Shown here in pieces: positions 1 to 64,000 of a stretch of DNA of 64,000 bases. Below the pieces are notes generated by a model, which was not told where the DNA came from, did no database searches, and saw nothing but the letters and a program-made list of their open reading frames with translations. Position 1 is the first letter of the stretch, and every line of letters begins with the position of its first letter. The stretch is from NCBI RefSeq assembly GCF_900157305.1, contig NZ_LS974202.1, positions 1,426,001 to 1,490,000 on the forward strand, read 5' to 3'. This DNA comes from Mesotoga infera. GTDB lineage: Bacteria > Thermotogota > Thermotogae > Petrotogales > Kosmotogaceae. The translations under genes and the position numbers were made by a program.

Positions 1-767
1 CTCTGCACCATGCCTCTGCCTTTGAAACGGAGCCTTGAAAAGGCATAGGCTCCCAGAATGGCTACAAAAAGGCTTATCATGGCCGACACGCCGGCGAACA
101 TGAGGGAATTTACCAGATACTTCAAGAATGGAAACTCGCTGGCCTTCTCCTGGATTATCTTGTTTTTCTGCGCCTGATAGGCCGTGAGTTGCGATTTGGC
201 CCTTTCCAGCCCCGCGGTTATCGACTCGTCTGTCAGCGCCTTCTCGATTTCGTTCCTGAGGTCTTTGAATTTCTTCACATCGTTGGCGCCAAAGATCGCT
301 TTCATGTTCTCTTCCAGCAAGACCGCCTCTTCGGTGCCGCTCTTCATGGCTCTCTGAGTGAAGATTTCGCGGTCTTCTACCTTCATTCCGCTGAAGTCTA
401 TGACCAGATCGACTATATCCCTCAGTTCTCTCTCCTTCTCTTTGAGCTGCACGTCGTGCACGTATTCGATGTACGCTTCTCTGGATGAGGTGATCTCCTC
501 CAGCTCGGCGATCTTCTTCAACACTGGCTCGAGGTTGGCCCGCGTTATTTCGTCGCCGAAAAACTCCGTCTCGCTGCTTTGAATCAATCCGAAGATCTCC
601 TTGTAATTTCTGGTGGTGAAATCGGAAAAGCTCATCTTGTTTGGATCGTAGTCGGCTTTCAGAGATACGTGTATCATGAAATAGAAGGGCACCAGAATGA
701 AGAAGCATATCAAAAATATACCGGTGAAAAACAGCGCTTTCTTGAATGGCGAGGCTCTCTTCACCAT
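1..767 (-). CDS. Sugar ABC transporter permease, MalG type, with large insert (partial)
   Basis: Second membrane subunit of a carbohydrate importer, cut by the left edge of the window (about 255 residues visible). Residues 10-36 form the first membrane helix (FLICFFILVPFYFMIHVSL). The usual MalG sequence resumes near residue 210 with EFPFLKYLVNSLMFAG and continues as ILGAYAFSRLRFKGRG. Between them, residues about 58-208 are a hydrophilic, Glu/Lys-rich, probably helical or coiled-coil insert; ordinary MalG proteins have only about 30 residues here. By topology the insert should lie outside the membrane. The ATG at 767 overlaps the stop of the upstream permease (ATGGTGA), so the two are translationally coupled. 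The EAA loop lies beyond the window. Confidence 0.88.
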   Translation of the reverse strand, partial: MVKRASPFKKALFFTGIFLICFFILVPFYFMIHVSLKADYDPNKMSFSDFTTRNYKEIFGLIQSSETEFFGDEITRANLEPVLKKIAELEEITSSREAYIEYVHDVQLKEKERELRDIVDLVIDFSGMKVEDREIFTQRAMKSGTEEAVLLEENMKAIFGANDVKKFKDLRNEIEKALTDESITAGLERAKSQLTAYQAQKNKIIQEKASEFPFLKYLVNSLMFAGVSAMISLFVAILGAYAFSRLRFKGRGMVQ

Positions 768-1633
768 TTCAGCACCTTCTTCACATACATAGTGATCAGG
801 CCGAGCATTATAACCATCAGAACGGTCGCGATGGCCGCGGCCACACCGAACTCGGGCGATGTTGTCCCTATGACCCTCTCGTATATGAAGATCGGCAACG
901 TTCCGGCCTTCTTGCTTATCAGATACACCTCATCGAACTTGTAGAAATTCCAGATACCCCTCATCAAGGCCACTGCGCCCATAACGAAGTAGAGCTCGGG
1001 CAATGTGATATTGGTGAATTTTTTCCATGGCGTCGCCCCGTCCATTTCGGCGGCCTCGTAGTATTCGTCGGGAATCGATTGCAATCTTGAGAGGATCATG
1101 AGATAGACGAAGGGAAAATTGCGCCAGATATTGAAAACAGAGGCCACGATGAAGGCGTTGTTCGAGTTGTTCAGCAGATCAAGCTGTGGCGATATCCATC
1201 CGAGCTGCCTGCCGAATATCTCGACGAAGGGGCCGAGACTCGGGTCGAAGATGTATTGCCACGAGAAGACTATCGAAATCAATGGCGTTATATATGGTAA
1301 AAGAACTATTGTTCTCACGATCGATCTACCTTTGAACTCCTTGTTAAGCATCAATGCGACTCCAAGACCCAGCAGAAGACTTCCGCCGACCGTCATGAGC
1401 GTAAAGCCGATGGTTATGAAGAAAGACTTCCAGAAGGCCCCGTCTTTGAGGACCCGCAAATAGTTATCTATCCCCACGAAAGTCGATCTCGTTATTCCGT
1501 AATCGAAAAAGGATATATAAATGTTATAGACGACCGGGTAGAGGATCAGCACCATAAGAAGAACGACCGTAGGCGACACAAGTCTCCAACCGAGCCTGTT
1601 TTCATTTTTCAACATAGTGGAAACACTTTGCAT
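761..1633 (-). CDS. Sugar ABC transporter permease, MalF/UgpA type
   Basis: Membrane subunit of a CUT1-type carbohydrate importer, about 290 residues with six predicted helices. The ATPase-contacting EAA loop is visible (YYEAAEMDGATPWKKF, near residue 195), as is the C-terminal MYVKKVLKW. The reading frame opens at 1669, but I place the start at the ATG at 1633 because GGAGGT lies 8 nt upstream of it, inside the tail of the intercistronic hairpin; the longer form would start within the hairpin. It lies 57 bp after the binding-protein gene and overlaps the MalG-type gene by 7 nt. The substrate cannot be read from the sequence; a di- or oligosaccharide is the family norm. Confidence 0.92.
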   Translation of the reverse strand: MQSVSTMLKNENRLGWRLVSPTVVLLMVLILYPVVYNIYISFFDYGITRSTFVGIDNYLRVLKDGAFWKSFFITIGFTLMTVGGSLLLGLGVALMLNKEFKGRSIVRTIVLLPYITPLISIVFSWQYIFDPSLGPFVEIFGRQLGWISPQLDLLNNSNNAFIVASVFNIWRNFPFVYLMILSRLQSIPDEYYEAAEMDGATPWKKFTNITLPELYFVMGAVALMRGIWNFYKFDEVYLISKKAGTLPIFIYERVIGTTSPEFGVAAAIATVLMVIMLGLITMYVKKVLKW

Positions 1634-1647
1634 GGGAAACGACCTCC

Positions 1648-1680
1648 AAAAAAGGAAGGCCCCGATCAACCGGGGCCTTC
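1648..1680 (-). terminator. Hairpin between binding protein and permease genes
   Basis: A perfect 10-bp stem (GAAGGCCCCG / CGGGGCCTTC) with a 6-nt loop at 1655-1680, followed on the minus strand by CTTTTTT. It sits 10 bp after the stop of the binding-protein gene and just before the Shine-Dalgarno of the next permease gene. It probably terminates most transcripts, or protects the 3' end of the binding-protein message, so that the binding protein outnumbers the permeases. Confidence 0.85.
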
Positions 1681-1690
1681 CCGGAAGACA

Positions 1691-2986
1691 CTACCTTCCA
1701 ATCAATTTTCTAATATCATCTCTCCAGAAGGTGAGGACCTCGTCGGGCGTTGCGTTGTTGTCGAACATCATTACTATTCCGTTGCCTATCGTGAAGGCTC
1801 CGGATATCTTTCCCATTTCAGGGAAGACTCTGCCTTCAACGTATCCGAACTTCTCGATATTCTCCAGCCCATAGATTATCGATTTTATCTTTTCGGCCCC
1901 ATAGCTCTTGTAAATTCCCTTCGGGTCGTTCATGAAGGCTTCGCTCTCGGCGATCGAGGATCTGGTAGGAAGCATGCCGCCCGGGGCCATGTGTATGTAC
2001 TTAATATAATTTTCCGGCTTGAACATGAAATCGAGGAATTTGAGCACATCGAGCTTGTTTTGCGAGGTCTTCGTCACTGCGAGGGAAATGACCTGCCCGA
2101 ACGAGGAAGACCTGCTGTTGGACATGAATGGAGCGAACTCGGTGTTCTTAACCATGTTCGGATCGAACTCGCTTATTATGGTCGTCTGGATCTCGGCGAG
2201 CGCCAGATCGTCCATAACGTACGTGGAATAGAAGAACATCGGCGTCTTGCCGGCGAGATAGAGTTCTCTTGCCTGCTTCCAGTAGGTGTGTCCTGGAGCG
2301 GAATAAGCGCCGAGGTCTTTGTAGTACTGGAGAACCTCTTTCATCTGCGGTGAATTTATGATTACGTTACCGTCTTTGTCGAATATGCGAGCGCCGTTCG
2401 AAAGGGCAAATATGGTGAATACCTGTTCTGCGTAAGCGTCATTCGACTTTCCAAGAACGATGCCGTACATTCCGTCCTGGGGTTTGTGGAAGTATTTGGC
2501 GGCTGTCATTATCGATTCCCAGGTCGTCGGGGCTTCAAGACCCGCAGCGTCGAACCAGTCTTTTCTGTACCAGATACCCTGCACCCATCCGTGGTAAGGA
2601 ATGGCGAAATACTCGTTTCCCGCCGGTGTGATCACAAACCTGGTAGCGCCGGTGTAGAAATCGCCGGCATTGCTTATGAACCTGGTCGGTATGGCCGTGT
2701 CTAAAAGGCCGTCGGCACCAAGCCCGAGAATAGTCTCTGCGCCCGCCTCGATCACATCGGGCAGAGTCCCGGCCGCCGCCGCCGCCGCTAGTCTCGAGAA
2801 CATCGCGTTCTCTTCTATCGCGACGACTTCGACTTTGATGCCTGTCTCGATCTCAAAGGATTCCATGATCTGCGCAATAACCTGTTGCCTGCTCTCCTCT
2901 TCCTGGGTGTGCCAGTAAACCAATCTGGCGCTGGCCGTGACCACCAGGAAAATGACAAGAAAAGCTACAAAGAAAAATTTTTTCAC
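1691..2986 (-). CDS. Extracellular sugar-binding protein, family 1
   Basis: Periplasmic solute receptor of the sugar importer encoded downstream (431 residues). An N-terminal signal peptide (MKKFFFVAFLVIFLVVTASA) is followed by LVYWHTQEEESRQQ, the first strand of the class II/cluster D binding fold. No lipobox cysteine is present, so it is secreted rather than lipid-anchored. The frame opens with a GTG at 2995, but GGAGG overlaps that codon; the GTG at 2986 is 8 nt downstream of it and gives a normal signal peptide. First gene of the operon; a hairpin follows. The sugar is unknown: the family covers maltose, trehalose, glycerol-3-phosphate and others. Confidence 0.93.
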   Translation of the reverse strand: MKKFFFVAFLVIFLVVTASARLVYWHTQEEESRQQVIAQIMESFEIETGIKVEVVAIEENAMFSRLAAAAAAGTLPDVIEAGAETILGLGADGLLDTAIPTRFISNAGDFYTGATRFVITPAGNEYFAIPYHGWVQGIWYRKDWFDAAGLEAPTTWESIMTAAKYFHKPQDGMYGIVLGKSNDAYAEQVFTIFALSNGARIFDKDGNVIINSPQMKEVLQYYKDLGAYSAPGHTYWKQARELYLAGKTPMFFYSTYVMDDLALAEIQTTIISEFDPNMVKNTEFAPFMSNSRSSSFGQVISLAVTKTSQNKLDVLKFLDFMFKPENYIKYIHMAPGGMLPTRSSIAESEAFMNDPKGIYKSYGAEKIKSIIYGLENIEKFGYVEGRVFPEMGKISGAFTIGNGIVMMFDNNATPDEVLTFWRDDIRKLIGR

Positions 2987-3023
2987 CTTAACCACCTCCG
3001 AAGGAATATTTTTTCATATCAAA

Positions 3024-3051
3024 ATAATAACAGGAACTCGATCGCTGGCAA
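3024..3051 (-). promoter_or_regulatory. Probable promoter of the sugar importer operon
   Basis: On the minus strand, TTGCCA (3051-3046) and TATTAT (3029-3024) are separated by 16 bp, upstream of the binding-protein gene. It is a reasonable sigma-A-type promoter by sequence only. Confidence 0.45.
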
Positions 3052-3149
3052 AAACCTGTGAGCTATGAAGAGAGATGTCTAGAGACGATGAGAGCGCTTC
3101 TGAGGTGATTAATGGAATAAATCGGCCACGCGAAAATCTAGGACACGTC

Positions 3150-3640
3150 AGATTCCGCTTTCGCCCTCGCCTTCTCGCGAGCGAAGCGAACTCTCGAAGC
3201 TCTTTCTCTCCACTCCAAGTTCTCGGTTAAAGACTTGAGAAGAGGAGAGAGGAAGAGGGAGGAGAGAACGGGAAGAACGAAAAACGTCCTTGGTCATTCG
3301 TCCCGGAGCGTGAACTCATACTTGGGAAGAGCGGTTCCGGCGCGTTGCGCCCAAGTTCCTCGTTCCGACGCTGCGCGTCGAGGTTCTTGGTAAAAGACTC
3401 GAGAGGAAGAGAGAGAGGAGAGAAAACCCATCCTTTCCTCCTTTCAGGTCATCCTGACGTGCTCCCAGTCAGGATCCCGGTCTTCGGAAAAACGAGGACA
3501 GACGTGAGGAGCCCGTCAGTCCCCATTTTCGCGGTCTTTCCTCCTTCCCGTCATGCCGGACCCGATCCGGCATCTCCGGTCTTTCATCTGTCTTGAACCC
3601 GTACGCGAAGCGTCGGAAAGAACAACCGCTCTTACATAAT
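3150..3640. repeat. Mosaic intergenic repeat block A
   Basis: Non-coding block made of short units that recur at 9044-9183, 18165-18840 and 24225-24720. It contains a palindromic unit, GCCGGA-CCCGA-TCCGGC (3555-3571), preceded by CCTTCCCGTCAT. It also contains a stretch (about 3455-3550, with TCCCGGTCTTC, AAAACGAGGACAGACGTGAGG and CCCCATTTTCGCGGTCTTTCC) that reappears inverted at 24283-24355. Purine-rich GAGAGGAGAGAG tracts lie at 3230-3260 and 3400-3425. No believable gene is seen. Confidence 0.75.
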
Positions 3641-4019
3641 CCCAAATTCAGTTAACACCTTAACACAAACCCTGTTCACGCTTCGCTTTTTACCCGGTTT
3701 TTTCCATTTTTCATTCACCCGACCTATTGTTTGATCCTCTCTCGCAAGTATCCTCATAAAAACAATCTCAGAACTTCGTACGCTATGCTTATTGTCGCAT
3801 CACTTTGCGTTTCTTCGATTTGGGTTAACTCCATTTTGCGGAGTATCCCGATCGGTTTATTCAGTTTCGTCGATATGCCCCTTAGAACTTTAATGACACG
3901 CATTAACTTCAGCGTAATTTCATCTCGTCGGAGCGATTGTATACCATCTGCGTCCCTTTTTCTTTCCTGTTCTAGCTTTTAGACTTATTTTGAATAATTC
4001 CTGTACAGTTTACATTGAC
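3641..4019. other. Gap before CRISPR leader, with a tiny possible ORF remnant
   Basis: No convincing gene. On the minus strand 3754-3903 reads as a 49-residue frame with protein-like composition (MRVIKVLRGISTKL ... IAYEVLRLFL). The same frame is open upstream of its ATG back to about 3978, without a start codon or Shine-Dalgarno. It may be the tail of a decayed gene; I do not recognise a family. Confidence 0.35.
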
Positions 4020-4205
4020 CCGACAGAAAAAAGGTCGATCGACTTTCAGTAAATGGCATTATTTGCTACCGGCAGAATGCCCGGGACAGCCCTGGTCCGC
4101 TTGACTCCTCCTAAAAGAAACCTTTTACCGAGGGCGCTGGGCGGGGTTCAGGAGCGATTTGACTTTACCCCCTGTAATCCTGTATAATTTTTTGTAATAA
4201 AGGCT
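4020..4205 (+). promoter_or_regulatory. CRISPR leader
   Basis: Sequence immediately 5' of the first repeat, becoming AT-rich toward it (GTATAATTTTTTGTAATAAAG). I assign it as the leader for three reasons: it carries a promoter pointing into the array, the repeat's 3' end (ATGGAAAC) has the form of the 8-nt 5' handle of mature crRNAs when read on the plus strand, and the only strongly degenerate terminal repeat is at the opposite end. There is no cas gene nearby to confirm the orientation. Confidence 0.65.
4159..4188 (+). promoter_or_regulatory. Promoter for pre-crRNA transcription
   Basis: TTGACT (4159-4164) and a perfect TATAAT (4183-4188) with an 18-bp spacer. The predicted start is near 4195, about 10 bp before the first repeat. 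A transcript from here would meet the insertion sequence after only the first 19 nt of repeat 1. Confidence 0.7.
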
Positions 4206-4225
4206 GTTGAGCGAGAACCATAGTC

Positions 4226-5320
4226 TCAACTTATGCACTTCGAGTTAACAAAGCGAGGAAGAAGGAAGTGGATAGAAGAGTCGCTAGCGGAAGAGCTTCG
4301 AGCTAATTGGAAGAAGTAATCGAATTTGATCAGTTCAAGGAAATCCCTGAGAGAGACCTGGTCTTTGACAGAGCGATAGAAGTTGGCGATCATCCATGTA
4401 GTGAAGGCAAGCTGGACAAGCTCTACATGCTTCTGAAAACTGGTAGAGGAGAAGACCTGAGCCTTGAGACCGAAGTTCTGCTTGACTGCTTTGAAGTAGG
4501 TCTCGATGTAGTTTCTCTTCCTATAATGCTCAAGGATCTCCCAATCGGTCAGAGAAGTATCGCTTGAGAGGATGATTCTGTTCTCTTGGTCTGTGTTATG
4601 AAAGACAAGCTTGACAGTGGCATTGTTGTATTTGGGTATCTTCACAATGATAGAAGAGAGACCGCGAGTTTTGTCTCTCAATTTGGACAGATGGAGCTTG
4701 CGCCCCTGAAAGATAACATTCAGTACAGGATTGAGTCTTCCGATTACTGTGAAACCCATTTCCATAGCCTTCAGAAATATCTCCGAGCAGAGTATTCCTC
4801 CATCCATCATGAGGATAGTATCTTTGAAGGGGATTCTCTCGAGCATTCGAATGAACTGGTCTGTGAGATTCTCTTCGTCTCTCAAAGAGGAGAAGAGAGG
4901 GAAGTAGAGTTTATCTTTCACCCAGCCTATAGCGCTCAAGAGAGAGACTCCACTCACGATTCTATTCTCTATGGTTGAGTAGAAGCTCCCGAGATTCTCG
5001 ATTCTCTTTCCTCTCCTCTTCATGACAGTCTCGTCCAGAATGATGTACTTGAACTCGAGAAAATTCTCCTGGAGGAATCTAGAGATGTAATCTACTCTCG
5101 CGTATGAAAGGTCTCTTGTGGAGAGTGACTGAGAGCTCAACATTCTCGAGATGGATGACTGAGAAGAAGAACAGAAGGGGGCCAGTCTGCTGGTGTTCTT
5201 ATGAGCGGACAGGAAGAGGGCACAGGAATACCCTTCAACAAACCTTCTCTGCTCTATACGTAGGAAGCGAACTGAACCGATGACATCCGAGATAATCTGT
5301 GATATATTCGTTGTGGGCAT
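4226..5320 (-). CDS. IS4-like DDE transposase (copy 1)
   Basis: Single-ORF transposase of the IS element. The catalytic triad is readable: D in YIILDETVMKRRG, D in TILMMDGGILCSE, and E in the Y-2-R-3-E-like HYRKRNYIETYFKAVKQ signature of IS4-type enzymes. I favour the ATG at 5320, which follows AAGGATGATTTC; the frame is also open to an ATG at 5371 (381 residues) with a poorer ribosome site. Both starts lie in the two arms of a 13-bp inverted repeat (5317-5373). Copy 2 differs by about nine residues over the 381-residue frame. Its 3' end lies within 2 bp of the element's terminus. Confidence 0.93.
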   Translation of the reverse strand: MPTTNISQIISDVIGSVRFLRIEQRRFVEGYSCALFLSAHKNTSRLAPFCSSSQSSISRMLSSQSLSTRDLSYARVDYISRFLQENFLEFKYIILDETVMKRRGKRIENLGSFYSTIENRIVSGVSLLSAIGWVKDKLYFPLFSSLRDEENLTDQFIRMLERIPFKDTILMMDGGILCSEIFLKAMEMGFTVIGRLNPVLNVIFQGRKLHLSKLRDKTRGLSSIIVKIPKYNNATVKLVFHNTDQENRIILSSDTSLTDWEILEHYRKRNYIETYFKAVKQNFGLKAQVFSSTSFQKHVELVQLAFTTWMIANFYRSVKDQVSLRDFLELIKFDYFFQLARSSSASDSSIHFLLPRFVNSKCIS

Positions 5321-5373
5321 GAAATCATCCTTTCGTAAGGTTTCGTCACCACGAATATACGATGATTTCATGC
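5317..5373 (-). promoter_or_regulatory. Stem-loop covering the transposase start (copy 1)
   Basis: A perfect 13-bp inverted repeat, GCATGAAATCATC (5317-5329) and GATGATTTCATGC (5361-5373), with a 31-nt loop. The two candidate ATG codons sit in opposite arms and part of the AAGGATGAT ribosome site is paired. In RNA this should hide translation initiation. It is conserved in copy 2. Confidence 0.65.
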
Positions 5374-7622
5374 CTTTTTCAATGACCCTGTCCTATTTCC
5401 TTCTTTTGGTTAAGTCAAAATGCATAAGTTGAGATAGTGGGATGGAAACGCGTTCTTTTCAATGAGGTACATAAGCAGAATAGAGTTGAGCGAGAACCAT
5501 AGTGGGATGGAAACATTGTGTTCAGGTATTTCGGGAAGTTGTAGGCTGCGTTGAGCGAGAACCATAGTGGGATGGAAACTCGGTATGGATATAGTGGTTC
5601 CATATCTGTTGTCCGCGTTGAGCGAGAACCATAGTGGGATGGAAACATTATAAGACCCAGTGCAACACCTACTGCCGTGCCGAGTTGAGCGAGAACCATA
5701 GTGGGATGGAAACTAATTGCCCTTCATCTGTACTTCTCATCGTGCCATCTCGTTGAGCGAGAACCATAGTGGGATGGAAACTGAAGTATTGTGCTTGCCT
5801 GTTGCCCAGTTGCCTCGAGTTGAGCGAGAACCATAGTGGGATGGAAACAGTGCAAGGTTACGGACATTGAGAGGGCTTGGGGCGAGTTGAGCGAGAACCA
5901 TAGTGGGATGGAAACAGACAATAAACTCATCTGATAATTCTTTCTCTGCCTTGTTGAGCGAGAACCATAGTGGGATGGAAACTAAGTTAAAACTTAAATA
6001 TTTTAAGTTTTTATATAAGTTGAGCGAGAACCATAGTGGGATGGAAACTTATAAATGGGGATAATGTCTAACGTGTCAGAATTGGTTGAGCGAGAACCAT
6101 AGTGGGATGGAAACTAAATGTTAACCCCTATCTGGGCTAGAGCAGTCTCGTTGAGCGAGAACCATAGTGGGATGGAAACATTACAATTGACCCTTAGAGC
6201 AAATTAGTACGAGTTGAGCGAGAACCATAGTGGGATGGAAACGGATACTCCTTTTTTAAGAGGTCAACATCTACTCTAGTTGAGCGAGAACCATAGTGGG
6301 ATGGAAACTTGTATGTGCCGCCGTACTTATCCCCGTCGAACACGGGTTGAGCGAGAACCATAGTGGGATGGAAACGAACCACCAGAAACAAACGGATTTG
6401 CAAGCACAGGGTTGAGCGAGAACCATAGTGGGATGGAAATATGTATGCTCCGAGCCACTTTGTGTTCTTGAATTCGAGTTGAGCGAGAACCATAGTGGGA
6501 TGGAAATAGTTTTGGAGTTATAGAATCTCTCCATGATTTTATATGTTGAGCGAGAACCATAGTGGGATGGAAATTAGATACCGCACTGGCTAGTGGATTC
6601 GTTTGTTAGCAGTTGAGCGAGAACCATAGTGGGATGGAAACGCAAGAGTCCTCAACACGTACCTCCTATTCAGTGGTTGAGCGAGAACCATAGTGGGATG
6701 GAAACCCGAGCCTGAAAGGCGAGATAATTCTCAATTCATGTTGAGCGAGAACCATAGTGGGATGGAAACGCGAAAGAACCGCGCAACGCATCGTAAACAC
6801 GCTTAGTTGAGCGAGAACCATAGTGGGATGGAAACCCATTATAAATGGGGATAATAGCCAAGGTATCATGAGTTGAGCGAGAACCATAGTGGGATGGAAA
6901 CATAGACTTTATTATGAAAGCTTCTTTCCCGTCCGATAGTTGAGCGAGAACCATAGTGGGATGGAAACGTTATTGAACTTAACATCAATCGGGGGCAATT
7001 CTTCCGTTGAGCGAGAACCATAGTGGGATGGAAACGTCCCTTCCAGTTCCAGTACAACCAGCCATAGGTTACGTTGAGCGAGAACCATAGTGGGATGGAA
7101 ACTTGGCTGGAAGTCTTCAATTTCGCACGCTGAGTTCCTAGTTGAGCGAGAACCATAGTGGGATGGAAACTTGAACTTTCTGCTCCAGTGATCGGTTGTT
7201 GGTATGGTTGAGCGAGAACCATAGTGGGATGGAAACTTTTCGTCTTCAAGTTTTATTTTTGCCCATATATTGGTTGAGCGAGAACCATAGTGGGATGGAA
7301 ACGGCATTTCCAAGAATCTTTCACCAGCAAGACTCTTGTTGAGCGAGAACCATAGTGGGATGGAAACCCGCTCAAGAGCCGCCTTGTCACTTCACGGGCT
7401 GAAAGTTGAGCGAGAACCATAGTGGGATGGAAACAAGTTCTCCCACGGCTCACCTGCGAGGAGCCTTCTTGTTGAGCGAGAACCATAGTGGGATGGAAAC
7501 GCGCCTGCTCGGAGCTGCCAATAACCAAAGCTCCGGTTGAGCGAGAACCATAGTGGGATGGAAACATTTTTGTGCCGCGCTGAGTTTTACTTCAAGCTAT
7601 CCGTTGAGCGAGAACCATAGTC

Positions 7623-8717
7623 TCAACTTATGCACTTCGAGTTAACAAAGCGAGGAAGAAGGAAGTGGATAGAAGAATCGCTAGCGGAAGAGCTTCGAGC
7701 TAATTGGAAGAAGTAATCGAATTTGATCAGTTCAAGGAAATCCCTGAGAGAGACCTGGTCTTTGACAGAACGATAGAAGTTGGCGATCATCCATGTAGTG
7801 AAGGCAAGCTGGACAAGTTCGACATGCTTCTGAAAACTGGTAGAGGAGAAGACCTGGGCCTTGAGACCGAAGTTCTGCTTGACTGCTTTGAAGTAGGTCT
7901 CGATGTAGTTTCTCTTCCTATAATGCTCAAGGATCTCCCAATCGGTCAGAGAAGTATCGCTTGAGAGGATGATTCTGTTCTCTTGGTCTGTGTTATGGAA
8001 GACAAGCTTGACAGTGGCATTGTTGTATTTGGGTATCTTCACAATGATAGAAGAGAGACCGCGAGTCTTGTTTCTCAGTTTGGACAGATGGAGCTTGCGC
8101 CCCTGAAAGATAACATTCATCACAGGGTTGAGTCTTCCGATTACTGTGAACCCCATTTCCATAGCCTTCAGAAATATCTCCGAGCAGAGTATTCCTCCAT
8201 CCATCATGAGGATAGTATCTTTGAAAGGTATCCTCTCTAGCATTCGAATGAACTGGTCTGTGAGATTCTCTTCGTCTCTCAAAGAGGAGAAGAGAGGGAA
8301 GTAGAGTTTATCTTTCACCCAGCCGATAGCGCTCAAGAGAGAGACACCACTCACGATTTTATTCTCTATGGTTGAGTAGAACTTCCCGAGATTCTCGATT
8401 CTCTTTCCTCTCCTCTTCATGACAGTCTCGTCCAGAATGATGTACTTGAACTCGAGAGAATACTCCTGGAGGAATCTAGAGATGTAATCTACTCTCGCGT
8501 ATGAAAGGTCTCTTGTGGAGAGTGACTGAGAGCTCAACATTCTCGAGATGGATGACTGAGAAGAAGAACAGAAGGGGGCCAGTCTGCTGGTGTTCTTATG
8601 AGCGGACAGGAAGAGGGCACAGGAATACCCTTCAACAAACCTTCTCTGCTCTATACGTAGGAAGCGAACTGAACCGATGACATTCGAGATAATCTGTGAT
8701 ATATTCGTTGTGGGCAT
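7623..8717 (-). CDS. IS4-like DDE transposase (copy 2)
   Basis: Same family and length as the copy at 4226-5320, with an intact D-D-E set (YIILDETVMKRRG, LMMDGGILCSE, RKRNYIETYFKAV). Compared with copy 1 it differs at about nine positions, for example E to Q and L to I in the N-terminal extension, D to N in SDVIGS, and NF to YS in LQENFLEFK. Neither copy shows a stop or frameshift, so both may be active. The start at 8717 is chosen as in copy 1; the frame is open to 8768. Confidence 0.93.
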   Translation of the reverse strand: MPTTNISQIISNVIGSVRFLRIEQRRFVEGYSCALFLSAHKNTSRLAPFCSSSQSSISRMLSSQSLSTRDLSYARVDYISRFLQEYSLEFKYIILDETVMKRRGKRIENLGKFYSTIENKIVSGVSLLSAIGWVKDKLYFPLFSSLRDEENLTDQFIRMLERIPFKDTILMMDGGILCSEIFLKAMEMGFTVIGRLNPVMNVIFQGRKLHLSKLRNKTRGLSSIIVKIPKYNNATVKLVFHNTDQENRIILSSDTSLTDWEILEHYRKRNYIETYFKAVKQNFGLKAQVFSSTSFQKHVELVQLAFTTWMIANFYRSVKDQVSLRDFLELIKFDYFFQLARSSSASDSSIHFLLPRFVNSKCIS

Positions 8718-8770
8718 GAAATCATCCTTTCGTATGGTCTGATCACCACGAATATACGATGATTTCATGC
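8714..8770 (-). promoter_or_regulatory. Stem-loop covering the transposase start (copy 2)
   Basis: The same 13-bp inverted repeat as in copy 1 (8714-8726 and 8758-8770). The arms are unchanged although the loop differs (ATGGTCTGATC against AAGGTTTCGTC). Conserved arms with a diverged loop support a functional structure. Confidence 0.6.
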
Positions 8771-9043
8771 CTTTTTCAATGACCCTGTTCTATTTCCTTC
8801 TTTAGGTTAAGTCAAAGTGCATAAGTTGAGATAGTGGGATGGAAACACTGCAATATAGTCTTCTGGTATTTTTCTCATCTTTTGTTGAGCGAGAACCATA
8901 GTGGGATGGAAACGACGGATATTGAGCGGAAGATTTGCGAATTCCTTGGTTGAGCGAGAACCATAGTGGGATGGAAACGTTCTTCCAGAGAACCAGTATT
9001 ATGACCGCCACAAGTTGAGCGAGAACCATATTGGGATGATAAG

Positions 9044-9183
9044 AGCGGTTGTTGGTTGTTCGTTGTTGGTTCCTGGTAAGAACGAGATCCCGTATAGGAA
9101 CACTACGGGATGACAGTACGGGGACACCACGGGATGACAGTCTTTCCTTCCTTCCCGTCATTCTGAGCTTGACTCAGAATCCC
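9044..9183. repeat. Mosaic intergenic repeat block B, at the array's end
   Basis: It begins directly after the degenerate last CRISPR repeat (AGCGGTTGTTGGTTGTTCG...). It contains GAGATCCCGTATAGGAAC / ACTACGGGATGACAG units and ends with a hairpin unit, ATTCTGAG-CTTGA-CTCAGAAT (about 9160-9180). The stretch from about 9033 to 9117 is nearly identical to 18181-18265 and 18492-18576. The group II intron begins at the very end of the hairpin unit. Confidence 0.8.
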
Positions 9184-9766
9184 GTGCGCCCGGCATGGTA
9201 CACAACTATAGGGTGAAAGACCCGAATGTGGGGAGTCAAAGAAGCATTAGCCAGAGGCAAGGGTGTCACTGGTAACGGTGAATCTGAAGGAAGCCCGAGG
9301 CAAAGTCCGGAACTGAACGAAAGTGAACCAGAGATGGCCGTTACAGAGGGTAACCCTGCGAGATAAGGGAAAGCCCTGACTCCAGCTGTAAAGGTTCGGA
9401 TGGCAGGATTCGGATGAAAGTGGTGTATCTTACCCGGGGAAGTCCTCATGAGTCCGAAAGGGGTAACCGTTAGCAAGGAGGAGATCCAAGTTAAGGGAAA
9501 GCTCAGGAGGATGGCAGATGAACCCGTAGTAGTGAAGAACCTCTCCGAAAGGAGAAGGGACCTTGGCTATAAGCCAAGGGGGTGATGAGGAGGTCGAAAG
9601 GCTCCATCACTTGCGAAGGGGAGAAGGATCGAAGAAATGTGATCGGAAGACAGTGAAGAGACTTAGGTCAGACAGTTAAAGACAAGGTACATATTCCCGG
9701 GAGGGTAGAGAAGCCAGTCATTAATTGTCGCAACAATATCTGAGGCTGGAGCTGTTGGAAGGGAGC

Positions 9767-11052
9767 ATGCAGGAGAAAGAGATGAAGTATTACAGTCTAA
9801 TCGACAAAGTCTATTCGAAGAAGAACCTATTGAAAGCCTATCACAGGGTAAACTCCAACAGAGGAGCTCCTGGGATAGACGGAGTAACCGTAAAATCATT
9901 CGGGGAGAAACTCCTTGAAGAAATCGAGAGATTATCCGAAGAAATCAAGAGCGGTGAGTACATGCCCATGCCACTCAGGAGAGTAGAAATCCCAAAAGCA
10001 GATGGTAAAACAAGGCAATTGGGAAGTACCTACTGTGAGAGACAGGGAGGTACGAACAATACTCTCAAGGAGATACTGGAACCTATATTCGAGGAAAGAT
10101 TCCATCCTCCAGTTACGGTTACTGAAAGGGAAGAAATGCCTGGCAGGCGGTGGAGAAGGCGAAAGCTTTTGCATCCAAATACGGTCTGTGCAATGTAGTG
10201 GAACTTGACCTGAGCAAATGTTTCGACACTCTGGATCATGAGAAGATAATAGACTCCGTAGCAGAGAGAGTGAGTGATGGAAAGATACTCAAACTCATAC
10301 GCGCAATGCTGAAGAGCGGAGTAATGGAAGATGGAGTCTGGAAGGCAACAGAAACTGGCAGTCCACAGGGTAGTGTAATAAGTCCCCTGCTGGCGAACAT
10401 CTACCTGGACGAGTTCGACCAGAAGATGAAAGCCAGAGGAATAAGGATAGTCAGATATGCAGACGACATATTAATCTTCTCGAAAACCCAGGAAGAAGCC
10501 CGAGAGTTTCTGGCAATCGCGATCAACATACTGGAGATTGACATGAAGCTCAAGGTCAACAGAAACAAGACGAGAATCACAACACTGGAGGAGGGCTTTC
10601 ACTTTCTTGGCTTCGAAATAAAAGGCGAGAGAGTTGGGATAGAGAAATCCAGATTGAAAAGGTTCAAGGGAAAGGTCAAGGGACTTACAAGAAGGAACCA
10701 GAGCACACCGGTAAAGGAAATAGTGAAAGAGCTAAATCCACTGTTGAGAGGATTTGCCAGCTATTTCAGGATAGTAGACTTACAATCTTCCTTGAGAGGG
10801 CTTTTGAGCTGGATAAGGAGAAGGCTTAGAGCCATCATACTACACCAGTGGAAGAGCACAAAGAAACTGAACAGAGTCCTTAGAAGGGCTGGATGGGAAG
10901 AGAAAGTCAATTTGAGAATGAACAAATGGCGCTCTTCTCACACAAAAGCAGTCAATTACGCCATTCCCAACAGGTTCTTTGAAGAGATGAACTTATTCGA
11001 TATGACATCGTACTATCATCCCCTGTCGAAGTATCCGATACTCGATCCATGA
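9767..11052 (+). pseudogene. ltrA: Group II intron reverse transcriptase/maturase, frameshifted
   Basis: N-terminal RT blocks are intact (RVNSNRGAPGIDGVTV, MPLRRVEIPKADGKTRQLG). After 10018 the protein hops among frames: PTVRDREVRTI in one, LKEILEPIFEERFHP in another, KGKKCLA in a third, before settling at about 10150 in EKAKAFASKYGLCNVVELDLSKCFDTLDH, which runs uninterrupted to the stop. Later blocks are intact, including the catalytic RYADDILIF, SPQGSVISPLLANIYL and the maturase region near the C-terminus (AVNYAIPNRFFEEMNLF). There are about five small indels, and TAC-TGA replaces an expected Arg codon, all within 130 bp. The ATG at 9767 follows GGAAGGGAGC. The protein cannot be made in full from this sequence. 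Confidence 0.9.
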
Positions 11053-11084
11053 GCCGTGTACGAGGCCCGTACGCACGGTTCTGT
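11051..11084 (+). ncRNA. Group II intron domain V
   Basis: 34 nt beginning GAGCCGTGTACGAGG and closing with ACGCACGGTTCTGT. It folds as the standard bulged hairpin, with AGC as the catalytic triad and a tetraloop-like tip. Its first base overlaps the TGA stop of the maturase ORF. Confidence 0.9.
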
Positions 11085-11120
11085 GAGAGGACGAGGGGCT
11101 CCGCCCCTCTCCTACTCGAT

Positions 11121-11183
11121 GTGCGCCCGGCATGGTACACAACTATAGGGTGAAAGACCCGAATGTGGGGAGTCAAAGAAGCA
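11121..11183 (+). repeat. 3'-truncated second copy of the intron 5' end
   Basis: 63 bp identical to 9184-9246, starting at the exact base after the end of the full intron (CTACTCGAT then GTGCGCCCGG). After AAAGAAGCA the identity stops (GCGGATAATG against TTAGCCAGAG). It is a tandem intron remnant. Confidence 0.92.
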
Positions 11184-11349
11184 GCGGATAATGTGCGGCA
11201 GATGTTCTTTTGAACTTCTGAGATTGAAGGCCATTATGAGCTAGTTAATAAGCTATGAGGAAGAACCATTTCCCACTTGCCAAAAACATACTCCGTTGCC
11301 GAGTACGCTCGAATAATAGTAACTAGAATTAAATAAACATGGTTAAGCC

Positions 11350-11369
11350 CAATTATCTTGAGATATCTT
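11350..11369 (+). repeat. Left 20-bp inverted repeat flanking the SorC operon
   Basis: CAATTATCTTGAGATATCTT, matching the inverse of 18109-18128 at 19 of 20 positions. It lies 81 bp upstream of the regulator's start codon. It may be an element end or an operator; see the finding. Confidence 0.6.
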
Positions 11370-11450
11370 CACTTTGCTGATTTTGAAACTGACGAGATGA
11401 GATGTAGAATACATGAAAGAAATTGCAGAAAATATTTGCAGGAGGTATTT

Positions 11451-12404
11451 ATGTACGCACCCTCTTTGATGATAAAGGCCTCTGAGCTCTATTACTTCAA
11501 GAAGTGTTCTCAGAAGGAGATAGCCGAAACTCTTAAGATCTCTGTTCCGACTGTGTCTCGAATCCTTCAGGAAGCTATAGACAGTGGAATTGTAAAGGTT
11601 AAGATCACCAATATATTGAAAAGGGTTACGCAGATGGAAGAGTCTCTAAAAAAAAATTATGGCCTTGACGGAGCAGTTGTGGTAGAGTCTCCTCTTGACC
11701 GTGATGACTGGCACATAAAGAAACTCTTAGGAAAGAAAGCAAGTGAATTGTTCTTCGAGATTGTTTCTCCTGGCAGCAAGGTAGGAATCGGAGCGGGAGG
11801 AAGCATATTTGAGATGATAGAGTCCTTTGATGGTGAAAGGAGCATTCCGGGCATTCAGCTGATCCCACTAATGGGTGGGTGGGGATTGCAGAATCTTCAG
11901 AATGAAACAAACAAATTGGTTGGCTCTATGGCTTCGATATTGAGGTGCACTTTTCAACTCCTTCTTGCGCCGGCGATAGTGAGCAGTGAGAAAATAAAGG
12001 ACGTTTTCCTTAATGAACCTCAAATTTCGGCAATAGTCCAGATGTGGGATGATCTTGACACAGCGATATTCTCAGTGGGACCTGAAATTGAGTACAGCAT
12101 TTTCCCTTCGATCGTAAAGTACCCCAGTATTGTTAAAGAAATCAAAGAAAGAGGCGCTGTGGGTGATATTGTGGGAAGAATCATCGACAAAAACGGTGAG
12201 GAGATGGATATCAGTTTTAATCGGCGTATGATATCGATTCCATTCGAGAAGCTTATGGCCATTAAGAATAGAGTTGGAATTGGAGGAGGTTCTAGAAAGA
12301 TTAGAAGTGTGAGTGCCGCAATAAAGAAGAGGATTGTTAATTATCTAATTACCGATTCGGAGACATGCAAATATATTCTTGAAAACGGAGGTAAAGAGCT
12401 GTGA
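11451..12404 (+). CDS. SorC/DeoR-type sugar operon regulator
   Basis: Transcription factor of the SorC family (317 residues): an N-terminal helix-turn-helix (SQKEIAETLKISVPTVSRILQEA, near residues 20-42) and a C-terminal phospho-sugar-sensing domain related to sugar isomerases (GIGAGGSIFEMI, LIPLMGGWG, GIGGGSRK). The frame is open from 11358, but AGGAGGTATTT directly precedes the ATG at 11451 and the preceding residues do not match the family. First gene of a six-gene operon and probably its own regulator; the inducer is likely the phosphorylated product of the FGGY kinase at the operon's end. The next gene starts inside its stop codon (GTGA). Confidence 0.93.
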   Translation: MYAPSLMIKASELYYFKKCSQKEIAETLKISVPTVSRILQEAIDSGIVKVKITNILKRVTQMEESLKKNYGLDGAVVVESPLDRDDWHIKKLLGKKASELFFEIVSPGSKVGIGAGGSIFEMIESFDGERSIPGIQLIPLMGGWGLQNLQNETNKLVGSMASILRCTFQLLLAPAIVSSEKIKDVFLNEPQISAIVQMWDDLDTAIFSVGPEIEYSIFPSIVKYPSIVKEIKERGAVGDIVGRIIDKNGEEMDISFNRRMISIPFEKLMAIKNRVGIGGGSRKIRSVSAAIKKRIVNYLITDSETCKYILENGGKEL

Positions 12405-13210
12405 ATATTCTAGAAGAGATGTTTGGAGTGAAGAAACCAATAATCGGGATGGTGCACTTTCCGCCGCTTCCAGGGTCGCCTCTCTATGATTCTGGAGGCG
12501 GTATGAAGAAGATTATGGACATCACCCTTAGGGATACAGAAGCCCTCCTTGAAGCAGGTTTTGATGGTGTAAGCTTTAGCAATGAAGGAGATAGGCCGTA
12601 CATGTCCAATGTTTCAAAAGTCACTGTGGCCGCTATGAGCGCACTTATAACCGAGGCGAAGAAGGTCGTCGATAGACCTTTTGGACTTTCCGTTCTGGCA
12701 GATCCCGAAGCGGCGATTTCTATCGGGACAGCGGTTGAAGCCGATTTCGTGAGGACATTTCTTTCGTGGGTCTTTGTCGGCGATTGGGGAATGGTCGATC
12801 CCGACGCGGGTAAGCTTCAGAGATTGAAGGCTTCCATTAATGGGGAGTTTAAGGTTTTCGCAAACATAAGCGGTCACACCGAACCACTGGGCGGAAGAAG
12901 ACTCGAAGATATCGCGCGCGGGGCGGTCAAATTCGGACTAGCAGATGCCGTATGCCTTGCAGGTACAACTGCAGGGAGCGAGATCCCTGAGGAGGATCTT
13001 CTAATGGCCAGGAAAGGATCAGTGGGGAGACCCGTTATTGTAGGAACGGGAACTACAATAGACAATATCGAGAAAATGCTGACTTTAGGCGATGGCATAA
13101 TCATGGGTACTAGCGTCAAGGTAGACGGAGATACATTTAAGCCGGTAGACAAGAAAAGGGCTAAGGAATTCATGGAGAAGGCAAAGCATCTGAGGGAGAA
13201 GCTGCCATGA
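12401..13210 (+). CDS. BtpA/SgcQ family TIM-barrel protein
   Basis: 269 residues, full length for the BtpA family. It has the opening IGMVHFPPLPGSPLYD, the strand/loop motifs FDGVSFSNEGDRPY and FRTFLSWVFVGDWGMVDPDAG (residues 45-145), and the closing phosphate-binding VIVGTGTTIDN ... DGIIMGTSVKVDG. Members occur as SgcQ in sugar operons; cyanobacterial BtpA is linked to photosystem I, which is irrelevant here. An aldolase- or epimerase-like role on the imported sugar is plausible from fold and context, but the reaction is not established. The GTG start overlaps the regulator stop by 4 nt and follows GGAGGTAAAGAGCT. Confidence 0.9.
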   Translation: MNILEEMFGVKKPIIGMVHFPPLPGSPLYDSGGGMKKIMDITLRDTEALLEAGFDGVSFSNEGDRPYMSNVSKVTVAAMSALITEAKKVVDRPFGLSVLADPEAAISIGTAVEADFVRTFLSWVFVGDWGMVDPDAGKLQRLKASINGEFKVFANISGHTEPLGGRRLEDIARGAVKFGLADAVCLAGTTAGSEIPEEDLLMARKGSVGRPVIVGTGTTIDNIEKMLTLGDGIIMGTSVKVDGDTFKPVDKKRAKEFMEKAKHLREKLP

Positions 13211-14694
13211 AAATTCTCGAAATTCAGGAATTGACAAAGGCATTTCCTGGAGTTGTCGCTCTTGATTCCGTAAACATGGATCTTGAAGCCGGAGAGATCC
13301 ATTCTTTAGTTGGCGAAAACGGTGCTGGTAAGTCAACACTGGTAAAGATTCTCGCAGGCGTTTACAGGCCGACCTCAGGCCGTTTCTCTCTCATGGGAGA
13401 GGAGATGCATTTCCATTCGCCAAAGGATGCCTCCAAGCACATAGGCGTGGTTCATCAGGAAAGAGAGCTCGTACCGCACTTTTCAGGGTATCAGAATCTC
13501 TTCTTAGGTTTAGAAGAGACGAAGGCTGGTTTTTTAAAAAGAAGAGCGATGATTTCTAAAGCCAGGGAGTTTATATCCAAATATCATCTGGATGTTGATA
13601 TGACCCTCCCCGCAAAGCAGCTGGGAAGCGGTCAGCAGGAGATGCTTACAATACTCAAAGTACTTTTCAGAGATCCAAAAATTATTATCTTCGATGAACC
13701 TACTGCTCCCCTGAGTATAAAGGAGATTGAAATACTATTTACGCTCATCAGGGATTTGAGGTCGAAAGGAATGACGATCCTCTATATCTCCCATCATCTT
13801 TCCGAAGTTCTTGAGATCTCAGATAGAATAACCGTACTCAGAAACGGGAAAAAAGTTGCTACGGTCGAAAACGGCGATCAGATTAGCGAGCGGAAGTTGA
13901 TCTCGCTGATGATTTCTAAGGACCTGGAAAACCAGTACCCCAAAACCAAAACAGAGATAGGCAAAGAGGTTTTTTCTGTTAAAGACTATTCCAGCGTTCG
14001 ATCGAAGTTCTCGAATATTTCGTTCTCGATAAGAGAGGGCGAAATCGCGGGCTTCGCGGGTCTGGTTGGGGCAGGCAGAACTGAGCTCGCCAAATCTATC
14101 TTCTCAGGCGCTAAGCACGAATCGGGGGAGATTACTCTCAATGGGAAACGTTTCACTTCGAAGTCTTCCGGCCAGAGTGTAAGAAAGGGAATAGCCATGA
14201 TTCCAGAAAACAGGCGTGCTGAAGGCCTCTTCGTTCAGATGTCCGTGAAGGATAACCTGATCGTTCCGCACCTCTCTTCGCTATCTAAAATTGGATTCAC
14301 GGTCCGAAAGGACATCAATGAATATGTTGGAAAGGCAATCAAGAGGTTTTCAATAAAAGTGTCTTCGCCTGAACAACTGGTAAGGACTCTCAGCGGCGGG
14401 AATCAGCAGAAAGTCTCTGTGGGCAAGTGGATGGGAGAAAACGCATTGGTTTGGATATTCGATGAGCCAACTCAGGGCATTGATGTTGATGCTAAGACCG
14501 AGATCTACAACATAATGGGAAGTCTTGCTAAGAACGGAGCAGGGATTTGGTTTATCAGTTCCGATCTACGCGAACTTGTTGCAATCTCCGACAGGATATA
14601 CGTGATGAAGGGATTCAAGATACTGGGTGAGTTTGTTCCTCCTTTCGATGAAGAAGAGATCCTCGCCTTGATGATAGGAGAGAAGAAATCATGA
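13207..14694 (+). CDS. Sugar ABC transporter ATPase, RbsA/MglA type
   Basis: Duplicated ATPase of a CUT2 monosaccharide importer (495 residues). The N-terminal half has a Walker A GENGAGKST (about residues 36-44), a degenerate signature (LGSGQQEML), Walker B IIIFDEPTAPLS and switch histidine YISHHLSE. The C-terminal half has the degenerate Walker A typical of this family (GLVGAGRTELAKS) with the canonical LSGGNQQKVSVGKW and WIFDEPTQGID. The ATG overlaps the BtpA-like gene by 4 nt, and its own stop overlaps the permease gene by 4 nt, so translation is coupled. Confidence 0.95.
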   Translation: MKILEIQELTKAFPGVVALDSVNMDLEAGEIHSLVGENGAGKSTLVKILAGVYRPTSGRFSLMGEEMHFHSPKDASKHIGVVHQERELVPHFSGYQNLFLGLEETKAGFLKRRAMISKAREFISKYHLDVDMTLPAKQLGSGQQEMLTILKVLFRDPKIIIFDEPTAPLSIKEIEILFTLIRDLRSKGMTILYISHHLSEVLEISDRITVLRNGKKVATVENGDQISERKLISLMISKDLENQYPKTKTEIGKEVFSVKDYSSVRSKFSNISFSIREGEIAGFAGLVGAGRTELAKSIFSGAKHESGEITLNGKRFTSKSSGQSVRKGIAMIPENRRAEGLFVQMSVKDNLIVPHLSSLSKIGFTVRKDINEYVGKAIKRFSIKVSSPEQLVRTLSGGNQQKVSVGKWMGENALVWIFDEPTQGIDVDAKTEIYNIMGSLAKNGAGIWFISSDLRELVAISDRIYVMKGFKILGEFVPPFDEEEILALMIGEKKS

Positions 14695-15650
14695 CTAAGA
14701 AGAAAATTAAGATTCAACAGTTCTTGACGCAATTCGGAACAATAATCGCTTTAGTAGCAGTCTTTATTGTTTTCACTTCTTTTGTTTCTGGATTCATACA
14801 GGTCAAAAACTTGCTCAATATACTTCGGCAGATAGCACTTCTCGCGATAATTTCTGAAGGTTTTACTATGTGTTTGATTGTTGGAGAACTCGACCTATCA
14901 TTTGCGCATGTTGCAAGTCTAACTAGTGTAATTGTTGCGGGACTCATATTCTCTGGAATGAATCCTCTATTGGCAATAATAATCTCACTATCTGTTGGAG
15001 CAGCCTTTGGAATAGTTGCAGGGTTGTTAGTCACAAAAGTTGGAATTCCATCACTTATTACGACATTGGCGACAGGAATAATTGCTACTGGGCTAATATA
15101 CGCATATACAAAGGGTGTTTCCTTTTATGGAAAGATGCCCGATTCCTTCCTTGCTCTTGGCAGAGGTAATGTTGGTCCGATACCATCACTTGTAATCATA
15201 ATGCTCTTAGTAGTCTTTGCAGCTCATCTAATGATAAACAACATGAAGATTGGGAAGTATATGCAGGCTACTGGCGCCAATAAGATGGCAGCCAGACTTG
15301 CTGGAGTCAACACGGACAAGTACAAGATTCTTGCCTTAGTTCTCTCCGGTACGGCCGCTTCGATCACTGGAATTCTTTTGACTTCGAAACTCGGTGCGGC
15401 CAATCCTGAAGGAGCTACGGGGTTCATGATGGATGGCTTCGCTGCCGCTCTCCTGGGAGAGACGGTTCTTAGCGTAGGGAGGGCAAGTCCTTTCGGAACA
15501 TTCATCGGGGCCCTTATGATCGGTGTCTTGAACAACGGAATGACATTGGCGGGGGCGCCCTACTATATGCAGGACATTACAAAAGGAGCAATAATAATTC
15601 TTTCGGTTACCATAACTTCCATCCAAGCAAAGATGCTGGAGGGAAAATGA
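14691..15650 (+). CDS. Sugar ABC transporter permease, RbsC type
   Basis: CUT2 family membrane subunit (319 residues, 8-10 helices). Family features include the early FTMCLIVGELDLSFAHVASLTSVIVAG, the cytoplasmic coupling stretch KIGKYMQATGANKMAARLAGVNTDKYKILAL, and FGTFIGALMIGVLNNGMTLAG near the end. It overlaps the ATPase gene by 4 nt (ATGA). Base composition is AT-richer than in the second SorC operon's permease, consistent with separate histories of the two operons. Confidence 0.94.
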   Translation: MTKKKIKIQQFLTQFGTIIALVAVFIVFTSFVSGFIQVKNLLNILRQIALLAIISEGFTMCLIVGELDLSFAHVASLTSVIVAGLIFSGMNPLLAIIISLSVGAAFGIVAGLLVTKVGIPSLITTLATGIIATGLIYAYTKGVSFYGKMPDSFLALGRGNVGPIPSLVIIMLLVVFAAHLMINNMKIGKYMQATGANKMAARLAGVNTDKYKILALVLSGTAASITGILLTSKLGAANPEGATGFMMDGFAAALLGETVLSVGRASPFGTFIGALMIGVLNNGMTLAGAPYYMQDITKGAIIILSVTITSIQAKMLEGK

Positions 15651-15664
15651 AGGAGGCGATTTAA

Positions 15665-16573
15665 GTGAAAAGGTTTCTTGCTGTTCTATTAGTAACTGTT
15701 ATGATCTCAGCATCAATGTTAGCGGTGAAGATTGGCTTCATTGCAACAAATTTCTCTTCTGAATCACAGGCAAGAGTATTGAATGAATTTGTGAAAATCT
15801 GCAGTGAGAAAGGTTGGGATCTTGTCCAGCTTAATTCTATGGGATCAGATGAAACACAGTCCACTCAGATCGAGAATCTCGTTCAGATGAATGTAGACGC
15901 TATTGTACTTGCAATGGGCCATCCCAATGTTGTTATTGATGCACTTCATAAGGCTTTTAATGCAGGCATTCCGGTAATCACAATCGATTCTGGATACGTT
16001 GACGGAGTCGTTGCAGACATTACTTCGGACAACTTTGTAATAGGTGCTAAAATGTCAACTTACCTGATGGATTCTCTGGGCGGCAATGGTAACATAATAG
16101 TCATCAAGTTCGTCAAGCATTACGGAACAAGAAGAAGAGGCTCCGTTCTTGATGTAGTCCTCAAAGAGTATCCGGGAATAAATGTTCTGGCTGAATACAG
16201 TGTCGTTGCATCTGCGAGATTCATGGACGATACTAGATCGGCTATGGAGACCTTTGCACTCAAGTATGGAAATAAAATTGACGCGGTCTGGTGCGCATTT
16301 GACCAGTTGGCTTACGCAGCGGCAGACGTTCTTGCTGAGTACGGAATTACTAACGCTCTGATCGTTGGTGCGGATGGCAATGAGGAAACATTCAGAAGGA
16401 TTGCTAGTGGCAACATGACGGCAACAGTGGCGCAGCCCTTCGAGGGAATGGCTTCCACGGCAGCAGAGATTATAGACAAGATTCTTCAGGGAGTCGATCC
16501 TGCAGAAGCTGCTGGAAGAAAGATAATATACGCAGATGCGCCATTAATTGACAAGTCGAATCTTCCAGAGTAA
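15665..16573 (+). CDS. Sugar ABC transporter binding protein, RbsB type
   Basis: Periplasmic receptor of the importer (302 residues): signal peptide MKRFLAVLLVTVMISASMLA, then KIGFIATNFSSESQARVLNEF of the class I/LacI-like fold. No lipobox. The GTG start follows GGAGGCGATTTAA. It is clearly paralogous to the receptor at 37050-37979, sharing YGTR-RG, KIDAVWCA and Y-DAPLI, so the two operons should bind similar ligands. A GC-rich hairpin follows before the kinase gene. Confidence 0.94.
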   Translation: MKRFLAVLLVTVMISASMLAVKIGFIATNFSSESQARVLNEFVKICSEKGWDLVQLNSMGSDETQSTQIENLVQMNVDAIVLAMGHPNVVIDALHKAFNAGIPVITIDSGYVDGVVADITSDNFVIGAKMSTYLMDSLGGNGNIIVIKFVKHYGTRRRGSVLDVVLKEYPGINVLAEYSVVASARFMDDTRSAMETFALKYGNKIDAVWCAFDQLAYAAADVLAEYGITNALIVGADGNEETFRRIASGNMTATVAQPFEGMASTAAEIIDKILQGVDPAEAAGRKIIYADAPLIDKSNLPE

Positions 16574-16585
16574 TTTTATGATCGT

Positions 16586-16615
16586 AGACGCCCGTGCAAA
16601 CGGGCGTCTGTTTCT
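16586..16615 (+). terminator. Hairpin between binding protein and kinase genes
   Basis: A 10-bp stem AGACGCCCGT / ACGGGCGTCT with GCAA tetraloop (16586-16609), followed by GTTTCT. It is a weak terminator or mRNA stabiliser, letting some transcription reach the kinase. Confidence 0.75.
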
Positions 16616-16632
16616 AGAATGAGGTGAGTATT

Positions 16633-18075
16633 TTGTATCTTGGCGTGGACATGGGGACTTCTTCAATAAAGGCGACTTTGCTGGATGAAAGGGGAGCTAT
16701 TGTAGAAAGATCTAGGGTTGAGAGTACCGTTATAAGCCCAGAAGAGGGCTTCTTTGAAGTAGAGGCAGAAAAGAACTGGTGGTTAGGTTTCAGGAAGGTT
16801 CTAGGATCTATCTGTCGAGACATCGATGTGAAGAGAATCGAAGCTCTCTGCATTAGTTCAGTGTGCGGAACATTTGTCCCTGTAGATAATGAACTGAAGC
16901 CTTTATACAATGCTATCCTTTACGGTATAGATACAAGAGCGACAAATCAGATTGAAAGGCTAAACAGGTTTTTCGGAAATGAATACCTCAAGAATCATCT
17001 TGGAGGAGAATTCACAACTCACTCAGTAATTCCAAAAATCCTTTGGTTAAAAGAGAATAGACCTGAAACCTACGAAAAGACTTTTCGATTCGTTGAAAGC
17101 AACAACTTTGTCTCTGGACGTTTGACAGGGAAGACAACGTGGGATTTTCCGACTGCTGCGGGAACAAGATTGCTTGATTTTGAAAGCCGTGATTTACCCA
17201 AGGAAATCATTAGAAAGGCGGGTCTCGATGAAAACAAGTTTCCAAGACTTTCGTGGCCCCTCAGTATTATTGGCAGGGTAGACGCTTCATCATCAGAGGA
17301 AACTGGTTTGAGTAATGGAATCCCGGTCGTTACCGGTGCCTGCGACATCAATGGAGAGGCGATGGCATGCGGCGGTATAAATCCCGGTGATTTGGTCGTT
17401 GTTTTCGGATCTACTACGAGCATGCTACTTACTACCGGCGAACTTCATCTTCTTGATGGCTTTACTCCTGGAGCGTCGATTCTGGAAGGCACATATAGGC
17501 TTGGTGCAGCCACTTCCTCTGGAGGTCGTTTCGTTGGATGGATTAAGGAACTGCTCCATTCGGAAATCGGTGGAGATAGAGATGAAGGTCCGACGGGAAT
17601 CATAATTCTGCCATACATTGATGGCGCCAGGGCTCCATACGATAATCCTTCCGCCAGGGGTGTCATTTTTGGACTACAGAAGACCGACGACAGAAATAAG
17701 CTCTTCAAGGCTTCTCTGGAAAGTCTTGGGTATGAGATTGATCTTCTTCTCAGGAGACTGAAAACAGTGTCACATGTTCCAAATAAGATACATGTGCTTG
17801 GAGGAATGACTGCAAGCAGACTTCTTCTTCAGATTGTTGCAAACATCACCGGAAGAGAGCTATACGTCTATAGGGACATAGACGCATCATATGGAGACGC
17901 AATAATGGCGATGACAGCTTATCATGCTTATTCTGACATAACTGAATTAGATTCAATTAAAGAGCAGAGGAATAACTCCACTAAGATTGTACCAGATCAA
18001 GAACTGCACTCGAAATACAGAGTTCTGTCACAAAAATATGAAGCTCTCTACTCTTCGATAAAAGACATCTTCTAA
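16633..18075 (+). CDS. FGGY-family carbohydrate kinase
   Basis: Phosphorylates the imported sugar or polyol with ATP. The N-terminal phosphate-binding YLGVDMGTSSIKATLLDERG, the central AACDINGEAMACGGI-like domain interface (GACDINGEAM), GSTTSMLL, and the C-terminal VLGGMTASRLLLQIVANITG and DASYGDAIMAM are all present; about 480 residues is typical. A GTG at 16624 is in frame, but it overlaps the GAGGTG ribosome site; the TTG at 16633 is 8 nt after GAGG and begins right at the first strand, so I prefer it. Last gene of the operon. It resembles xylulokinase/LsrK-type enzymes; the substrate is unknown. Confidence 0.93.
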   Translation: MYLGVDMGTSSIKATLLDERGAIVERSRVESTVISPEEGFFEVEAEKNWWLGFRKVLGSICRDIDVKRIEALCISSVCGTFVPVDNELKPLYNAILYGIDTRATNQIERLNRFFGNEYLKNHLGGEFTTHSVIPKILWLKENRPETYEKTFRFVESNNFVSGRLTGKTTWDFPTAAGTRLLDFESRDLPKEIIRKAGLDENKFPRLSWPLSIIGRVDASSSEETGLSNGIPVVTGACDINGEAMACGGINPGDLVVVFGSTTSMLLTTGELHLLDGFTPGASILEGTYRLGAATSSGGRFVGWIKELLHSEIGGDRDEGPTGIIILPYIDGARAPYDNPSARGVIFGLQKTDDRNKLFKASLESLGYEIDLLLRRLKTVSHVPNKIHVLGGMTASRLLLQIVANITGRELYVYRDIDASYGDAIMAMTAYHAYSDITELDSIKEQRNNSTKIVPDQELHSKYRVLSQKYEALYSSIKDIF

Positions 18076-18108
18076 CAGTCGGTGATGAGCAATCTCAAAT
18101 ATTGATTC

Positions 18109-18128
18109 AAGATATCTCAAGACAATTG
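18109..18128 (-). repeat. Right 20-bp inverted repeat flanking the SorC operon
   Basis: Its complement, CAATTGTCTTGAGATATCTT, matches 11350-11369 with one mismatch. It lies 34 bp after the kinase stop. Confidence 0.6.
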
Positions 18129-18164
18129 TTTACAGCCTATAAATTATTATTGAGACAAACTCTT

Positions 18165-18840
18165 TTTCCACTAACCTCAGTGGGATGATAAGAGCGGTTG
18201 TTGGTTGTTCGTTGTTGGTTCCTGGTAAGAGCGAGATCCCGTATAGGAGCACTACGGGATGACCCTGAATAGGAGCATTTCAGGGCAGGCTCCATGGGGA
18301 CACTACGGGATGACAGTCTTACTCCCTTCCCGTCATGCCGGACCTGATCCGGCATCTCCGCTCTTTCCTCTGTCTTGAACCAAGAACGAGGAACCTGGAC
18401 TCGCAGCATCGGAACGAGGAACTGCACGAAGGACGGGTCCATGATCTGGGACGAACAACGAAGGACGGCTCTTCTGAGCGAGAACCATAGTGGGATGATA
18501 AGAGCGGTTGTTGGTTGTTCGTTGTTGGTTCCTGGTAAGAGCGAGATCCCGTATAGGAGCACTACGGGATGACAGTATTGGTGTACTGCGTGATGACAGC
18601 CCCTTCCCGTCATGCCGGACACTGATCCGGCATCTCCGCTCCTTCGAAAGAGCGGGAAGAGCGAGATCCCGTATAGGAACATTACGGGATGACAGGATGG
18701 GGGCGGTTAACGGGATGACAGTCTTACTCCCTTCCCGTCATGCCGGACCTGATCCGGCATCTCCGCTCTTTCCTCTGTCTTGAACCAAGAACGAGGAACC
18801 TGAACGCGCGGTGTCGGAACGAGGAACCGCTCTTTCTTGT
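18165..18840. repeat. Mosaic intergenic repeat block C, with orphan CRISPR repeat pieces
   Basis: Three GCCGGA-N5/6-TCCGGC hairpin units (18337-18353, 18614-18631, 18742-18758), each preceded by CCTTCCCGTCATGCC, alternate with GAGATCCCGTATAGGA / ACGGGATGACAG units. Two stretches, from 18179 and from 18475, repeat the sequence found at the end of the CRISPR array. The tail AACGAGGAACCTGAACGCGCG resembles text at 3595-3630. No gene; the long frame on the minus strand is repeat read-through. Confidence 0.8.
18475..18502 (+). repeat. Orphan CRISPR repeat fragment
   Basis: TGAGCGAGAACCATAGTGGG plus ATG (18475-18497) equals positions 3-25 of the array's repeat, then diverges to ATAAG exactly as the array's last repeat does. 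The sequence after it also equals that after the array. There is no second repeat or spacer here. Confidence 0.85.
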
Positions 18841-19264
18841 TGATTTGGGCTAATTTGTAGAATCTTGAATTATGTCCGCTTATTAAATTGTGCTAATATT
18901 CATCAATCAAATGACTTTTAAAAACGGTCTCTGCTATTACTATTATTACTACGTTTCGAAAAACTCTATATCTATAATCATCTTCAAATGAGCTTTATAA
19001 CTATCGTATTTTTAGCAAATGTTCATAAGCGTGCCAATATCTTAGTCATATATATGGTATAATCCGGTTGATGCAAAAGTCAAAAGATTTAACTCAATTA
19101 ATTAATAGACTACGCTATACATCTATTTATAATTCGTAAGTTCTTGCATGACCTTTTGGATTGTGCCTGGGAATTCGCCGAATTTCATCCGCAATCGTTT
19201 ATCGTGATGGCTAAATAGTAGCTATAAATAAAGGATTTTCCTGTGGAGTTTGAAAGGAGAGAGA
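18841..19264 (+). other. AT-rich upstream region of the OpuC operon
   Basis: No gene. It contains TGGTATAAT (19055-19063), an extended -10 element with a poor -35, and a second AT-rich TATAAA near 19222; either could drive the operon. No riboswitch pattern was recognised. Confidence 0.4.
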
Positions 19265-19927
19265 ATGGGCTTTTTTGAATACTTGTTCGAGAATTACGAC
19301 CTCGCAATTGTTGAACTGCTGAATCATCTGAAGATAATAGCTATTGCGCTTCCGATAGCGATAGGTGTCGGTGTTCCCATTGGCATATTTGTATCAAGAA
19401 ACAAGAGGTTAGCTGGAATAACTCTATATTTGGCCAGTGTGTTAATGACTGTTCCCAGCCTTGCGCTTTTTGGCATCATGGTTGTCTTGCTTGCGCCTCT
19501 AAAGGCCGGTATAGGAGTAATCCCAGCCGTGATCGCTCTTGTCATCTATTCACTGCTTCCGGTAATCAGAAATACCGTGGTGGCCGTTGGTTCGGTAGAC
19601 AGAAGAATGATCGAAGCGGCCAGAGGAATGGGAATGACAAACAGGCAGATACTTTTCAGGATAAGTCTGCCGCTCACCATACCTACTATTATGGCCGGAG
19701 TCAGAAATGCCGCGGTAATGGGAGTTAGCGTTGCAACGATCGCTTATCTTATAGGCGCCAGAGGACTCGGTTACTTCATTTTCGCCGGTCTTGGAAGGTC
19801 AAGATTCGGCATGATCATGCTCGGGGCAATCATGGTCTCCGCGCTGGGGATAGGGATGAATTATGGGCTTCTTTGGCTGGAAGAGGCCATTACGCCAAAG
19901 GGATTGAAAATTGAACGCGGAAAGTAG
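19265..19927 (+). CDS. opuCB: Osmoprotectant ABC transporter permease (OpuCB-like)
   Basis: Membrane subunit of a glycine betaine/carnitine/choline-type importer, about 220 residues and six helices. Family landmarks: HLKIIAIALPIAIGVGVPIGIF, TVPSLALFGIMVVLL, the EAA-type loop EAARGMGMTNRQILFRISLPLTIPTIMAG, and the end TPKGLKIERGK. The frame opens with TTG at 19250, but AAGGAGAGAGA precedes the ATG at 19265. First of four genes arranged permease, ATPase, permease, binding protein, the usual OpuC order. Confidence 0.92.
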   Translation: MGFFEYLFENYDLAIVELLNHLKIIAIALPIAIGVGVPIGIFVSRNKRLAGITLYLASVLMTVPSLALFGIMVVLLAPLKAGIGVIPAVIALVIYSLLPVIRNTVVAVGSVDRRMIEAARGMGMTNRQILFRISLPLTIPTIMAGVRNAAVMGVSVATIAYLIGARGLGYFIFAGLGRSRFGMIMLGAIMVSALGIGMNYGLLWLEEAITPKGLKIERGK

Positions 19928-19939
19928 GGAGGAAGTCGA

Positions 19940-21073
19940 GTGTCGATAGAATTCAGGAAAGTTTCCAAAGAATATGAGAGCGGATTTAGGGCTGTTGATA
20001 ACCTTGATATCACTTTTGAAGACAAGAAACTAACAATACTTATCGGTCCATCCGGGTGTGGCAAAACCACGACTTTGAAGATGATAAACAGATTGATCGA
20101 GCCCACAAGTGGCGAGATTTTGATTGATGGGGTCTCTCAGAAAGACATCGATCCAATTGTTTTGAGAAGGCAGATAGGCTATGTAATACAGGAAATCGGA
20201 CTCTTTCCGCATATGAGCGTATTCGACAATATCGCCGTCGTTCCAAGATTGTTGAGGTGGGACGAATCCAGGATAAAGGAACACATATATGAGCTGCTAG
20301 ATCTGGTCAATCTTGAACCGGAAGAGTTTGCAGAAAAGTATCCCGCCCAGCTGTCTGGTGGACAGAGGCAAAGGGTCGGAGTTGCGAGGGGATTGGCGTC
20401 CGATCCGAAGATTGTACTCATGGATGAGCCTTTCGGGGCGATTGACCCGATAAACAGAGAGAAGCTGCAGGATGGATTCCTGGAGATACAGTCAAAAATC
20501 GAAAAGACGATCGTGTTTGTCACTCACGATATACGGGAGGCAATAAAACTCGGAGACAAAATCGCGATACTCGATGAAGGCAAGCTTGTACAGTATGCCG
20601 ACACAATGGAAGTGATCAATGAGCCGGCAAATGAGTTTGTCGAAGATCTTTTGGGTGCCGATAGGGCTCTTAAAGGCCTTGAATTGCTCAGAGTAAAAGA
20701 CAACTACATCACAGATATCACTAAAATCGTCTACGGGCAAAACGGAATAACCGTTGGCGAAGCAGTGAAAACTCTTAAAGAAACTGAGAGAAAGTACTCT
20801 TTTATTGTCGATAGTAAGGGAAAACTAAAGGGTTATGTGTTGCTGAAATCCCTGCTAAAAAAACCAGAAGATACGAAACTGGGCGGCGAGTTGATCAGGA
20901 AGATCGAGACGATACAACCCCATTCCACGCTTATGGAAGCGATGTCGCTCATGATGAGCAGCGGACTCTCATCGTTACCCGTGATTGACGACAGGAACAC
21001 TCTGCTTGGCATCCTTCGGTTCAGGGATCTGACAAAAATCGTCAGTTCATACAGTTCCGTCGCGGAGGAGTGA
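19940..21073 (+). CDS. opuCA: Osmoprotectant ABC transporter ATPase with CBS domains (OpuCA-like)
   Basis: 377 residues. ATPase: Walker A GPSGCGKTTTLKMINRL (about 36-52), Q-loop QEIGLFPHMSV, signature LSGGQRQRVGVARGL, Walker B IVLMDEPFGAID and FVTHDIREAIKLGD. A pair of CBS modules follows (about 250-370: TVGEAVKTLKETERKYSFIV ... LPVIDDRNTLLGILRFRDL). In OpuA-type systems these sense ionic strength or c-di-AMP, which suggests osmotic or nucleotide gating here. GTG start after GGGAGGAAGTCGA. Its stop is 4 bp before the next ATG. Confidence 0.94.
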   Translation: MSIEFRKVSKEYESGFRAVDNLDITFEDKKLTILIGPSGCGKTTTLKMINRLIEPTSGEILIDGVSQKDIDPIVLRRQIGYVIQEIGLFPHMSVFDNIAVVPRLLRWDESRIKEHIYELLDLVNLEPEEFAEKYPAQLSGGQRQRVGVARGLASDPKIVLMDEPFGAIDPINREKLQDGFLEIQSKIEKTIVFVTHDIREAIKLGDKIAILDEGKLVQYADTMEVINEPANEFVEDLLGADRALKGLELLRVKDNYITDITKIVYGQNGITVGEAVKTLKETERKYSFIVDSKGKLKGYVLLKSLLKKPEDTKLGGELIRKIETIQPHSTLMEAMSLMMSSGLSSLPVIDDRNTLLGILRFRDLTKIVSSYSSVAEE

Positions 21074-21077
21074 TTCA

Positions 21078-21719
21078 ATGGGCGTATTCGAATATATGTC
21101 AAGAAACTCCGAATATATACTGGAAAAATTTCTGGAGCACATCTTATTATTTTTATCTTCCTGGAGTATAGCCGTTGTAGTCGGTATAGCAATCGGAGTC
21201 TTTGTTACAAGACCCGGAAAGAGGAAGATCGGCAGAATTGTGCTTGCAGTGACAGGGGCAACTCAGGCCGTTCCCAGTATCGCAGTAATTGCCCTGGTCT
21301 TCCTGTTCATGGGAATTGGCGCAACACCCGCTGTCTTTGCGCTCTTTCTATACAGTCTAGTTCCGATAGTCTTCAATACCGCTTCGGGCTTGATGAGTGT
21401 ATCACCGAAGATGAAAGAGGCCGCCAAAGGAATGGGCATGAAGGACAGGCAAATACTCTGGAAGGTTGAGTTTCCAGTAACTATTCCAACAATGCTATCG
21501 GGAATCAGGAGTTCTGCGACGATAAATATTGGTACGGCTGCTATTGCGGCTTCAATTGGAGCCGGTGGACTCGGGGAGATTATTTTCACAGGGCTTCGAA
21601 TGAGTAGGGGTCCGATGATAATCGCCGGAGCCATTCCCGTAACGATACTGGCAATAGCGGTTGACATAGTCCTCGGTCTTTCTGAAAAAGCGATAACTTC
21701 GAAAGGCCTCAGAGTATAG
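21078..21719 (+). CDS. opuCD: Osmoprotectant ABC transporter permease (OpuCD-like)
   Basis: Second permease of the OpuC-like system (213 residues). It is homologous to the first: TQAVPSIAVIALVFLFMG, the coupling loop EAAKGMGMKDRQILWKVEFPVTIPTMLSG and ASIGAGGLGEIIFTG. The ATG is preceded by GGAGGAGTGATTCA, which overlaps the end of the ATPase gene. The two permeases probably form a heterodimer. Confidence 0.92.
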   Translation: MGVFEYMSRNSEYILEKFLEHILLFLSSWSIAVVVGIAIGVFVTRPGKRKIGRIVLAVTGATQAVPSIAVIALVFLFMGIGATPAVFALFLYSLVPIVFNTASGLMSVSPKMKEAAKGMGMKDRQILWKVEFPVTIPTMLSGIRSSATINIGTAAIAASIGAGGLGEIIFTGLRMSRGPMIIAGAIPVTILAIAVDIVLGLSEKAITSKGLRV

Positions 21720-21737
21720 AACACGGAGGTGTAGAAA

Positions 21738-22622
21738 TTGAGAAAGGTACTGTTAATCACGACGATAATTTTAGTCATCGCAGCTATTTCATTTGGTCAG
21801 ACGAGACTGAATGTGGGCGCGAAGAACTTTACCGAGCAGTATATTGCCAGTAGCATGATATCACTGCTTTTAGAGGATGCCGGGTTCAGAGTCACAGAGA
21901 CCTTCGGCATGAGCTCGTTCGTTGCCAGAAACGCTTTGATAACCGGTCAGATCGATCTGTACGCAGACTATACGGGAACTGCCTGGCCGACATATCTTGG
22001 CCACGAAGTGATGATAAAGGATCCGATAGAGCTGTATGAAGCAGTCAAGGCGGAAGATCTCGAAAACGGCATAGTATGGCTCGATATGGCCGGCTTCAAC
22101 AATACGTACGCCCTTGCGGTAACAAGGGAATACGCCACCGAGCACGGGCTCAAAACACTTGAAGATCTTGCCGAACTCACTCACGAGAAGTCCGATCTCC
22201 TCTTTGGAGTAGTCTACGAATTTCTTGAAAGAGACGACGGTTTCTGGCCAATGAGCGAAATGTACGGGTTCAACGTGAAAAGAAATCAGGTAAAGACGAT
22301 GGAAATCGGCTTAACGTATGAAGCGCTTGCAAAGAAGCAGATCGATGTTGCCATGGTCTTTTCGACGGACGGAAAGCTCGAGAAGTATGGGCTTTTGGTG
22401 CTGGAAGATACAAAGAACTTCTTTCCATTCTATAATTTGGCTGTAACGGTAAGAAAAGACGTGCTCGACAGGAACCCGGAAATCGCGGATATACTGAGAC
22501 CACTTTCAGTCTATTTAACTGAACCGATAATGATAAGGCTTAATTACCTTGTCGATGCCGAAGGTCTTGAACCCGATGAAGTCGCCCGAAACTTTCTGAA
22601 GGGTCTCGGTTTGATTAAGTAA
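21738..22622 (+). CDS. opuCC: Osmoprotectant-binding protein (OpuCC-like)
   Basis: Extracytoplasmic receptor for glycine betaine-like compounds (294 residues). Signal peptide MRKVLLITTIILVIAAISFG is followed by LNVGAKNFTEQYIASSMISLLLE, the hallmark opening of the OpuAC/ProX-like fold. GQIDLYADYTGTAWPTYLG is the conserved stretch that carries cage residues in relatives. No lipobox cysteine, so it is free in the periplasm rather than a lipoprotein as in Firmicutes. TTG start, 7-8 nt after GGAGGT. Confidence 0.93.
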   Translation: MRKVLLITTIILVIAAISFGQTRLNVGAKNFTEQYIASSMISLLLEDAGFRVTETFGMSSFVARNALITGQIDLYADYTGTAWPTYLGHEVMIKDPIELYEAVKAEDLENGIVWLDMAGFNNTYALAVTREYATEHGLKTLEDLAELTHEKSDLLFGVVYEFLERDDGFWPMSEMYGFNVKRNQVKTMEIGLTYEALAKKQIDVAMVFSTDGKLEKYGLLVLEDTKNFFPFYNLAVTVRKDVLDRNPEIADILRPLSVYLTEPIMIRLNYLVDAEGLEPDEVARNFLKGLGLIK

Positions 22623-22629
22623 GAAAAAG

Positions 22630-22656
22630 GAGCCGCTCTTGGGGCGGCTCTTCTTA
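22630..22656. terminator. Terminator between the convergent OpuC operon and glnA
   Basis: Stem GAGCCGC / GCGGCTC (22630-22636 and 22644-22650) followed by TTCTTAT on the plus strand and preceded by AAGAAAAAG, which gives a T-rich run on the minus strand. It can serve both operons. Confidence 0.75.
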
Positions 22657-22672
22657 TATGTTCCTTATATTC

Positions 22673-24070
22673 CTAAAGGTCGTAGTAAAGCTTGAACTCG
22701 GCTGGCGAGGGAACACTGTTAACGTATTTGATCTCCTTTTCCTTCAGAGACGTCCATCTGCTGATCAGATCCTCCGGGAAAGTACCCTTAAGATAATCAT
22801 TGTCCTCGGCTAACCCGTTAATCGCCGCCTTCAAATCAGACGGGAAGAACCTTATGCCCTTCTTTTCCTCTTCGGAGAGATTGTAGATATTCGATTCGAT
22901 CGGACCGAAGCCCATTTCCGAGGGATTCATCTTCTCTTTCACGCCGTCTATGCCTGCGCAAAGCATGGCAGCTATTCCATAATAGGCGTTGCAGCTGGCA
23001 TCAAGAGTTCTGTATTCGATCCTTGCCTTGGCAGGGTCCTTGACGTATCCGGGTATCCTGACGGCGGCACTCCTGTTGCCCCTGGCGAAGACGGCACATA
23101 TCGGCGCTTCAAAACCGGGAACGAGTCGCCTGTACGAATTCGTGGAAGGGTTTCCGAAAGCCAGAAGAGAACCGGACAGAGAATGAAACAGTATCCCGGC
23201 CGTGTAGGAAAGGGCCATTGAACTCAGTCCACAGTATTCATCCCCGCTGAACAGATTCCTTCCAGAACCATCTCTAAGAAACTGATGCACGTGCATACCG
23301 TTGCCGGCCTCAGCAAAGAGTGGTTTGGGCATAAATGTCACGGTAAGTCCATGGCGATACGCGAGATTCTGCAAAACATACTTGGAGATCACGATAGAAT
23401 CTGCGCTGCTTACTGCTTTCTGGAAGAGAAACTCTATCTCGTGCTGCGCGCTGCTGACTTCGTGGTGGTGGTACTTTACGGGAATGCCCAGTTTCTTCAG
23501 AGTCAAGACAACCTCGTTGCGGAACTCCGCCATCGAGTCGGCCGGAGGGCACCGGTGGTAACCGGATTTTTGATCGACTCTCGTCTCCTTAGAAAGAGTC
23601 CCGCTATTCCAGTAACCTTCAGATACCTCGACTCTATATCCGGCGCCGCTGGCAGATACGTCGTAAGAAACGCCTTCAAAGATGTGAAATTCGAGCTCGG
23701 GTCCAAAGAGAGCCTCGGCTGCGCCTACCGTCCTGAGTTTGCCGACGGCGCTTTTGAGAACATTCCTGGGATACTGCATAAAGGGCTTCCCATCGCTTGT
23801 CTTGATCACATCACAGAGAAACGAGAGCGTGGTGGCTTCGTAAAATGGATCGACGAAAGCGGTATCGGGATCGGGGACCATTATCATATCGCTGTCTTCC
23901 ACTGTGGCATAACCGAAGTTCGAAGCGTCGAAACCGATTCCCTCTGCAAAGATGCTGTCGTCAAGGCGGTCTCCCGGAAGCATTACATGTCGAAGTCTTC
24001 CGTTTATATCCACAACCTTCAGATCGATGAAATCGATTTTCCCGTTGTATTTCATTAGCGATTCCTGCAT
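22673..24070 (-). CDS. glnA: Glutamine synthetase, type I
   Basis: ATP-dependent amidation of glutamate (465 residues). Visible signatures: DPDTAFVDPFYE, metal-ligand GPELEFHIFEG, the HHHEV region (KYHHHEVSSAQHEIEF), NGMHVHQFLRDGSGRNLF with the catalytic histidine, GFEAPICAVFARGNRSAAVRIP, and RIEYRTLDASCNAYYGIAAML. The C-terminal part lacks the tyrosine-containing adenylylation loop of the GSI-beta form, so covalent control is unlikely and feedback control of the GSI-alpha kind is expected. The frame opens at 24112, but GGAGGTGCATA precedes the ATG at 24070. Confidence 0.95.
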   Translation of the reverse strand: MQESLMKYNGKIDFIDLKVVDINGRLRHVMLPGDRLDDSIFAEGIGFDASNFGYATVEDSDMIMVPDPDTAFVDPFYEATTLSFLCDVIKTSDGKPFMQYPRNVLKSAVGKLRTVGAAEALFGPELEFHIFEGVSYDVSASGAGYRVEVSEGYWNSGTLSKETRVDQKSGYHRCPPADSMAEFRNEVVLTLKKLGIPVKYHHHEVSSAQHEIEFLFQKAVSSADSIVISKYVLQNLAYRHGLTVTFMPKPLFAEAGNGMHVHQFLRDGSGRNLFSGDEYCGLSSMALSYTAGILFHSLSGSLLAFGNPSTNSYRRLVPGFEAPICAVFARGNRSAAVRIPGYVKDPAKARIEYRTLDASCNAYYGIAAMLCAGIDGVKEKMNPSEMGFGPIESNIYNLSEEEKKGIRFFPSDLKAAINGLAEDNDYLKGTFPEDLISRWTSLKEKEIKYVNSVPSPAEFKLYYDL

Positions 24071-24103
24071 TATGCACCTCCAAGATTGCGATCCGTGTTT
24101 AGT

Positions 24104-24132
24104 ATTGTACATTCAAAAGAAACGGGCCTCAA
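24104..24132 (-). promoter_or_regulatory. glnA: Probable glnA promoter
   Basis: On the minus strand, TTGAGG (24132-24127) and TACAAT (24109-24104) with a 17-bp spacer, 34 bp upstream of the start codon. Confidence 0.5.
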
Positions 24133-24224
24133 TTCCGACTATACTCTTACAGAGTCGTTGAAGAGGTTCTATGCCGCTCTATATTGTTCATTCTATTCTG
24201 TAAAAAAGTATGCTCTGAAGATGA

Positions 24225-24720
24225 CGAGAATGACCTGAAGGGAGGAAAGACCGGGATGCCGGATCGGGTCCGGCATGACAGGAAGGAGGAAAGACCTCGA
24301 AAATGGGGACTGACGGGTTCCTGACGTCTGTCCCCGTTTTTCGCGAAGACCGGGACTTCTTGGAAAACCGTGATTCTGAGTCAAGCTCAGAATGACGGGA
24401 AGGGAGTAAGACTGTCATCCCGTGTCATCCCGTAATGCTCCTATACGGGACCCCGCTCTTTATATACGAGATCTCGTTCTTCTCGTCCGTCTCTAAAAAG
24501 AGGTAAGAGGAATGAGGCCAGAGGTAAGAAGATCAAAATCCCGCTCTTCCCGCCTCACACCTCTACCCTCTCACCTCTGGTTCTGCTCTTTCGAGGGAGC
24601 GGAGATGCCGGATCGGTGTCCGGCATGACGGGAAGGAGGAAGAGAGCCTGCCCTGAAATGCTCTCTAACATTGTAAGTCTGGAAAATTCTCGCTCTTTAA
24701 CAGGTCTTACAAGAAGGGCT
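24225..24720. repeat. Mosaic intergenic repeat block D
   Basis: Inverted relative to the other blocks for most of its length: GCCGGATCGGGTCCGGC hairpin (24258-24274), CGAAAATGGGGACTGACGGG (inverse of 3511-3534), ATTCTGAGTCAAGCTCAGAAT (about 24371-24391, the inverse of the hairpin in front of the group II intron), CTGTCATCCCGT / CCTATACGGGA units, and GCCGGATCGGTGTCCGGC (24607-24624). No gene. Confidence 0.8.
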
Positions 24721-24773
24721 TAGTAACTCACAGCGATGCTAGAATTAAAATGATTACTAAAGGAGGTGATAGA

Positions 24774-26279
24774 ATGAGATCTAAATTACTGATTCTCGCA
24801 ATTATACTCCTTTGCGTTCTGTCGTTCTCTACTACCATTAAGATGTATCATGTCACTGACTACCATTCTCATGCGATTCCCTTCTACTCTGAAGGACAGC
24901 ATGGATTTGGTGGAATCGCCAGGATCATAACTTACCTGAGAGAAAAGTCTGTGGACGAAAGCACGCTTGTGTTTTGCGGTGGAGATATGATAAACCTCGG
25001 AACCCCTGCGTGGTCCGACAAATTTCACGCGATAGAGCTGCCGTGGTTCAACAATATCTTCGACGCAATGGCTTTCGGAAATCACGATTCTGAGTATGGC
25101 CCGGAGGACTTCCAAGTAGTGTGGAGGCAATTGACGTATCCGATTCTTGGGGGAAATGTTCTGGATGCAAATGGTTCGCCTGTTTTCGAGTACCTCGGTA
25201 AGCGGTATCTTGTTTTTGAAGTTGAAGGAAAGAGGATCGGCGTCTTCGCGCTGGCCGGCTCCGATTATAGCGGCCTTGTGAAACCCGCCGCCAGGCCCGT
25301 TGAGGGAGCCACATTTGGAGATTTCATGGTGACAGCCACCGAGATTGTCGAAGAGATGAAAGCCGAAGAAGTAGATTTGATTGTATTTATAGGGCATGCC
25401 GAATATGAAGAGACACTCGAAATGGCGAGAAAGGTAGAAGGAATAGACCTGATTTTCGGTACGCACAGTCATCTAAAGATCCCTCTCACAAAGATCGATG
25501 GAACGGATACGTACTTCATCTCTCCTTACCAATACGGAACATATGTTTCGGAGGTAGTGGTTTACTTTGGAGCGGATGGCAAGAAGAGTATCTCGGGTTC
25601 ACTTGTTCCAATGGATTCTTCCCTGCCTGAAGATCCAATTGTTGCCGGTAAAGTTGAAAGGCTTCAGTCGGAACTGGAAAGTGATCCGGCATTTGCCTAC
25701 CTGTTCGAGTGGATAGGTGAAGTCGAGACCGAGCTGTCAGTTGCTAACGTCAATACGGGAGAATCGGTGTTGGGCAATTTCGTGATGGATGTCATAAGGG
25801 AGGCATCGGGAGCGGACGTGGCCCTTTCGACTTCGAGCAGTTTCAGAGCATCAATCGCTCCAGGATCCATCGTTTATGAGGATCTTAAGAACGCCCTTCC
25901 CTACGTCAATATAATCTATGTCTATGAAGTCAAAGGAGACACGCTTGAGAAGATTCTCAATCACTCGATAAGCCAGAGCGGCACCGGATTCTTCTCACAG
26001 GTCTCTGGAGTGCGTTTCGTGATAAGCAATGGAAAGGCCACGGCGGTTGAAGTTCAGGCAGATACGGAATGCCCGGACAGCTTCGAGCCTCTGAATCTTG
26101 AGAAGACCTACCTGGTCGCCACAACCAATTACCAGGGACTTTTCGCTCCGGGTTATAAAGACCTGTTTGCAGGCTTAAAATACACCGATACGGGATTGGA
26201 TGTCCAGAAACTTGTCAAAGAGTACATGCAGAACAACAGTCCTGTTCGTGCGGCGCTCGACGGGAGAATAATTAAATAG
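24774..26279 (+). CDS. Secreted 5'-nucleotidase / UshA-family metallophosphoesterase
   Basis: Two-domain enzyme of the UshA/2',3'-cyclic phosphodiesterase family, 501 residues, exported (signal peptide MRSKLLILAIILLCVLSFS). Metal-site motifs in order: YHVTDYHSHAIPF (D-x-H), VFCGGDMINLG, AFGNHDSEYG, VFIGHAEYEE and IFGTHSHLKIPL. The C-terminal substrate domain (5'-nucleotidase C) spans about 320-490 (ESVLGNFVMDVIREASGADVALS ... YLVATTNYQGLF). It probably hydrolyses nucleotides in the periplasm for phosphate and nucleoside salvage. The frame opens at 24750, but the near-perfect AAAGGAGGTGATAGA precedes the ATG at 24774. A TGCTAGAAT extended -10 lies just upstream. Confidence 0.93.
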   Translation: MRSKLLILAIILLCVLSFSTTIKMYHVTDYHSHAIPFYSEGQHGFGGIARIITYLREKSVDESTLVFCGGDMINLGTPAWSDKFHAIELPWFNNIFDAMAFGNHDSEYGPEDFQVVWRQLTYPILGGNVLDANGSPVFEYLGKRYLVFEVEGKRIGVFALAGSDYSGLVKPAARPVEGATFGDFMVTATEIVEEMKAEEVDLIVFIGHAEYEETLEMARKVEGIDLIFGTHSHLKIPLTKIDGTDTYFISPYQYGTYVSEVVVYFGADGKKSISGSLVPMDSSLPEDPIVAGKVERLQSELESDPAFAYLFEWIGEVETELSVANVNTGESVLGNFVMDVIREASGADVALSTSSSFRASIAPGSIVYEDLKNALPYVNIIYVYEVKGDTLEKILNHSISQSGTGFFSQVSGVRFVISNGKATAVEVQADTECPDSFEPLNLEKTYLVATTNYQGLFAPGYKDLFAGLKYTDTGLDVQKLVKEYMQNNSPVRAALDGRIIK

Positions 26280-26588
26280 CCAAAGCGGGGGTCGGAAGAG
26301 CTTAAACCGATACTCGGAGCGGTGAACGCTACTTAACGCTCTTTTCAAGCATGAGCCCGTTATTCTGGAAAATACAACGACTTACGTCTCTTTCTCTCTT
26401 CCGACCTTCTATCATTCCTCTTATCTCATGAGCCTGACATCTGCTGCCCTTGTTGGAACGAGAAACCGGTTCCGTTATCGACAGGCGTTTTCATTTGGAA
26501 TATGAATTAGTTTAATGATACGCTCTAATTAGTCAAGCGGCTTTTTCAATTTTGCTTAGAAGGTGGGCGATGTCAATGAGGAGGGCTT
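26280..26588. other. Intergenic gap, nothing recognised
   Basis: 309 bp with no believable gene, RNA or repeat unit shared with the mosaic blocks. The last 80 bp are AT-rich and could hold the promoter of the next gene. Confidence 0.5.
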
Positions 26589-27731
26589 ATGCAGGAAGCC
26601 ATTAACAGGATTCTTGACAGGTATCTTGTTGAGAAGAAAAAAAGTTTTGCAAACAACAAACTGGCAGACTATTTGAGGGGGCATGCCAGCGAAACGGTTC
26701 AAAAAGTCGTCGATTCGAAGTACCCGGGTCAGTTCAAAGTATCGGCTTCCGCCGGTCAGGGTAGATGGGCGGAGATTCCCTGGATAGGGGTATTCGATAA
26801 AGAGATCACCGAATCTCCTATGCGAGGCTATTTTGTGATGTACTTTTTCAGGTCGGATATGTCCAGAGTATTCCTTTCTCTCAATCAGGGCTGGATGTTT
26901 TTCAGAGATACTTATGGATTGGAGCTGGCCAAGGAGAAGATATCCACCGCGGCGAGGGCTTACAGAAAGCTGCTCGGACCCATCGGTCAGTTCGGCTATG
27001 AGAGCATATCGCTCGGAACGGAGAGAGAGCTTGGAACCGGGTACGAGTTGGGCCACATCTGCGGTAAGAGATACGAAAGGGGAGCGGTTCCCGACGATGA
27101 GACACTGAGAAGAGACCTGTTGGATATCGTGGATATTTACAGAAGGCTGAAAACGATTATCGGTACTGAAGCGATCGAAGAGAGAGTCAAGGCGATAATA
27201 GTCGAACAGGAGAAGATTCCGGATATTTCAGGTGAAGAGATTCTGGAAATTCCCGAAAAGATCGATTTAGAGTCAGTTACAGAGGTTGTTGCTGGAGAGT
27301 CAAAATTCATTGACAGGGTCGGTGATGACTTGAACACTCGTGAGGTAAGCGAGAGGGCAAAACTGTCCGGTGTAGAAACGGAGAAGTATCTTTCCGCGCT
27401 TGAGAAAGCGGGCTTTTTTTCATCTGAAATCGTCGATGGCGAGCGGTTTTATCCGGTCGAGAGTCCGGCGTTGGTCGCAAAGTTGGCGGCCTTTTCCGGT
27501 CAGGGCTTTTCGATCGAAGAGGCCATCGAAATTATCAAAGGCGGAGGCGCGATAGAGGCGAAAAAGCTGAAGGACCTGGAAAGAAAGGTTGAGAAGCTGT
27601 CAAACAACGTCGATTCTCTCTCCGCCCAGATTCAGGGATACTTAAGCAAGGTCAATCAGCAAACGGAAAGGAAAGGTTTCTGCTACCATTTCAAAGCGGC
27701 TTTCAAGAGCCTGGGAAAAAAGAAAAGCTGA
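26589..27731 (+). CDS. Stand-alone McrB-N-domain (DUF3578) protein with winged-helix-like and coiled-coil tail
   Basis: 380 residues. Residues about 1-195 match the MrcB_N/DUF3578 domain, best known as the DNA-binding N-terminus of McrB-type restriction GTPases: GRWAEIPWIGVFDKEITES, GYFVMYFFRSDMSRVFLSLNQGW and YELGHICGKRYERGAVPDDETLRRDL. There is no AAA+ GTPase and no McrC nearby. Residues about 245-310 resemble a winged-helix/MerR-like segment (STREVSERAKLSGVETEKYLSALEKAGFF ... FSIEEAIEIIKGGG in essence), and residues 310-355 form a coiled coil (KLKDLERKVEKLSNNVDSL). The ATG follows GAGGAGGGCTT. Its function is unknown; a modified-DNA reader is possible. Confidence 0.8.
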   Translation: MQEAINRILDRYLVEKKKSFANNKLADYLRGHASETVQKVVDSKYPGQFKVSASAGQGRWAEIPWIGVFDKEITESPMRGYFVMYFFRSDMSRVFLSLNQGWMFFRDTYGLELAKEKISTAARAYRKLLGPIGQFGYESISLGTERELGTGYELGHICGKRYERGAVPDDETLRRDLLDIVDIYRRLKTIIGTEAIEERVKAIIVEQEKIPDISGEEILEIPEKIDLESVTEVVAGESKFIDRVGDDLNTREVSERAKLSGVETEKYLSALEKAGFFSSEIVDGERFYPVESPALVAKLAAFSGQGFSIEEAIEIIKGGGAIEAKKLKDLERKVEKLSNNVDSLSAQIQGYLSKVNQQTERKGFCYHFKAAFKSLGKKKS

Positions 27732-27838
27732 GATTACTTTTCGGTTTATGGCACAGCCCTGGGGCATATTCTACTGGCGGGAACGGGCCCAGGTTAATTC
27801 ATCCGGAAGCTCCCCTGCATTCAAGTCTTGAAGGAGTG

Positions 27839-28750
27839 TCAAAGCGTCTTTCTGAGGTATTCGTCGAAGTCAACCGGAAAGTTGTGGCCCATATTTTCGT
27901 AGATCTTCAGTTGTGAATTGGCTCCTTTTTCTCTGGCCATTTCGTGCAGTTTCACAGTTTCATTCGCGAAGGGGTCTCTGGCTCCGACGATGAATCTCAA
28001 AGCGCATAGCCCGGGAAAGCTCCCTATCTTTTCTCTGTACTTTTCGACTTCCCTGAAGGCGCCCACCACGATTATCGCCATGCGCGGGATTAGAATCCTT
28101 TCCAGGACCAGTTCGAAGGCCAGTCTTCCTCCCTGCGACGCGCCGGCGATGACGGTGTCGTTTTCGGTAAAGCCTCTTTTGGCCAGATAGGCCTTTATCA
28201 GGCTGGAGGTTTCTTTCTTTGCCAGCTCCATGTCGTCCCAGCAGTAGAGTCCCGTGCCCACGGTTTGAGAGGACTGTATTGCTACGAAGCTTTTATTCAG
28301 TGTGGGAACGGTTTCTCTGAAGTATTCCGAGATCTCCCCGGCGCCGGTCATCTTCATGTGAAGGGCGAAGAGCACGCCGTCAGACTTTTCCGGCGCGAAT
28401 TCCAGCAGGACCGGTTTGCTGGCTTTTTTGGCTTTATCCCCGCGTTCCTTCAGGACTTCTACGACTTTTTCGAACCGGGACGTACCCCGCAACGCTTTCA
28501 GATCCTCTTCTTTTTCCAGCAGTCCGGCATCTATCCACTGGTCGGAAGCGGCGAGCTCCTCCAGAGCTTCCACGGCCTGTTCGTTCCTGCCCAGTAATCC
28601 CTGCATGCAGGCCTTCCAGTATTTGGTTTTGCATGCTTTGTCGGGAAAGATCGAATCGGCCTCTTGCACTATTTTCAGTGCCTCTTCGAGCCTTCCCCCG
28701 TTATAAGCTTCGAAGAAGTTCTTCTGGTAATCGTAGAAGTTGCCTTTCAA
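27839..28750 (-). CDS. Alpha/beta hydrolase with N-terminal helical repeat region
   Basis: 303 residues. Residues 1-110 are helical and TPR-like (FFEAYNGGRLEEALKIVQEADSIFPDK). Residues 115-303 form a carboxylesterase/phospholipase-type alpha/beta hydrolase: nucleophile elbow GASQGG, acid residue in VGARDPFAN and histidine in NMGHNFP. No signal peptide, so cytoplasmic. The substrate is unknown. The ATG overlaps the stop of the DedA gene by 4 nt; it is the last gene of a four-gene operon, so it may act with the DnaJ/TPR and membrane proteins. Confidence 0.88.
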   Translation of the reverse strand: MKGNFYDYQKNFFEAYNGGRLEEALKIVQEADSIFPDKACKTKYWKACMQGLLGRNEQAVEALEELAASDQWIDAGLLEKEEDLKALRGTSRFEKVVEVLKERGDKAKKASKPVLLEFAPEKSDGVLFALHMKMTGAGEISEYFRETVPTLNKSFVAIQSSQTVGTGLYCWDDMELAKKETSSLIKAYLAKRGFTENDTVIAGASQGGRLAFELVLERILIPRMAIIVVGAFREVEKYREKIGSFPGLCALRFIVGARDPFANETVKLHEMAREKGANSQLKIYENMGHNFPVDFDEYLRKTL

Positions 28751-29355
28751 CGATAGTCACTCCTTTCTTTGCCCATTCGGCTCTTTATACTCTTTCCGTA
28801 TATCCTTGCCGCAAGCAGGTAGAAAACCGCGAAAATGAGGGCAATCAGAATGGCCAACATTCTGGAATGCTTTATGAAGATATCACCCAGATAGACTCCG
28901 CCGATCGTGAAGACTAGCGCGTATATGACATCTCCCAGCGAGAAGAGTAATATGGCCCTGATTTTGCGGGAGCCGCTGAAGCCGGCAAAAACAGGCACGT
29001 ACTTTCCGATAACCGGTATCATCACTTTCGAGAAGAGATAGAAAAGCGCCGGAGATTTCAGAAAGATAGCCGTTCCGGCTATCATGAAGTTCTTCAGCCA
29101 CCTTACGCTCTTTCCGGTGGAGTAATTTCCCACCAATCGCCCGGAAAGGTACCGGCCAATGAAGATGAAGGGTATGTCCGTTACGACCAGCGCAAGAATC
29201 GAGAGCGATACGACCTGTAAGAAACCGAGCAGCCCTGCCGCCACGAAGATGCCTCCGGCGACGATGAAAACCGGTATCCCTGACTGGTCGATTACGGTTC
29301 CAAAAAAGACGAGCAGATAGCCGTACTCGCTTATGAGTTCCAGGGCGCGTTCCAT
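28747..29355 (-). CDS. DedA-family membrane protein
   Basis: 202 residues with five or six helices and the SNARE-assoc/DedA core: YGYLLVFFGTVIDQSGIPVFIVAGGIFVA, the conserved GRYLSGRLVGNY region, and FLKSPALFYLFSKVMIPVIGKYVPVFAGFSGSRKIRAILLFSLGDVIYA. Relatives are undecaprenyl-phosphate or phospholipid flippase-like proteins. The frame is open to 29391, but the ATG at 29355 shares its T with the TGA of the upstream DnaJ gene, which gives re-initiation and a normal DedA N-terminus. Confidence 0.9.
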   Translation of the reverse strand: MERALELISEYGYLLVFFGTVIDQSGIPVFIVAGGIFVAAGLLGFLQVVSLSILALVVTDIPFIFIGRYLSGRLVGNYSTGKSVRWLKNFMIAGTAIFLKSPALFYLFSKVMIPVIGKYVPVFAGFSGSRKIRAILLFSLGDVIYALVFTIGGVYLGDIFIKHSRMLAILIALIFAVFYLLAARIYGKSIKSRMGKERSDYR

Positions 29356-30146
29356 CAACAGCAGTTGAACAGCAGGTCCAGCAGGACGCATGTGGCGCAG
29401 GCCGCGGCGGTGCCGGCATCTTTCTTATCTATGTACGTTCCACCGACCCTCCATGTCTGATCGCGTCGTCTCAGCATTTCGTTGTTGGGATCTATCCTTC
29501 TTACCTCATCCCATGCGGCTCTCGCCTCTTCTTTATAGCCTATCGTTTCATACTGGATGGCCAGAAAGGCCAGGTAGTTCGGGTTTCTCCCGCCCATTTC
29601 GATAGCCTTATTTATTGCCGAGATGGCATCTGCGTGTCTGCCGAGCTCGGCACTGCTGAAGGCCAGATATGCATAGATCGCTTCTTCCCTCCCACCTCTG
29701 GATATGGCGGCGTTCAGATCTTCGATGGCGTTGTTGTGGTTGTTTTGCTGGTAGCGGGCCATTCCTCTTATGGCGTAGGCTTCGTAGCGGGAGGGGTTCA
29801 TACCGATGGCCTTTGTGCAAAGCTGGACGGCCCTTTCCCATAGTCTTTGGGATAAATCCCCTGTGGCCTGTGCGATCAGAGCTTCATAGCTGGAGGCCGT
29901 AGAGGAGCTGTACCGCGAGGAGGCTACGCTGGCATTGCCGCCATCGTACTGGCGGCGTTTTTCAGGGTTGCCCAGTACCTCGTAGGCCTCGTTTATCTCT
30001 TTCATCTTCTGCTCGGCCAGCGACTGGAGTGGGTTGTTGGTATGTCTATCCGGATGGTACATCTTCACCAGTTCGCGATATTTGCTCTTTATCTCTTCGT
30101 CCGAAGCGTCGGGTCTGACCCCGAGGACTTCGTAATAATCAGGCAT
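29355..30146 (-). CDS. J-domain protein with TPR repeats
   Basis: 263 residues. A J domain fills residues 1-70 ([33 protein letters not shown]) with the intact HPD motif that stimulates Hsp70. Three or four TPR units follow (about 95-235: [34 protein letters not shown]). It ends with a hydrophobic, cysteine-rich tail ([17 protein letters not shown]) that could be lipid- or membrane-associated. It is a co-chaperone, not a full DnaJ: no Gly/Phe region or zinc domain. The ATG at 30146 is preceded by AAGGGGGTTAAAG and overlaps the DUF5685 gene by 8 nt. Confidence 0.9.
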
Positions 30147-30993
30147 CTTTAACCCCCTTGTTGTACTTCTCCCTCGCGAGGGCAAGTTTGCCGACTACGA
30201 AGGAAAAAGTGCTGTCGATTATTTCTGTGAGGCACCGGTCGGTGCCGAACTTTCCACTGAGGGGAATCGCCTCCAGTGAAGAGTATACGCTATCTTCGAC
30301 GTACTCGGCAAGGTTCGGTCCTTCGTGACCGAAAAGTACGTTGAAATCGCCGTGTCTTCTATCGGAATGGTAGTCTTCAAGAGCGTCGATAAGATACATG
30401 ACCCTGAGCATTTCCCGGGCGATCTCAAGGCTTCGTTCAACCTTTCCGGCCGACGTGAAGAATTCGGCTATTAGCTTCGAAGCGAATCGGACGAATCCTT
30501 CCAGCCTCTCTAGCGGATTCGACGCCTCCTTCCTCTCGAGCTCGAGATTCTTCATACACTCCCTCTTCAATCCGTCGAGTGGGATTCCCCTCTGTCGGAG
30601 TTTCGCTCCGAGCTTTGCAAAAACACCTCTGAAAAGCGTGTCGAATAACCTGGATTTCACTCCCCGCCTCTCATCCAGCTCTTTGTCCCATCTGGCGAAG
30701 AGAACAGTTATAAGCGAGAGGTCGGCCAGAGGTTCGAAGACTTCAGGGCTGGAGACCAGAACCTCGACTCTTTTAGGTTGCATCACACATCTTTTTTTAA
30801 TGACCTTTTCTTCGTCCACCGGAGGCATGAAGCCAGATTGAAGCGCGAAAAAGAGCGGGTCGTTCTGAAGAAGAAGTGCGGCCCTCCTGCCGTAGGTATT
30901 TCGTAGAGAATGACAGAGCGAGCAATATATTATCCGGTACTGTCTCTTCGACTGTGCGGAAAGCGCGGCCCCAGGCCTGAAATAACCCAACAT
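30139..30993 (-). CDS. DUF5685 family protein
   Basis: 284 residues, mostly helical, with the family's opening [30 protein letters not shown] (YCxLC), followed by [20 protein letters not shown] and a conserved [19 protein letters not shown] region that recalls metal-binding helical bundles. A single cysteine beyond the YCSLC pair (KRCVMQPKR) could complete a metal site. The role is unknown; relatives are commonly encoded next to J-domain proteins, as here. The frame is open to 31203, but AAGGAGACAAG precedes the ATG at 30993. First gene of the four-gene operon. Confidence 0.85.
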
Positions 30994-31160
30994 CTTGTCT
31001 CCTTCGGGAGCTGGATCGGTTGTTGAGATTATATCGGAAGGTGCATAGCCAGTCAATTGCACGATCATAATGAAAGCCGGTTGATACTCAACCGGAAAAC
31101 CTATAATATCAGTACTAGATCGACAAATATTACACGGGCGAGGTGAAAGAGATCGAAAGC

Positions 31161-31919
31161 ATGAAGATTTACTACTACGGCGATCAGTGTCCCTGGAATT
31201 CATGGGCGCGCGGAGAGGCGAAAAAGGCTGCGGATTATCTGAGGTTATCGATTGAGGAGTTCGACATCACACATCTATCGCCCCCCGTCGGGCTCTTCTT
31301 CCCGTTCTCGATCCTCCTGAAAGGCATCACGATTGCCGGTCCCGTTCCCGCTCAACGACTGATAAAAATCTTAAAAACCGGGAAACCATCTGAATATTTC
31401 GAGCCGTATTCGCCAAACCCGAAGGGATCGTGCGACTCCATAAGGCTCTATTCGGGCGAGACGATCGTAGATGCGTGCCGCATATGCACTAACGGCGATA
31501 ACTTCGGCATAGCCGAAAAGGGGGCCTGGCTGGAGAGGTTCGGCGGCAAAGATCACCTCTGCGCCGGAGCCGTGGCCTACTCGGGCGGCAGACCCGTAGC
31601 CTTCTGCGAGGCTATTCCCTCTCTCGAGTCACCTTACGCTATCCCGGCCGAAGACTCAATGGCCTTTATAAATTGCATTTACAACGCCATAATTGAACCT
31701 CTTGACTACAGGGTCGGATTGCTTGACTTTTTTCTTGGACGGCTGAGAACTCTGGGATATTCAAAGGTCGGCGTTCTCTCGGGGCTTCGCGCTCCCTTCC
31801 CGAACGGTCCCGAATCCTTCTTTCTTGAGATGGGGTTCACCCGGACGCGAAGAATACCCGGTACGATACTTATGAATTCCGGCATCGACGAGATAGTCTT
31901 TCTGTCCAGAGAGCTCTGA
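31161..31919 (+). CDS. Uncharacterised protein, thioredoxin-like plus acetyltransferase-like parts
   Basis: 252 residues from the ATG at 31161; a GTG at 31143 would add six residues but overlaps the only GAGGTG. Residues 1-85 look thioredoxin-like (MKIYYYGDQCPWNSWARGEAKKAADYL ... SILLKGITIAGPVPAQRLIKIL) with a single, non-CxxC cysteine. Residues 110-252 contain five further cysteines and a GNAT-like end (FFLGRLRTLGYSKVGVLSGL ... SFFLEMGFTRTRRIP). This arrangement recalls YoaP-type proteins in reverse order. I cannot assign a reaction. It is divergent from the DUF5685 operon, sharing its upstream region. Confidence 0.75.
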   Translation: MKIYYYGDQCPWNSWARGEAKKAADYLRLSIEEFDITHLSPPVGLFFPFSILLKGITIAGPVPAQRLIKILKTGKPSEYFEPYSPNPKGSCDSIRLYSGETIVDACRICTNGDNFGIAEKGAWLERFGGKDHLCAGAVAYSGGRPVAFCEAIPSLESPYAIPAEDSMAFINCIYNAIIEPLDYRVGLLDFFLGRLRTLGYSKVGVLSGLRAPFPNGPESFFLEMGFTRTRRIPGTILMNSGIDEIVFLSREL

Positions 31920-32054
31920 GATCCCTGCTAAAGGCGGAATCGATCGATATCTTTCAAACTCGATTTCTGCCGATGTACCCATTTGGCACCTTATCGCAGT
32001 TATCCATCGTTGAATCGCCATCTGTCAACTGTAAGTTCTAAGTGATGCTCTGTT

Positions 32055-32165
32055 TTCGAGATAAAACTCATGGTCGAATACGGAATGACCCCGCTGGAAG
32101 CTACTATGGCGGCTACAAAGATGAACTCCGAGCTCTCTGGAATCCAAGAGTTTACCGGGGCCCTT
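32055..32165 (+). pseudogene. Remnant of an amidohydrolase gene
   Basis: The stretch EIKLMVEYGMTPLEATMAATKMNSELSGIQEFTG is the signature C-terminal helix pair of imidazolonepropionase/dihydroorotase-like amidohydrolases (ELMVEAGMTPLEAI-AAT-NAAELLG). Upstream there is no coherent frame, and after about 32165 the match stops although the frame stays open to 32309. The rest of the 31920-32421 gap shows nothing I recognise. Confidence 0.55.
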
Positions 32166-32421
32166 TCTCACGAATATCATCACTCCGGAAGGGCCTTTCT
32201 GAGGAGACCTGTGGAACTAAAAATCCAGGATCAAGGGGACTTAATTTACTCTCGTTTTGAGGTGCAGGAGATAGAATTTATAACCGGTATGGTCATTCAG
32301 GTCTCCTGATTGTCCCGCAGGAATGCAGCAAATCTTCAGCCTTCTACAAGCATCAAATTCCAGGATTACGACTCTTCAATCTCAAAAAGGACTCCTTCTC
32401 GTGTCAGCATCATGAAAAAAG

Positions 32422-33528
32422 CTATTCGGCAGTTATCGCTATACGGAATCCTACACCGTCTCGCTTATATGTCGGATCGAGTTTCTCGCGATCGGCGACT
32501 CTCACCAACCTCTCAATACTGAAAAAACTTCCCCCTCTGATAACTCTCTCCGTACCAACGCTGACAAATGGATTTGTCTTAGCCTGAGAAGTGTACGCTG
32601 AGTACATATCGCTACACCACTCGTGAACGTTGCCGCTCATATCATAAATCATGAGTACGTTAGGCGTTTTCAGTCCTATCGGCCAGGTTGTTATCCTCCC
32701 GACATTTTCGTTGTATGAATTTTCGCGGTACCAGGCAACATCACCGGCGATGTCGCCTCCCGAGTATTTGAATGGCGATTTGCTTTTTCCGCCTCTTGCC
32801 GCATATTCCCATTCAGCTTCGGTTGGCAGGCGGTATCCCACAACTTCCGAGGGATTTAAGGTGATCTCTCCGTCAGAATCGAGAAGATTTCCCAGGCCGT
32901 CATAAGCAATTGGGAGTCCCGCTCTTTCGCTGAGCCAGTTGCAGTAACTGATCGCATCCCACCAGGATACAAAAATCACCGGTCGTTTGCCCCGCCCCCA
33001 TCCTGCATCTGCCGGTTTCGTCCTTTCTGTATCATCGCAGAACGCATCGAACTCGTCGAAAGTCACCTGATACTTCCCGATGTAATAGTCATACGTGATG
33101 GTTACGTCGTGTGTTGGGGTTTCATCGTCATAACCGTCTCCCCAGGTGTCTCCCATCGTGAATTGTCCACCCTCCACCAGAATCATCTGTTTTATAGAGG
33201 TGAAGTTCCACACAACAATATTCGAAATAGCATTTTTATCGTCAATTGCCCTGACTTCAAAAGTGTGAGCTCCAGATGTGTAATCGTTCCATGTATAAGT
33301 GGTTTGAAGGGCAACATCTTCCCAGATCAGCCCGTCTTTTCTGCATTCGTACTTTTTGATTGTTCCATCCGGATCATCTCCGCTCCATGTGAAAGTTCCA
33401 GTCGTTGTTTCGACTATTCCTTCAAGTCCACTGGCCTTCTGAACTACGGGAGGTTGATTTTCCTTCTTTGGACACCCCGTAAGAAACACGATCGCTGTAA
33501 GAATAAGAATAGCAAGGAGCTTCTTCAT
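32422..33528 (-). CDS. Lipoprotein with Ig-like domain and FGE/sulfatase-modifying-factor fold
   Basis: 368 residues. Signal peptide II with lipobox LTGC (Cys 19), an Ig/fibronectin-like module (about 28-112: TFTWSGDDPDGTIKKYECRKDG ... HTFEVRAIDD), then an FGE-sulfatase domain (115-366: MILVEGGQFTMGDTWGDG, YQVTFDEFDAFC, PVIFVSWWDAISYCNWLSERAG, YRLPTEAEWEYAARGG, DMSGNVHEWCSD, ERVIRGGSF, GFRIA). The paired cysteines of true formylglycine-generating enzymes near the C-terminus are absent (VRVADREKLDPTYKRDG), so it is unlikely to mature sulfatases; ligand binding is more likely. It stands alone, with no sulfatase nearby. Confidence 0.92.
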   Translation of the reverse strand: MKKLLAILILTAIVFLTGCPKKENQPPVVQKASGLEGIVETTTGTFTWSGDDPDGTIKKYECRKDGLIWEDVALQTTYTWNDYTSGAHTFEVRAIDDKNAISNIVVWNFTSIKQMILVEGGQFTMGDTWGDGYDDETPTHDVTITYDYYIGKYQVTFDEFDAFCDDTERTKPADAGWGRGKRPVIFVSWWDAISYCNWLSERAGLPIAYDGLGNLLDSDGEITLNPSEVVGYRLPTEAEWEYAARGGKSKSPFKYSGGDIAGDVAWYRENSYNENVGRITTWPIGLKTPNVLMIYDMSGNVHEWCSDMYSAYTSQAKTNPFVSVGTERVIRGGSFFSIERLVRVADREKLDPTYKRDGVGFRIAITAE

Positions 33529-33893
33529 ACTTTTACCTCCTCTCCGGTGTTCTCAATTCCACACATGATAACAAACAAATATGCCTCTTTGAACCTCATA
33601 AGGTTCTTCGTTGGTTTACTCCAAACTGTATGGGAATCTGGTTTCAAAGCCTTAAAAAACCATTCCATATGTACTTCTTGAATTTAATGATAGTTCAGAG
33701 AATTGGTCCGTGTTTTTTAGTCTATCATACATAATTGTCCTGGCAAATAGCGAACATCTGTCAGAAAAAACGGAACTCTGCCAAGTAATAAAGAGCATTC
33801 GAAAGTGCCGTCTTTTTTGCGCCCTCGACGAAGATCGTCATTTGTAAAGGATATTTGGGTATGAGAAGATTCCTGATCCTCCCTCAATTAGAC
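33529..33893. other. Intergenic gap, nothing recognised
   Basis: 365 bp between the lipoprotein gene and the left end of the IS. AT-rich, no believable ORF or repeat. Confidence 0.5.
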
Positions 33894-34869
33894 ACCATAT
33901 CCAATAAACAAATCAGCAACAATTGAGGTAATCCAGAATAGGGTCATTAAGCACAAACTTCGAGAAGGCAAGAGTAACAACCGTTAGAAACAGTGCCGTT
34001 ACTCTGGACAGGAGATCATCTCTGCCCCCTTTTCTGGGAATCTCCAATCTGACTCTTTCATTTTCTGGAACAGCCTCTCTATCTTCCATCGCTTTGAATA
34101 TGTCTGTGAGTGCTTCTGCTTGAAGCTCGAATCCTTCTTTCTCGATTTCGGTCTCACTATGGCCCTTAGATCGCCTTCTTTGGTGAATTGGGACAAGAAG
34201 TTCCCTTTGAAATATCCCCTATCGGCTATAATCAGACCGTTGAGATTGTCGAGCATCTCCTTTCCAACTCTAGCATCGTCTTCGTTGGCCTGGGTCAGCT
34301 TGAATTTGACGGGTATCCCTTCTTCAGTAATTATGAAATGTCCCTTCTTTCCCCAAAAGAATCCGTCCCTGTTCTTGCCGAACTTCAGATTCTTACACTT
34401 TTTTATCCCCTGACTGGTGATGTCCTTTATCGGTGTCGAGTCGATTATGTATGTTCCGCCTTTTATGCTTTCTATGATTCTCCTGCTTATAGCTTCAATA
34501 TCTAGCCTTCTCAGTCTATATGATAATGTCTGCCTGGACGGAAGCTCACCTATCACTTTCAGCAGCCTCTTCTTTCCTTCGATCATTTTGTACATCTCAA
34601 CGATTGAGCTACAACGGAAAAGTATGAAAATCACATACAACAACACTATCGTTCTGTCCGAGTACTCTCTGGGTCTTCCTTTAACCTGCCTGTGCGCAGG
34701 TATTATCTCTCTCACCGCTTCCTTCACTTTTCTTATGTCCTTTGGTGTTATCATTTCTTCGGGACTCTCTCCTTTCGTTTTGTTTTTCTCATACAAAAAA
34801 CATTCTAAATGGAGTTGAGTCCCTTTTCTTTTGACTTATTTCCTTCCTCGCCTATTTATTGGATACGGT
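33894..34869. mobile_element. Insertion sequence with IS4/IS5-superfamily transposase
   Basis: About 976 bp bounded by imperfect inverted ends ACCATATCCAATAAA (from 33894) and its counterpart TTTATTGGATACGGT (to 34869). Exact ends and the target duplication are uncertain. A single copy is seen in the window; it is unrelated to the two elements in the CRISPR array. Confidence 0.75.
33913..34754 (-). CDS. DDE transposase with C-terminus in the -1 frame
   Basis: The catalytic residues are visible: D in YIIDSTPIKDI, D in GLIIADRGYFKGNF and E in KRWKIERLFQKMKESDWRF. The zero frame stops at 33999 soon after RFPEKGAEMISCPE. In the -1 frame the protein continues as KGGRDDLLSRVTALFLTVVTLAF ... ILDYLNCC to 33913, a typical transposase tail. 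The switch point is A-AAG-GGG (about 34024-34030), a canonical slippery heptamer in the right phase. Either programmed frameshifting or a one-base mutation in the G run explains it. The zero frame alone still holds the D-D-E residues. The ATG at 34754 is chosen because GGAGAG precedes it; the open frame reaches 34796. Confidence 0.82.
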
Positions 34870-34974
34870 CTTACAAATTCCTAATAATAGAAGTCGCAGC
34901 GATTTAGTTTGATTTTTTAATCATTATCTGACAATTCATATATTTACTTTTCGAATAAAATTGTGGTCGATCAT

Positions 34975-35004
34975 TTGATATTATAAACAATTTTTTGTTA
35001 TAAT
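34975..35004 (+). promoter_or_regulatory. Promoter of the small membrane protein gene
   Basis: TTGATA (34975-34980), 18-bp spacer, TATAAT (34999-35004), in an AT-rich stretch about 70 bp upstream of the start codon. Confidence 0.6.
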
Positions 35005-35072
35005 TAGTTTCACTGATCTAACCATGGATTGAGAGATTTTGATTCTGCGGATAATAGGGGGATATTAGTAAA

Positions 35073-35318
35073 ATGAGGCTCGTTCCGAGAGCAAAAACCG
35101 AAGTCAAGAGCTTGAAGTTCTCTGTAGGTGTGTTGACAATCGTAATGATCGTTGCAAGTATTTACACAACATACTGCGTTGTAACACGATACGACATGCT
35201 AATCCAAAACCCAATATTGTGGAGCCTTGTCGCGGGTGTATATGTTTTTACGGGCCTGTCAGTAATCTATTATCTTATACTTGGCAGAGCCTATAGAAAG
35301 ATGAGAAATAGTTTCTGA
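35073..35318 (+). CDS. Small two-helix membrane protein
   Basis: 81 residues: basic N-terminus (MRLVPRAKTEVKS), helix about 16-37 (FSVGVLTIVMIVASIYTTYCVV), short loop, helix about 47-68 (PILWSLVAGVYVFTGLSVIYYLI) and a basic C-terminus. By the positive-inside rule both ends face the cytoplasm. It has a good upstream promoter and AGGGGGATATTAGTAA before the ATG. No family recognised. Confidence 0.6.
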   Translation: MRLVPRAKTEVKSLKFSVGVLTIVMIVASIYTTYCVVTRYDMLIQNPILWSLVAGVYVFTGLSVIYYLILGRAYRKMRNSF

Positions 35319-35399
35319 GCTCTTTTTGCCTTTATCCAGAAAAAAATGGCCTTGAAAGGGGCTAAATAATAGTGCATTTTTCTATGATGAATAATTCTT

Positions 35400-36878
35400 T
35401 CAGTTGAAAAAGCCGATGTTCGCTGTATAGAGTTCTTTAAAGGTATTTTTTCTCTCTTTCATGTAAAAACTGTATTCGGCCCGGGGTTCCACCCGGTCGT
35501 ACTTTTTCTTTATATCTTCAACGACTTTTTCGAGAGCCTTGCCGCTCGTGGCGGATAGAGCGATCAGGGCGGCGCCTGTCGCCGAGTCGTACTGGCGGGG
35601 CGAGACCAGTAGTTCGTGGTCGAGCAAGGTGGCGATCAGCTGTAGTAGAACTTCGCTCCTTGCACCGCCGCCTGAAACGCAGATCTGGTTCGGTTCGAGC
35701 GCCGTTCTCTTTATTTCGTCATCTATCATGCTTATGTCCAGGGCAATGGCTTCGAAAACCGCACTCAAGATCTCTTTTCTGCCTGTTTCCATGGACAGCC
35801 CGAAGAGAATTCCTCTGGCTCTGGGGTTGTTGAAAGGGGTGCGCGCTCCTCCAAAAAACGGTAGCAGGATCATGTTTGATGGTTCGTATTCTTCCGCTCC
35901 AAAGCCCGACAACAGACTCTCTTTCTCGTACCTGTCAAGGCCGAACAGTCTGTCGGTCACCCAGTCAGTGAGGAGGCCGCCGCAGCTGGTAGCGCCACCG
36001 GCGGTGAATGATCCCGGGACGGCACCGGTTTCCACGAATAGGGCGGGTGATCTTACAGGTCTGTCGAGACACTGGATGTAAATCGAGGTCCCTCCAAGCG
36101 AGATGGAGACGTTTCCTGGCTCGAGGCAGGCGTTAGTTATGGTGTCGGAGCAGGCGTCTCCCGTTCCTGTGAAGACCGGGGTCCCATAACCAAGACCCGT
36201 TTCTTCGCAGGCCAATCTCGTTACCGTACCGGTAAGATCCGTTGCCCATTTTATATCGGGAATAATATCTGTCGAAAGGTCTGCGTGATCGAAGGGATCT
36301 TTGAAAATTTCCAGGGTGTTGAGGTTTATGAGGTTGCCCGCCGAAAGGGAGAACATATCCGAGGCAAATTGGCCGGTCAATCTGAAGGCTATGTAACCGT
36401 TCGCGGTCAAAACCCGGGTTGTCTTTTCGAATATCTGTGGTTCGTTTTTTCTCATCCAGAGGATCTTTGGAAGGATAGACTGGCTTGAATACTCTGTGTA
36501 AAGTGGATTGTCTCCAAACTCTCTCATGAAGTCGTTGAGTGATTCGATCTCTTTAACGGCCCTCTGATCGATGCCGTACATGAAAGACTTTCGCAGGGGT
36601 ATTCCATCGTCCGATACGGGTAGTACGTTCGGACACATGGAGCTGAGTCCTATCGCTTTTATGCTCGAGAGGGAAATCTCTTTGCCCGCCATCGCGGTCA
36701 ATTTCAAAAAGTCCTGCCACCACACCCGGGCGTCCTGCTCTGGATAGCCGTCATCGGAAAAGCTCTGTGAATGAGTGACCTTTGCGCTTGCGACAATACG
36801 GCCTTCTAGGTCTATGATAGATATCTTACTCGAAGTCGTACCGATATCGTATCCTGCGAAAAGCTCTCTTTCTTTCAC
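35400..36878 (-). CDS. FGGY-family carbohydrate kinase
   Basis: About 492 residues, last gene of the second SorC operon. ATP-binding GYDIGTTSSKISIIDLEGRIVA at the N-terminus, GTGDACSDTITNACLEPG mid-protein, SLGGTSIYIQ, and CVSGGGARSEVLLQLIATLLDHELL with YDSATGAALIALSA at the C-terminus. It is homologous to the kinase at 16633-18075, sharing features such as EYSSQSILPKILWMRKNEP. The frame is open to 36953, but GGGAGG precedes the GTG at 36878, 11 nt upstream, and the first strand follows shortly after. Likely substrate: the pentose/polyol-like compound imported by the adjacent transporter. Confidence 0.92.
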   Translation of the reverse strand: MKERELFAGYDIGTTSSKISIIDLEGRIVASAKVTHSQSFSDDGYPEQDARVWWQDFLKLTAMAGKEISLSSIKAIGLSSMCPNVLPVSDDGIPLRKSFMYGIDQRAVKEIESLNDFMREFGDNPLYTEYSSQSILPKILWMRKNEPQIFEKTTRVLTANGYIAFRLTGQFASDMFSLSAGNLINLNTLEIFKDPFDHADLSTDIIPDIKWATDLTGTVTRLACEETGLGYGTPVFTGTGDACSDTITNACLEPGNVSISLGGTSIYIQCLDRPVRSPALFVETGAVPGSFTAGGATSCGGLLTDWVTDRLFGLDRYEKESLLSGFGAEEYEPSNMILLPFFGGARTPFNNPRARGILFGLSMETGRKEILSAVFEAIALDISMIDDEIKRTALEPNQICVSGGGARSEVLLQLIATLLDHELLVSPRQYDSATGAALIALSATSGKALEKVVEDIKKKYDRVEPRAEYSFYMKERKNTFKELYTANIGFFN

Positions 36879-37049
36879 GGCCGATAAATCCTCCCTCTCT
36901 AGATCGTACACATCAATCACGGGCAATAAAGAAAAACGGGGGAGCCTTTGCATTTAGTTAATCCTCGAATCGTATCTACCCTTCGAATACCGACAAAGCA
37001 TATGGCTGCAAAAGACCCCCGAAAGCGCGTTAGTACTTCTTTTAGCTCG

Positions 37050-37979
37050 TTATTTCAGATAATCCTGAGCGTTCGCCGAGGTGATAAGAGGTGCGTCCAT
37101 GTATATTACCCTTACGGCCCCGATGACTTCTTCGGGGCTGTTCCCCTCGACGACTATCTTCTGTATGAGTTCGGCAGCTTTGATGGCTGAATCTCCGAAG
37201 GGCTGCAGGATCGTGGCTACGACGGCCGTGTTGTTGGCAGCTATCATTTTTATGTTTCTTTCGTTGCCGTCAATTCCGACCACGAACATATCTTCTTGAG
37301 TATAGCCGGCCGCCTTGATCGCCAGAGATACCGCATAAGCCGGGTCGTCCCAGGCGCACCAGACCGCGTCGATCTTGTCACCGTACTTGAGCAGATACGA
37401 TTCCATGGTTCTCTGTGCGTCTTCCACGAATCCCGCCGGCGGCAGGTGATGGACTTCGAGCACTTTGATGTTCGGCTCTTCCGTCAGTACCACGTCCAGC
37501 GCCTTTCCTCTGAAGCGGGTTCCATAGAATTGATCGAATTTGAATACTATGATGTTTCCCTTGTGGTTCAGTCTGTCGACCAGGTATGTGGCAATCTTTG
37601 CGCCCATCTCCCAGTTGTTGGTGAGAATATCGGCAGTCAGCAGGTCACTGTACTCTGAGTCGATTCCGATCACGGGAATGCCAGCCTCTTTCGCCGCGGT
37701 GAGCGAGGAAGTCAGCGAGCTCGCCTGTCCCATGGCGACCACTATGAGATCTACTTTCTTCGACACGTAGTTTTCCACCAGATTGTTCATCGTCTCCCAG
37801 GAGCCTGCGGAGTTCGAGACGTAAATGGTCCAACCGTTGGTCTTTGAAATGGCTTCGAGATTTTGGGCGATAGTTGCCTGAGTTACCGCAGAAAGGTTGG
37901 CCGCGACGAAGCCGATCTCGACACCGAAGGCCAGAGAAACGAGTAACATAATCGCAAGAACAAGAACTACCTTTTTCAT
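37050..37979 (-). CDS. Sugar ABC transporter binding protein, RbsB type
   Basis: Periplasmic receptor (309 residues): signal peptide MKKVVLVLAIMLLVSLAFG, then EIGFVAANLSAVTQATIAQNLEAI. It shares with the receptor at 15665-16573 the stretches FYGTRFRGKALDVVL, YGDKIDAVWCAWDD and IYMDAPLIT, so the two are paralogues with related pockets. The ATG at 37979 is preceded by GGGAGGTGTGGTAACT; an in-frame GTG lies 9 nt upstream. It lies between the permease and kinase genes, as in the first operon. Confidence 0.94.
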   Translation of the reverse strand: MKKVVLVLAIMLLVSLAFGVEIGFVAANLSAVTQATIAQNLEAISKTNGWTIYVSNSAGSWETMNNLVENYVSKKVDLIVVAMGQASSLTSSLTAAKEAGIPVIGIDSEYSDLLTADILTNNWEMGAKIATYLVDRLNHKGNIIVFKFDQFYGTRFRGKALDVVLTEEPNIKVLEVHHLPPAGFVEDAQRTMESYLLKYGDKIDAVWCAWDDPAYAVSLAIKAAGYTQEDMFVVGIDGNERNIKMIAANNTAVVATILQPFGDSAIKAAELIQKIVVEGNSPEEVIGAVRVIYMDAPLITSANAQDYLK

Positions 37980-38005
37980 AGTTACCACACCTCCCGTTGT
38001 TTGCC

Positions 38006-38947
38006 TTAGAAGCTCTCAGAACTTCTGAATGAAGTCATCGCGACAGCCAGAATTATGATCGCTCCTTTGGCGATGTACTGAAAGAAATACGACACTCCCA
38101 TTATCACTAGACCGTTGTTTATAACTCCGATGATCAAAGCTCCCACAAAAGTTCCCGGCACGTTCGGCCTGCCCACCTTGATCGTGGTCATGCCCAGAAA
38201 GGAGGCGGCTATCGCATCCATGAGATAAGCGTCACCCGCGGTCGGCTGTCCAGATCCCAACCTGGAGGCTAGAATACAGCCGGTGAAGGCCGCGAGGGCG
38301 CCGGAGATTATCATTCCGACCACGCGGAGAAGCCTGACGTTGATGCCCGACAGGAAGGAGGCTTTCACACTGCCCCCTATTGAGTACATCCACTTTCCCA
38401 TCTTCGTCTTTTCCATCGCGAAGGTGAAGACGACTATGACCACCGCCATTATGAAGACCTGGACGGGGATTCCCAGAACTCTTTTCTGCGCGATCGCGAG
38501 GAAGGAATCGGGGAAGATCCCGTAAACCTCTTGACCTCTGGTGAACATGAAGTTGATACCGGTCGCGATCGTACCGAGGGCGAGGGTTGCGATGAAGGCG
38601 GAGATCTTCAATCTGGTGATCAGAATTCCTGCGATCACGCCGAAGAGCGCGCCCATGCCCACCGTTATGAGTATGGAGCCAAATACGCCCAGGCCTTTCA
38701 AAATCAGAGAAGTCACTATAACTCCCGAAAGGCTCGCCACCGATGCGATAGACATGTCAAAATCACCAGGTATCATACAGACGGTCATCCCGGTCGCTAT
38801 TATCGTCAGCATGGAAATATGGGAGAGGATATTTATGAGATTTCTGGAAGTGAGAAACGTTTCGGTCATGATCGAGAAAAACACTACTATGCCGATCAAG
38901 GCTAGAATAGTGCCGTACTTCTGAAAGAGCAGCCCTATCTTATTCAT
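38006..38947 (-). CDS. Sugar ABC transporter permease, RbsC type
   Basis: 313 residues and 8-10 helices. Landmarks: TFLTSRNLINILSHISMLTIIATGMTVCMIPGDFDMSIASVASLSGVIV, GKWMYSIGGSVKASFLSGINVRLLRVVGMIISG and VPGTFVGALIIGVINNGLVIMGVSYFFQYIAKGAIIILAV. The open frame extends to 39058, but AAGGAGTGAAAAAG precedes the ATG at 38947, whose codon overlaps the ATPase stop (ATGAATAA). GC-richer than the first operon's permease. Confidence 0.94.
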   Translation of the reverse strand: MNKIGLLFQKYGTILALIGIVVFFSIMTETFLTSRNLINILSHISMLTIIATGMTVCMIPGDFDMSIASVASLSGVIVTSLILKGLGVFGSILITVGMGALFGVIAGILITRLKISAFIATLALGTIATGINFMFTRGQEVYGIFPDSFLAIAQKRVLGIPVQVFIMAVVIVVFTFAMEKTKMGKWMYSIGGSVKASFLSGINVRLLRVVGMIISGALAAFTGCILASRLGSGQPTAGDAYLMDAIAASFLGMTTIKVGRPNVPGTFVGALIIGVINNGLVIMGVSYFFQYIAKGAIIILAVAMTSFRSSESF

Positions 38948-40454
38948 CTTTTTCACTCCTTGCGGCGAGACTATCGCTGAGCGCATTTTCGAGAATCGAG
39001 TGTTGGTCGTACTCCCCTCTTTTGAATTCCGCCGTGATCCTTCCCAGGCGCATGACATAGATCCTGTCGGCTATGCCCAGCAATTCTCTGATATCCGAGG
39101 AAACGAACAACACCCCGCAACCCTTCTTCGCAATTTCTTGCATTATCCTGTAAAACTCGCTCTTGGCTCCGACATCTATTCCCTGGGTTGGTTCATCGAA
39201 TATGAATACCCTGGATTCCGGTCCCAGAAGCCATTTCCCCAGAACCACCTTCTGCTGGTTGCCACCGCTCAGGTGGGAGATGATCGTCTTCAGCGACGGA
39301 GCCTTTATTTTCAGTTCGCTCGATACTTTGCCGGCCCTGGCTCTGGACTCTCTAGAGTTGATCACACCTAACCTGGTCAACGTTCCAAGGAATGGGGAGG
39401 TCAGGTTGTCTATAACCGACATATCCTGGACAACCCCCTCCCTCCTTCTGTCCTCCGGGCAGAGATAGACACCGGCCCTCATGGCTTTCGATGGGCCTTT
39501 TATCCTGATTTTTTCGTTGTTTATCGTTATTTCGCCGCTATCGATTTCGTGGGCGCCAAAGATCGATTTCATGAGCTCCGTCCTTCCAGAGCCGACCATT
39601 CCGAAGAAGCCCACTATCTCTCCCCTCTTCACCTCGAAGGAGATATCCTTCAACCCGAATCTCGCCACGTTCAGATTCGAAACCTTGAGAATTTCCTCAC
39701 CGATTTCTGAAGACCGCTTGGGGTATTGATCAACCAGATCCCTGTTGGTCATGAGCTTTATGAGGTCGCGTGTTGATAGTTCCGAAGAAGCGAAGGTGCC
39801 TTCGTAGCAGCCGTTTCTGAGGACGGAGATTCTATCGCAGAGGTTGAAAACTTCGTCCAGATGGTGGGAGACGAAAATGATGCTTATGCCGGACTTTTTT
39901 AGATTTTTGAGTATCTCGAAAAGGTTGTCCGTATCGCTTTGGGTTATCGAGGCAGTCGGCTCATCTAAAACCAGTACCTTTGAATTCATGCTCAGCGCCC
40001 TGAGGATCTCGACCATCTTCTGCTTTGCAACACTTAGAGTTCCGACCGGAATACCTAGCGGCACTACGATTCCGTACTTATCACACAGTCTCTTCGTGTC
40101 GGATTTGATCTCCCTGCCTTTCAGCACAGAAAGCCGGGAAGGTTCCCTACCCAGCCAGATGTTTTCCTCGGCAGTGAAAAACGGATCCAGAACGGTGTCC
40201 TGATAGACTACTCCTATGCCCCTGTGAAGGGCATCGGAAGGACTGCTCAATTTTACAGGCTTGCCGAACAGTCTGAGTTCTCCCGAAGTCTGTTGAAAGA
40301 CTCCGGCGAGTATATTTATGAGCGTGGATTTTCCGGCTCCGTTTTCACCGACAAGTCCATGAATCTCTCCTTCTTCCAGAGAGAAGTCGATATTGTCGAG
40401 AGCAACGACCCCGGGGAACTCCTTCCTGACCGAGATCATTTCAACAACCTTCAT
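38940..40454 (-). CDS. Sugar ABC transporter ATPase, RbsA/MglA type
   Basis: 504 residues with two ATPase halves. First half: GENGAGKSTLINILAG, a degenerate signature (LSVAKQKMVEILRAL), VLVLDEPTASITQSD and FVSHHLDE. Second half: degenerate GMVGSGRTELMKSIFG, canonical LSGGNQQKVVLGKWL and RVFIFDEPTQGIDVGAKSE. Starts 2 bp after the aldolase gene stop. Paralogue of the ATPase at 13207-14694. Confidence 0.95.
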   Translation of the reverse strand: MKVVEMISVRKEFPGVVALDNIDFSLEEGEIHGLVGENGAGKSTLINILAGVFQQTSGELRLFGKPVKLSSPSDALHRGIGVVYQDTVLDPFFTAEENIWLGREPSRLSVLKGREIKSDTKRLCDKYGIVVPLGIPVGTLSVAKQKMVEILRALSMNSKVLVLDEPTASITQSDTDNLFEILKNLKKSGISIIFVSHHLDEVFNLCDRISVLRNGCYEGTFASSELSTRDLIKLMTNRDLVDQYPKRSSEIGEEILKVSNLNVARFGLKDISFEVKRGEIVGFFGMVGSGRTELMKSIFGAHEIDSGEITINNEKIRIKGPSKAMRAGVYLCPEDRRREGVVQDMSVIDNLTSPFLGTLTRLGVINSRESRARAGKVSSELKIKAPSLKTIISHLSGGNQQKVVLGKWLLGPESRVFIFDEPTQGIDVGAKSEFYRIMQEIAKKGCGVLFVSSDIRELLGIADRIYVMRLGRITAEFKRGEYDQHSILENALSDSLAARSEKDE

Positions 40455-40456
40455 GA

Positions 40457-41254
40457 TTATCTCCCGAAGTGTTTCGAGTAAGCCTCTTCGGCGGACACGC
40501 CATCGTTGACTATATCCTTCAAGGCCAGTAGCATCTCTACCGGTCTTTCGTGCTGCCAGACGTTTCTGCCCATATCGACCCCGCGTGCTCCTGCCCTGGT
40601 GGCGTTTTCGGCGATCTTCAGGACATCCAGCACCGAATCCATTTTCGGACCGCCGGCGATGACTATGGGTATGCCGGCCGCTGCCTCGACGACCTTCTCG
40701 AATTTCTCGTCGCAGTAATACGTTTTGACGATATCGGCTCCCATCTCCACGGCAACTCTCACAGCCAGCGAAAGATATCTGGGATCGGTTTTGCGCTCCC
40801 GGTCCTTACCGATCGCAGTTACGGCCAACACCGGGAGACCGTAGGTTTCACATTCATCACAAAGCTGGGCCAGGTCGCGTATAGTAGAGTGTTCGTTTGG
40901 AGTGCCGACGTAAATCGAGGTAGCGACGGCATCCGCAGACAGTCTCAACGCTTCGATAACCGTTGTTGTTATGCTTTCGTTAGTCAAATCTTCTCCGGCG
41001 ATGGTCGCCGCGCCGCTCACTCGAAGTACGATTCCGACGTGCCCGTTCGGTGTGTAGCAGTTTCGCAGTATCCCTTTGTTGAGCATTATGGAATCGGTGA
41101 ACGACGTGAGCTTATCTAGCATCTCGGCCGGTCTTTCCAGACCCTGCATGGGACCGAGAGCCATACCGTGATCGAGAGCCAGCATTATAGTTTTTCCGGA
41201 TCTGTTGAATATCCTTGAGAGTCTGTTTGCCTTACCGAACAACTCACTCACCAA
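40457..41254 (-). CDS. Class I aldolase family protein, LsrF/FbaB-like
   Basis: 265-residue TIM barrel of the DhnA/FbaB/LsrF group. It has TIMLALDHGMALGPMQGLE (first strand), the lysine expected to form the Schiff base in ADIVKTYYCDEKFEK, and phosphate-binding PIVIAGGPKMDS ... ARGVDMGRNVWQ. Members cleave or thiolyse phosphorylated sugars (fructose-1,6-bisphosphate, the AI-2 product). Here the substrate would be the phosphosugar made by the FGGY kinase. It overlaps the dehydrogenase gene by 11 nt. Confidence 0.9.
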   Translation of the reverse strand: MVSELFGKANRLSRIFNRSGKTIMLALDHGMALGPMQGLERPAEMLDKLTSFTDSIMLNKGILRNCYTPNGHVGIVLRVSGAATIAGEDLTNESITTTVIEALRLSADAVATSIYVGTPNEHSTIRDLAQLCDECETYGLPVLAVTAIGKDRERKTDPRYLSLAVRVAVEMGADIVKTYYCDEKFEKVVEAAAGIPIVIAGGPKMDSVLDVLKIAENATRAGARGVDMGRNVWQHERPVEMLLALKDIVNDGVSAEEAYSKHFGR

Positions 41255-42227
41255 CCTTTATTCCGACTTTAATAGACCTGCCCTCTACGGCGTCTTTGAA
41301 GGCCTCTTCGAAATCGGAGAATTCATAGATTCTTTTTGTGAAAGGTCTCAAATCGAGCTTGCCGCTATTGATAAGTGCGATGGCGGCCATGAAATCCTTA
41401 GAGGCAAAGCCCGTGGTACCGGTCAATTTCACACCGTTGTAGTGAATTATATTGGGATCGAAGAGAGCTTTCGTCCCTTTCGAATAGCCGCCGAAGAGTA
41501 CCATGTTTCCGAATAACTTCACTTTTGGCAGATATTCATCGATCAATTCTGGAACGGGCGCGGTGAGTACTATCGAGTTGTACTTGCCCGTATCTCCGCT
41601 GGAAATGGCGAACCCCAGTTCTTCGGCCAGTTCTAGCCTCCCTTGCCTTTTATCGGTGATTACCACAGTCTGACCGTAAACGTCTCGCAAGGTCATAGCG
41701 TTCAGCATACCCATTATCCCGGCCCCGACGACCAGTGCCGAATTGCCAGGCTGCAGCTCCATATGTCTGCAGGAAGTCAATGCACAGGCCATGGGTTCCG
41801 CAAGGGCGGCCTCTTTAGCCTTGTCTTTCGCAACCTTTGCAACTCCCTTCCTGGCGTAACCGGCATCGATCGAAAGAAACTCGGTTATGGCTCCGTTACT
41901 GGGAAAGTCTCTGTTTCTACATCCCTCGGGGTAACCGTTGATACACTGCTCGCATTCCCCGCAGTTCACGAAGGGTGCTACAGCCACATAATCACCGACT
42001 TCGAACTCCGTAACGTTCCGACCGGTTTCGTCTATCCTTCCAGAACATTCGTGGCCAAGTATGGTCGGAGGCTTGATCATCGGGTGTCCCTGCTTATAGG
42101 TCTTTATATCTGTAGAGCAAATGAAGGAGTAGAGTATCTTGACAAGAATTCCATCTTCTCCAATTTTTGGCTTTTCTACATCTCTGATTGAGATCTTTCC
42201 GATTCCTTCGTACATCACTGCCTTCAT
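41244..42227 (-). CDS. Zinc-dependent medium-chain alcohol/polyol dehydrogenase
   Basis: 327 residues, MDR superfamily. Catalytic zinc ligands lie in SFICSTDIKTYKQGHP and GHECSGRI; the structural zinc site is NCGECEQCINGYPEGC; the Rossmann motif is ALVVGAGIMGMLNAM. It probably oxidises a polyol or sugar alcohol with NAD(P)+, either before or instead of phosphorylation. Its ATG overlaps the stop of the SorC gene by 4 nt, and its own 3' end overlaps the aldolase gene by 11 nt, placing it firmly in the operon. Confidence 0.92.
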   Translation of the reverse strand: MKAVMYEGIGKISIRDVEKPKIGEDGILVKILYSFICSTDIKTYKQGHPMIKPPTILGHECSGRIDETGRNVTEFEVGDYVAVAPFVNCGECEQCINGYPEGCRNRDFPSNGAITEFLSIDAGYARKGVAKVAKDKAKEAALAEPMACALTSCRHMELQPGNSALVVGAGIMGMLNAMTLRDVYGQTVVITDKRQGRLELAEELGFAISSGDTGKYNSIVLTAPVPELIDEYLPKVKLFGNMVLFGGYSKGTKALFDPNIIHYNGVKLTGTTGFASKDFMAAIALINSGKLDLRPFTKRIYEFSDFEEAFKDAVEGRSIKVGIKVGE

Positions 42228-43189
42228 CCACGCACCTCCTGCTGCGTAACTAGCATCTGGGCTGTCCTTATATCCGTGAAGAGAGTGGTTATGTAACCTC
42301 TTGAAAGGGCTGCCCGTATTCCGTCTACTTTGTGCTCCCCGCCGCTCAAACAGATCCTCTCGGGAACTTTTAGCATATCGTTGAAGGGGATTCCCAGAAG
42401 AACCTCTTCGATGTTCTGGCAGACTATTTCACCGCTCTTGCCCATGAAACGAGAGACAATATCGCCGACAGCGTGCTTTCTGACCAGTTCGAGTATCATA
42501 TCGCCGGGAAGGTTTGAGTCTAGAACGGCCGACATTCCAGCCGGAGCCCCCAGACCAAATATGACCGCTTCGAGGTTCGACCACTCGGCGATGGCCGTCT
42601 GGACAGACTGTACCTGCTTCATGATTTTCAACTGCTCCTGATTGTTGAAAATCGCGGGAGCGGCCAGAAAAATAGGGGTCGCTCCCAGAGAACCGGCCAT
42701 TTTCTCGACGATGTTGTTGATCTGATAAGTCTTTTCCGACTGTCCGAGACCTCCGAGGAGCGGTATTATCTTCATCTCGGGAAATCTGGCGAGATTATCC
42801 GGTAGGCTCATTACGGCCTCATAAACGGTCGTACCCCAACCCAGCCCGATATAACGCTTGCCTTCGAGCAGCTTCGTAAGGTTTTTCTGGAAGGAGAGAG
42901 CTATCCTCTGCTTTATCTCCTTGTCGGTCCCCTTTATAGAGGCTACGACATGGGCTTCCCTTATGGCGTATTTCTCTACTATTTCTCTCTCGAGAGAGGA
43001 GAGATCGAAAGATTCCGGCCCGACGAGCTCGATCTTCACCATTCCCAGTCTGCGGGCGCTGGTGAGCAATCTGGAGACTTTCGACCTCGAAAGTCCCAGC
43101 TCGGCGGCTATCTGCTCCTGGTTCATCTCGTTGATGTAATACATCTCTGCGGCCCTGTAAGCTAGACTGACTTCATCCATCTTCATCAT
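42224..43189 (-). CDS. SorC/DeoR-type sugar operon regulator (second operon)
   Basis: 321 residues. Helix-turn-helix MNQEQIAAELGLSRSKVSRLLTSARRLGMVKIEL (near 22-55), then the SorC effector domain: YIGLGWGTTVYEAV, KIIPLLGGLGQSEKTYQ, GLGAPAGMS, and CLSGGEHKVDGIRAALSRGYITTLFTD. Probably senses the phosphorylated sugar and acts at the palindrome 43939-43952. Several ATGs are possible at the N-terminus (MMKMDE); GAGGTAAG precedes the first. It starts 1 bp after the upstream aldolase-like gene ends. Confidence 0.93.
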   Translation of the reverse strand: MMKMDEVSLAYRAAEMYYINEMNQEQIAAELGLSRSKVSRLLTSARRLGMVKIELVGPESFDLSSLEREIVEKYAIREAHVVASIKGTDKEIKQRIALSFQKNLTKLLEGKRYIGLGWGTTVYEAVMSLPDNLARFPEMKIIPLLGGLGQSEKTYQINNIVEKMAGSLGATPIFLAAPAIFNNQEQLKIMKQVQSVQTAIAEWSNLEAVIFGLGAPAGMSAVLDSNLPGDMILELVRKHAVGDIVSRFMGKSGEIVCQNIEEVLLGIPFNDMLKVPERICLSGGEHKVDGIRAALSRGYITTLFTDIRTAQMLVTQQEVRG

Positions 43190-43190
43190 C

Positions 43191-43919
43191 TTACCTCGAA
43201 GCGAATACCTCTCTGACTTTCTTCAAGAAGCCGGTTCTGTCCTTTTCTTGAAAGAGGTTTCGACCTATAGCCGCGCCTTTAGCACCAGCTTTTGCCGCGT
43301 CTTCGAGAGAAACGAAGAAATCCCGGTTCTTCTCGCCCCCGGCTATGATCACGGGAACGGGACATGATCGAACGACCTCGCCGTAATTTGCGGTCATCAT
43401 GGTCTTTATAACGTTCGCTCCGAGCTCGGCTCCTATCCGCGAAATATTCGCTATAACTTCTGGAGAGGAGTAGTCTTCCTTCCTGTAAGGCAGCATCTCG
43501 GCTATGACTGGTATCCCGTACCTCTGGTAATCCCAGACGGCTTTCGAAAGAGCGTGGAGGGCATCGGAGTCTCTCTCCTGACCGACGATTCCCATAACTA
43601 TTACCGCGTCGGCTCCAAGCCTCAGTGCCTGTTCCGGATCGAGAAAGTATTTCGTGTTGCCGATATCGCCCGATAAAGCCGAACCGGCGTGCGTTACCCT
43701 TATAATAAGAAGTTTATTCGCATTGAAAGAAGCGATTCGCGAAACCACTCCGGGGTTCAGCAGTATTCCGTCGATGTCGAGAGTTTCAATCTCGCTTATA
43801 TAGCGTCCGATATCCTCTAAACCCAGCGGAACACCGGCGAACTGGCCGTGATCGGCTGCGGCAACGATCAGAGAACCACGAGAAAACATTCTATCCAATC
43901 TTCTTTCCAGGCCATTCAT
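43191..43919 (-). CDS. Class I aldolase family protein, DhnA/LsrF-like (second copy)
   Basis: 242 residues. It has LIVAAADHGQFAGVPLGLEDIG, GILLNPGVV, the candidate Schiff-base lysine in ANVIKTMMTANYGEVV and the phosphate site VIIAGGEKNRD ... KGAAIGRNLFQE. It is distantly related to the aldolase at 40457; two such barrels in one operon suggest consecutive steps (for example an isomerase/aldolase pair) or a heteromer. First gene of the operon. The frame is open to 43943, but GGAGGAACTTT precedes the ATG at 43919, and the longer form would start inside the operator. Confidence 0.88.
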   Translation of the reverse strand: MNGLERRLDRMFSRGSLIVAAADHGQFAGVPLGLEDIGRYISEIETLDIDGILLNPGVVSRIASFNANKLLIIRVTHAGSALSGDIGNTKYFLDPEQALRLGADAVIVMGIVGQERDSDALHALSKAVWDYQRYGIPVIAEMLPYRKEDYSSPEVIANISRIGAELGANVIKTMMTANYGEVVRSCPVPVIIAGGEKNRDFFVSLEDAAKAGAKGAAIGRNLFQEKDRTGFLKKVREVFASR

Positions 43920-43938
43920 AAAGTTCCTCCATTTCTTT

Positions 43939-43952
43939 TGCACAATTGTGCA
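43939..43952. promoter_or_regulatory. Palindromic operator, probable SorC site
   Basis: Perfect 14-bp palindrome TGCACAATTGTGCA, located about 17-30 nt downstream of the predicted transcription start of the second SorC operon and just before the ribosome site. The position suits a roadblock repressor; the SorC regulator encoded second in the operon is the obvious candidate. Confidence 0.65.
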
Positions 43953-43975
43953 TCACATTTTTTCAATTCAAACCT

Positions 43976-44005
43976 ATGATATCACTTTTGAAAGCGTCAA
44001 GTCAA
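43976..44005 (-). promoter_or_regulatory. Promoter of the second SorC operon
   Basis: On the minus strand, TTGACT (44005-44000), 18-bp spacer, TATCAT (43981-43976). The predicted start is near 43969. Confidence 0.6.
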
Positions 44006-44117
44006 GAATGTAAAAAAAGTACATTAACAGGTATGGAAAAACCTTGCCGGAAAGAAAGTGTTTGTGGCAAAATCTTTTACGTCGCTAATCTGACAAATCG
44101 GTACGGGAGGTAAAGGA

Positions 44118-45827
44118 ATGGCAGATGAGAAGATTGTGAAGCAGCCACGCAGGTATTTGCCGGAGGACCTCGATCTTTCGGTGTGGAAGAACGTCGAGAC
44201 CGAGCTGAAGAGACTGGAAGAGTATCCTGTGGACAGTGTTAACTCTCTGGAAGAGTTCCTCTACAGATGGAGCGAACTCTATATGGCGATCCAGGAGCAG
44301 CTTGCCTGGAGGTACATAGAGATGACGAGGTTTGCCGACAACGAAGAAAAGAGGAAGAACTATTCTAACTTCTATGCCGGGGTGTTCTCCAGAGCCGAAC
44401 CCTACAAAATGAGGCTGCTGAAGAAGTATTATGACAGTCCCTACAGGGCCGAGCTCGACACTTTAAGGTACGAGAATTTTGACAGGATAGTGGCCAACAC
44501 CATCGAGATGTTCAGAGAGGAAAACCTTCCGCTCGAGGTAAAGGAAAAGGAGTTATCCTCCGCTTATGGCGCTACGATAGGCTCTTTGACGGTAGAATAC
44601 GCTGGTAAGGAGTACACGCTCTCTCAACTCTCCAAATTCCAGCAGGAGCCAGACAGAAAAGTGAGAGAGGAGACATGGAGACTCTCGATGGAGAAGCTTT
44701 CAACTGTCCACGACAGGTTGGAGGAGCTTTTTGATCAGCTGAAGGAGATCAGGATACCTCAGGCCAAAAATGCAGGTTTCGAAAACTACAGAGATTTCAT
44801 GCATGCCAAGAAGAACAGGTTCGTCTATTCGGTCGAGGATATCTTCAGATTTCACGATTCAGTCGAGGCCGTGGTCGTACCCTTCGTGAAAAAACTGAAC
44901 GAGAGTAGAAAAAAAGAGATCGGAGTGGAATCGCTCAGACCCTGGGATACACAGGTAGAACCCTCGGGAAAAGTATTGAAGCCCTTCGACGGCATGGATG
45001 ACTTCATAGGAAAGGCCATCGCCGTTCTCTCCAGAGTCGACAGACAGTTCGGTCTCAATCTACAAAAAATGAAAAATACAGGACTGCTGGATCTGGAAAA
45101 TAGAAAGGGGAAGGCTCCCGGGGGTTATAACTACCCGCTGGACGAAACGGGGGCGCCCTTCATATTCATGAACGCCACCGGAACGCCGGGCAACGTCAGA
45201 ACTATTCTCCACGAATCGGGCCACGCCATGCACTCCTTCTCGACTGTGGGCGAGAGAATAATACTGTACAGACACACAACGCACGAAGCGGCCGAGCTCG
45301 CCTCGATGTCGATGGAACTGCTCACCATGGATCACTGGGACGAATACTACCCTGACAGCGAAGAACTGAAATTGGCGAAAAAAGAGGAGCTGACCGGAAC
45401 TATAAGCTTCCTGCCCTGGTGCATGACGGTCGATGCCTTCCAGCAGTGGATCTACTCCAATCCCGACCACACGCCCGACGAGAGGGACGAGAAGTTCGCC
45501 GGTATCTTCGCCAGGTTCGAAGGCGGGATCGATTGGTCAGGTCTAGAGCGGGAGCGGCGAATCCGCTGGCTGCTTCAGCCCCATATCTTCACCAACCCCT
45601 TCTACTACATAGAGTACGGTATCGCCCAGCTCGGAGCCCTTGCCATATACAGAAATTACAGACTCGACAGGGAAAAGGCCATAGCCGATTACAAGAGGTT
45701 TCTCTCTCTGGGATACTCCAGACCTCTCGATGAACTGTACGAAGCGGCGGGGATCAAGTTCGACTTTTCGAAGTCATATATATCCGAGCTGGTCAATTTC
45801 GTCGGGGGAGAGATAGAGCGGCTCTAG
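44118..45827 (+). CDS. pepF: Oligoendopeptidase F-type M3 metallopeptidase
   Basis: 569-residue zinc endopeptidase that trims short cytoplasmic peptides. The zinc motif HESGHAMHSF (about residue 368) and the downstream glutamate ligand region THEAAELASMSMELLT are intact; the C-terminal FYYIEYGIAQLGALAIY is typical. No signal peptide. The ATG follows GGGAGGTAAAGGA. Stands alone, divergent from the second SorC operon, with which it shares the upstream region. Confidence 0.95.
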   Translation: MADEKIVKQPRRYLPEDLDLSVWKNVETELKRLEEYPVDSVNSLEEFLYRWSELYMAIQEQLAWRYIEMTRFADNEEKRKNYSNFYAGVFSRAEPYKMRLLKKYYDSPYRAELDTLRYENFDRIVANTIEMFREENLPLEVKEKELSSAYGATIGSLTVEYAGKEYTLSQLSKFQQEPDRKVREETWRLSMEKLSTVHDRLEELFDQLKEIRIPQAKNAGFENYRDFMHAKKNRFVYSVEDIFRFHDSVEAVVVPFVKKLNESRKKEIGVESLRPWDTQVEPSGKVLKPFDGMDDFIGKAIAVLSRVDRQFGLNLQKMKNTGLLDLENRKGKAPGGYNYPLDETGAPFIFMNATGTPGNVRTILHESGHAMHSFSTVGERIILYRHTTHEAAELASMSMELLTMDHWDEYYPDSEELKLAKKEELTGTISFLPWCMTVDAFQQWIYSNPDHTPDERDEKFAGIFARFEGGIDWSGLERERRIRWLLQPHIFTNPFYYIEYGIAQLGALAIYRNYRLDREKAIADYKRFLSLGYSRPLDELYEAAGIKFDFSKSYISELVNFVGGEIERL

Positions 45828-45926
45828 AAAAACGATCCGATCGTAGTTTTATTTGCGGGGAGCAGAGTCTCGAAAACAGGATTCGCGGAGGGCCGTTGAG
45901 AATAGAATAGTTTAGGAGGTGAGATA

Positions 45927-47720
45927 ATGAAAAAGATACTCATAATTCTATTTCTGACTTTGATACCGCTCTTCTTATTCGCCCAGACCGAAGAATTGAA
46001 AGCAAAACTGGCCGCCAACCCCGCGGATATAGAAAGCCTCGAGGCGCTTCTTAAGATTTACGAAGAAAACTACGATTACAACAGCTATATCAACACCGTG
46101 ATCGAGGTTGCACATGCCCTCACGGAGATACCCGAAGGCATGGTGGCGATCTTCGAGAGAACGATCGAAAAGGCTCTGGAAAACTATTACTCGGAGCAGG
46201 CGAGCGAACTATCGAAAATATACTTCGATAATTTCAAGAACAGGAAATCGCTTCTCTACTATTTACGCAGTCTAAACAGCTCCTGGTATCTCAGCGAATC
46301 CGACGTCCGTTATGCCGTGACATCGATCGAGAACGAGGATCACCTGGAACTATACAAGTATCTATACGAAGAGTCCAAAGAACTGTACCCGACCGATCTC
46401 TCGTTGATCGTGTCGAAGATCCTGGTCGAAGATTTCGGAGAGAGCGAGTTCCTGATACCCTATATCGAGAATCTGTTCTACGATGGCGACTTCACGACCG
46501 CCGAGGAGCTGCTCATGGAATATTCCCAGGATCTGGCCGAGGAACCGATGTATTACTTCTTAAAAGGTCTGTTGGCCCTGAACTATGGCAACTACGACGA
46601 GGCTGTTGAGCTGTTCCTCCAGGGAAAAAGTTTCAACGACGAAGCTGCGCTGGGAAATGCCACAGAGATACTGGATTACATCTATATTCCCGATTATGTT
46701 TCCGAGCTGTTCAGGGCGATCGTTCTCTCCAGCGGCGAGGCATCGCTGCAGAATAATCTTCAGTCATACATGATCAGACACGAAGAGCTCGACTGGATAT
46801 ACTCCTGGCTGTCGAGAGTTCCGGCCCCCAAGAAGATTGACGAGCTGCTGGAAGGAGAAGAGGTAGTTATCTCATACAACACGCTCAATATGGATTACGA
46901 GACCGGAAGCGTCGGTTTCTTCGATATCGAAGGAAACCTCTTCGGAAGTCTAGCAGATGCTATTTACGGACAATTTCTCGATTCAAAGACTTTCGTCTAT
47001 ATATCGCTGCAGAACGAGAGGGTCGTGGTTGAAGGAGAGAGAAAGGCCAGATTCAACGGATACACTGTATATTCACTTTCCCCCGATCGCTCGAAATTCC
47101 TGCTTCTGGATAATTACGGTGAGAAGATCGTCATGATTGGACCGGAATTGACTCAGATCTGGTCGGCCGACGGTGATTTTGGAATGATACCGGTCTCTTG
47201 GTCGCCCGATGGTTACAGGGTGGCTGTCTCCACCGATTACGATGTTTTCTCCATATTCAACGCCGACACCGGCGAGGTGCTCGAAACAGTGGAAGGATGG
47301 TACGATCTAGTTTTCCTTTCCAACGACAACGCTTACGCGATAGATTATGACGGCAACATCGTCGACCTGTCGACGGATGAGCCGCTCAAAACAGCAAAAA
47401 CAGCTGTCTGGGCGGAGTTTGGAAGCGACAACAGGATCATCTATTTTATCCCACCGGAAGAGTACGGCGATTTCTCTTACATCGCCCTCCGGGTGTACGA
47501 TCTTGAAACCGGTACCGACCGGGTACTCGGCAACAGGGTGCTCTGGATGGACGCGCCGGTTCCTTCGATCAAGGTGGAAGGACCTTACATCTACTTCACC
47601 GAAAAGGATACCAACGGTATGCACAGAGTTCTGGTCATGGATTACACCACCAACGAACTTCTCTTCGAAAGTATGCCGAGTTACGATGTTCTGATCTTTC
47701 CCGATGTAAGACCGGAATAA
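45927..47720 (+). CDS. Secreted TPR and beta-propeller-like protein
   Basis: 597 residues. Signal peptide MKKILIILFLTLIPLFLFAQ; helical TPR-like repeats from about 20 to 280 (AANPADIESLEALLKIYEEN, FLKGLLALNYGNYDEAVELF); then strand-rich segments resembling WD40/TolB blades (VSWSPDGYRVAVSTDYDVFSIFNADTGEVLETVEGWYDLVFLSND in overlapping pieces, and ALRVYDLETGTDRVLG). Probably a periplasmic or cell-surface scaffold. Strong AGGAGGTGAGATA before the ATG and a strong terminator after. No enzyme motif seen. Confidence 0.8.
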   Translation: MKKILIILFLTLIPLFLFAQTEELKAKLAANPADIESLEALLKIYEENYDYNSYINTVIEVAHALTEIPEGMVAIFERTIEKALENYYSEQASELSKIYFDNFKNRKSLLYYLRSLNSSWYLSESDVRYAVTSIENEDHLELYKYLYEESKELYPTDLSLIVSKILVEDFGESEFLIPYIENLFYDGDFTTAEELLMEYSQDLAEEPMYYFLKGLLALNYGNYDEAVELFLQGKSFNDEAALGNATEILDYIYIPDYVSELFRAIVLSSGEASLQNNLQSYMIRHEELDWIYSWLSRVPAPKKIDELLEGEEVVISYNTLNMDYETGSVGFFDIEGNLFGSLADAIYGQFLDSKTFVYISLQNERVVVEGERKARFNGYTVYSLSPDRSKFLLLDNYGEKIVMIGPELTQIWSADGDFGMIPVSWSPDGYRVAVSTDYDVFSIFNADTGEVLETVEGWYDLVFLSNDNAYAIDYDGNIVDLSTDEPLKTAKTAVWAEFGSDNRIIYFIPPEEYGDFSYIALRVYDLETGTDRVLGNRVLWMDAPVPSIKVEGPYIYFTEKDTNGMHRVLVMDYTTNELLFESMPSYDVLIFPDVRPE

Positions 47721-47746
47721 AAGCGTTATCGAACCACCAAAACAAG

Positions 47747-47777
47747 ACCGGAGGGTAAATTCCCTCCGGTTTTTTTC
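47747..47777 (+). terminator. Rho-independent terminator
   Basis: Perfect 9-bp stem ACCGGAGGG / CCCTCCGGT with a 6-nt loop, followed by seven Ts. Confidence 0.9.
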
Positions 47778-47832
47778 TGGCAAGGCTCTAGAAGCCGGGT
47801 TTTTACGATAGAATACAAAGGGAGGTGACTTT

Positions 47833-47916
47833 ATGCTTACTTTGATATCTCTGGCCGTCGGTGTTGTTCTGGTGACTGTACTCGGTGTTGTCTTTTACTT
47901 CATTATCGCCAGATGA
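47833..47916 (+). CDS. 27-residue single-helix membrane peptide
   Basis: ATG followed by LTLISLAVGVVLVTVLGV and VFYFIIAR, then TGA. Nearly the whole peptide is one hydrophobic helix ending in Arg. Despite its size it has an excellent ribosome site (GGGAGGTGACTTT before the ATG) and a possible -10 TAGAAT upstream, and lies in its own space after a terminator. Similar short helices act as small regulatory membrane peptides or type I toxins elsewhere; I have no evidence for either here. Confidence 0.6.
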   Translation: MLTLISLAVGVVLVTVLGVVFYFIIAR

Positions 47917-47947
47917 CCCCGGTCCATTTTGATAATTTTCGCCCGAT

Positions 47948-48574
47948 TCAACGAGCGTTTCTTTTTGAGCCCTGGTTGACGAGAATCGCTTTTATATCCC
48001 TCTGGTGCCTGTAGAAAAGTATCGCCATATTCATGCACCATACGGGCAGCAGATAGGGAATACCGCGCATAAGAACGTAAACAAGAACGGCGAGCATGCC
48101 AACCATGACCCTCGCGGCGTCGTCGGCGGGAGTTGTTTTACCTTTCTTTCTGATCACCCTCGTGAGAGAAAAGATGGTGAAGATCGTTCCGAGTAACACC
48201 GGGACCTCCCACCTTGTCAAAGCCGACCAGATACCGAAGGTCACCGCAACGGCCTTCCCCCCGGAAAACTTCAGGAAAGGAGAGAAGGCGTGGCCGAGAA
48301 CGGGCGCGACCGAAACTATCGCCAGACGCCAGTTCTGTAAGATCCCCAATTCCACGACGAAAACCAACGGAACATAGCCCTTGAGAAAATCCAGAACTAT
48401 GCCGGCCATCCCCCACTTCCAGCCGAAGACCCTTCCCAAATTGGAGCCGCCGGGATTACCGTCCCTGGTTTGCCTTATGTCCTTTCCCTTGATCTTCCCC
48501 AGCCAGTACGAGAACATAATCGAACCCACGAAGAACTCCAGAAGAAAGAGAAGAAGAAAGACGGGCTCAGACAT
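47948..48574 (-). CDS. plsY: PlsY-like glycerol-3-phosphate acyltransferase
   Basis: 208 residues, five helices. The family's three motif regions are present but altered: GSIMFSYWLGKIKGKDIRQTRDGNPGGSNLGRVFG (usually GSGNIGATNV), VLDFLKGYVPL, and GHAFSPFLKFSGGKAVAVTFG. Acyl-phosphate to lysophosphatidate transfer is the family reaction. The changes at the GNIGATN site and the coupling with a glycosyltransferase suggest a paralogue acting on another acceptor. It overlaps the glycosyltransferase gene by 8 nt. Confidence 0.85.
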   Translation of the reverse strand: MSEPVFLLLFLLEFFVGSIMFSYWLGKIKGKDIRQTRDGNPGGSNLGRVFGWKWGMAGIVLDFLKGYVPLVFVVELGILQNWRLAIVSVAPVLGHAFSPFLKFSGGKAVAVTFGIWSALTRWEVPVLLGTIFTIFSLTRVIRKKGKTTPADDAARVMVGMLAVLVYVLMRGIPYLLPVWCMNMAILFYRHQRDIKAILVNQGSKRNAR

Positions 48575-49646
48575 CTATATCCCTCCCCTTCCAGCTTACC
48601 CGTTTGAAAAGCAGGGTTCTCAGACCTGAGTAGATAAAGGTGTAGAAGAAAAAGAGAAAATAGACCGGAAAGATGAGGGCGTGGCCTATCGAGAAGGAGC
48701 CGATCTTCCTTGAGTACAGGTAGATCTGGACGGCATAAGCCAGATACATGATGATGAACGCTATGAATTGGATCTGGAAACCTAAGGCGACGGGAAGTCT
48801 CAGGAAGGTGGAAAAAACTCCTGTGATCCACAGGACCATCATTATGAGTGTTAGAGGCGGTGTAGAGCCGGCTCCCTTTGCGAAGTTCTTTCCCCAACCC
48901 TTAAGAACCTCCCCGATTCCGCCCGGGTACATCCTGAAACTGATCATCTCGCCTCCAAGAGTGTTGCTCACAGGGAGTCCGTTTTTCCAAAATGTCCTTC
49001 CCAGACCGATATCGTCAAGAACGTTGCTTTTTATAGCTTCGTGACCGCCGAGACTGGCATAGTCGCTTCTCGAGCAGACCATGCAGGGACCGAAAGCTCC
49101 CGGTGGGTTCCTTTCGCCGGCCATGAAATTTCCAAGCGAAGCGACCACTATGAGATTGAAGACCAGCGAGAAGCTCTCGTAGAACCGTTCCATTCTGTGG
49201 TAAGGCTGGACGGAAAACAGGCCGCCTTTGAGCTCTTGAAGGTTGACGATGGTACCTAGCGCTTCAGGAGAGAGCTCCACGTCCGCGTCAAGGAAGACCA
49301 GAACGTCTCCAACGGAGGCGAGGTATCCGTTCCAGCAAGCCCATGATTTGCCTATCCATCCCGCCGGTGGATCGGATTCGAGCTTGACAAGCTTGACATT
49401 ATAGCCCGACACGATCTCCGCAGTTCCGTCCGAAGAATTGTCGTCCACGACGATCACTTCGTGTGGAACGGTCTTCTGCTTCGAAATCGATTCCAATAGT
49501 TTCCCGATATTCTTCTCTTCGTTTCTGGCCGGAATTATGAGAGAGATTTTCCTTCCAGCGCCGTCATCATTCAAATGCGAGGGTTCCAAGACTTTTGGCC
49601 TGCCGAAAATCAGCAGGCCCGTTAACCAGGCTATCAAGGTGAACAA
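48567..49646 (-). CDS. Membrane glycosyltransferase family 2, CrtQ/HpnB-like
   Basis: 359 residues: an N-terminal helix, a GT-A domain (ISLIIPARNEEKNIGKLLESI, VIVVDDNSSDGTAEIV, VLVFLDADVELSPEAL with the DxD-type metal site, GAFGPCMVCSRSDYASLGGHEAI and DDIGLGRTFW), then four C-terminal helices. It resembles carotenoid/hopanoid-associated glycosyltransferases. Paired with the PlsY-like acyltransferase it may build a glycosylated, acylated membrane lipid. The start is uncertain: TTG at 49646, or a CTG 12 nt upstream that is better spaced from GGGAGG. Confidence 0.88.
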   Translation of the reverse strand: MFTLIAWLTGLLIFGRPKVLEPSHLNDDGAGRKISLIIPARNEEKNIGKLLESISKQKTVPHEVIVVDDNSSDGTAEIVSGYNVKLVKLESDPPAGWIGKSWACWNGYLASVGDVLVFLDADVELSPEALGTIVNLQELKGGLFSVQPYHRMERFYESFSLVFNLIVVASLGNFMAGERNPPGAFGPCMVCSRSDYASLGGHEAIKSNVLDDIGLGRTFWKNGLPVSNTLGGEMISFRMYPGGIGEVLKGWGKNFAKGAGSTPPLTLIMMVLWITGVFSTFLRLPVALGFQIQFIAFIIMYLAYAVQIYLYSRKIGSFSIGHALIFPVYFLFFFYTFIYSGLRTLLFKRVSWKGRDIDV

Positions 49647-49834
49647 AAATATGATCAGAGACTTCCCCTCCCGCTACAACTTTATAGAACAATTCTAGCA
49701 TTTCTGCTTCTCATGCAAAGAAACCGCCGGAAGCAAAACATTGTGTTGACCGAACATGGAAGCTTCATTCTTAATAATTCCTGCTAGTAGTGTATTATTG
49801 ATAGAACAAAGCTTCGTAATACGGAGGTATCGTC

Positions 49835-51217
49835 TTGAAGTTCAGCAGTTCGGAGGAGAGGGCCAGAGCTCTGGGAAAGATGAAGATCCCGTCCCTTTTG
49901 ATCGGACTCTCCATACCGTCTATCATAGCCATGTTGACCAACGCCATCTATAATCTAGTAGATGCCTTTTTCATCGGGAGGATCGGAACGAGCGCGATGG
50001 GCGCTATCGCCATCGCCTTTCCAATATTCAATCTTATCGGCGCCGTCGGTCTCACTTACGGTGTCGGCGGCGCTTCGTACGTTTCCAGATTGCTGGGCGC
50101 AAGAGATAAGGAGCAGGCCGACAGGGCCGCTTCCACGGCCTTTTTCACCAGCCTGGCGACGGGAATCGCCTTCACCGTCCTGGGACTTACCTTCCTCGAT
50201 CCTTTGCTCAAGGCCTTCGGCGCCACGGAAACGATCATGGAGTATGCCAGAGAGTACACGATGGTAATAATCATGGGATCGATTCTTAATATGATGAACA
50301 TGACCATGAACAACCTCGTGAGGGCCGAAGGAAACGCGCCGAGATTCATGATGGCCATGGTGTCGGGAGCCCTTCTAAACGTCGCCTTAGACCCACTCTT
50401 CATCTTCGGCTTTGGCATGGGGGTGGTCGGCGCCGCGCTGGCCACGGTCATTTCCCAGTCCGTATCGACCATGATACTTCTGGAGTACTATCTGCGCAAG
50501 AAGAGTTATACACGTCTGTCGATAAAGCTCTACAGGTTTTCGCTTCACATTTACGGCGAGATCTTCAAGATCGGCCTGCCAACCTTTCTAAGGCAGTTTC
50601 TATCGAGCTTCTCGGTTGCCCTGTTAAACAACGCGGCGGCCGTGTACGGCGATCACGCCGTCGCCTCGGTTGGAATCACCATGAGGGTGCTGATGCTGGG
50701 GATGATGGTTCTCTTCGGTTACGGCCAGGCTTTCCAGCCCGTTACCGGCTACAACTACGGTGCGAAGAATTACTCTAGGATATTTGAAGCACTCAAGTTC
50801 TCACTGATAGTTACTACGGCCTTCGCGATCGTGTTCGGAATTGCGGGCATGGTCTTCCCCGGTATGATAATAAATATATTCAGCGACGATCCTAAGGTCA
50901 TAGAAATCGGTTCGCAGGCTCTCAGAGCCGTGAGCATCTTTTTCCCGACCTTTGGCTTCGTTTTGACATTCAACTATCTCTTCCAGGGCATGGGAAAGGG
51001 ACTATCGGCCGGTATCCTCTCTATGGCCAAGCAGGGGATATTCCTCATACCGGCCGTGATAACGCTGCCCCGGATCTTCGGGCTAAATGGAGTCATATAC
51101 GCACAAACAGTAGCAGATTTTTTCACACTGTTCGTCGCCGGGATCCTCGCCATAAGAGCGATCAAGAAACTCAGAATAGAGAGTCGATCACAGGTTGCCG
51201 ACGGGAGGGCCGGATAA
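49835..51217 (+). CDS. MATE family efflux transporter
   Basis: 460 residues and 12 helices in two homologous halves (PSLLIGLSIPSIIAMLTNAIYNLVDAFFIGRIG ... GLPTFLRQFLSSFSVALLNNAAAVYGDHAVASVGI). Family marks: AIAIAFPIFNLIGAVGLTYGVGGASYVSRLLGARD and GYGQAFQPVTGYNYGAKNY. It is a Na+ or H+-driven exporter of cationic or aromatic compounds. TTG start after GGAGGTATCGTC. It converges on the isoaspartyl peptidase gene, 8 bp away. Confidence 0.94.
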   Translation: MKFSSSEERARALGKMKIPSLLIGLSIPSIIAMLTNAIYNLVDAFFIGRIGTSAMGAIAIAFPIFNLIGAVGLTYGVGGASYVSRLLGARDKEQADRAASTAFFTSLATGIAFTVLGLTFLDPLLKAFGATETIMEYAREYTMVIIMGSILNMMNMTMNNLVRAEGNAPRFMMAMVSGALLNVALDPLFIFGFGMGVVGAALATVISQSVSTMILLEYYLRKKSYTRLSIKLYRFSLHIYGEIFKIGLPTFLRQFLSSFSVALLNNAAAVYGDHAVASVGITMRVLMLGMMVLFGYGQAFQPVTGYNYGAKNYSRIFEALKFSLIVTTAFAIVFGIAGMVFPGMIINIFSDDPKVIEIGSQALRAVSIFFPTFGFVLTFNYLFQGMGKGLSAGILSMAKQGIFLIPAVITLPRIFGLNGVIYAQTVADFFTLFVAGILAIRAIKKLRIESRSQVADGRAG

Positions 51218-51224
51218 GGGTGAG

Positions 51225-52130
51225 TCAAAAAGTGACCGGTTTATGGCCTTCCTTTACATAGGCCCAGGACATATCTCTGGTGGTATGACCTATCCCTATA
51301 TTTGCATACCGATCGATCGCGATCAGTCCGCATTCGCAATCGAAATATTTGGCCCTCTCCAGCGCCAGGTCGACGGCCTTTTGGGCCGGGTATTGCTCCA
51401 TGAAGAAGGCAACCAGCCTGCAAAGCGTCAGCTTTATTATCTTTTCTCCGTGCCCAGTTGCCGAGACGGCTCCGAAATTGTTTGCGTAGGTTCCGGCGCC
51501 GATTACGGGAGTATCTCCCACCCTTCCGAAAGTTTTCATCGCGATTCCGCCCGTGGAAGTGGCTGCGGCCATTTTTCCGTTGTCGTCTATCGCGACAGCC
51601 CCGGAGGTTGAGTAATACCCCGGTGTCTTTCTGGCCAGTGAGATGGTTCTGGAGAAGCGCAAGTTCTCGCCCCTCTCGATCTTTTCCATATTCCTTTGCC
51701 ACTGCAGCTGTCTCGCAGGCACTACAAGGTTCTCCTCGCGCGGGAACCCCATGATCCGGATGAACTCCTCCACTTCCTGGCCAGACAATAAAACGTTGTC
51801 CGTCTGCTCCATGACAGCTCTCGCCACCTCTATGGGATGGAGGATTCTCTTGATACCGGAAACAGCGCCCGCGTTCAATTCACTATCCATGATCGCCGCA
51901 TCCATCTCAACTTCGCCCTTCAAGTTCAGTACAGAACCTTTTCCGCAGTTGAAAGCCGGGTCTTCCTCCATCTTCTTTACGGCAGCGACCACACCCTCTA
52001 TGGAGCTTTTTCTTCTGTTTAGAATTGAAAAACCGACTTCCAGAGCTTCAGCTATTCCCCTCTTATGACTCCTGTGATCCTCTTCGCTTTCGAAACTACC
52101 GGCCCCGCCATGAACCACGATAGCTTGCAT
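51225..52130 (-). CDS. Isoaspartyl peptidase / type III L-asparaginase (Ntn hydrolase)
   Basis: 301 residues. N-terminal AIVVHGGAGSFE and NCGKGSVLNLKGEVEMDAAIMD mark the family. The autocleavage nucleophile is the Thr in YYSTSGAVAIDDNGKMAAATSTGG (usually GTVGAVA), followed by the substrate loop GRVGDTPVIGAGTYANN and ATGHGE. It cleaves beta-aspartyl dipeptides and asparagine. The frame opens at 52169, but GAGGTGTTCTC precedes the ATG at 52130. Confidence 0.94.
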   Translation of the reverse strand: MQAIVVHGGAGSFESEEDHRSHKRGIAEALEVGFSILNRRKSSIEGVVAAVKKMEEDPAFNCGKGSVLNLKGEVEMDAAIMDSELNAGAVSGIKRILHPIEVARAVMEQTDNVLLSGQEVEEFIRIMGFPREENLVVPARQLQWQRNMEKIERGENLRFSRTISLARKTPGYYSTSGAVAIDDNGKMAAATSTGGIAMKTFGRVGDTPVIGAGTYANNFGAVSATGHGEKIIKLTLCRLVAFFMEQYPAQKAVDLALERAKYFDCECGLIAIDRYANIGIGHTTRDMSWAYVKEGHKPVTF

Positions 52131-52183
52131 GAGAACACCTCTGTTACATAAAATAAAAACTCCTCGCAACGTATCGCCGGGAT

Positions 52184-52212
52184 ATTCGCCGGTAGAACTC
52201 TAACCGGCGAAT
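52184..52212. terminator. Intercistronic hairpin downstream of rpiR
   Basis: 10-bp stem ATTCGCCGGT / ACCGGCGAAT with a 9-nt loop between the RpiR and isoaspartyl peptidase genes. No T-run on the minus strand, so it is an uncertain terminator. Confidence 0.4.
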
Positions 52213-52308
52213 GAGATACCCGGACCAGCATTTCCCCGCTTCGATTCCTGAAAACGCCTGCAGCCAATCCAGGAAGGGCGCAGCCGTAAAATGGAACGAC
52301 TTTCAAAC

Positions 52309-53172
52309 TCACTTTTCGAACTGAGAGTCTATCAAAGAATAACCCTTTTCTTCTACCTCCCAGAGCGTTTTCATCTCCGTCATTCCCAGTTCCTTCTCGC
52401 TCAGGATCAGGAAGTTGCCTATCACTTCGATCAAGGCTATCGGTCCCACAAAGGAGTTGCCGAACAACAGGGAGTTGTTTTCACAAACGATTTTCGAACG
52501 CGCCTGAGAATAAACCGGACACTCTACCGAGTCCGTGATCAGAAAAACCTCCACATCTTTCTCTCTTGCGTAACGAACAATGTACTCGATTTCTTTCGAG
52601 TAGGGCGGAAAGGTCATAAGAATAAGTATATCGTTCTTCTCCATGAGTTTGATCTTGTATGAGAAATCGGAGATCGAGCCGTCCAGCAACCAGGTCGGTT
52701 TTCTCTGGAGCACCGATAAAGTGTACTGCATAAGAGATACGATATGCCTGGTCGCACCGAATCCGGCGAAATATATATTTCTGGCCTTACCTATAGCCCT
52801 GACCCAACTCAGGAGTTCCTCCTCTTCGATGCTCGAAAGGGTTTTCCTCAGATTATCGATCTCGTTTCTCGCAAGCTCCTGCAACTGCGCACCTACGGTC
52901 TTTTTATCAAGGTCCGTTGTGGCGATTTTTTCGTATGGTTGCAGTTTCTTCTTCAGATCGCTTTGAATGCGCTTTTTCAGTTCATTGAAACCGGAAAAAC
53001 CTATCGTTCTGGAAAATCTTACGATCGATGCTTTGCTGACACCGGCCATAGAACTGAGACTCTCTATGGACGTGAAACCCATCTCCGTGTAATTTCTCAG
53101 CACACATGATGCGATCTTCTTGTTTACGGGCGAAAATTGACCCATCATTTCCGAGATCTTCTTTGAAACCAT
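52309..53172 (-). CDS. MurR/RpiR family transcription regulator
   Basis: 287 residues. N-terminal HTH_6 domain (IASCVLRNYTEMGFTSIESLSSMAGVSKASIVRFSRTIGFSGFNELKKRI, residues about 20-70, in pieces) and C-terminal SIS sugar-phosphate isomerase-like domain (ARNIYFAGFGATRHIV, NDILILMTFPPYSKEIEYIVRYAREKDVEVFLITDS). ATG after GGGAGGTACCGG. It is divergent from the ABC transporter operon starting at 53466; a pair of identical-pattern palindromes lies between them. The effector is probably a sugar phosphate or related phosphate ester. Confidence 0.93.
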   Translation of the reverse strand: MVSKKISEMMGQFSPVNKKIASCVLRNYTEMGFTSIESLSSMAGVSKASIVRFSRTIGFSGFNELKKRIQSDLKKKLQPYEKIATTDLDKKTVGAQLQELARNEIDNLRKTLSSIEEEELLSWVRAIGKARNIYFAGFGATRHIVSLMQYTLSVLQRKPTWLLDGSISDFSYKIKLMEKNDILILMTFPPYSKEIEYIVRYAREKDVEVFLITDSVECPVYSQARSKIVCENNSLLFGNSFVGPIALIEVIGNFLILSEKELGMTEMKTLWEVEEKGYSLIDSQFEK

Positions 53173-53235
53173 CCGGTACCTCCCGGCAAAAAAGGAGCTC
53201 CCCTATCCTGTCAAATTCGAAACTTGGGAAACTGA

Positions 53236-53281
53236 TGAAACTATTATTTCAATATAGTACCACCATGAAATTGTAGTTTCA
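53236..53281. promoter_or_regulatory. Paired operator, probable RpiR sites
   Basis: Two 16-bp sites of the form TGAAA-N6-TTTCA: TGAAACTATTATTTCA (53236-53251) and TGAAATTGTAGTTTCA (53266-53281). Their centres are 30 bp apart, close to three helical turns. They lie in the divergent region upstream of the rpiR gene and the importer operon. Confidence 0.65.
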
Positions 53282-53465
53282 TACTCTAAAAATTGGTGAT
53301 TTAATGGCCTAGAAGTCGACTAAAAGCGATTATAGCTATATATCTTCGATTATCGAACAGAATCGTTTGCTTAATTCTTGTGATAGCCGGGGAACGTTGA
53401 CAGCTTCCAGATCTTTTCCTCTTCAGGTAGTCGATGCTAAAATATACATATAGGAGGTGTAAATC

Positions 53466-54446
53466 ATGAAACGTGTTCTTATCTTATCTCTATTTGTAAT
53501 GTTCGTTGCGGTAACCTTTGCAAATTTGGTTGTGTACTCTAGCGTAGATGAGGCTAATGCCAGGAAGATACTCAACGCCTTCGTCGAGCAGACGGGAATA
53601 GCTGTCGATTTCGTTTTCCTCTCTTCAGGCCCGGCACTGGCCAGGATCGAGGCCGAAGCTAACAATCCACAGGCCGATGTCTGGTTCGGCGCGCCGCTGG
53701 AAAACCATATTATTGCCAAGGAACGTGGTCTTACCCAGTCTTACAAGACTCTCAGTGTATACGGAGTCTCTCCTGAGTTCTACGATGTGGAAGGCTACTA
53801 TCACCCGATCTATATGAATCCTCTGGGGATCGGAATCAACACCGCGGTTCTGGAACAGATCAAAGCTTCGATGCCTGTAACATGGGAAGATATCCTCTCC
53901 CCCAAACTGAGCAGAATGATCCAGTACCCCAACCCGCAATCCTCTGGAACGGCTTACAGTCTAATCACAGGACTCGTTCAGATATACGGGGAAGACGGTG
54001 CGATCGACTATCTCAAAAAGCTGGCACCAAACATACAAACCTACACCCAGAGTGGGACCGGGCCATCCAAAGCCGTGGGACCTGGACAGGTAGCGATGGG
54101 CATTCAGTTCACGCCGGCCTTTTTCCAGTTCATGGAACAGGGTTACCCCGTTAAAGTTGTCTTCCCTAAAGAGGGAGTTCCCTACGAAGTGGCTTCCGTG
54201 TCTATACTCAAGGGCGCCAAGAATCTGGCCGATGCGCAGAAATTGATCGACTGGGTTGTATCTAAAGCCGGCCAGCAGCAGATCGTGGATCAGCAGACCT
54301 ACTTCTACCCGATAAGATCGGACGTTGACTTTGGAAACCTTCAGCCACTTTCGACCATCAAGTTGATTTCGGTCGATCCAGTTTGGGCAGCCGAAAACAA
54401 AACCAGGCTCATCGAGAGATGGGTTAACGAAGTTCTTCCTTACTGA
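53466..54446 (+). CDS. ABC transporter binding protein, FbpA/AfuA-like
   Basis: 326 residues. Signal peptide MKRVLILSLFVMFVAVTFA; LVVYSSVDEANARKILNAFVEQTGI is the typical opening of the iron/phosphonate-type receptors (SBP family 1/6). Other marks: PQADVWFGAPLENHIIAKE, NPQSSGTAYSLITGLVQIYGEDGA and YFYPIRSDV. I do not see the clear Tyr-Tyr iron ligand pair, so ferric iron is not assured; aminoethylphosphonate or phosphoglycerate-like ligands are alternatives. Excellent AGGAGGTGTAAATC before the ATG; TGCTAAAAT extended -10 upstream. Confidence 0.88.
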   Translation: MKRVLILSLFVMFVAVTFANLVVYSSVDEANARKILNAFVEQTGIAVDFVFLSSGPALARIEAEANNPQADVWFGAPLENHIIAKERGLTQSYKTLSVYGVSPEFYDVEGYYHPIYMNPLGIGINTAVLEQIKASMPVTWEDILSPKLSRMIQYPNPQSSGTAYSLITGLVQIYGEDGAIDYLKKLAPNIQTYTQSGTGPSKAVGPGQVAMGIQFTPAFFQFMEQGYPVKVVFPKEGVPYEVASVSILKGAKNLADAQKLIDWVVSKAGQQQIVDQQTYFYPIRSDVDFGNLQPLSTIKLISVDPVWAAENKTRLIERWVNEVLPY

Positions 54447-54466
54447 TTCAATAATAGAAAGACTTT

Positions 54467-54488
54467 CCGGGAGCTATGAAGCTCCCGG
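54467..54488 (+). terminator. Hairpin between binding protein and permease genes
   Basis: Stem CCGGGAGCT / AGCTCCCGG around ATGA (54467-54488), followed by TTACGTTT. It is an attenuator or mRNA-end stabiliser after the binding-protein gene. Confidence 0.75.
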
Positions 54489-54589
54489 TTACGTTTATAT
54501 AGTTTTTAAGCAACTACGGGAGGGCAAGCGTCGGTTCACACCCACCTACAGGTTAAAAGCGATTTCGAAGTATGTCAGGGGGAGTTTTT

Positions 54590-56284
54590 GTGGCTTTCAG
54601 GAGTGAAGAGACCAAAAATAGATTGCTCAATCTTCTCAAGGACCCTGTTCTGCTTATAACTATAATAATCATTTTTGCCGCACTGGCGATATTCATCATC
54701 TATCCGATTTTCAAGGTTTTCTCGGCGAGCCTCACGAACAGAAGCGGACAGTTCGACCTGAGCGCCTACACTAAGGCCTTCTCCAACAGGTACATGAGGC
54801 AGGGCTTTTTCAACAGCCTTCTTGTCGCGGGGCTCACGGCCTTTTTCGGAATGCTGATCGGTTACATTTTCGCCTACACCATCAATAGAACAGACATCCC
54901 TTTCAAAGGATTCTTTAGAACGGTGGCCATTCTCCCGATAGTTTTTCCGCCCTTCATAGGGGCGCTGTCGATAATCATGCTGTTCGGCTTCAACGGACTC
55001 ATAACGGCCGGGATATTTGGTATCCGGAACTTCCCCGTTTACGGTCTCTGGGGACTCATGATGGCCCAAGTGGTCTGCTTCTTCCCGGTCGCCTTCATCA
55101 CGCTCGACGGTGTCATAGGCACTATAAGTCCGACGTTAGAAGATGCGGCCTTCAACCTGGGCGCAAACAGATGGCAGGCCTTCCGCAAGGTGATACTCCC
55201 GATGTCCATTCCCGGTATCGCCAGCACGATGCTGGTGTTGTTCATAGAGTCGCTGGCAGATTTCGGCAATCCTCTGATTCTTGCAGGTAGTAAGTTCCCG
55301 GTACTCTCGGTGCAGGCATATCTCCAGATAACGGGGATGTACGACACCCGTGGAGGCGCGGCGCTGGCGGTGTGGCTACTCTTTCCATCGATAGTCGCCT
55401 TCATAATTCAGAAGTACTGGGTCGGAAAGAAGAAGTACGTGACCGTAACTGGAAAACCGACCACCTCGGTTCTCAAGAGTGTGAACAGACCGGTTAAGTG
55501 GTTGCTCTTCTCACTCTGCATGCTGATGGCAGCTTTCACTCTGACTATCTACGCCACGATCTTCTGGGGGGCCTTTGTAAAGGCCTGGGGCATGAACAAC
55601 ACGCTGACGCTGGAGAACTTCAGGTACGTCTTTGACGTCGGCCTCGAAGCGATCAAGGATACCCTTATCATCGCCTTCACATCTACGCCCATTTCGGCGC
55701 TTCTGGGAATGGTGATCGCCTTTCTGCTGGTCAGAAAGCTATTTCCCGGCAGAAAGCTCATGGAGTTCACATCCCTGTTAAGTTTCGCCGTTCCCGGAAC
55801 GGTTATTGGCATAGGCTACATCCTGGCTTTCAACACGAAGCCCTTTCTGCTCACCGGGACTTTGGCGATCCTGGTTTTGAACTTCGTCTTCAGATACGTC
55901 CCCGTCGGTATCCAATCGGGGGTGGCCCTGCTCAACCAGGTCGATCCGGCGATCGAAGAAGCCGCCTACACGCTGGGTGCGGATAACCGTCAGGTCTTCA
56001 CGAGAGTTACGCTACCTCTGATAGTTCCCGCCTTTTTCTCAGCCTTGGTCTTCGCCTTCGTCCGGGCGATGACCGCCATAAGTGCTGCTATCTTTTTGGT
56101 ATCGGCCCGGTGGAATCTGATAACTGTTCAGATTCTCAGTCAGAGCGATTCCGGCCGTCTTTCGGAGGCCTGCGCCTTCTCTGTGATACTGATAGCGATG
56201 ATAATGGCCTTCATACTGGTGTTGAAGATTTTCCTCAAGAACAAGGTCAGTCTTTCCGGAAGTGAAAGCATGGGACAGGGGTGA
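54590..56284 (+). CDS. ABC transporter permease, fused double-domain FbpB/ThiP type
   Basis: 564 residues made of two homologous six-helix permease units. EAA loops: EDAAFNLGANRWQAFRKVILPMSIPGIASTM (about 190) and EEAAYTLGADNRQVFTRVTLPLIVPAFFSAL (about 470). The fused form means one polypeptide forms the whole channel. An ATG at 54572 is in frame, but AGGGGGAG lies between it and the GTG at 54590, so I choose GTG. Confidence 0.92.
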   Translation: MAFRSEETKNRLLNLLKDPVLLITIIIIFAALAIFIIYPIFKVFSASLTNRSGQFDLSAYTKAFSNRYMRQGFFNSLLVAGLTAFFGMLIGYIFAYTINRTDIPFKGFFRTVAILPIVFPPFIGALSIIMLFGFNGLITAGIFGIRNFPVYGLWGLMMAQVVCFFPVAFITLDGVIGTISPTLEDAAFNLGANRWQAFRKVILPMSIPGIASTMLVLFIESLADFGNPLILAGSKFPVLSVQAYLQITGMYDTRGGAALAVWLLFPSIVAFIIQKYWVGKKKYVTVTGKPTTSVLKSVNRPVKWLLFSLCMLMAAFTLTIYATIFWGAFVKAWGMNNTLTLENFRYVFDVGLEAIKDTLIIAFTSTPISALLGMVIAFLLVRKLFPGRKLMEFTSLLSFAVPGTVIGIGYILAFNTKPFLLTGTLAILVLNFVFRYVPVGIQSGVALLNQVDPAIEEAAYTLGADNRQVFTRVTLPLIVPAFFSALVFAFVRAMTAISAAIFLVSARWNLITVQILSQSDSGRLSEACAFSVILIAMIMAFILVLKIFLKNKVSLSGSESMGQG

Positions 56285-56288
56285 TGCT

Positions 56289-57368
56289 ATGAGTTTAATT
56301 CTGAAAAACGTGAGAAAGGTCTTCACCAGTTACGGTGTGGAGACTGTAGCCGTAGATAACTTCGATCAGGTGATCGAAAAGGGGCAGCTAGTGACGTTGC
56401 TCGGCCCGTCGGGTTGTGGAAAGACTACCACGCTTAGAATTATCGCAGGTTTCGAGGTCCCCACCAGTGGAAGGGTTCTTCTCGATGAGAGGGATGTGAC
56501 GAACCTCCCCCCCAACAGGCGAAACATTTCGATGGTCTTTCAAAGTTACGCGCTCTTCCCTCATCTGACGGTGGAGGAAAACATCGCCTTCGGCCTGAAA
56601 CTGAAAAGGCTGGATCGCTCCGAGATGAGGAGAAAGATTATCGAGATGACCGATCTGGTGGGGCTTAAGGGTCTTGAAAAAAGGAGGCCGGATCAACTGT
56701 CCGGCGGTCAGCAACAGAGGGTGGCTCTGGCCAGGAGCCTGGTCATGGAACCCAGCGTTTTGCTCTTCGACGAACCTCTTTCTAATCTCGACGCGAAGCT
56801 GAGGGAAACGATGAGGCTGGAAATAAGGCGTATTCAGCAGGAAGTGAATATCACGAGCGTCTATGTTACGCACGATCAGGTCGAGGCCATGAGCATATCG
56901 GACGTGATAGTTGTCATGAATCAGGGAAAGGTCATGCAGATCGGCAGTCCGTTCGATATATACGCCCGTCCCGAAAACAGCTTCGTCGCCGATTTCATAG
57001 GCCGGGTCAACTTCATCGACGGAACGGTGGAATCCGTCGATGGCGATACCGTGGTTGTTTCGGCAGGAACGACCGGCAACAGGATAATCGGAAAGAAGGG
57101 AACCGAACTCGCTATCGGCGAGCCGGCCAGGGTGGTGCTGCGGCCCGAGTCGCTGTCGGACCGAAAGGAAGAGCGGATCAATTCTTTGAGCGGAAAGGTG
57201 TTGAAGTACATCTTTCTCGGCTCGAACGTCGAATACGAACTGGAGCTGTCCGACGGTAGGAAGATAAACGCGGTTACCTTCAACCCGATCGAGCGAAAGC
57301 TGCCGGTAGTGGGTAGAGAGACGGAACTCTACTTCTCCAGAGAGAGCGCCTGGGTGATAAGAGCTTAA
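56289..57368 (+). CDS. ABC transporter ATPase, FbpC/PotA type
   Basis: 359 residues: Walker A GPSGCGKTTTLRIIAG, Q-loop VFQSYALFPHLTV, signature LSGGQQQRVALARSL, Walker B VLLFDEPLSNLDAKLRE and YVTHDQVEAMS. A C-terminal TOBE/OB domain follows (about 240-350: VVLRPESLSDRKEERINSLSGKVLKYIFLGSNVEYEL). The ATG at 56289 lies 4 nt after the permease stop; an upstream in-frame ATG (56262) would overlap the permease by 23 nt. Confidence 0.93.
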   Translation: MSLILKNVRKVFTSYGVETVAVDNFDQVIEKGQLVTLLGPSGCGKTTTLRIIAGFEVPTSGRVLLDERDVTNLPPNRRNISMVFQSYALFPHLTVEENIAFGLKLKRLDRSEMRRKIIEMTDLVGLKGLEKRRPDQLSGGQQQRVALARSLVMEPSVLLFDEPLSNLDAKLRETMRLEIRRIQQEVNITSVYVTHDQVEAMSISDVIVVMNQGKVMQIGSPFDIYARPENSFVADFIGRVNFIDGTVESVDGDTVVVSAGTTGNRIIGKKGTELAIGEPARVVLRPESLSDRKEERINSLSGKVLKYIFLGSNVEYELELSDGRKINAVTFNPIERKLPVVGRETELYFSRESAWVIRA

Positions 57369-57369
57369 A

Positions 57370-58353
57370 ATGGACGGTCACGACGCACTGACTTATTATT
57401 GTCTCGATCTGGAGAGCGATTACATTAACGAGAGTGTCGAAATAACTCCCTACTCTTACGCTGGCGACGATCCTGGACCTTACAACCTTGCCCGAAGCGC
57501 TTTCGAGGATTATCTAGGCGAGCAGTACATGGTTGATTCCGACCATGAGCTTTATCGTCCCTTCTTCGATAACTGCAAACCGGCCGATGGACGGGCGCCG
57601 GTGTGGCAGATTCTAACGGTTTACTCTTACGAGCCGGATTTCGGAATGGACGGTAAAATGGTTCTCTCGCCACTGCAAAGGCTAATGGGTTCCAGTCAGG
57701 CCTGGCGCCACGAAGAGTTCCACATGGGACTGCGTTTTGGAAGGGTTACGGAGATGGTTGAGTACTTCGACAGACTCAGCCGGATCGCCTTCCAAAGGGG
57801 CGATCGCTACTGGGGCTTCAGATTCATGGCCCGGGCCGTACATTACCTCCAGGACAGCGGCACGCCTTACCACACCTCGCCAGGGACTGCGCGAGATATT
57901 TTAAAGATACCGTTCGCCTACAGAAGACAGTTCCGGAAGATAAGCAACTACCACAAATTCCACGATAGATACACGGGCTACCGGCTTTGGCGTGGGTACG
58001 CGCCGTTTTTGAAAGCTATCTGGTCGGCGGTTCCCTCGCCCGGCTTCAACGATCCACGAAGGTTGGCCATAGAGGCCAGAAATCGCGGCTTGAAACTGGT
58101 GAAAGATCTTCAGTCCAGTATAAGGGCAGTCGCCGGAGATGAATTCGACACTATTGACGGATTCAAGGGCGACAGGGCTTACTTCGACAAAATTTCTAGA
58201 GAGAGAGACACGAAAGAACTTGACTCGATCACGGTGCGTTTCCTGTCAGGAATGGCGGAGCTGGTGAAGTCGTACTTGAAGACGATTCATTCACTGAACT
58301 CGAAGCCTTCTTTGAAGATCTCCAGGCAGGCCTTTACTACGGTAGGATCGTAA
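57370..58353 (+). CDS. P1 nuclease / zinc-dependent phospholipase C-fold protein
   Basis: 327 residues, mainly helical. RFMARAVHYLQDSGTPYHTSPG (about 160-182) carries the H-x3-D-x5-H pattern of zinc-binding phospholipase C and P1 nucleases; WRHEEFHMGL and YHKFHDRY may add ligands. The family cleaves phosphodiesters. No signal peptide is seen, which is unusual for it. The ATG lies 1 bp after the ATPase stop, so it is the operon's last gene: a transporter followed by a phosphoesterase hints that the cargo is an organophosphate. Its 3' end overlaps the convergent sensor gene by 67 bp. Confidence 0.75.
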   Translation: MDGHDALTYYCLDLESDYINESVEITPYSYAGDDPGPYNLARSAFEDYLGEQYMVDSDHELYRPFFDNCKPADGRAPVWQILTVYSYEPDFGMDGKMVLSPLQRLMGSSQAWRHEEFHMGLRFGRVTEMVEYFDRLSRIAFQRGDRYWGFRFMARAVHYLQDSGTPYHTSPGTARDILKIPFAYRRQFRKISNYHKFHDRYTGYRLWRGYAPFLKAIWSAVPSPGFNDPRRLAIEARNRGLKLVKDLQSSIRAVAGDEFDTIDGFKGDRAYFDKISRERDTKELDSITVRFLSGMAELVKSYLKTIHSLNSKPSLKISRQAFTTVGS

Positions 58354-61300
58354 AGCCGCCCCGCGTTTTTTCTTATTTCCTTCAGAGCCTCTTCGATTCC
58401 TAACGCGGCCCTGTACGGCCTATGTGAGGACATCGCTTCCACAACATCGGCCACAGCGATTATCCTGGCCTCCAGGCACACAGAGTCATCGGTGAGTTTG
58501 TCTGGATAACCAGAGCCATCCAGCCTCTCGTGGTGTTGCCTGACTATTTCGGCGATCGGCCACGGGAAGTACACTTCCTTCAAAATCTCGTAACCCTGTC
58601 TGGCGTGCTCCTTCACCAGCTCGAATTCGATCTTGTTCAGCTGAACCGGCTTGGTGAGTATCTCGGCCGGCACGGCGTTCTTCCCTATATCGTGTAGCAG
58701 CGCCGCCACCCTCACCGACTCCGTTCTGTCCTTTCCCCGGATATCATCGGCGAACACTCTTGCAGCGATCGCCGTGGCAAGTTCGCTAACTCGCTTCTGA
58801 TGACCGTAGGTGTAGGGATCCCTCGATTCGACAAGGGCCGAGAGAGTCCTTATGAGAGACTCCAGACTTTTTCTGACAGAATCTTCAGCTTTTTTCCTTT
58901 CTGTTATATCGACTATCACGGCCACAAAGACTTTTCCCATATTGTCGTCGTGGAGTTGCAAACGCACCTCGACGGGATACTTCGTGCCGTCCTTTCTCGT
59001 GTGAACGGTTTCGAAGACCACCGAGCGGTTCTTACCGTTTTTCAAGTATTCGGTGATCTTTTTGAATTCGTCGGGTGAGGTCTCTTTTTTGAGATCGAGT
59101 GGTGTCATCTCCTTCAATTCATCCATCGAGTAACCCGTGTTCTCTATCGCTCCACGATTTGCCAGCAGAAAACGGAGCGTTTCGTGGTCGAAAACGTATA
59201 TCTCGTTCACCGACCAGTCCAGCACTCTGCCAAGTCGGGTCGCCATGATCTCGGAGAGCTTTCTATCTGTTATGTCCAGAGCGATACCACCGATCATGGG
59301 AGTATCGCTCCCGGAAGAGATCGGGAACTTCTGCATGAAGAAAATCCTGTCCCTGCCGTCGGCGCATCGGGCCATTAATTCTTCAGAAATGCTCTTTCCG
59401 AGCCAGATGTTCCTGTCATGCTCCAGCATGGATCTACCCCATTCACCGGTTAGTAACTGATCTGCGCTCTTTCCAAGAAAGTTCCTGTCGATCCCGAAAT
59501 ATTTCTCCATGTACTTGTTGAAATAGCTGAGCCTGAGATCTCTGTCCTGCATGAAAACGGCTCCGGGAAATTTGTCCATGAAGAGTGCGAATCTCTTTTG
59601 AAGACTCTCTCTCTCGTTTTTCAATTCGATCTTACTTATGGCCAGGGCTATGTCGTTGGCTATCTCTCCAAAGAGCGACCTCTCTTCGAGGTCCTGTGCA
59701 AAGTTCTCCGGCATTATGGCGGCGATGAAGCCGAAAATTCTATCGGCACTCTTCAAACTCTTCAATAGAACCACATGCTCTGTCTGGTCGTCATCGTAGA
59801 GACTGGACCTGCGATACTCCTCGTTCGAGATCATCAAAACTTCATCGCTGGTAAAAACCCGGGTTATGAACGAAGGGAGAATAATCTCTTTGAAGGCCAT
59901 ATTCATTTTCTCGAGCCTCTCTCCTTCGAATCCCGAACTTGACCAGTCAACAACTTTCATGTTCTCATCCATAATGACGAGGAGAGAATTATCGTAGCTC
60001 CTGAGTCGGGTGAGGAGGTCGGTTATCTTCCTGATGAGCGTGCCCCTGTCCTCTTCTCTCACTATAAGCTGGTTTATGCTCCTTATAGATAGAAGAACTC
60101 TATTAAGATGCTCTAGCTTCCTCCTGTTACGCAGCGAGAGGATCCCGTAAGAGAGATCTCCGGAAAGCTCCTCCAGAAGACGAACTTCCTCTTGATCGAA
60201 GGCGTTTTCATCGGTGGAGTATATGTTGAGGGCGCCGATGGTCTCCTCTTCTATCTTCAAAGGAAGCGATATCGCGGACTTGAGCCCGTAACTGTCGACC
60301 ACAACCTTCCAGGGAGAGTACTCGGGGTTTTTATCTATCGAGCTCTTTATAACGGTCCTGCCGGTCCTCACCGCCGTGCCGACAGCGCTCCTGCCCAGCT
60401 CGCTCTCGTCGAAAGTGACGCTGATCTTCTCTGGATAAGTTTTTGCCAGGCCACTCGAAACAACAGGCTTCAAGTCGCTGCTGGAGGGAACTTTGTAGGC
60501 TATCCAGGCGAGTGCATAACCGCCTAACTCCGTGGCGATGGAGCACGTTCCTTTGAGAAGCTCCTCCTCGTCGGTCACGCGTACCAGGAACTGGTTGACT
60601 TCGCTCAGGAAGGAAAGCGCCCTGTTGTACCGCCTCAGCTGGTCCTCGATCCTGTGGTGTTCGGTGAGGTCGGTGTGAGTGCCCACCATCCTCAAGGCTC
60701 TGCCCCGAGCATCCCGAAGAACCACCTTTCCGCGGTCGAGAATCCATTTGTACGAGCCGTTCCTGGTCATAACTCTGTATTCGACCTCGTAATAGGGTAT
60801 CTCGCCGCTCAGACACCTCCGCAGTTCTCTTTCGACTTTTTCAAGGTCGCCCGGAAAGACTCTCGATTCCCACTCCTCTAACCTGTTCTCTATTTCATGG
60901 TCAAAGTAGCCCAGCATCTCTTTCCATCTTTGCGAGAAGTAAACCTCTCCCGTCTCGATATTCCAGTCCCAGACTCCTTCCCTGCTAGCCTCGATCGCGA
61001 AACTCAGCCTTTCTTTGCTCTCTGTGAGTTCGTTGAAAAAATTCACACGTTCTATAGTGCTTGCAAGATTGTGCGCAACCGTCGCTAGAAGCTTTTCCTC
61101 TTCTGGTAGAAACTCCGGGTGCTCGCCGCTTTCGGCTGGGAAATAAGAAACCTCTACGCAACCGGCCTCACGACCTCCGATCAGCAGTTTGCACCCGATA
61201 GATCTATCGGGGAACCATTCCTCTCTTGAAGAATAAACCCGACCGTCTATTAGTACCCGTGAAATCGCACTGTCGGGAAACTGGAAAGCCGGGGGAAGAG

Positions 61301-61445
61301 TCTTTAGAACCGCCCCGACGGCCTCTTCGACAGTTCTGGAATCGGCCAGAAGCCGGGAGAGAGTATAAAGACAATTTAGCTCCTTTATTCTTTCTTCGAG
61401 AGCCTGCAAGGCGTTCATTGAATGGTTATAAAATCCACGATCCAA
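58287..61445 (-). CDS. Multi-sensor HD-GYP domain protein
   Basis: 1052 residues, no membrane segments. Domains in order: GAF (about 15-145), PAS with PAC (about 155-280: AIEASREGVWDWNIETGEVYFSQRWKEMLGY), GAF (about 290-460: GLKSAISLPLKIEEETIGALNIYS), a further GAF-like region (470-620), PAS (about 635-755: FALFMDKFPGAVFMQDRDLRL), PAS/PAC (about 760-880: RKDGTKYPVEVRLQ) and HD-GYP (about 885-1045). The HD-GYP signatures are intact: LLHDIGKNAVP and HHERLDGSGYP. It should hydrolyse cyclic di-GMP in response to cytoplasmic signals. TTG start after GAGGAGAGTTCATT. Confidence 0.94.
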   Translation of the reverse strand: MDRGFYNHSMNALQALEERIKELNCLYTLSRLLADSRTVEEAVGAVLKTLPPAFQFPDSAISRVLIDGRVYSSREEWFPDRSIGCKLLIGGREAGCVEVSYFPAESGEHPEFLPEEEKLLATVAHNLASTIERVNFFNELTESKERLSFAIEASREGVWDWNIETGEVYFSQRWKEMLGYFDHEIENRLEEWESRVFPGDLEKVERELRRCLSGEIPYYEVEYRVMTRNGSYKWILDRGKVVLRDARGRALRMVGTHTDLTEHHRIEDQLRRYNRALSFLSEVNQFLVRVTDEEELLKGTCSIATELGGYALAWIAYKVPSSSDLKPVVSSGLAKTYPEKISVTFDESELGRSAVGTAVRTGRTVIKSSIDKNPEYSPWKVVVDSYGLKSAISLPLKIEEETIGALNIYSTDENAFDQEEVRLLEELSGDLSYGILSLRNRRKLEHLNRVLLSIRSINQLIVREEDRGTLIRKITDLLTRLRSYDNSLLVIMDENMKVVDWSSSGFEGERLEKMNMAFKEIILPSFITRVFTSDEVLMISNEEYRRSSLYDDDQTEHVVLLKSLKSADRIFGFIAAIMPENFAQDLEERSLFGEIANDIALAISKIELKNERESLQKRFALFMDKFPGAVFMQDRDLRLSYFNKYMEKYFGIDRNFLGKSADQLLTGEWGRSMLEHDRNIWLGKSISEELMARCADGRDRIFFMQKFPISSGSDTPMIGGIALDITDRKLSEIMATRLGRVLDWSVNEIYVFDHETLRFLLANRGAIENTGYSMDELKEMTPLDLKKETSPDEFKKITEYLKNGKNRSVVFETVHTRKDGTKYPVEVRLQLHDDNMGKVFVAVIVDITERKKAEDSVRKSLESLIRTLSALVESRDPYTYGHQKRVSELATAIAARVFADDIRGKDRTESVRVAALLHDIGKNAVPAEILTKPVQLNKIEFELVKEHARQGYEILKEVYFPWPIAEIVRQHHERLDGSGYPDKLTDDSVCLEARIIAVADVVEAMSSHRPYRAALGIEEALKEIRKNAGRLYDPTVVKACLEIFKEGFEFSE

Positions 61446-61687
61446 AATGAACTCTCCTCAAAAACAATCTATATGGCAATCGTACCATTTTTTCTCCGAT
61501 TAATCGTATATGTTATAAGACTTGCAACCGAGTTACAGACAATTATTCAGACGGACACGCCGCTCACGTATTTTCAAGCGGTAATTGGGATTGTCAAATC
61601 ATCGAAAGAGTCCCGTTCAAATACCCTCTACATTGAAGGTATCGGACGGTATGTGATATGTGTCGCGCTTTTCCAGAAACTACCATC

Positions 61688-62998
61688 TCACCCGTCAAAT
61701 CCGGACGTCCGGGTTATTGAAGGGATTTCGACGGCGGGAGGCTTTTTTCGCAACGATATCAGAAACCTCTGCAGGAGCGTGAGTTTGGTGGAAGGCGTCT
61801 TGTCGATCCTGTGGTATTCGATCACCGTGTCTTTACCGTCGTATGATATGACGAAGTAATTCAGGTCGTACCGGGGGTAGAAGATTGCCGGGAAAGGCCA
61901 AATAAAAGATTTCACCCTTTCCAGCCTTTCGAGCCATGTGCCCGTGTTGATAACGTAACGATCGCCATCTTTCAGGAGAAAGGGATTGTGTGTGTGGCCG
62001 AAGATAAAGAATTTTACCGACCTGTCGCTCTCGAAGACCTTTCTCGCGCCTTCCAGATAGGCCCGCTCTTTTTCGGCCTTCTCCTTTTTCTCGTAAACGA
62101 GACCGTACCGCTTGAGCGCCGACTTTATGTCCCTGAAAACTATGAACAGCGGGATCGAGACCACCACAAAAATGATCAGAATCAAAACGTCTATTCCGAT
62201 GATTGTATCCACAACACTGCCCACCACGCCAAAGGGTTTGAGAAAATCTTCGTAGAGATACTGTACGCTGTTGAGTCCAAAGATATCGAGGATTCCGAGC
62301 ATAAAGAGGACTATACTGACCGCGAAAAAGAAGAGAAAGGGAACGATGGCCAGCCTCAATAAGGGATGCATCTCCAGATAGAAGTAACTAGAAAACATCC
62401 ATCTTGGCAACGCGTTCAAAGGCTGCACACATCGAACGTTAACCAGCCAGTTCTTTCTGCCCATTCTGGATATAAGGCCGGCGAGCGACAGAAGGTATCT
62501 CGTTATGTAAAAACCGGCCGGTCTGCATAGTTCAGAGCCGGGCACTTCGATTTCGTTGAACTTGTCGTGTTGGTGGCCGTGCTCTATCCAGATCTTCTCG
62601 TCGGCGATCTCCCTTATCAGGTGTTGGTTTTCATCCAGAAAGATGTTATATTCGCCGAGTTTTTCTTTCGAGCCGGGATAGCCGAGCACAGTGTGATCGT
62701 GGTTTCCCACTATGTAGGTTATCCTTACGGATTCACCGGCCTTCCTGAAGGCCTGGAAGACATCGGCGTACTTGTCTAGAACGAAGTCAAGTTGAACGGG
62801 TCCTTCAACGGTGGATAGTTCCCAGAAACCGAAAAAATCGCCGGCGATGATCAGTTCGACGTCCTCACCGGAGTCCCCGGTCTCGCTCAGCGAGTTCAAA
62901 AAACCTATCAGCTCGGATTTGAAGGTTACATCCTCGAGTTCACCGTCTCCGCCAATATGTAGATCGCTGATAATGTAGTACTTCTTTTTTTCTCCCAT
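61688..62998 (-). CDS. Metallophosphoesterase with a membrane insert
   Basis: 436 residues, calcineurin-like fold. Metal motifs: IISDLHIGGDGE, LIIAGDFFGFWE, YIVGNHDHTV, WIEHGHQHDKFN and FFIFGHTHNPF. Between the last two (about 215-300) lie two strong membrane helices (LLRLAIVPFLFFFAVSIVLFMLG and VVDTIIGIDVLILIIFVVVSIPLFIVF), which would anchor a cytoplasmic catalytic domain. The order resembles LpxH/YkuE-type enzymes, but membrane-spanning insertions within the fold are unusual. The substrate is unknown; a membrane lipid or sugar-lipid phosphate is plausible. Confidence 0.9.
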   Translation of the reverse strand: MGEKKKYYIISDLHIGGDGELEDVTFKSELIGFLNSLSETGDSGEDVELIIAGDFFGFWELSTVEGPVQLDFVLDKYADVFQAFRKAGESVRITYIVGNHDHTVLGYPGSKEKLGEYNIFLDENQHLIREIADEKIWIEHGHQHDKFNEIEVPGSELCRPAGFYITRYLLSLAGLISRMGRKNWLVNVRCVQPLNALPRWMFSSYFYLEMHPLLRLAIVPFLFFFAVSIVLFMLGILDIFGLNSVQYLYEDFLKPFGVVGSVVDTIIGIDVLILIIFVVVSIPLFIVFRDIKSALKRYGLVYEKKEKAEKERAYLEGARKVFESDRSVKFFIFGHTHNPFLLKDGDRYVINTGTWLERLERVKSFIWPFPAIFYPRYDLNYFVISYDGKDTVIEYHRIDKTPSTKLTLLQRFLISLRKKPPAVEIPSITRTSGFDG

Positions 62999-63135
62999 TC
63001 GATGCCCCGCGGTCTGGAAAATCAGCTGCCCTTTTACTTTATCATACTTGTGAATTCTTTCGCGTCCGAATTTTGAGATGCGGAGATCGAACTACTTCCG
63101 GCTACAATCCTCAAAAACTTTTCACGACTACGATC

Positions 63136-64000
63136 TTACTTGAAGAGCACATAACTTTCAAACCGAAGCCCCACGGTCTGCCCAAGCTCGAACTCCTCGC
63201 CGGAGGAGGCTTCCACACGGATCTCTTCTTTTCCCAGCGCCACGCGGTAATCTAGTATATTGCCAAGATAGACTTTTTTGGTCACTTTTCCTCTTATTGA
63301 GCTGCTATCGGGGGAGACCAGCTTAACGTTCTCGGGCCTTATGGCAAAGACGAACCCCCCTTCGCTGCTCTTTCCGGTGTTTTCGGGATTCACTTCGAAA
63401 GGCGGCGTCTCGGGTGAGGATGGAAAAGAGGCCATCATTCGACCTTCTCGTTCTGTAACATCTATCTTCAAGAAGTTTATAAGGCCGATGAAGTCGGCGA
63501 CGAATTGGTTTTCGGGCCTCTCGTAAAGGTCCTTAGGGGTTCCGAGTTGCTGCACTCTGGCGTTGTGGAGCAGGAGTATCCGATCTGACATGGCCATGGC
63601 TTCTGCCTGGTCGTGTGTGACGTAGATTATCGTGACGCCTATGCGTCGCTGAATGTCCTTTATTTCGAAGCGCATCTCCTCGCGCAGTTTCGCGTCGAGG
63701 TTGCTGAGAGGTTCGTCGAGTAACATAACGTCAGGTTCCATGACCAGCGCCCTGGCCAGAGCCACGCGCTGCTGTTGACCGCCCGAAAGCTGGTGAGGAT
63801 AGCGTTTCTCCATGCCTGTCAGCTTAACCATGGAGAGAACCTTCATCACTCGCTCTTTCATTTCTTCGGCGCCGGTCTTCTTTATCTTCAACGGATAGGC
63901 GACGTTCTTGAAAACATCCATGTGCGGCCACACGGCGTAGTTCTGGAAGACCATGCCGACGTTCCTCTCTTCCGGCGGAACGAAGATCTTTTTCTCCACC
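63136..64000 (-). CDS. ABC transporter ATPase, MalK/FbpC/PotA type (partial)
   Basis: C-terminal 287 residues; the Walker A region lies beyond the right edge. Visible: VPPEERNVGMVFQNYAVWPHM (Q-loop), LSGGQQQRVALARAL, VMLLDEPLSNLDAKLREEM and YVTHDQAEAMAMSD, then a TOBE domain (FAIRPENVKLVSPDSSSIRGKVTKKVYLGNILDYRVAL). The GTG at the very edge is an internal codon, not a start. It is not part of the operon at 53466. Confidence 0.92.
   Translation of the reverse strand, partial: VEKKIFVPPEERNVGMVFQNYAVWPHMDVFKNVAYPLKIKKTGAEEMKERVMKVLSMVKLTGMEKRYPHQLSGGQQQRVALARALVMEPDVMLLDEPLSNLDAKLREEMRFEIKDIQRRIGVTIIYVTHDQAEAMAMSDRILLLHNARVQQLGTPKDLYERPENQFVADFIGLINFLKIDVTEREGRMMASFPSSPETPPFEVNPENTGKSSEGGFVFAIRPENVKLVSPDSSSIRGKVTKKVYLGNILDYRVALGKEEIRVEASSGEEFELGQTVGLRFESYVLFK

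Follow-up and report, generated by a model that had tools for sequence, protein, structure and literature searches.

As far as the excerpted text of a review goes (PMC9048733), adaptation in type III CRISPR systems is independent of a PAM where this has been tested. According to excerpts of Vink et al. 2021 (PMC8482600), the coding strand is matched by 65% of type III and 55% of I-B spacers. For the III-B system of Marinomonas the excerpted part of Silas et al. 2017 (PMC5576922) describes a spacer uptake that is partly oriented, with selection being of importance as well. A search of the literature on Mesotoga and its proviruses yielded no paper.

The array analysed here is located in the genome of Mesotoga infera (G000) within a stretch of 64,000 nucleotides, hereafter the window, which corresponds to G000:C1:1426001-1490000 of the chromosome of 2,965,660 bp. 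The following features, given in window coordinates, are relevant to its interpretation:

3986..4205, plus strand: leader region; over 220 nt it shares 99.1% identity with the leader of a second array with the same repeat (G000, 2.926 Mb)
4206..9043, plus strand: orphan CRISPR array of 36 spacers with the repeat GTTGAGCGAGAACCATAGTGGGATGGAAAC; its leader side is at 4206, and its terminal repeat, at 9014-9043, is degenerate
4224..5433, minus strand: insertion sequence of 1210 bp encoding a DDE_Tnp_1 transposase of 381 aa; splits the leader-proximal repeat, with a 4-bp duplication (ATAG)
6049..6084, plus strand: spacer 10, leader-proximal; the reverse complement reads NSDTLDIIPIY
6441..6477, plus strand: spacer 16, 36/37 match to IMGVR_UViG_3300013883_000003 (8170-8206), antisense to an ORF of 206 aa
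6836..6871, plus strand: spacer 22, offset from spacer 10 by 3 nt; the reverse complement reads HDTLAIIPIYN
7621..8830, minus strand: second copy of the insertion sequence; splits a later repeat at exactly the position hit in the first one, again with the duplication ATAG

The orientation of the array is fixed by its leader, since this matches the leader of the array at 2.926 Mb. Spacer 10, being leader-proximal, is therefore probably the newer of the pair and spacer 22 the older one. No cas genes were detected near the array among the window ORFs scanned. At present the array is orphan and probably inactive. Six full-length copies of its insertion sequence, with a protein identity of 98-100%, are present in the genome, and the element also interrupts cmr6 of the III-C locus (G000:C1:1324708-1325850), where it is accompanied by a CCTG duplication. 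Further features were noted in and around the two arrays. Spacer 9 (5983-6018) is very AT-rich and partly self-complementary, with an inverted self-match of 10 nt. Soon after the terminal repeat, at 9184-11183, the reverse transcriptase of a group II intron stands between two copies of a 63-nt sequence; it seems to be split into two overlapping ORFs, with a Pfam match in the second only. Another such reverse transcriptase (group II intron, TIGR04416) was found within the second array (L043 3307-4632; G000:C1 2.928 Mb).

The initial annotation of the window had pointed out that spacers 10 and 22 share sequence, and the comparison of all spacers bears this out. Both contain the 17-nt run TTATAAATGGGGATAAT, in positions shifted by 3 nt, while the runner-up run shared by any pair of the 36 spacers on either strand has 10 nt and the longest run in 60 composition-preserving shuffles of these spacers has 12. 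A chance likeness of two unrelated spacers, which might be considered for short spacers with an AT-rich run in common, is very improbable in view of these runs. Over the overlap of 33 nt, 26 positions are identical and seven differ, all seven within the first half of the encoded peptide, whereas the final 17 nt are the same. The opposite-strand reading that had been proposed (DTLDIIPIY and DTLAIIPIYN) proved to be distinctive too, as SDTLDIIPIY / HDTLAIIPIY in the reverse complement is the sole frame of six that is open in both spacers. The accompanying statement that the spacers differ mostly at third positions holds as a weak majority: in this frame four of the seven differences fall on third, two on second and one on first codon positions. 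Three of the five changed codons are synonymous; of 20,000 random substitution sets, 0.9% gave at least this result.

Both spacers are bounded exactly by perfect 30-nt repeats. This, together with the offset of 3, makes it unlikely that one of them is a copy of the other that decayed later within the array. Arrays of the genus do rearrange, as identical spacers recur in the sister genome G024, but a copy would need a 3-nt shift and seven substitutions in 33 nt between flanking repeats that remained perfect, and we regard such an origin as most improbable.

Repeats differing by at most three mismatches from the window repeat flank a III-B locus in G024, which belongs to the same genus; its genes encode Cas10b, Cmr1, Cmr3, Cmr4, Cmr6 and CARF proteins. 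Judged by these repeats of the sister genome, the window array may be placed in a type III-B class. The III-B locus of G024 additionally contains a DpdF-like helicase, annotated as a possible alternative Cas3, and a CARF-CYTH-HD protein (L045 12760-15855 and 9484-12714), beside which two CARF-RelE/DUF2103-like proteins are encoded. No III-B effector was identified in the window genome itself, where the Cas10 profile matches a single place, the Cas10c gene of a III-C locus. Since this only Cas10 belongs to III-C, the array has lost its III-B effector or never had one in this genome, and we therefore do not assign it to a complete III-B system. No Cas1 was found in the genome other than the one at 1.3217 Mb, which is part of a I-B locus (cas6, 8b, 7, 5, 3, 4, 1) followed by the III-C locus (cmr1, cmr6, cas10c, cmr4, cmr5, cmr3). 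Next to this region lies an array of 132 repeats with a different repeat, GCTTCCAGACTACCTATGAGGAATTGAAAC.

For a comparison of the two kinds of arrays we compiled 569 distinct spacers, 315 from arrays of the window repeat class (class A; G000, G024, G028 and G029) and 254 from I-B arrays (G000 and G024); the 199 I-B-type repeats of G027 and the 134 of G028 lie outside the I-B set, and 128 of the 188 I-B-type repeats of G024 were taken. A provirus contig of G025 (L066) is matched exactly by a class A spacer of G024, and relatives were retrieved from IMG/VR by means of the terminase. The antisense peptide NTKWLGAY of window spacer 16 led to IMGVR_UViG_3300013883_000003 (G123; L251/L252), a phage contig of 36 kb which is matched by 16 I-B spacers of the window genome (E ≤ 0.001), including four that align in full at 100%. 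Because it is targeted by these 16 spacers as well as by one spacer of the window, this contig very likely represents a phage of the host or of a close relative. In total, 63 of the 569 spacers match 22 phage records (506 kb) at E ≤ 0.001, compared to one match with reversed spacers.

Re-sampling of drifting phages takes place in the genus. Two I-B spacers of G024, numbers 104 and 114, match one site of a phage (G104:11316-11352) at 88% and 100%, respectively, and I-B spacers 1 and 23 of the window genome are 92% alike at offset 0. Spacers 10 and 22 appear to be the class A counterpart of this I-B re-sampling, on the same strand and with a shifted start. Among the spacers compiled, 23 overlapping pairs were detected (seven I-B, eleven class A, five mixed), all of them same-strand. 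All eleven class A pairs are on the same strand; nine of them, including spacers 10 and 22, have a non-zero offset of 3 to 21 nt and two have offset 0. The seven I-B pairs, in contrast, all have offset 0 (Fisher p 0.002), these comparisons being based on few pairs per class that partly stem from related genomes.

The two classes also differ in the sequence next to their protospacers. A 5' TTA or TCA accompanies 37 of the 55 best matches of I-B spacers to the 22 phage records but one of the eight of class A (Fisher p 0.005; small numbers, with one of the eight class A matches belonging to a spacer of the window array). Class A arrays lack a fixed protospacer-adjacent motif. The initial annotation had named a common adjacent motif as confirming evidence for the pair; this check is unsuitable for the window array, because a fixed motif is seen in the I-B arrays of the genus and not in the class to which this array belongs.

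Calls of the gene strand vary with the ORF rule, and we use the longest non-overlapping ORFs for the main figures. By this rule, seven class A matches in the 22 records are antisense and one is sense, as against 26 antisense, 25 sense and four intergenic matches of I-B spacers. The class A excess of seven in eight has a two-sided binomial p of 0.07, and the difference between 7:1 and 26:25 is not significant (Fisher p 0.07). The eighth class A match, called sense, is covered by two ORFs (158 and 156 aa) that overlap each other, and its call is doubtful since these are nearly equal in length. Different rules led to different figures. Across 182 loci at E ≤ 0.01, class A gave five antisense, one sense and one unclear match and I-B gave 11, 12 and two, respectively. 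In a further analysis (the 22 records, E ≤ 0.001), four class A matches were antisense and four unclear, compared to 27 antisense, 19 sense and nine unclear matches for I-B. A codon model trained on these phage sequences, which called 149 of 165 fragments of 36 nt correctly, favoured the antisense reading for 212 of the 315 class A spacers (28 of the 36 in the window array) versus 144 of the 254 I-B spacers. These shares (67% and 57%) are close to the 65% and 55% given in the excerpts of Vink et al. 2021 (PMC8482600). The purine content did not separate the classes as a test of strand (0.470 and 0.472), which speaks against a simple interpretation. That class A arrays of the genus take up or retain spacers in a strongly strand-specific and PAM-free manner, although no Cas1 was found in the window genome except the one of the I-B locus, which uses a PAM, appears doubtful at present; if it were true, a single lineage would follow, or would once have followed, two rules of capture in parallel against the same phages.

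The initial annotation had further proposed to search the peptide and both spacers in viral, plasmid and metagenomic databases; the searches made here gave no matching gene. No protospacer of spacers 10 and 22 was detected in IMG/VR, in a GTDB genome collection, in 103 Thermotogota genomes or in 35 whole phage records, using exact as well as degenerate patterns. The degenerate peptide patterns had no match in IMG/VR, among the 103 Thermotogota genomes they recovered only the window itself, and the degenerate pattern with three mismatches had none in the 16, 10 and 9 whole phage records. Phages and plasmids yielded no blastn match to the array, a tblastn search with the joined peptides was of low power because of the short query, and the window spacers matched nothing but the array itself in ten genomes of the genus. 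The exact 17-mer occurs at six loci in IMG/VR, where DTLxIIPIYN is absent. Several candidates were rejected. L001, in which the run falls in a glycosyltransferase-like reading (VSIIIPIYN), lacks D-T-L. A loosened pattern found DTFFVIPVYN at two IMG/VR loci, both times within a stretch of 29 residues, and also matched short unrelated ORFs of two genome contigs. The peptide YGWxYWNW of spacer 25 was found at four IMG/VR loci, all in short frames only, and is attributed to chance.

These searches bear on the question of whether the two spacers derive from two different genes, or from paralogues in one element, which merely share a conserved motif xIIPIYN. The identity is concentrated in the 17 nt encoding IIPIY(N), and this motif occurs in unrelated proteins as well, namely the glycosyltransferase-like reading of L001 and the portal proteins of L193 and L142. 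However, five codons are identical at the DNA level with no synonymous change, and D-T-L has been kept through synonymous changes, a likeness closer than expected of unrelated genes, so that an origin from two genes seems improbable.

A refinement that is compatible with a single drifting target is that this is the gene of the portal protein (SPP1 gp6-like) of a tailed phage, the target site being a motif of the type [IM][IMF]P[IV]Y[DN]G. The top ORF for a profile of the two peptides in 2.25 million residues was HDALTMMPVYDG, a portal protein (PF05133) of L193, whose score was reached by three of 150 shuffled profiles, and the best sites of L142 and L170 fall at the same alignment column. The best site was at this column in three of 13 portal-like ORFs, including L193, which had prompted the idea. 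Against the proposal, the best site lay at the column in one of ten further portals drawn from a spread listing, which is no better than shuffled profiles, since 276 of 1000 reach at least one; in the related Mesotoga phage G123 another sequence stands at this column, and L142 has no PF05133 match. Altogether the portal gene is retained as a weak lead.

Taking the evidence together, we consider it likely that spacers 10 and 22 are independent captures from nearly the same place in one drifting phage gene, made free of a PAM, with crRNAs complementary to the mRNA, and kept in a III-B-class array that is now orphan. Related phages would have diverged between infections, and one coding gene would have been captured twice, independently. 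Both spacers would have been stored in the orientation whose crRNA pairs with the mRNA of the gene, in an array of a class which in the sister genome serves an RNA-targeting type III-B (Cmr) system. Since capture would not depend on a PAM, the second spacer would start 3 nt away and not at the same base. The initial annotation, which had suggested repeated sampling of one coding locus that drifted between encounters, is supported in part and was probably right in substance: the offset of 3, the perfect repeats, the phage match of spacer 16 and the re-sampling in the sister species agree with it, while the protospacers of the pair themselves were not found.

An orphan array of a Mesotoga-like genome is thereby linked to identifiable phage contigs, and the phage sequences show that, as phages drift, the spacers directed at one site are renewed. 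Furthermore, the genus has two contrasting classes of arrays, one combining offset 0, TTA/TCA and the lack of a strand preference, the other a variable offset and an apparent antisense excess. Through this contrast it becomes testable whether capture or selection is the source of the strand choice.

Compared to known systems, spacers 10 and 22 represent ordinary CRISPR biology in an orphan array of a type III class. With PAM-free, transcript-complementary type III-B arrays the window class shares the flanking Cmr1/3/4/6 and Cas10b genes in G024, the lack of a fixed 5' motif and an apparent antisense excess, but the window genome differs from them in having no III-B effector, a single Cas10 of III-C, and an array interrupted by two insertion sequences. 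The I-B array of the same host (GCTTCCAGACTACCTATGAGGAATTGAAAC, 132 repeats) resembles the window array in holding spacers against G123 and differs from it in its repeat, its TTA/TCA motif and the absence of a strand preference. As in the described repeated sampling of a drifting protospacer, the pair combines diverged sequences from a nearly identical site within one array; the I-B pairs of the genus start at the same base in seven of seven cases, with most matches lying beside TTA or TCA, whereas spacers 10 and 22 are shifted by 3 nt.

Follow-up and report, generated by a model that had tools for sequence, protein, structure and literature searches.

In several species of Mesotoga, CRISPR repeats are joined at constant positions to a genome-wide, REP-like mosaic block, here termed M, which caps the trailer end of arrays, divides that end into spacer cassettes and surrounds lone repeats elsewhere in the genome. 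The best explanation, to which we assign a probability of about 0.6, is that one or a few old fusions between a repeat and M were followed by homologous recombination between M copies and between CRISPR repeats. The window, the whole stretch of 64,000 nucleotides analysed here, covers positions 1,426,001–1,490,000 of the 2.97-Mb single contig of the Mesotoga source genome (G000).

The window holds one CRISPR array with near-identical repeats (R1), unique spacers of similar size and a conserved leader (Table 1), and the final ~30 nt of this leader (..TGTATAAT..TTTGTAATA..) recur in conserved form ahead of all eight arrays examined. Its last repeat had been described as degenerate in the first-pass annotation; 25 of the 30 bases are intact but for a single G>T, and what is truly altered is the final five bases, which are replaced by mosaic sequence. 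Among the repeats censused, this variant is found besides only at 992742 and 993029. The 107-nt unit that starts here is composite, with bases 1–25 belonging to the CRISPR repeat, bases ~26–61 forming a head, and bases ~62–107 corresponding to a common dispersed palindromic module. The segment 9016–9117 recurs at 18475–18576 (99 of 102 positions identical), and a third copy at 18177–18266 (83 of 90) begins inside the repeat, retaining nine exact repeat bases. The annotation had reported these recurrences, of 9014–9117 at 18475–18576 and at about 18179–18265, and they stand; chance is excluded by nine near-full copies of the unit in the genome, all with a CRISPR repeat (E-values 1e-35 to 1e-50). 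The orphan fragment it placed at 18475 is a 23-nt exact copy, TGAGCGAGAACCATAGTGGGATG, of bases 3–25 of the R1 repeat. Having these bases only, no spacer and no leader, the orphan is not an active CRISPR repeat. The dispersed block around it (18173–18834) reads M-0-M, zero denoting the number of spacers between the two Ms, with a repeat remnant at the left edge.

Table 1 Features of the CRISPR array and of the dispersed M block, in window coordinates (a slash marks a junction).
Feature	Coordinates	Strand	Remarks
R1 array leader	3740–4205	+	5′ of first repeat; near-identical to upstream of the 2.925-Mb array (L031 10290–10720)
R1 CRISPR array	4206–9038	+	repeat GTTGAGCGAGAACCATAGTGGGATGGAAAC; interrupted by two IS copies (4224–5434, 7621–8831)
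Last repeat of R1 array	9014–9038	+	bases 1–25 only; private G>T (CATATTGGG); base 25 abuts M
M, left part	9039–9183	+	head ATAAGAGCGGTTGTTGG.., then palindromic module ..GAGATCCCGTATAGGAACACTACGGGATGAC..
Group II intron within M	9184–11120	+	Rfam RF02001 and RF00029; right part of M missing
CRISPR repeat remnant	18173–18187	+	repeat bases 11–25, 13/15 match; nine bases (18179–18187) exact; left edge of dispersed block
M copy 1	18188–18474	+	ends ..GACGAACAACGAAGGACGGCTCTTC; 89–94% identical to Ms in the 2.925-Mb array and at 992 kb
Zero-spacer cassette, an orphan 23-nt CRISPR repeat	18475–18497	+	5′ edge as in a cassette-first repeat (CTCTTC/TGAGCG), 3′ edge as in a cassette-last repeat (GGGATG/ATAAG)
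M copy 2 and further mosaic modules	18498–18834	+	homology to other mosaic copies ends at ~18834

Both insertion sequences in the array are of one type, encoding a DDE_Tnp_1 transposase of 381 aa, and both lie in CRISPR repeats at an equal position (CATAG/TGGG, with TAG on either side), one of them in the leader-proximal repeat. The array terminates in an M that holds a group II intron and whose right half is absent. Homologous introns are present in M at 2.928 Mb, at 992 kb and elsewhere in mosaic blocks. The reverse transcriptase of the window intron is split over two frames (9725–10198 and 10150–11052), and the intron runs directly into 63 nt from the start of another copy, the two together covering 9184–11183. 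Rfam returned nothing but the group II intron, promoters and terminators in M were in no excess over shuffled sequences, and the predicted RNA structure of an M′ segment was not striking (z = −1.9).

Across the source genome, the right-hand module of the unit (query bases 55–79 onward) was found in at least 49 copies without a CRISPR repeat, a lower bound that counts scored candidates only, and every copy of the head found there followed a CRISPR repeat. When the left flank of the orphan (18360–18520) served as the query, copies with the CRISPR core were retrieved as well as copies reading CTCTTCTGAGCGAGATCCCG without it. The palindromic modules and their many copies, at ~61 presumably intergenic sites, make the family a REP-like mosaic. 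Since the repeat is found in nine copies and is absent from at least 49, CRISPR sequence is not a normal part of the mosaic family and the repeat rides along as a passenger, and in this sense the earlier suggestion that the repeat was captured by the family was right. This count had been proposed beforehand, with CRISPR-free copies to be read as a sign of chance adjacency; such copies exist, but chance adjacency is rejected, given that other species have junctions of the same kind. Eight CRISPR-free copies in the source genome read CTCTTCTGAGCGAGATCC (738397, 944069, 995240, 1235284, 1294854, 1295174, 2857028 and 2945344), a form absent from nine congeners; they are either CRISPR-bearing copies scarred by a deletion or the origin of a microhomology.

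Two further loci of the source genome show the same arrangement. The array at 2.925 Mb reads leader-21-M-3-M-1-M (G000_B; the numbers are spacers), its second M containing a group II intron, and the 992-kb locus reads M-1-M-0-M and has no leader. The leader-proximal spacer of the 2.925-Mb array (L031 10772–10815) terminates in GTTGAGCGAGAA, which duplicates the beginning of the repeat. Two additional arrays, with repeats GTTTCGAATCAACCAAAGAGGGATATAAAC and GCTTCCAGACTACCTATGAGGAATTGAAAC (L152 11–577 and L153 5753–6983), flank or lie near the sole type I-B cas locus, and no mosaic blocks were found in either. The only cas1 found belongs to that locus (1.314–1.325 Mb), which adjoins these arrays of two other repeats. 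A search for a type III effector that could serve the R1 arrays yielded no full Csm1, only weak partial matches below the cut-off, and neither a protospacer of the 992-kb mini-array spacer nor a phage carrying the junction had an exact match in IMG/VR.

We mapped eight arrays or mini-arrays in four genomes, the source genome and its congeners G007, G011 and G012. In every leader-bearing array mapped, M is joined on the trailer side after base 25 of the repeat (..GGKATG/), and in five arrays it also divides the older end into cassettes of 0–23 spacers. Most Ms are ~210–295 bp long. In the source genome the repeat halts at GGGATG/ATAAGAGCGG on the trailer side, M ends in ..GGACGGCTCTTC on the cassette side, where the repeat resumes at base 3 (TGAGCGAGAACC..), and 0, 1 or 3 spacers separate successive Ms. 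The three congeners carry a related repeat, R1′ (GTTGCGTRAGAACCATAGTGGTATGGAAAC), in arrays with M-separated cassettes, the longest map being leader-69-M-0-M-7-M-5-M-0-M-2-M-0-M-1-M (G007_B). The R1′ trailer junction also follows base 25 (GGTATG/) and leads into one of two heads, CTAAGAGCCGTTGTGGG, which is homologous to that of the source genome, and AATTGCTGCCTTCGGCAGG. The latter, the AATTGCTG type, has 17 copies in the genus, all of them adjoining CRISPR sequence and 16 exactly at the base-25 junction; one in G012 begins inside a spacer. Both kinds of junction (..GGKATG/M on the trailer side, M/..GAGAACC on the cassette side) are uniform per genome and homologous across species.

The association is an old one. 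The source genome retains two old zero-spacer copies of R1′ type (677 and 681 kb), indicating that the joining of CRISPR repeat and M predates the divergence of the two repeat types, and G006 and G013 each contain one zero-spacer copy and no exact R1′ repeat. G007_B and G012_C14 have a two-spacer cassette in common, and the Ms preceding it are 99% identical, so this stretch is either orthologous or exchanged. Outside the genus, only three MAG contigs of other labels were found to contain the exact repeat core: one with 22 repeats, a Mesotoga-type leader and an M′ junction, one with a Mesotoga-like leader and no M, and one with a lone 21-nt match. The MAG contigs L162 and L164, labelled Bacteroidales and Oscillospiraceae, have Mesotoga-type leaders and repeats and are probably misbinned; in L164 the first repeat is truncated, there is one spacer, and the mosaic block is absent.

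Within arrays, M is strongly polarized. The leader-proximal 21–69 spacers are free of M in every array mapped (24 in G012_C25), and the distinct internal M sites have a mean relative position of 0.88 from the leader, with a minimum of 0.65; 200,000 random placements gave no case as extreme. A bias towards the trailer would also be expected if M had inserted long ago and newer spacers had been added later.

Evidence for recombination comes from the repeats that separate two Ms without any spacer. These always combine the 5′ edge of a first repeat with the 3′ edge of a last repeat, which is expected if the first and last repeats of a cassette recombined, and the chimera at 992742 bears the T variant of the neighbouring last repeat. 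The orphan of the window is likewise a lone repeat with the 5′ context of a first and the 3′ context of a last repeat, as in a collapsed array. In-situ growth of an array from an orphan repeat by spacer acquisition is rejected, since acquisition would copy the whole chimeric repeat and the first and last repeats of cassettes each keep one canonical half. The end of the window array is 100% identical over 107 nt to 992947–993053 despite different adjoining spacers, which indicates that repeat and M were moved or converted as a unit. In G007_B, the Ms at 10256 and 10963 have a unique head variant in common and then diverge, those at 9969 and 10676 are 100% identical, and heads and tails of M assort independently. 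Such partial sharing indicates that M copies are recombinants of one another. Of the two origins offered in the first-pass annotation, duplication of an array end within the mosaic therefore fares better, as identical junctions are seen at the ends and in the interior of arrays and also at dispersed sites, and the orphans are first/last chimeras.

Under repeat–M fusion followed by recombination, a CRISPR repeat would have become joined on both sides to the dispersed mosaic block, and the M copies, being long and similar, would recombine with one another. Such exchange could link the M at the trailer end of an array to an M-flanked spacer cassette from elsewhere, adding cassettes beyond the trailer, and could also carry cassettes to sites outside arrays. 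Recombination between the first and last repeats of a cassette, to which the chimeric repeats point, would then remove its spacers and leave one chimeric orphan between two Ms. With collapse of this kind, the orphan at 18475–18497 would be the fossil of a collapsed cassette; it does resemble a cassette that has lost its spacers and persists at another genomic site, and it is probably without function. Which fusion came first is part of this inference. A single founding fusion leaves unexplained two unrelated heads (NNAAGAGC and AATTGCTG) that both start right after repeat base 25. Site-specific insertion could account for this shared start, as could selection for retaining the segment of the last repeat on which crRNA processing depends. 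Also counting against fusion and recombination are the failure to find an empty site (the joined flanks of 18173–18834 have no match in nine congeners), the other possible origin of the trailer bias, and the M of G012 that starts in a spacer.

The constancy of the breakpoints raises the possibility, which we consider unlikely, that M is a short MITE-like mobile element that has imperfect terminal inverted repeats (AAGAGCSGTYSTTSGTTGTTCGT) and duplicates a 20–23-bp core on inserting site-specifically into CRISPR repeats, perhaps with a transposase or the Cas1–Cas2 integrase acting in trans. A broader form, in which arrays are the home of a mobile block that integrates site-specifically into CRISPR repeats, possibly through the adaptation integrase, and cassettes move between arrays, is slightly less likely still. 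Direct copies of the repeat core do flank M (bases 3–25 in the source genome, bases 6–25 in M. prima-like genomes, where the core is centred in the 30-nt repeat), two unrelated heads begin after the same base, all Ms share one orientation, and the AATTGCTG-type copies adjoin CRISPR sequence without exception. In the source genome, 19 of 24 positions also agree between the head and the reverse-complemented tail; the AATTGCTG-type M lacks this left end. Against insertion, the leader-proximal spacers of every array are without M, as are the two other arrays near the cas locus, G007, G011 and G012 yielded no dispersed AATTGCTG-type master copy, and the duplicated stretch is of unequal length between species (23 versus 20 bp). 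Selection to preserve what crRNA processing requires of the last repeat could also produce equal breakpoints.

It is quite improbable that the head (AAGAGC..) is no more than the native trailer of the CRISPR arrays, copied along when arrays were duplicated, with incidental mosaic neighbours and no exchange of cassettes. Head-1 does follow the last repeat in leader-bearing arrays of G000, G012 and the MAG contig L162, and the 3′ ends of terminal repeats are usually altered or degenerate (PMC8047081). Already weakened by the internal Ms, a native trailer leaves unexplained the M between cassettes inside arrays, the M/repeat junctions, the zero-spacer chimeras and the different AATTGCTG head in four arrays. 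Derivation of the CRISPR repeat from the mosaic family, the other origin offered in the annotation, is very improbable: the CTCTTCTGAGCGAGATCC copies, seen in the source genome and not in nine congeners, have TGAGCGAGA in common with the repeat, but module copies without a repeat abound, the CRISPR part follows the array repeat of each species, old mosaic copies in the source genome hold the repeat type of other species (TGCGTGAG..GGTATG), arrays run for 21–69 spacers without mosaic, and the common 9 nt are more easily explained by a deletion between GAGCGAGA direct repeats or by chance microhomology.

Several known systems resemble this arrangement in part. In Methanocaldococcus jannaschii, LR-SR elements pair a long dispersed repeat with CRISPR arrays of variable size at many sites, the long repeat lying on the leader side; in Mesotoga, the repeated block sits on the trailer side and separates cassettes, and a CRISPR part is missing from most members of the family. 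Insertion sequences and MITEs interrupt CRISPR arrays, for example in Sulfolobales, and like M they are foreign repeated DNA within the array. M differs from them in being non-coding, in its one orientation and constant repeat breakpoints, and in having no copy in the newer half of arrays. The family shares with REP- and MITE-type mosaic repeats its short, palindromic, modular, intergenic and multi-copy nature, and M. prima has been listed as REP-rich (PMC12306157); here, however, some members contain a CRISPR repeat core, always at one position, and reside inside CRISPR arrays. Spacer deletion through recombination between repeats has been reviewed, with collapse of an array to one repeat discussed as a possibility (PMC8047081). 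The trailer-end polymorphism and spacer loss treated there likewise involve a terminal repeat altered at its 3′ end, whereas in Mesotoga this end joins a genome-wide repeat at a conserved junction and recurs several times within one array, and collapsed cassettes are dispersed elsewhere. The wider pattern extends known CRISPR trailer behaviour. No description of it turned up in the searchable literature; the main M. prima genome paper lies outside that literature, and a prior mention is possible.

The usual picture of a CRISPR array is one of growth at the leader and loss of spacers from within. In several Mesotoga species, a genome-wide repeat has been built into the old end of arrays, splitting it into cassettes and leaving emptied ones elsewhere, and these provide fossils of array collapse, an event hitherto mostly argued as a possibility. 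Array finders will report the pieces split by M as separate CRISPR loci. If recombination between Ms moves cassettes, old immune memories could be joined and moved between loci without new acquisition, and perhaps exchanged between strains.
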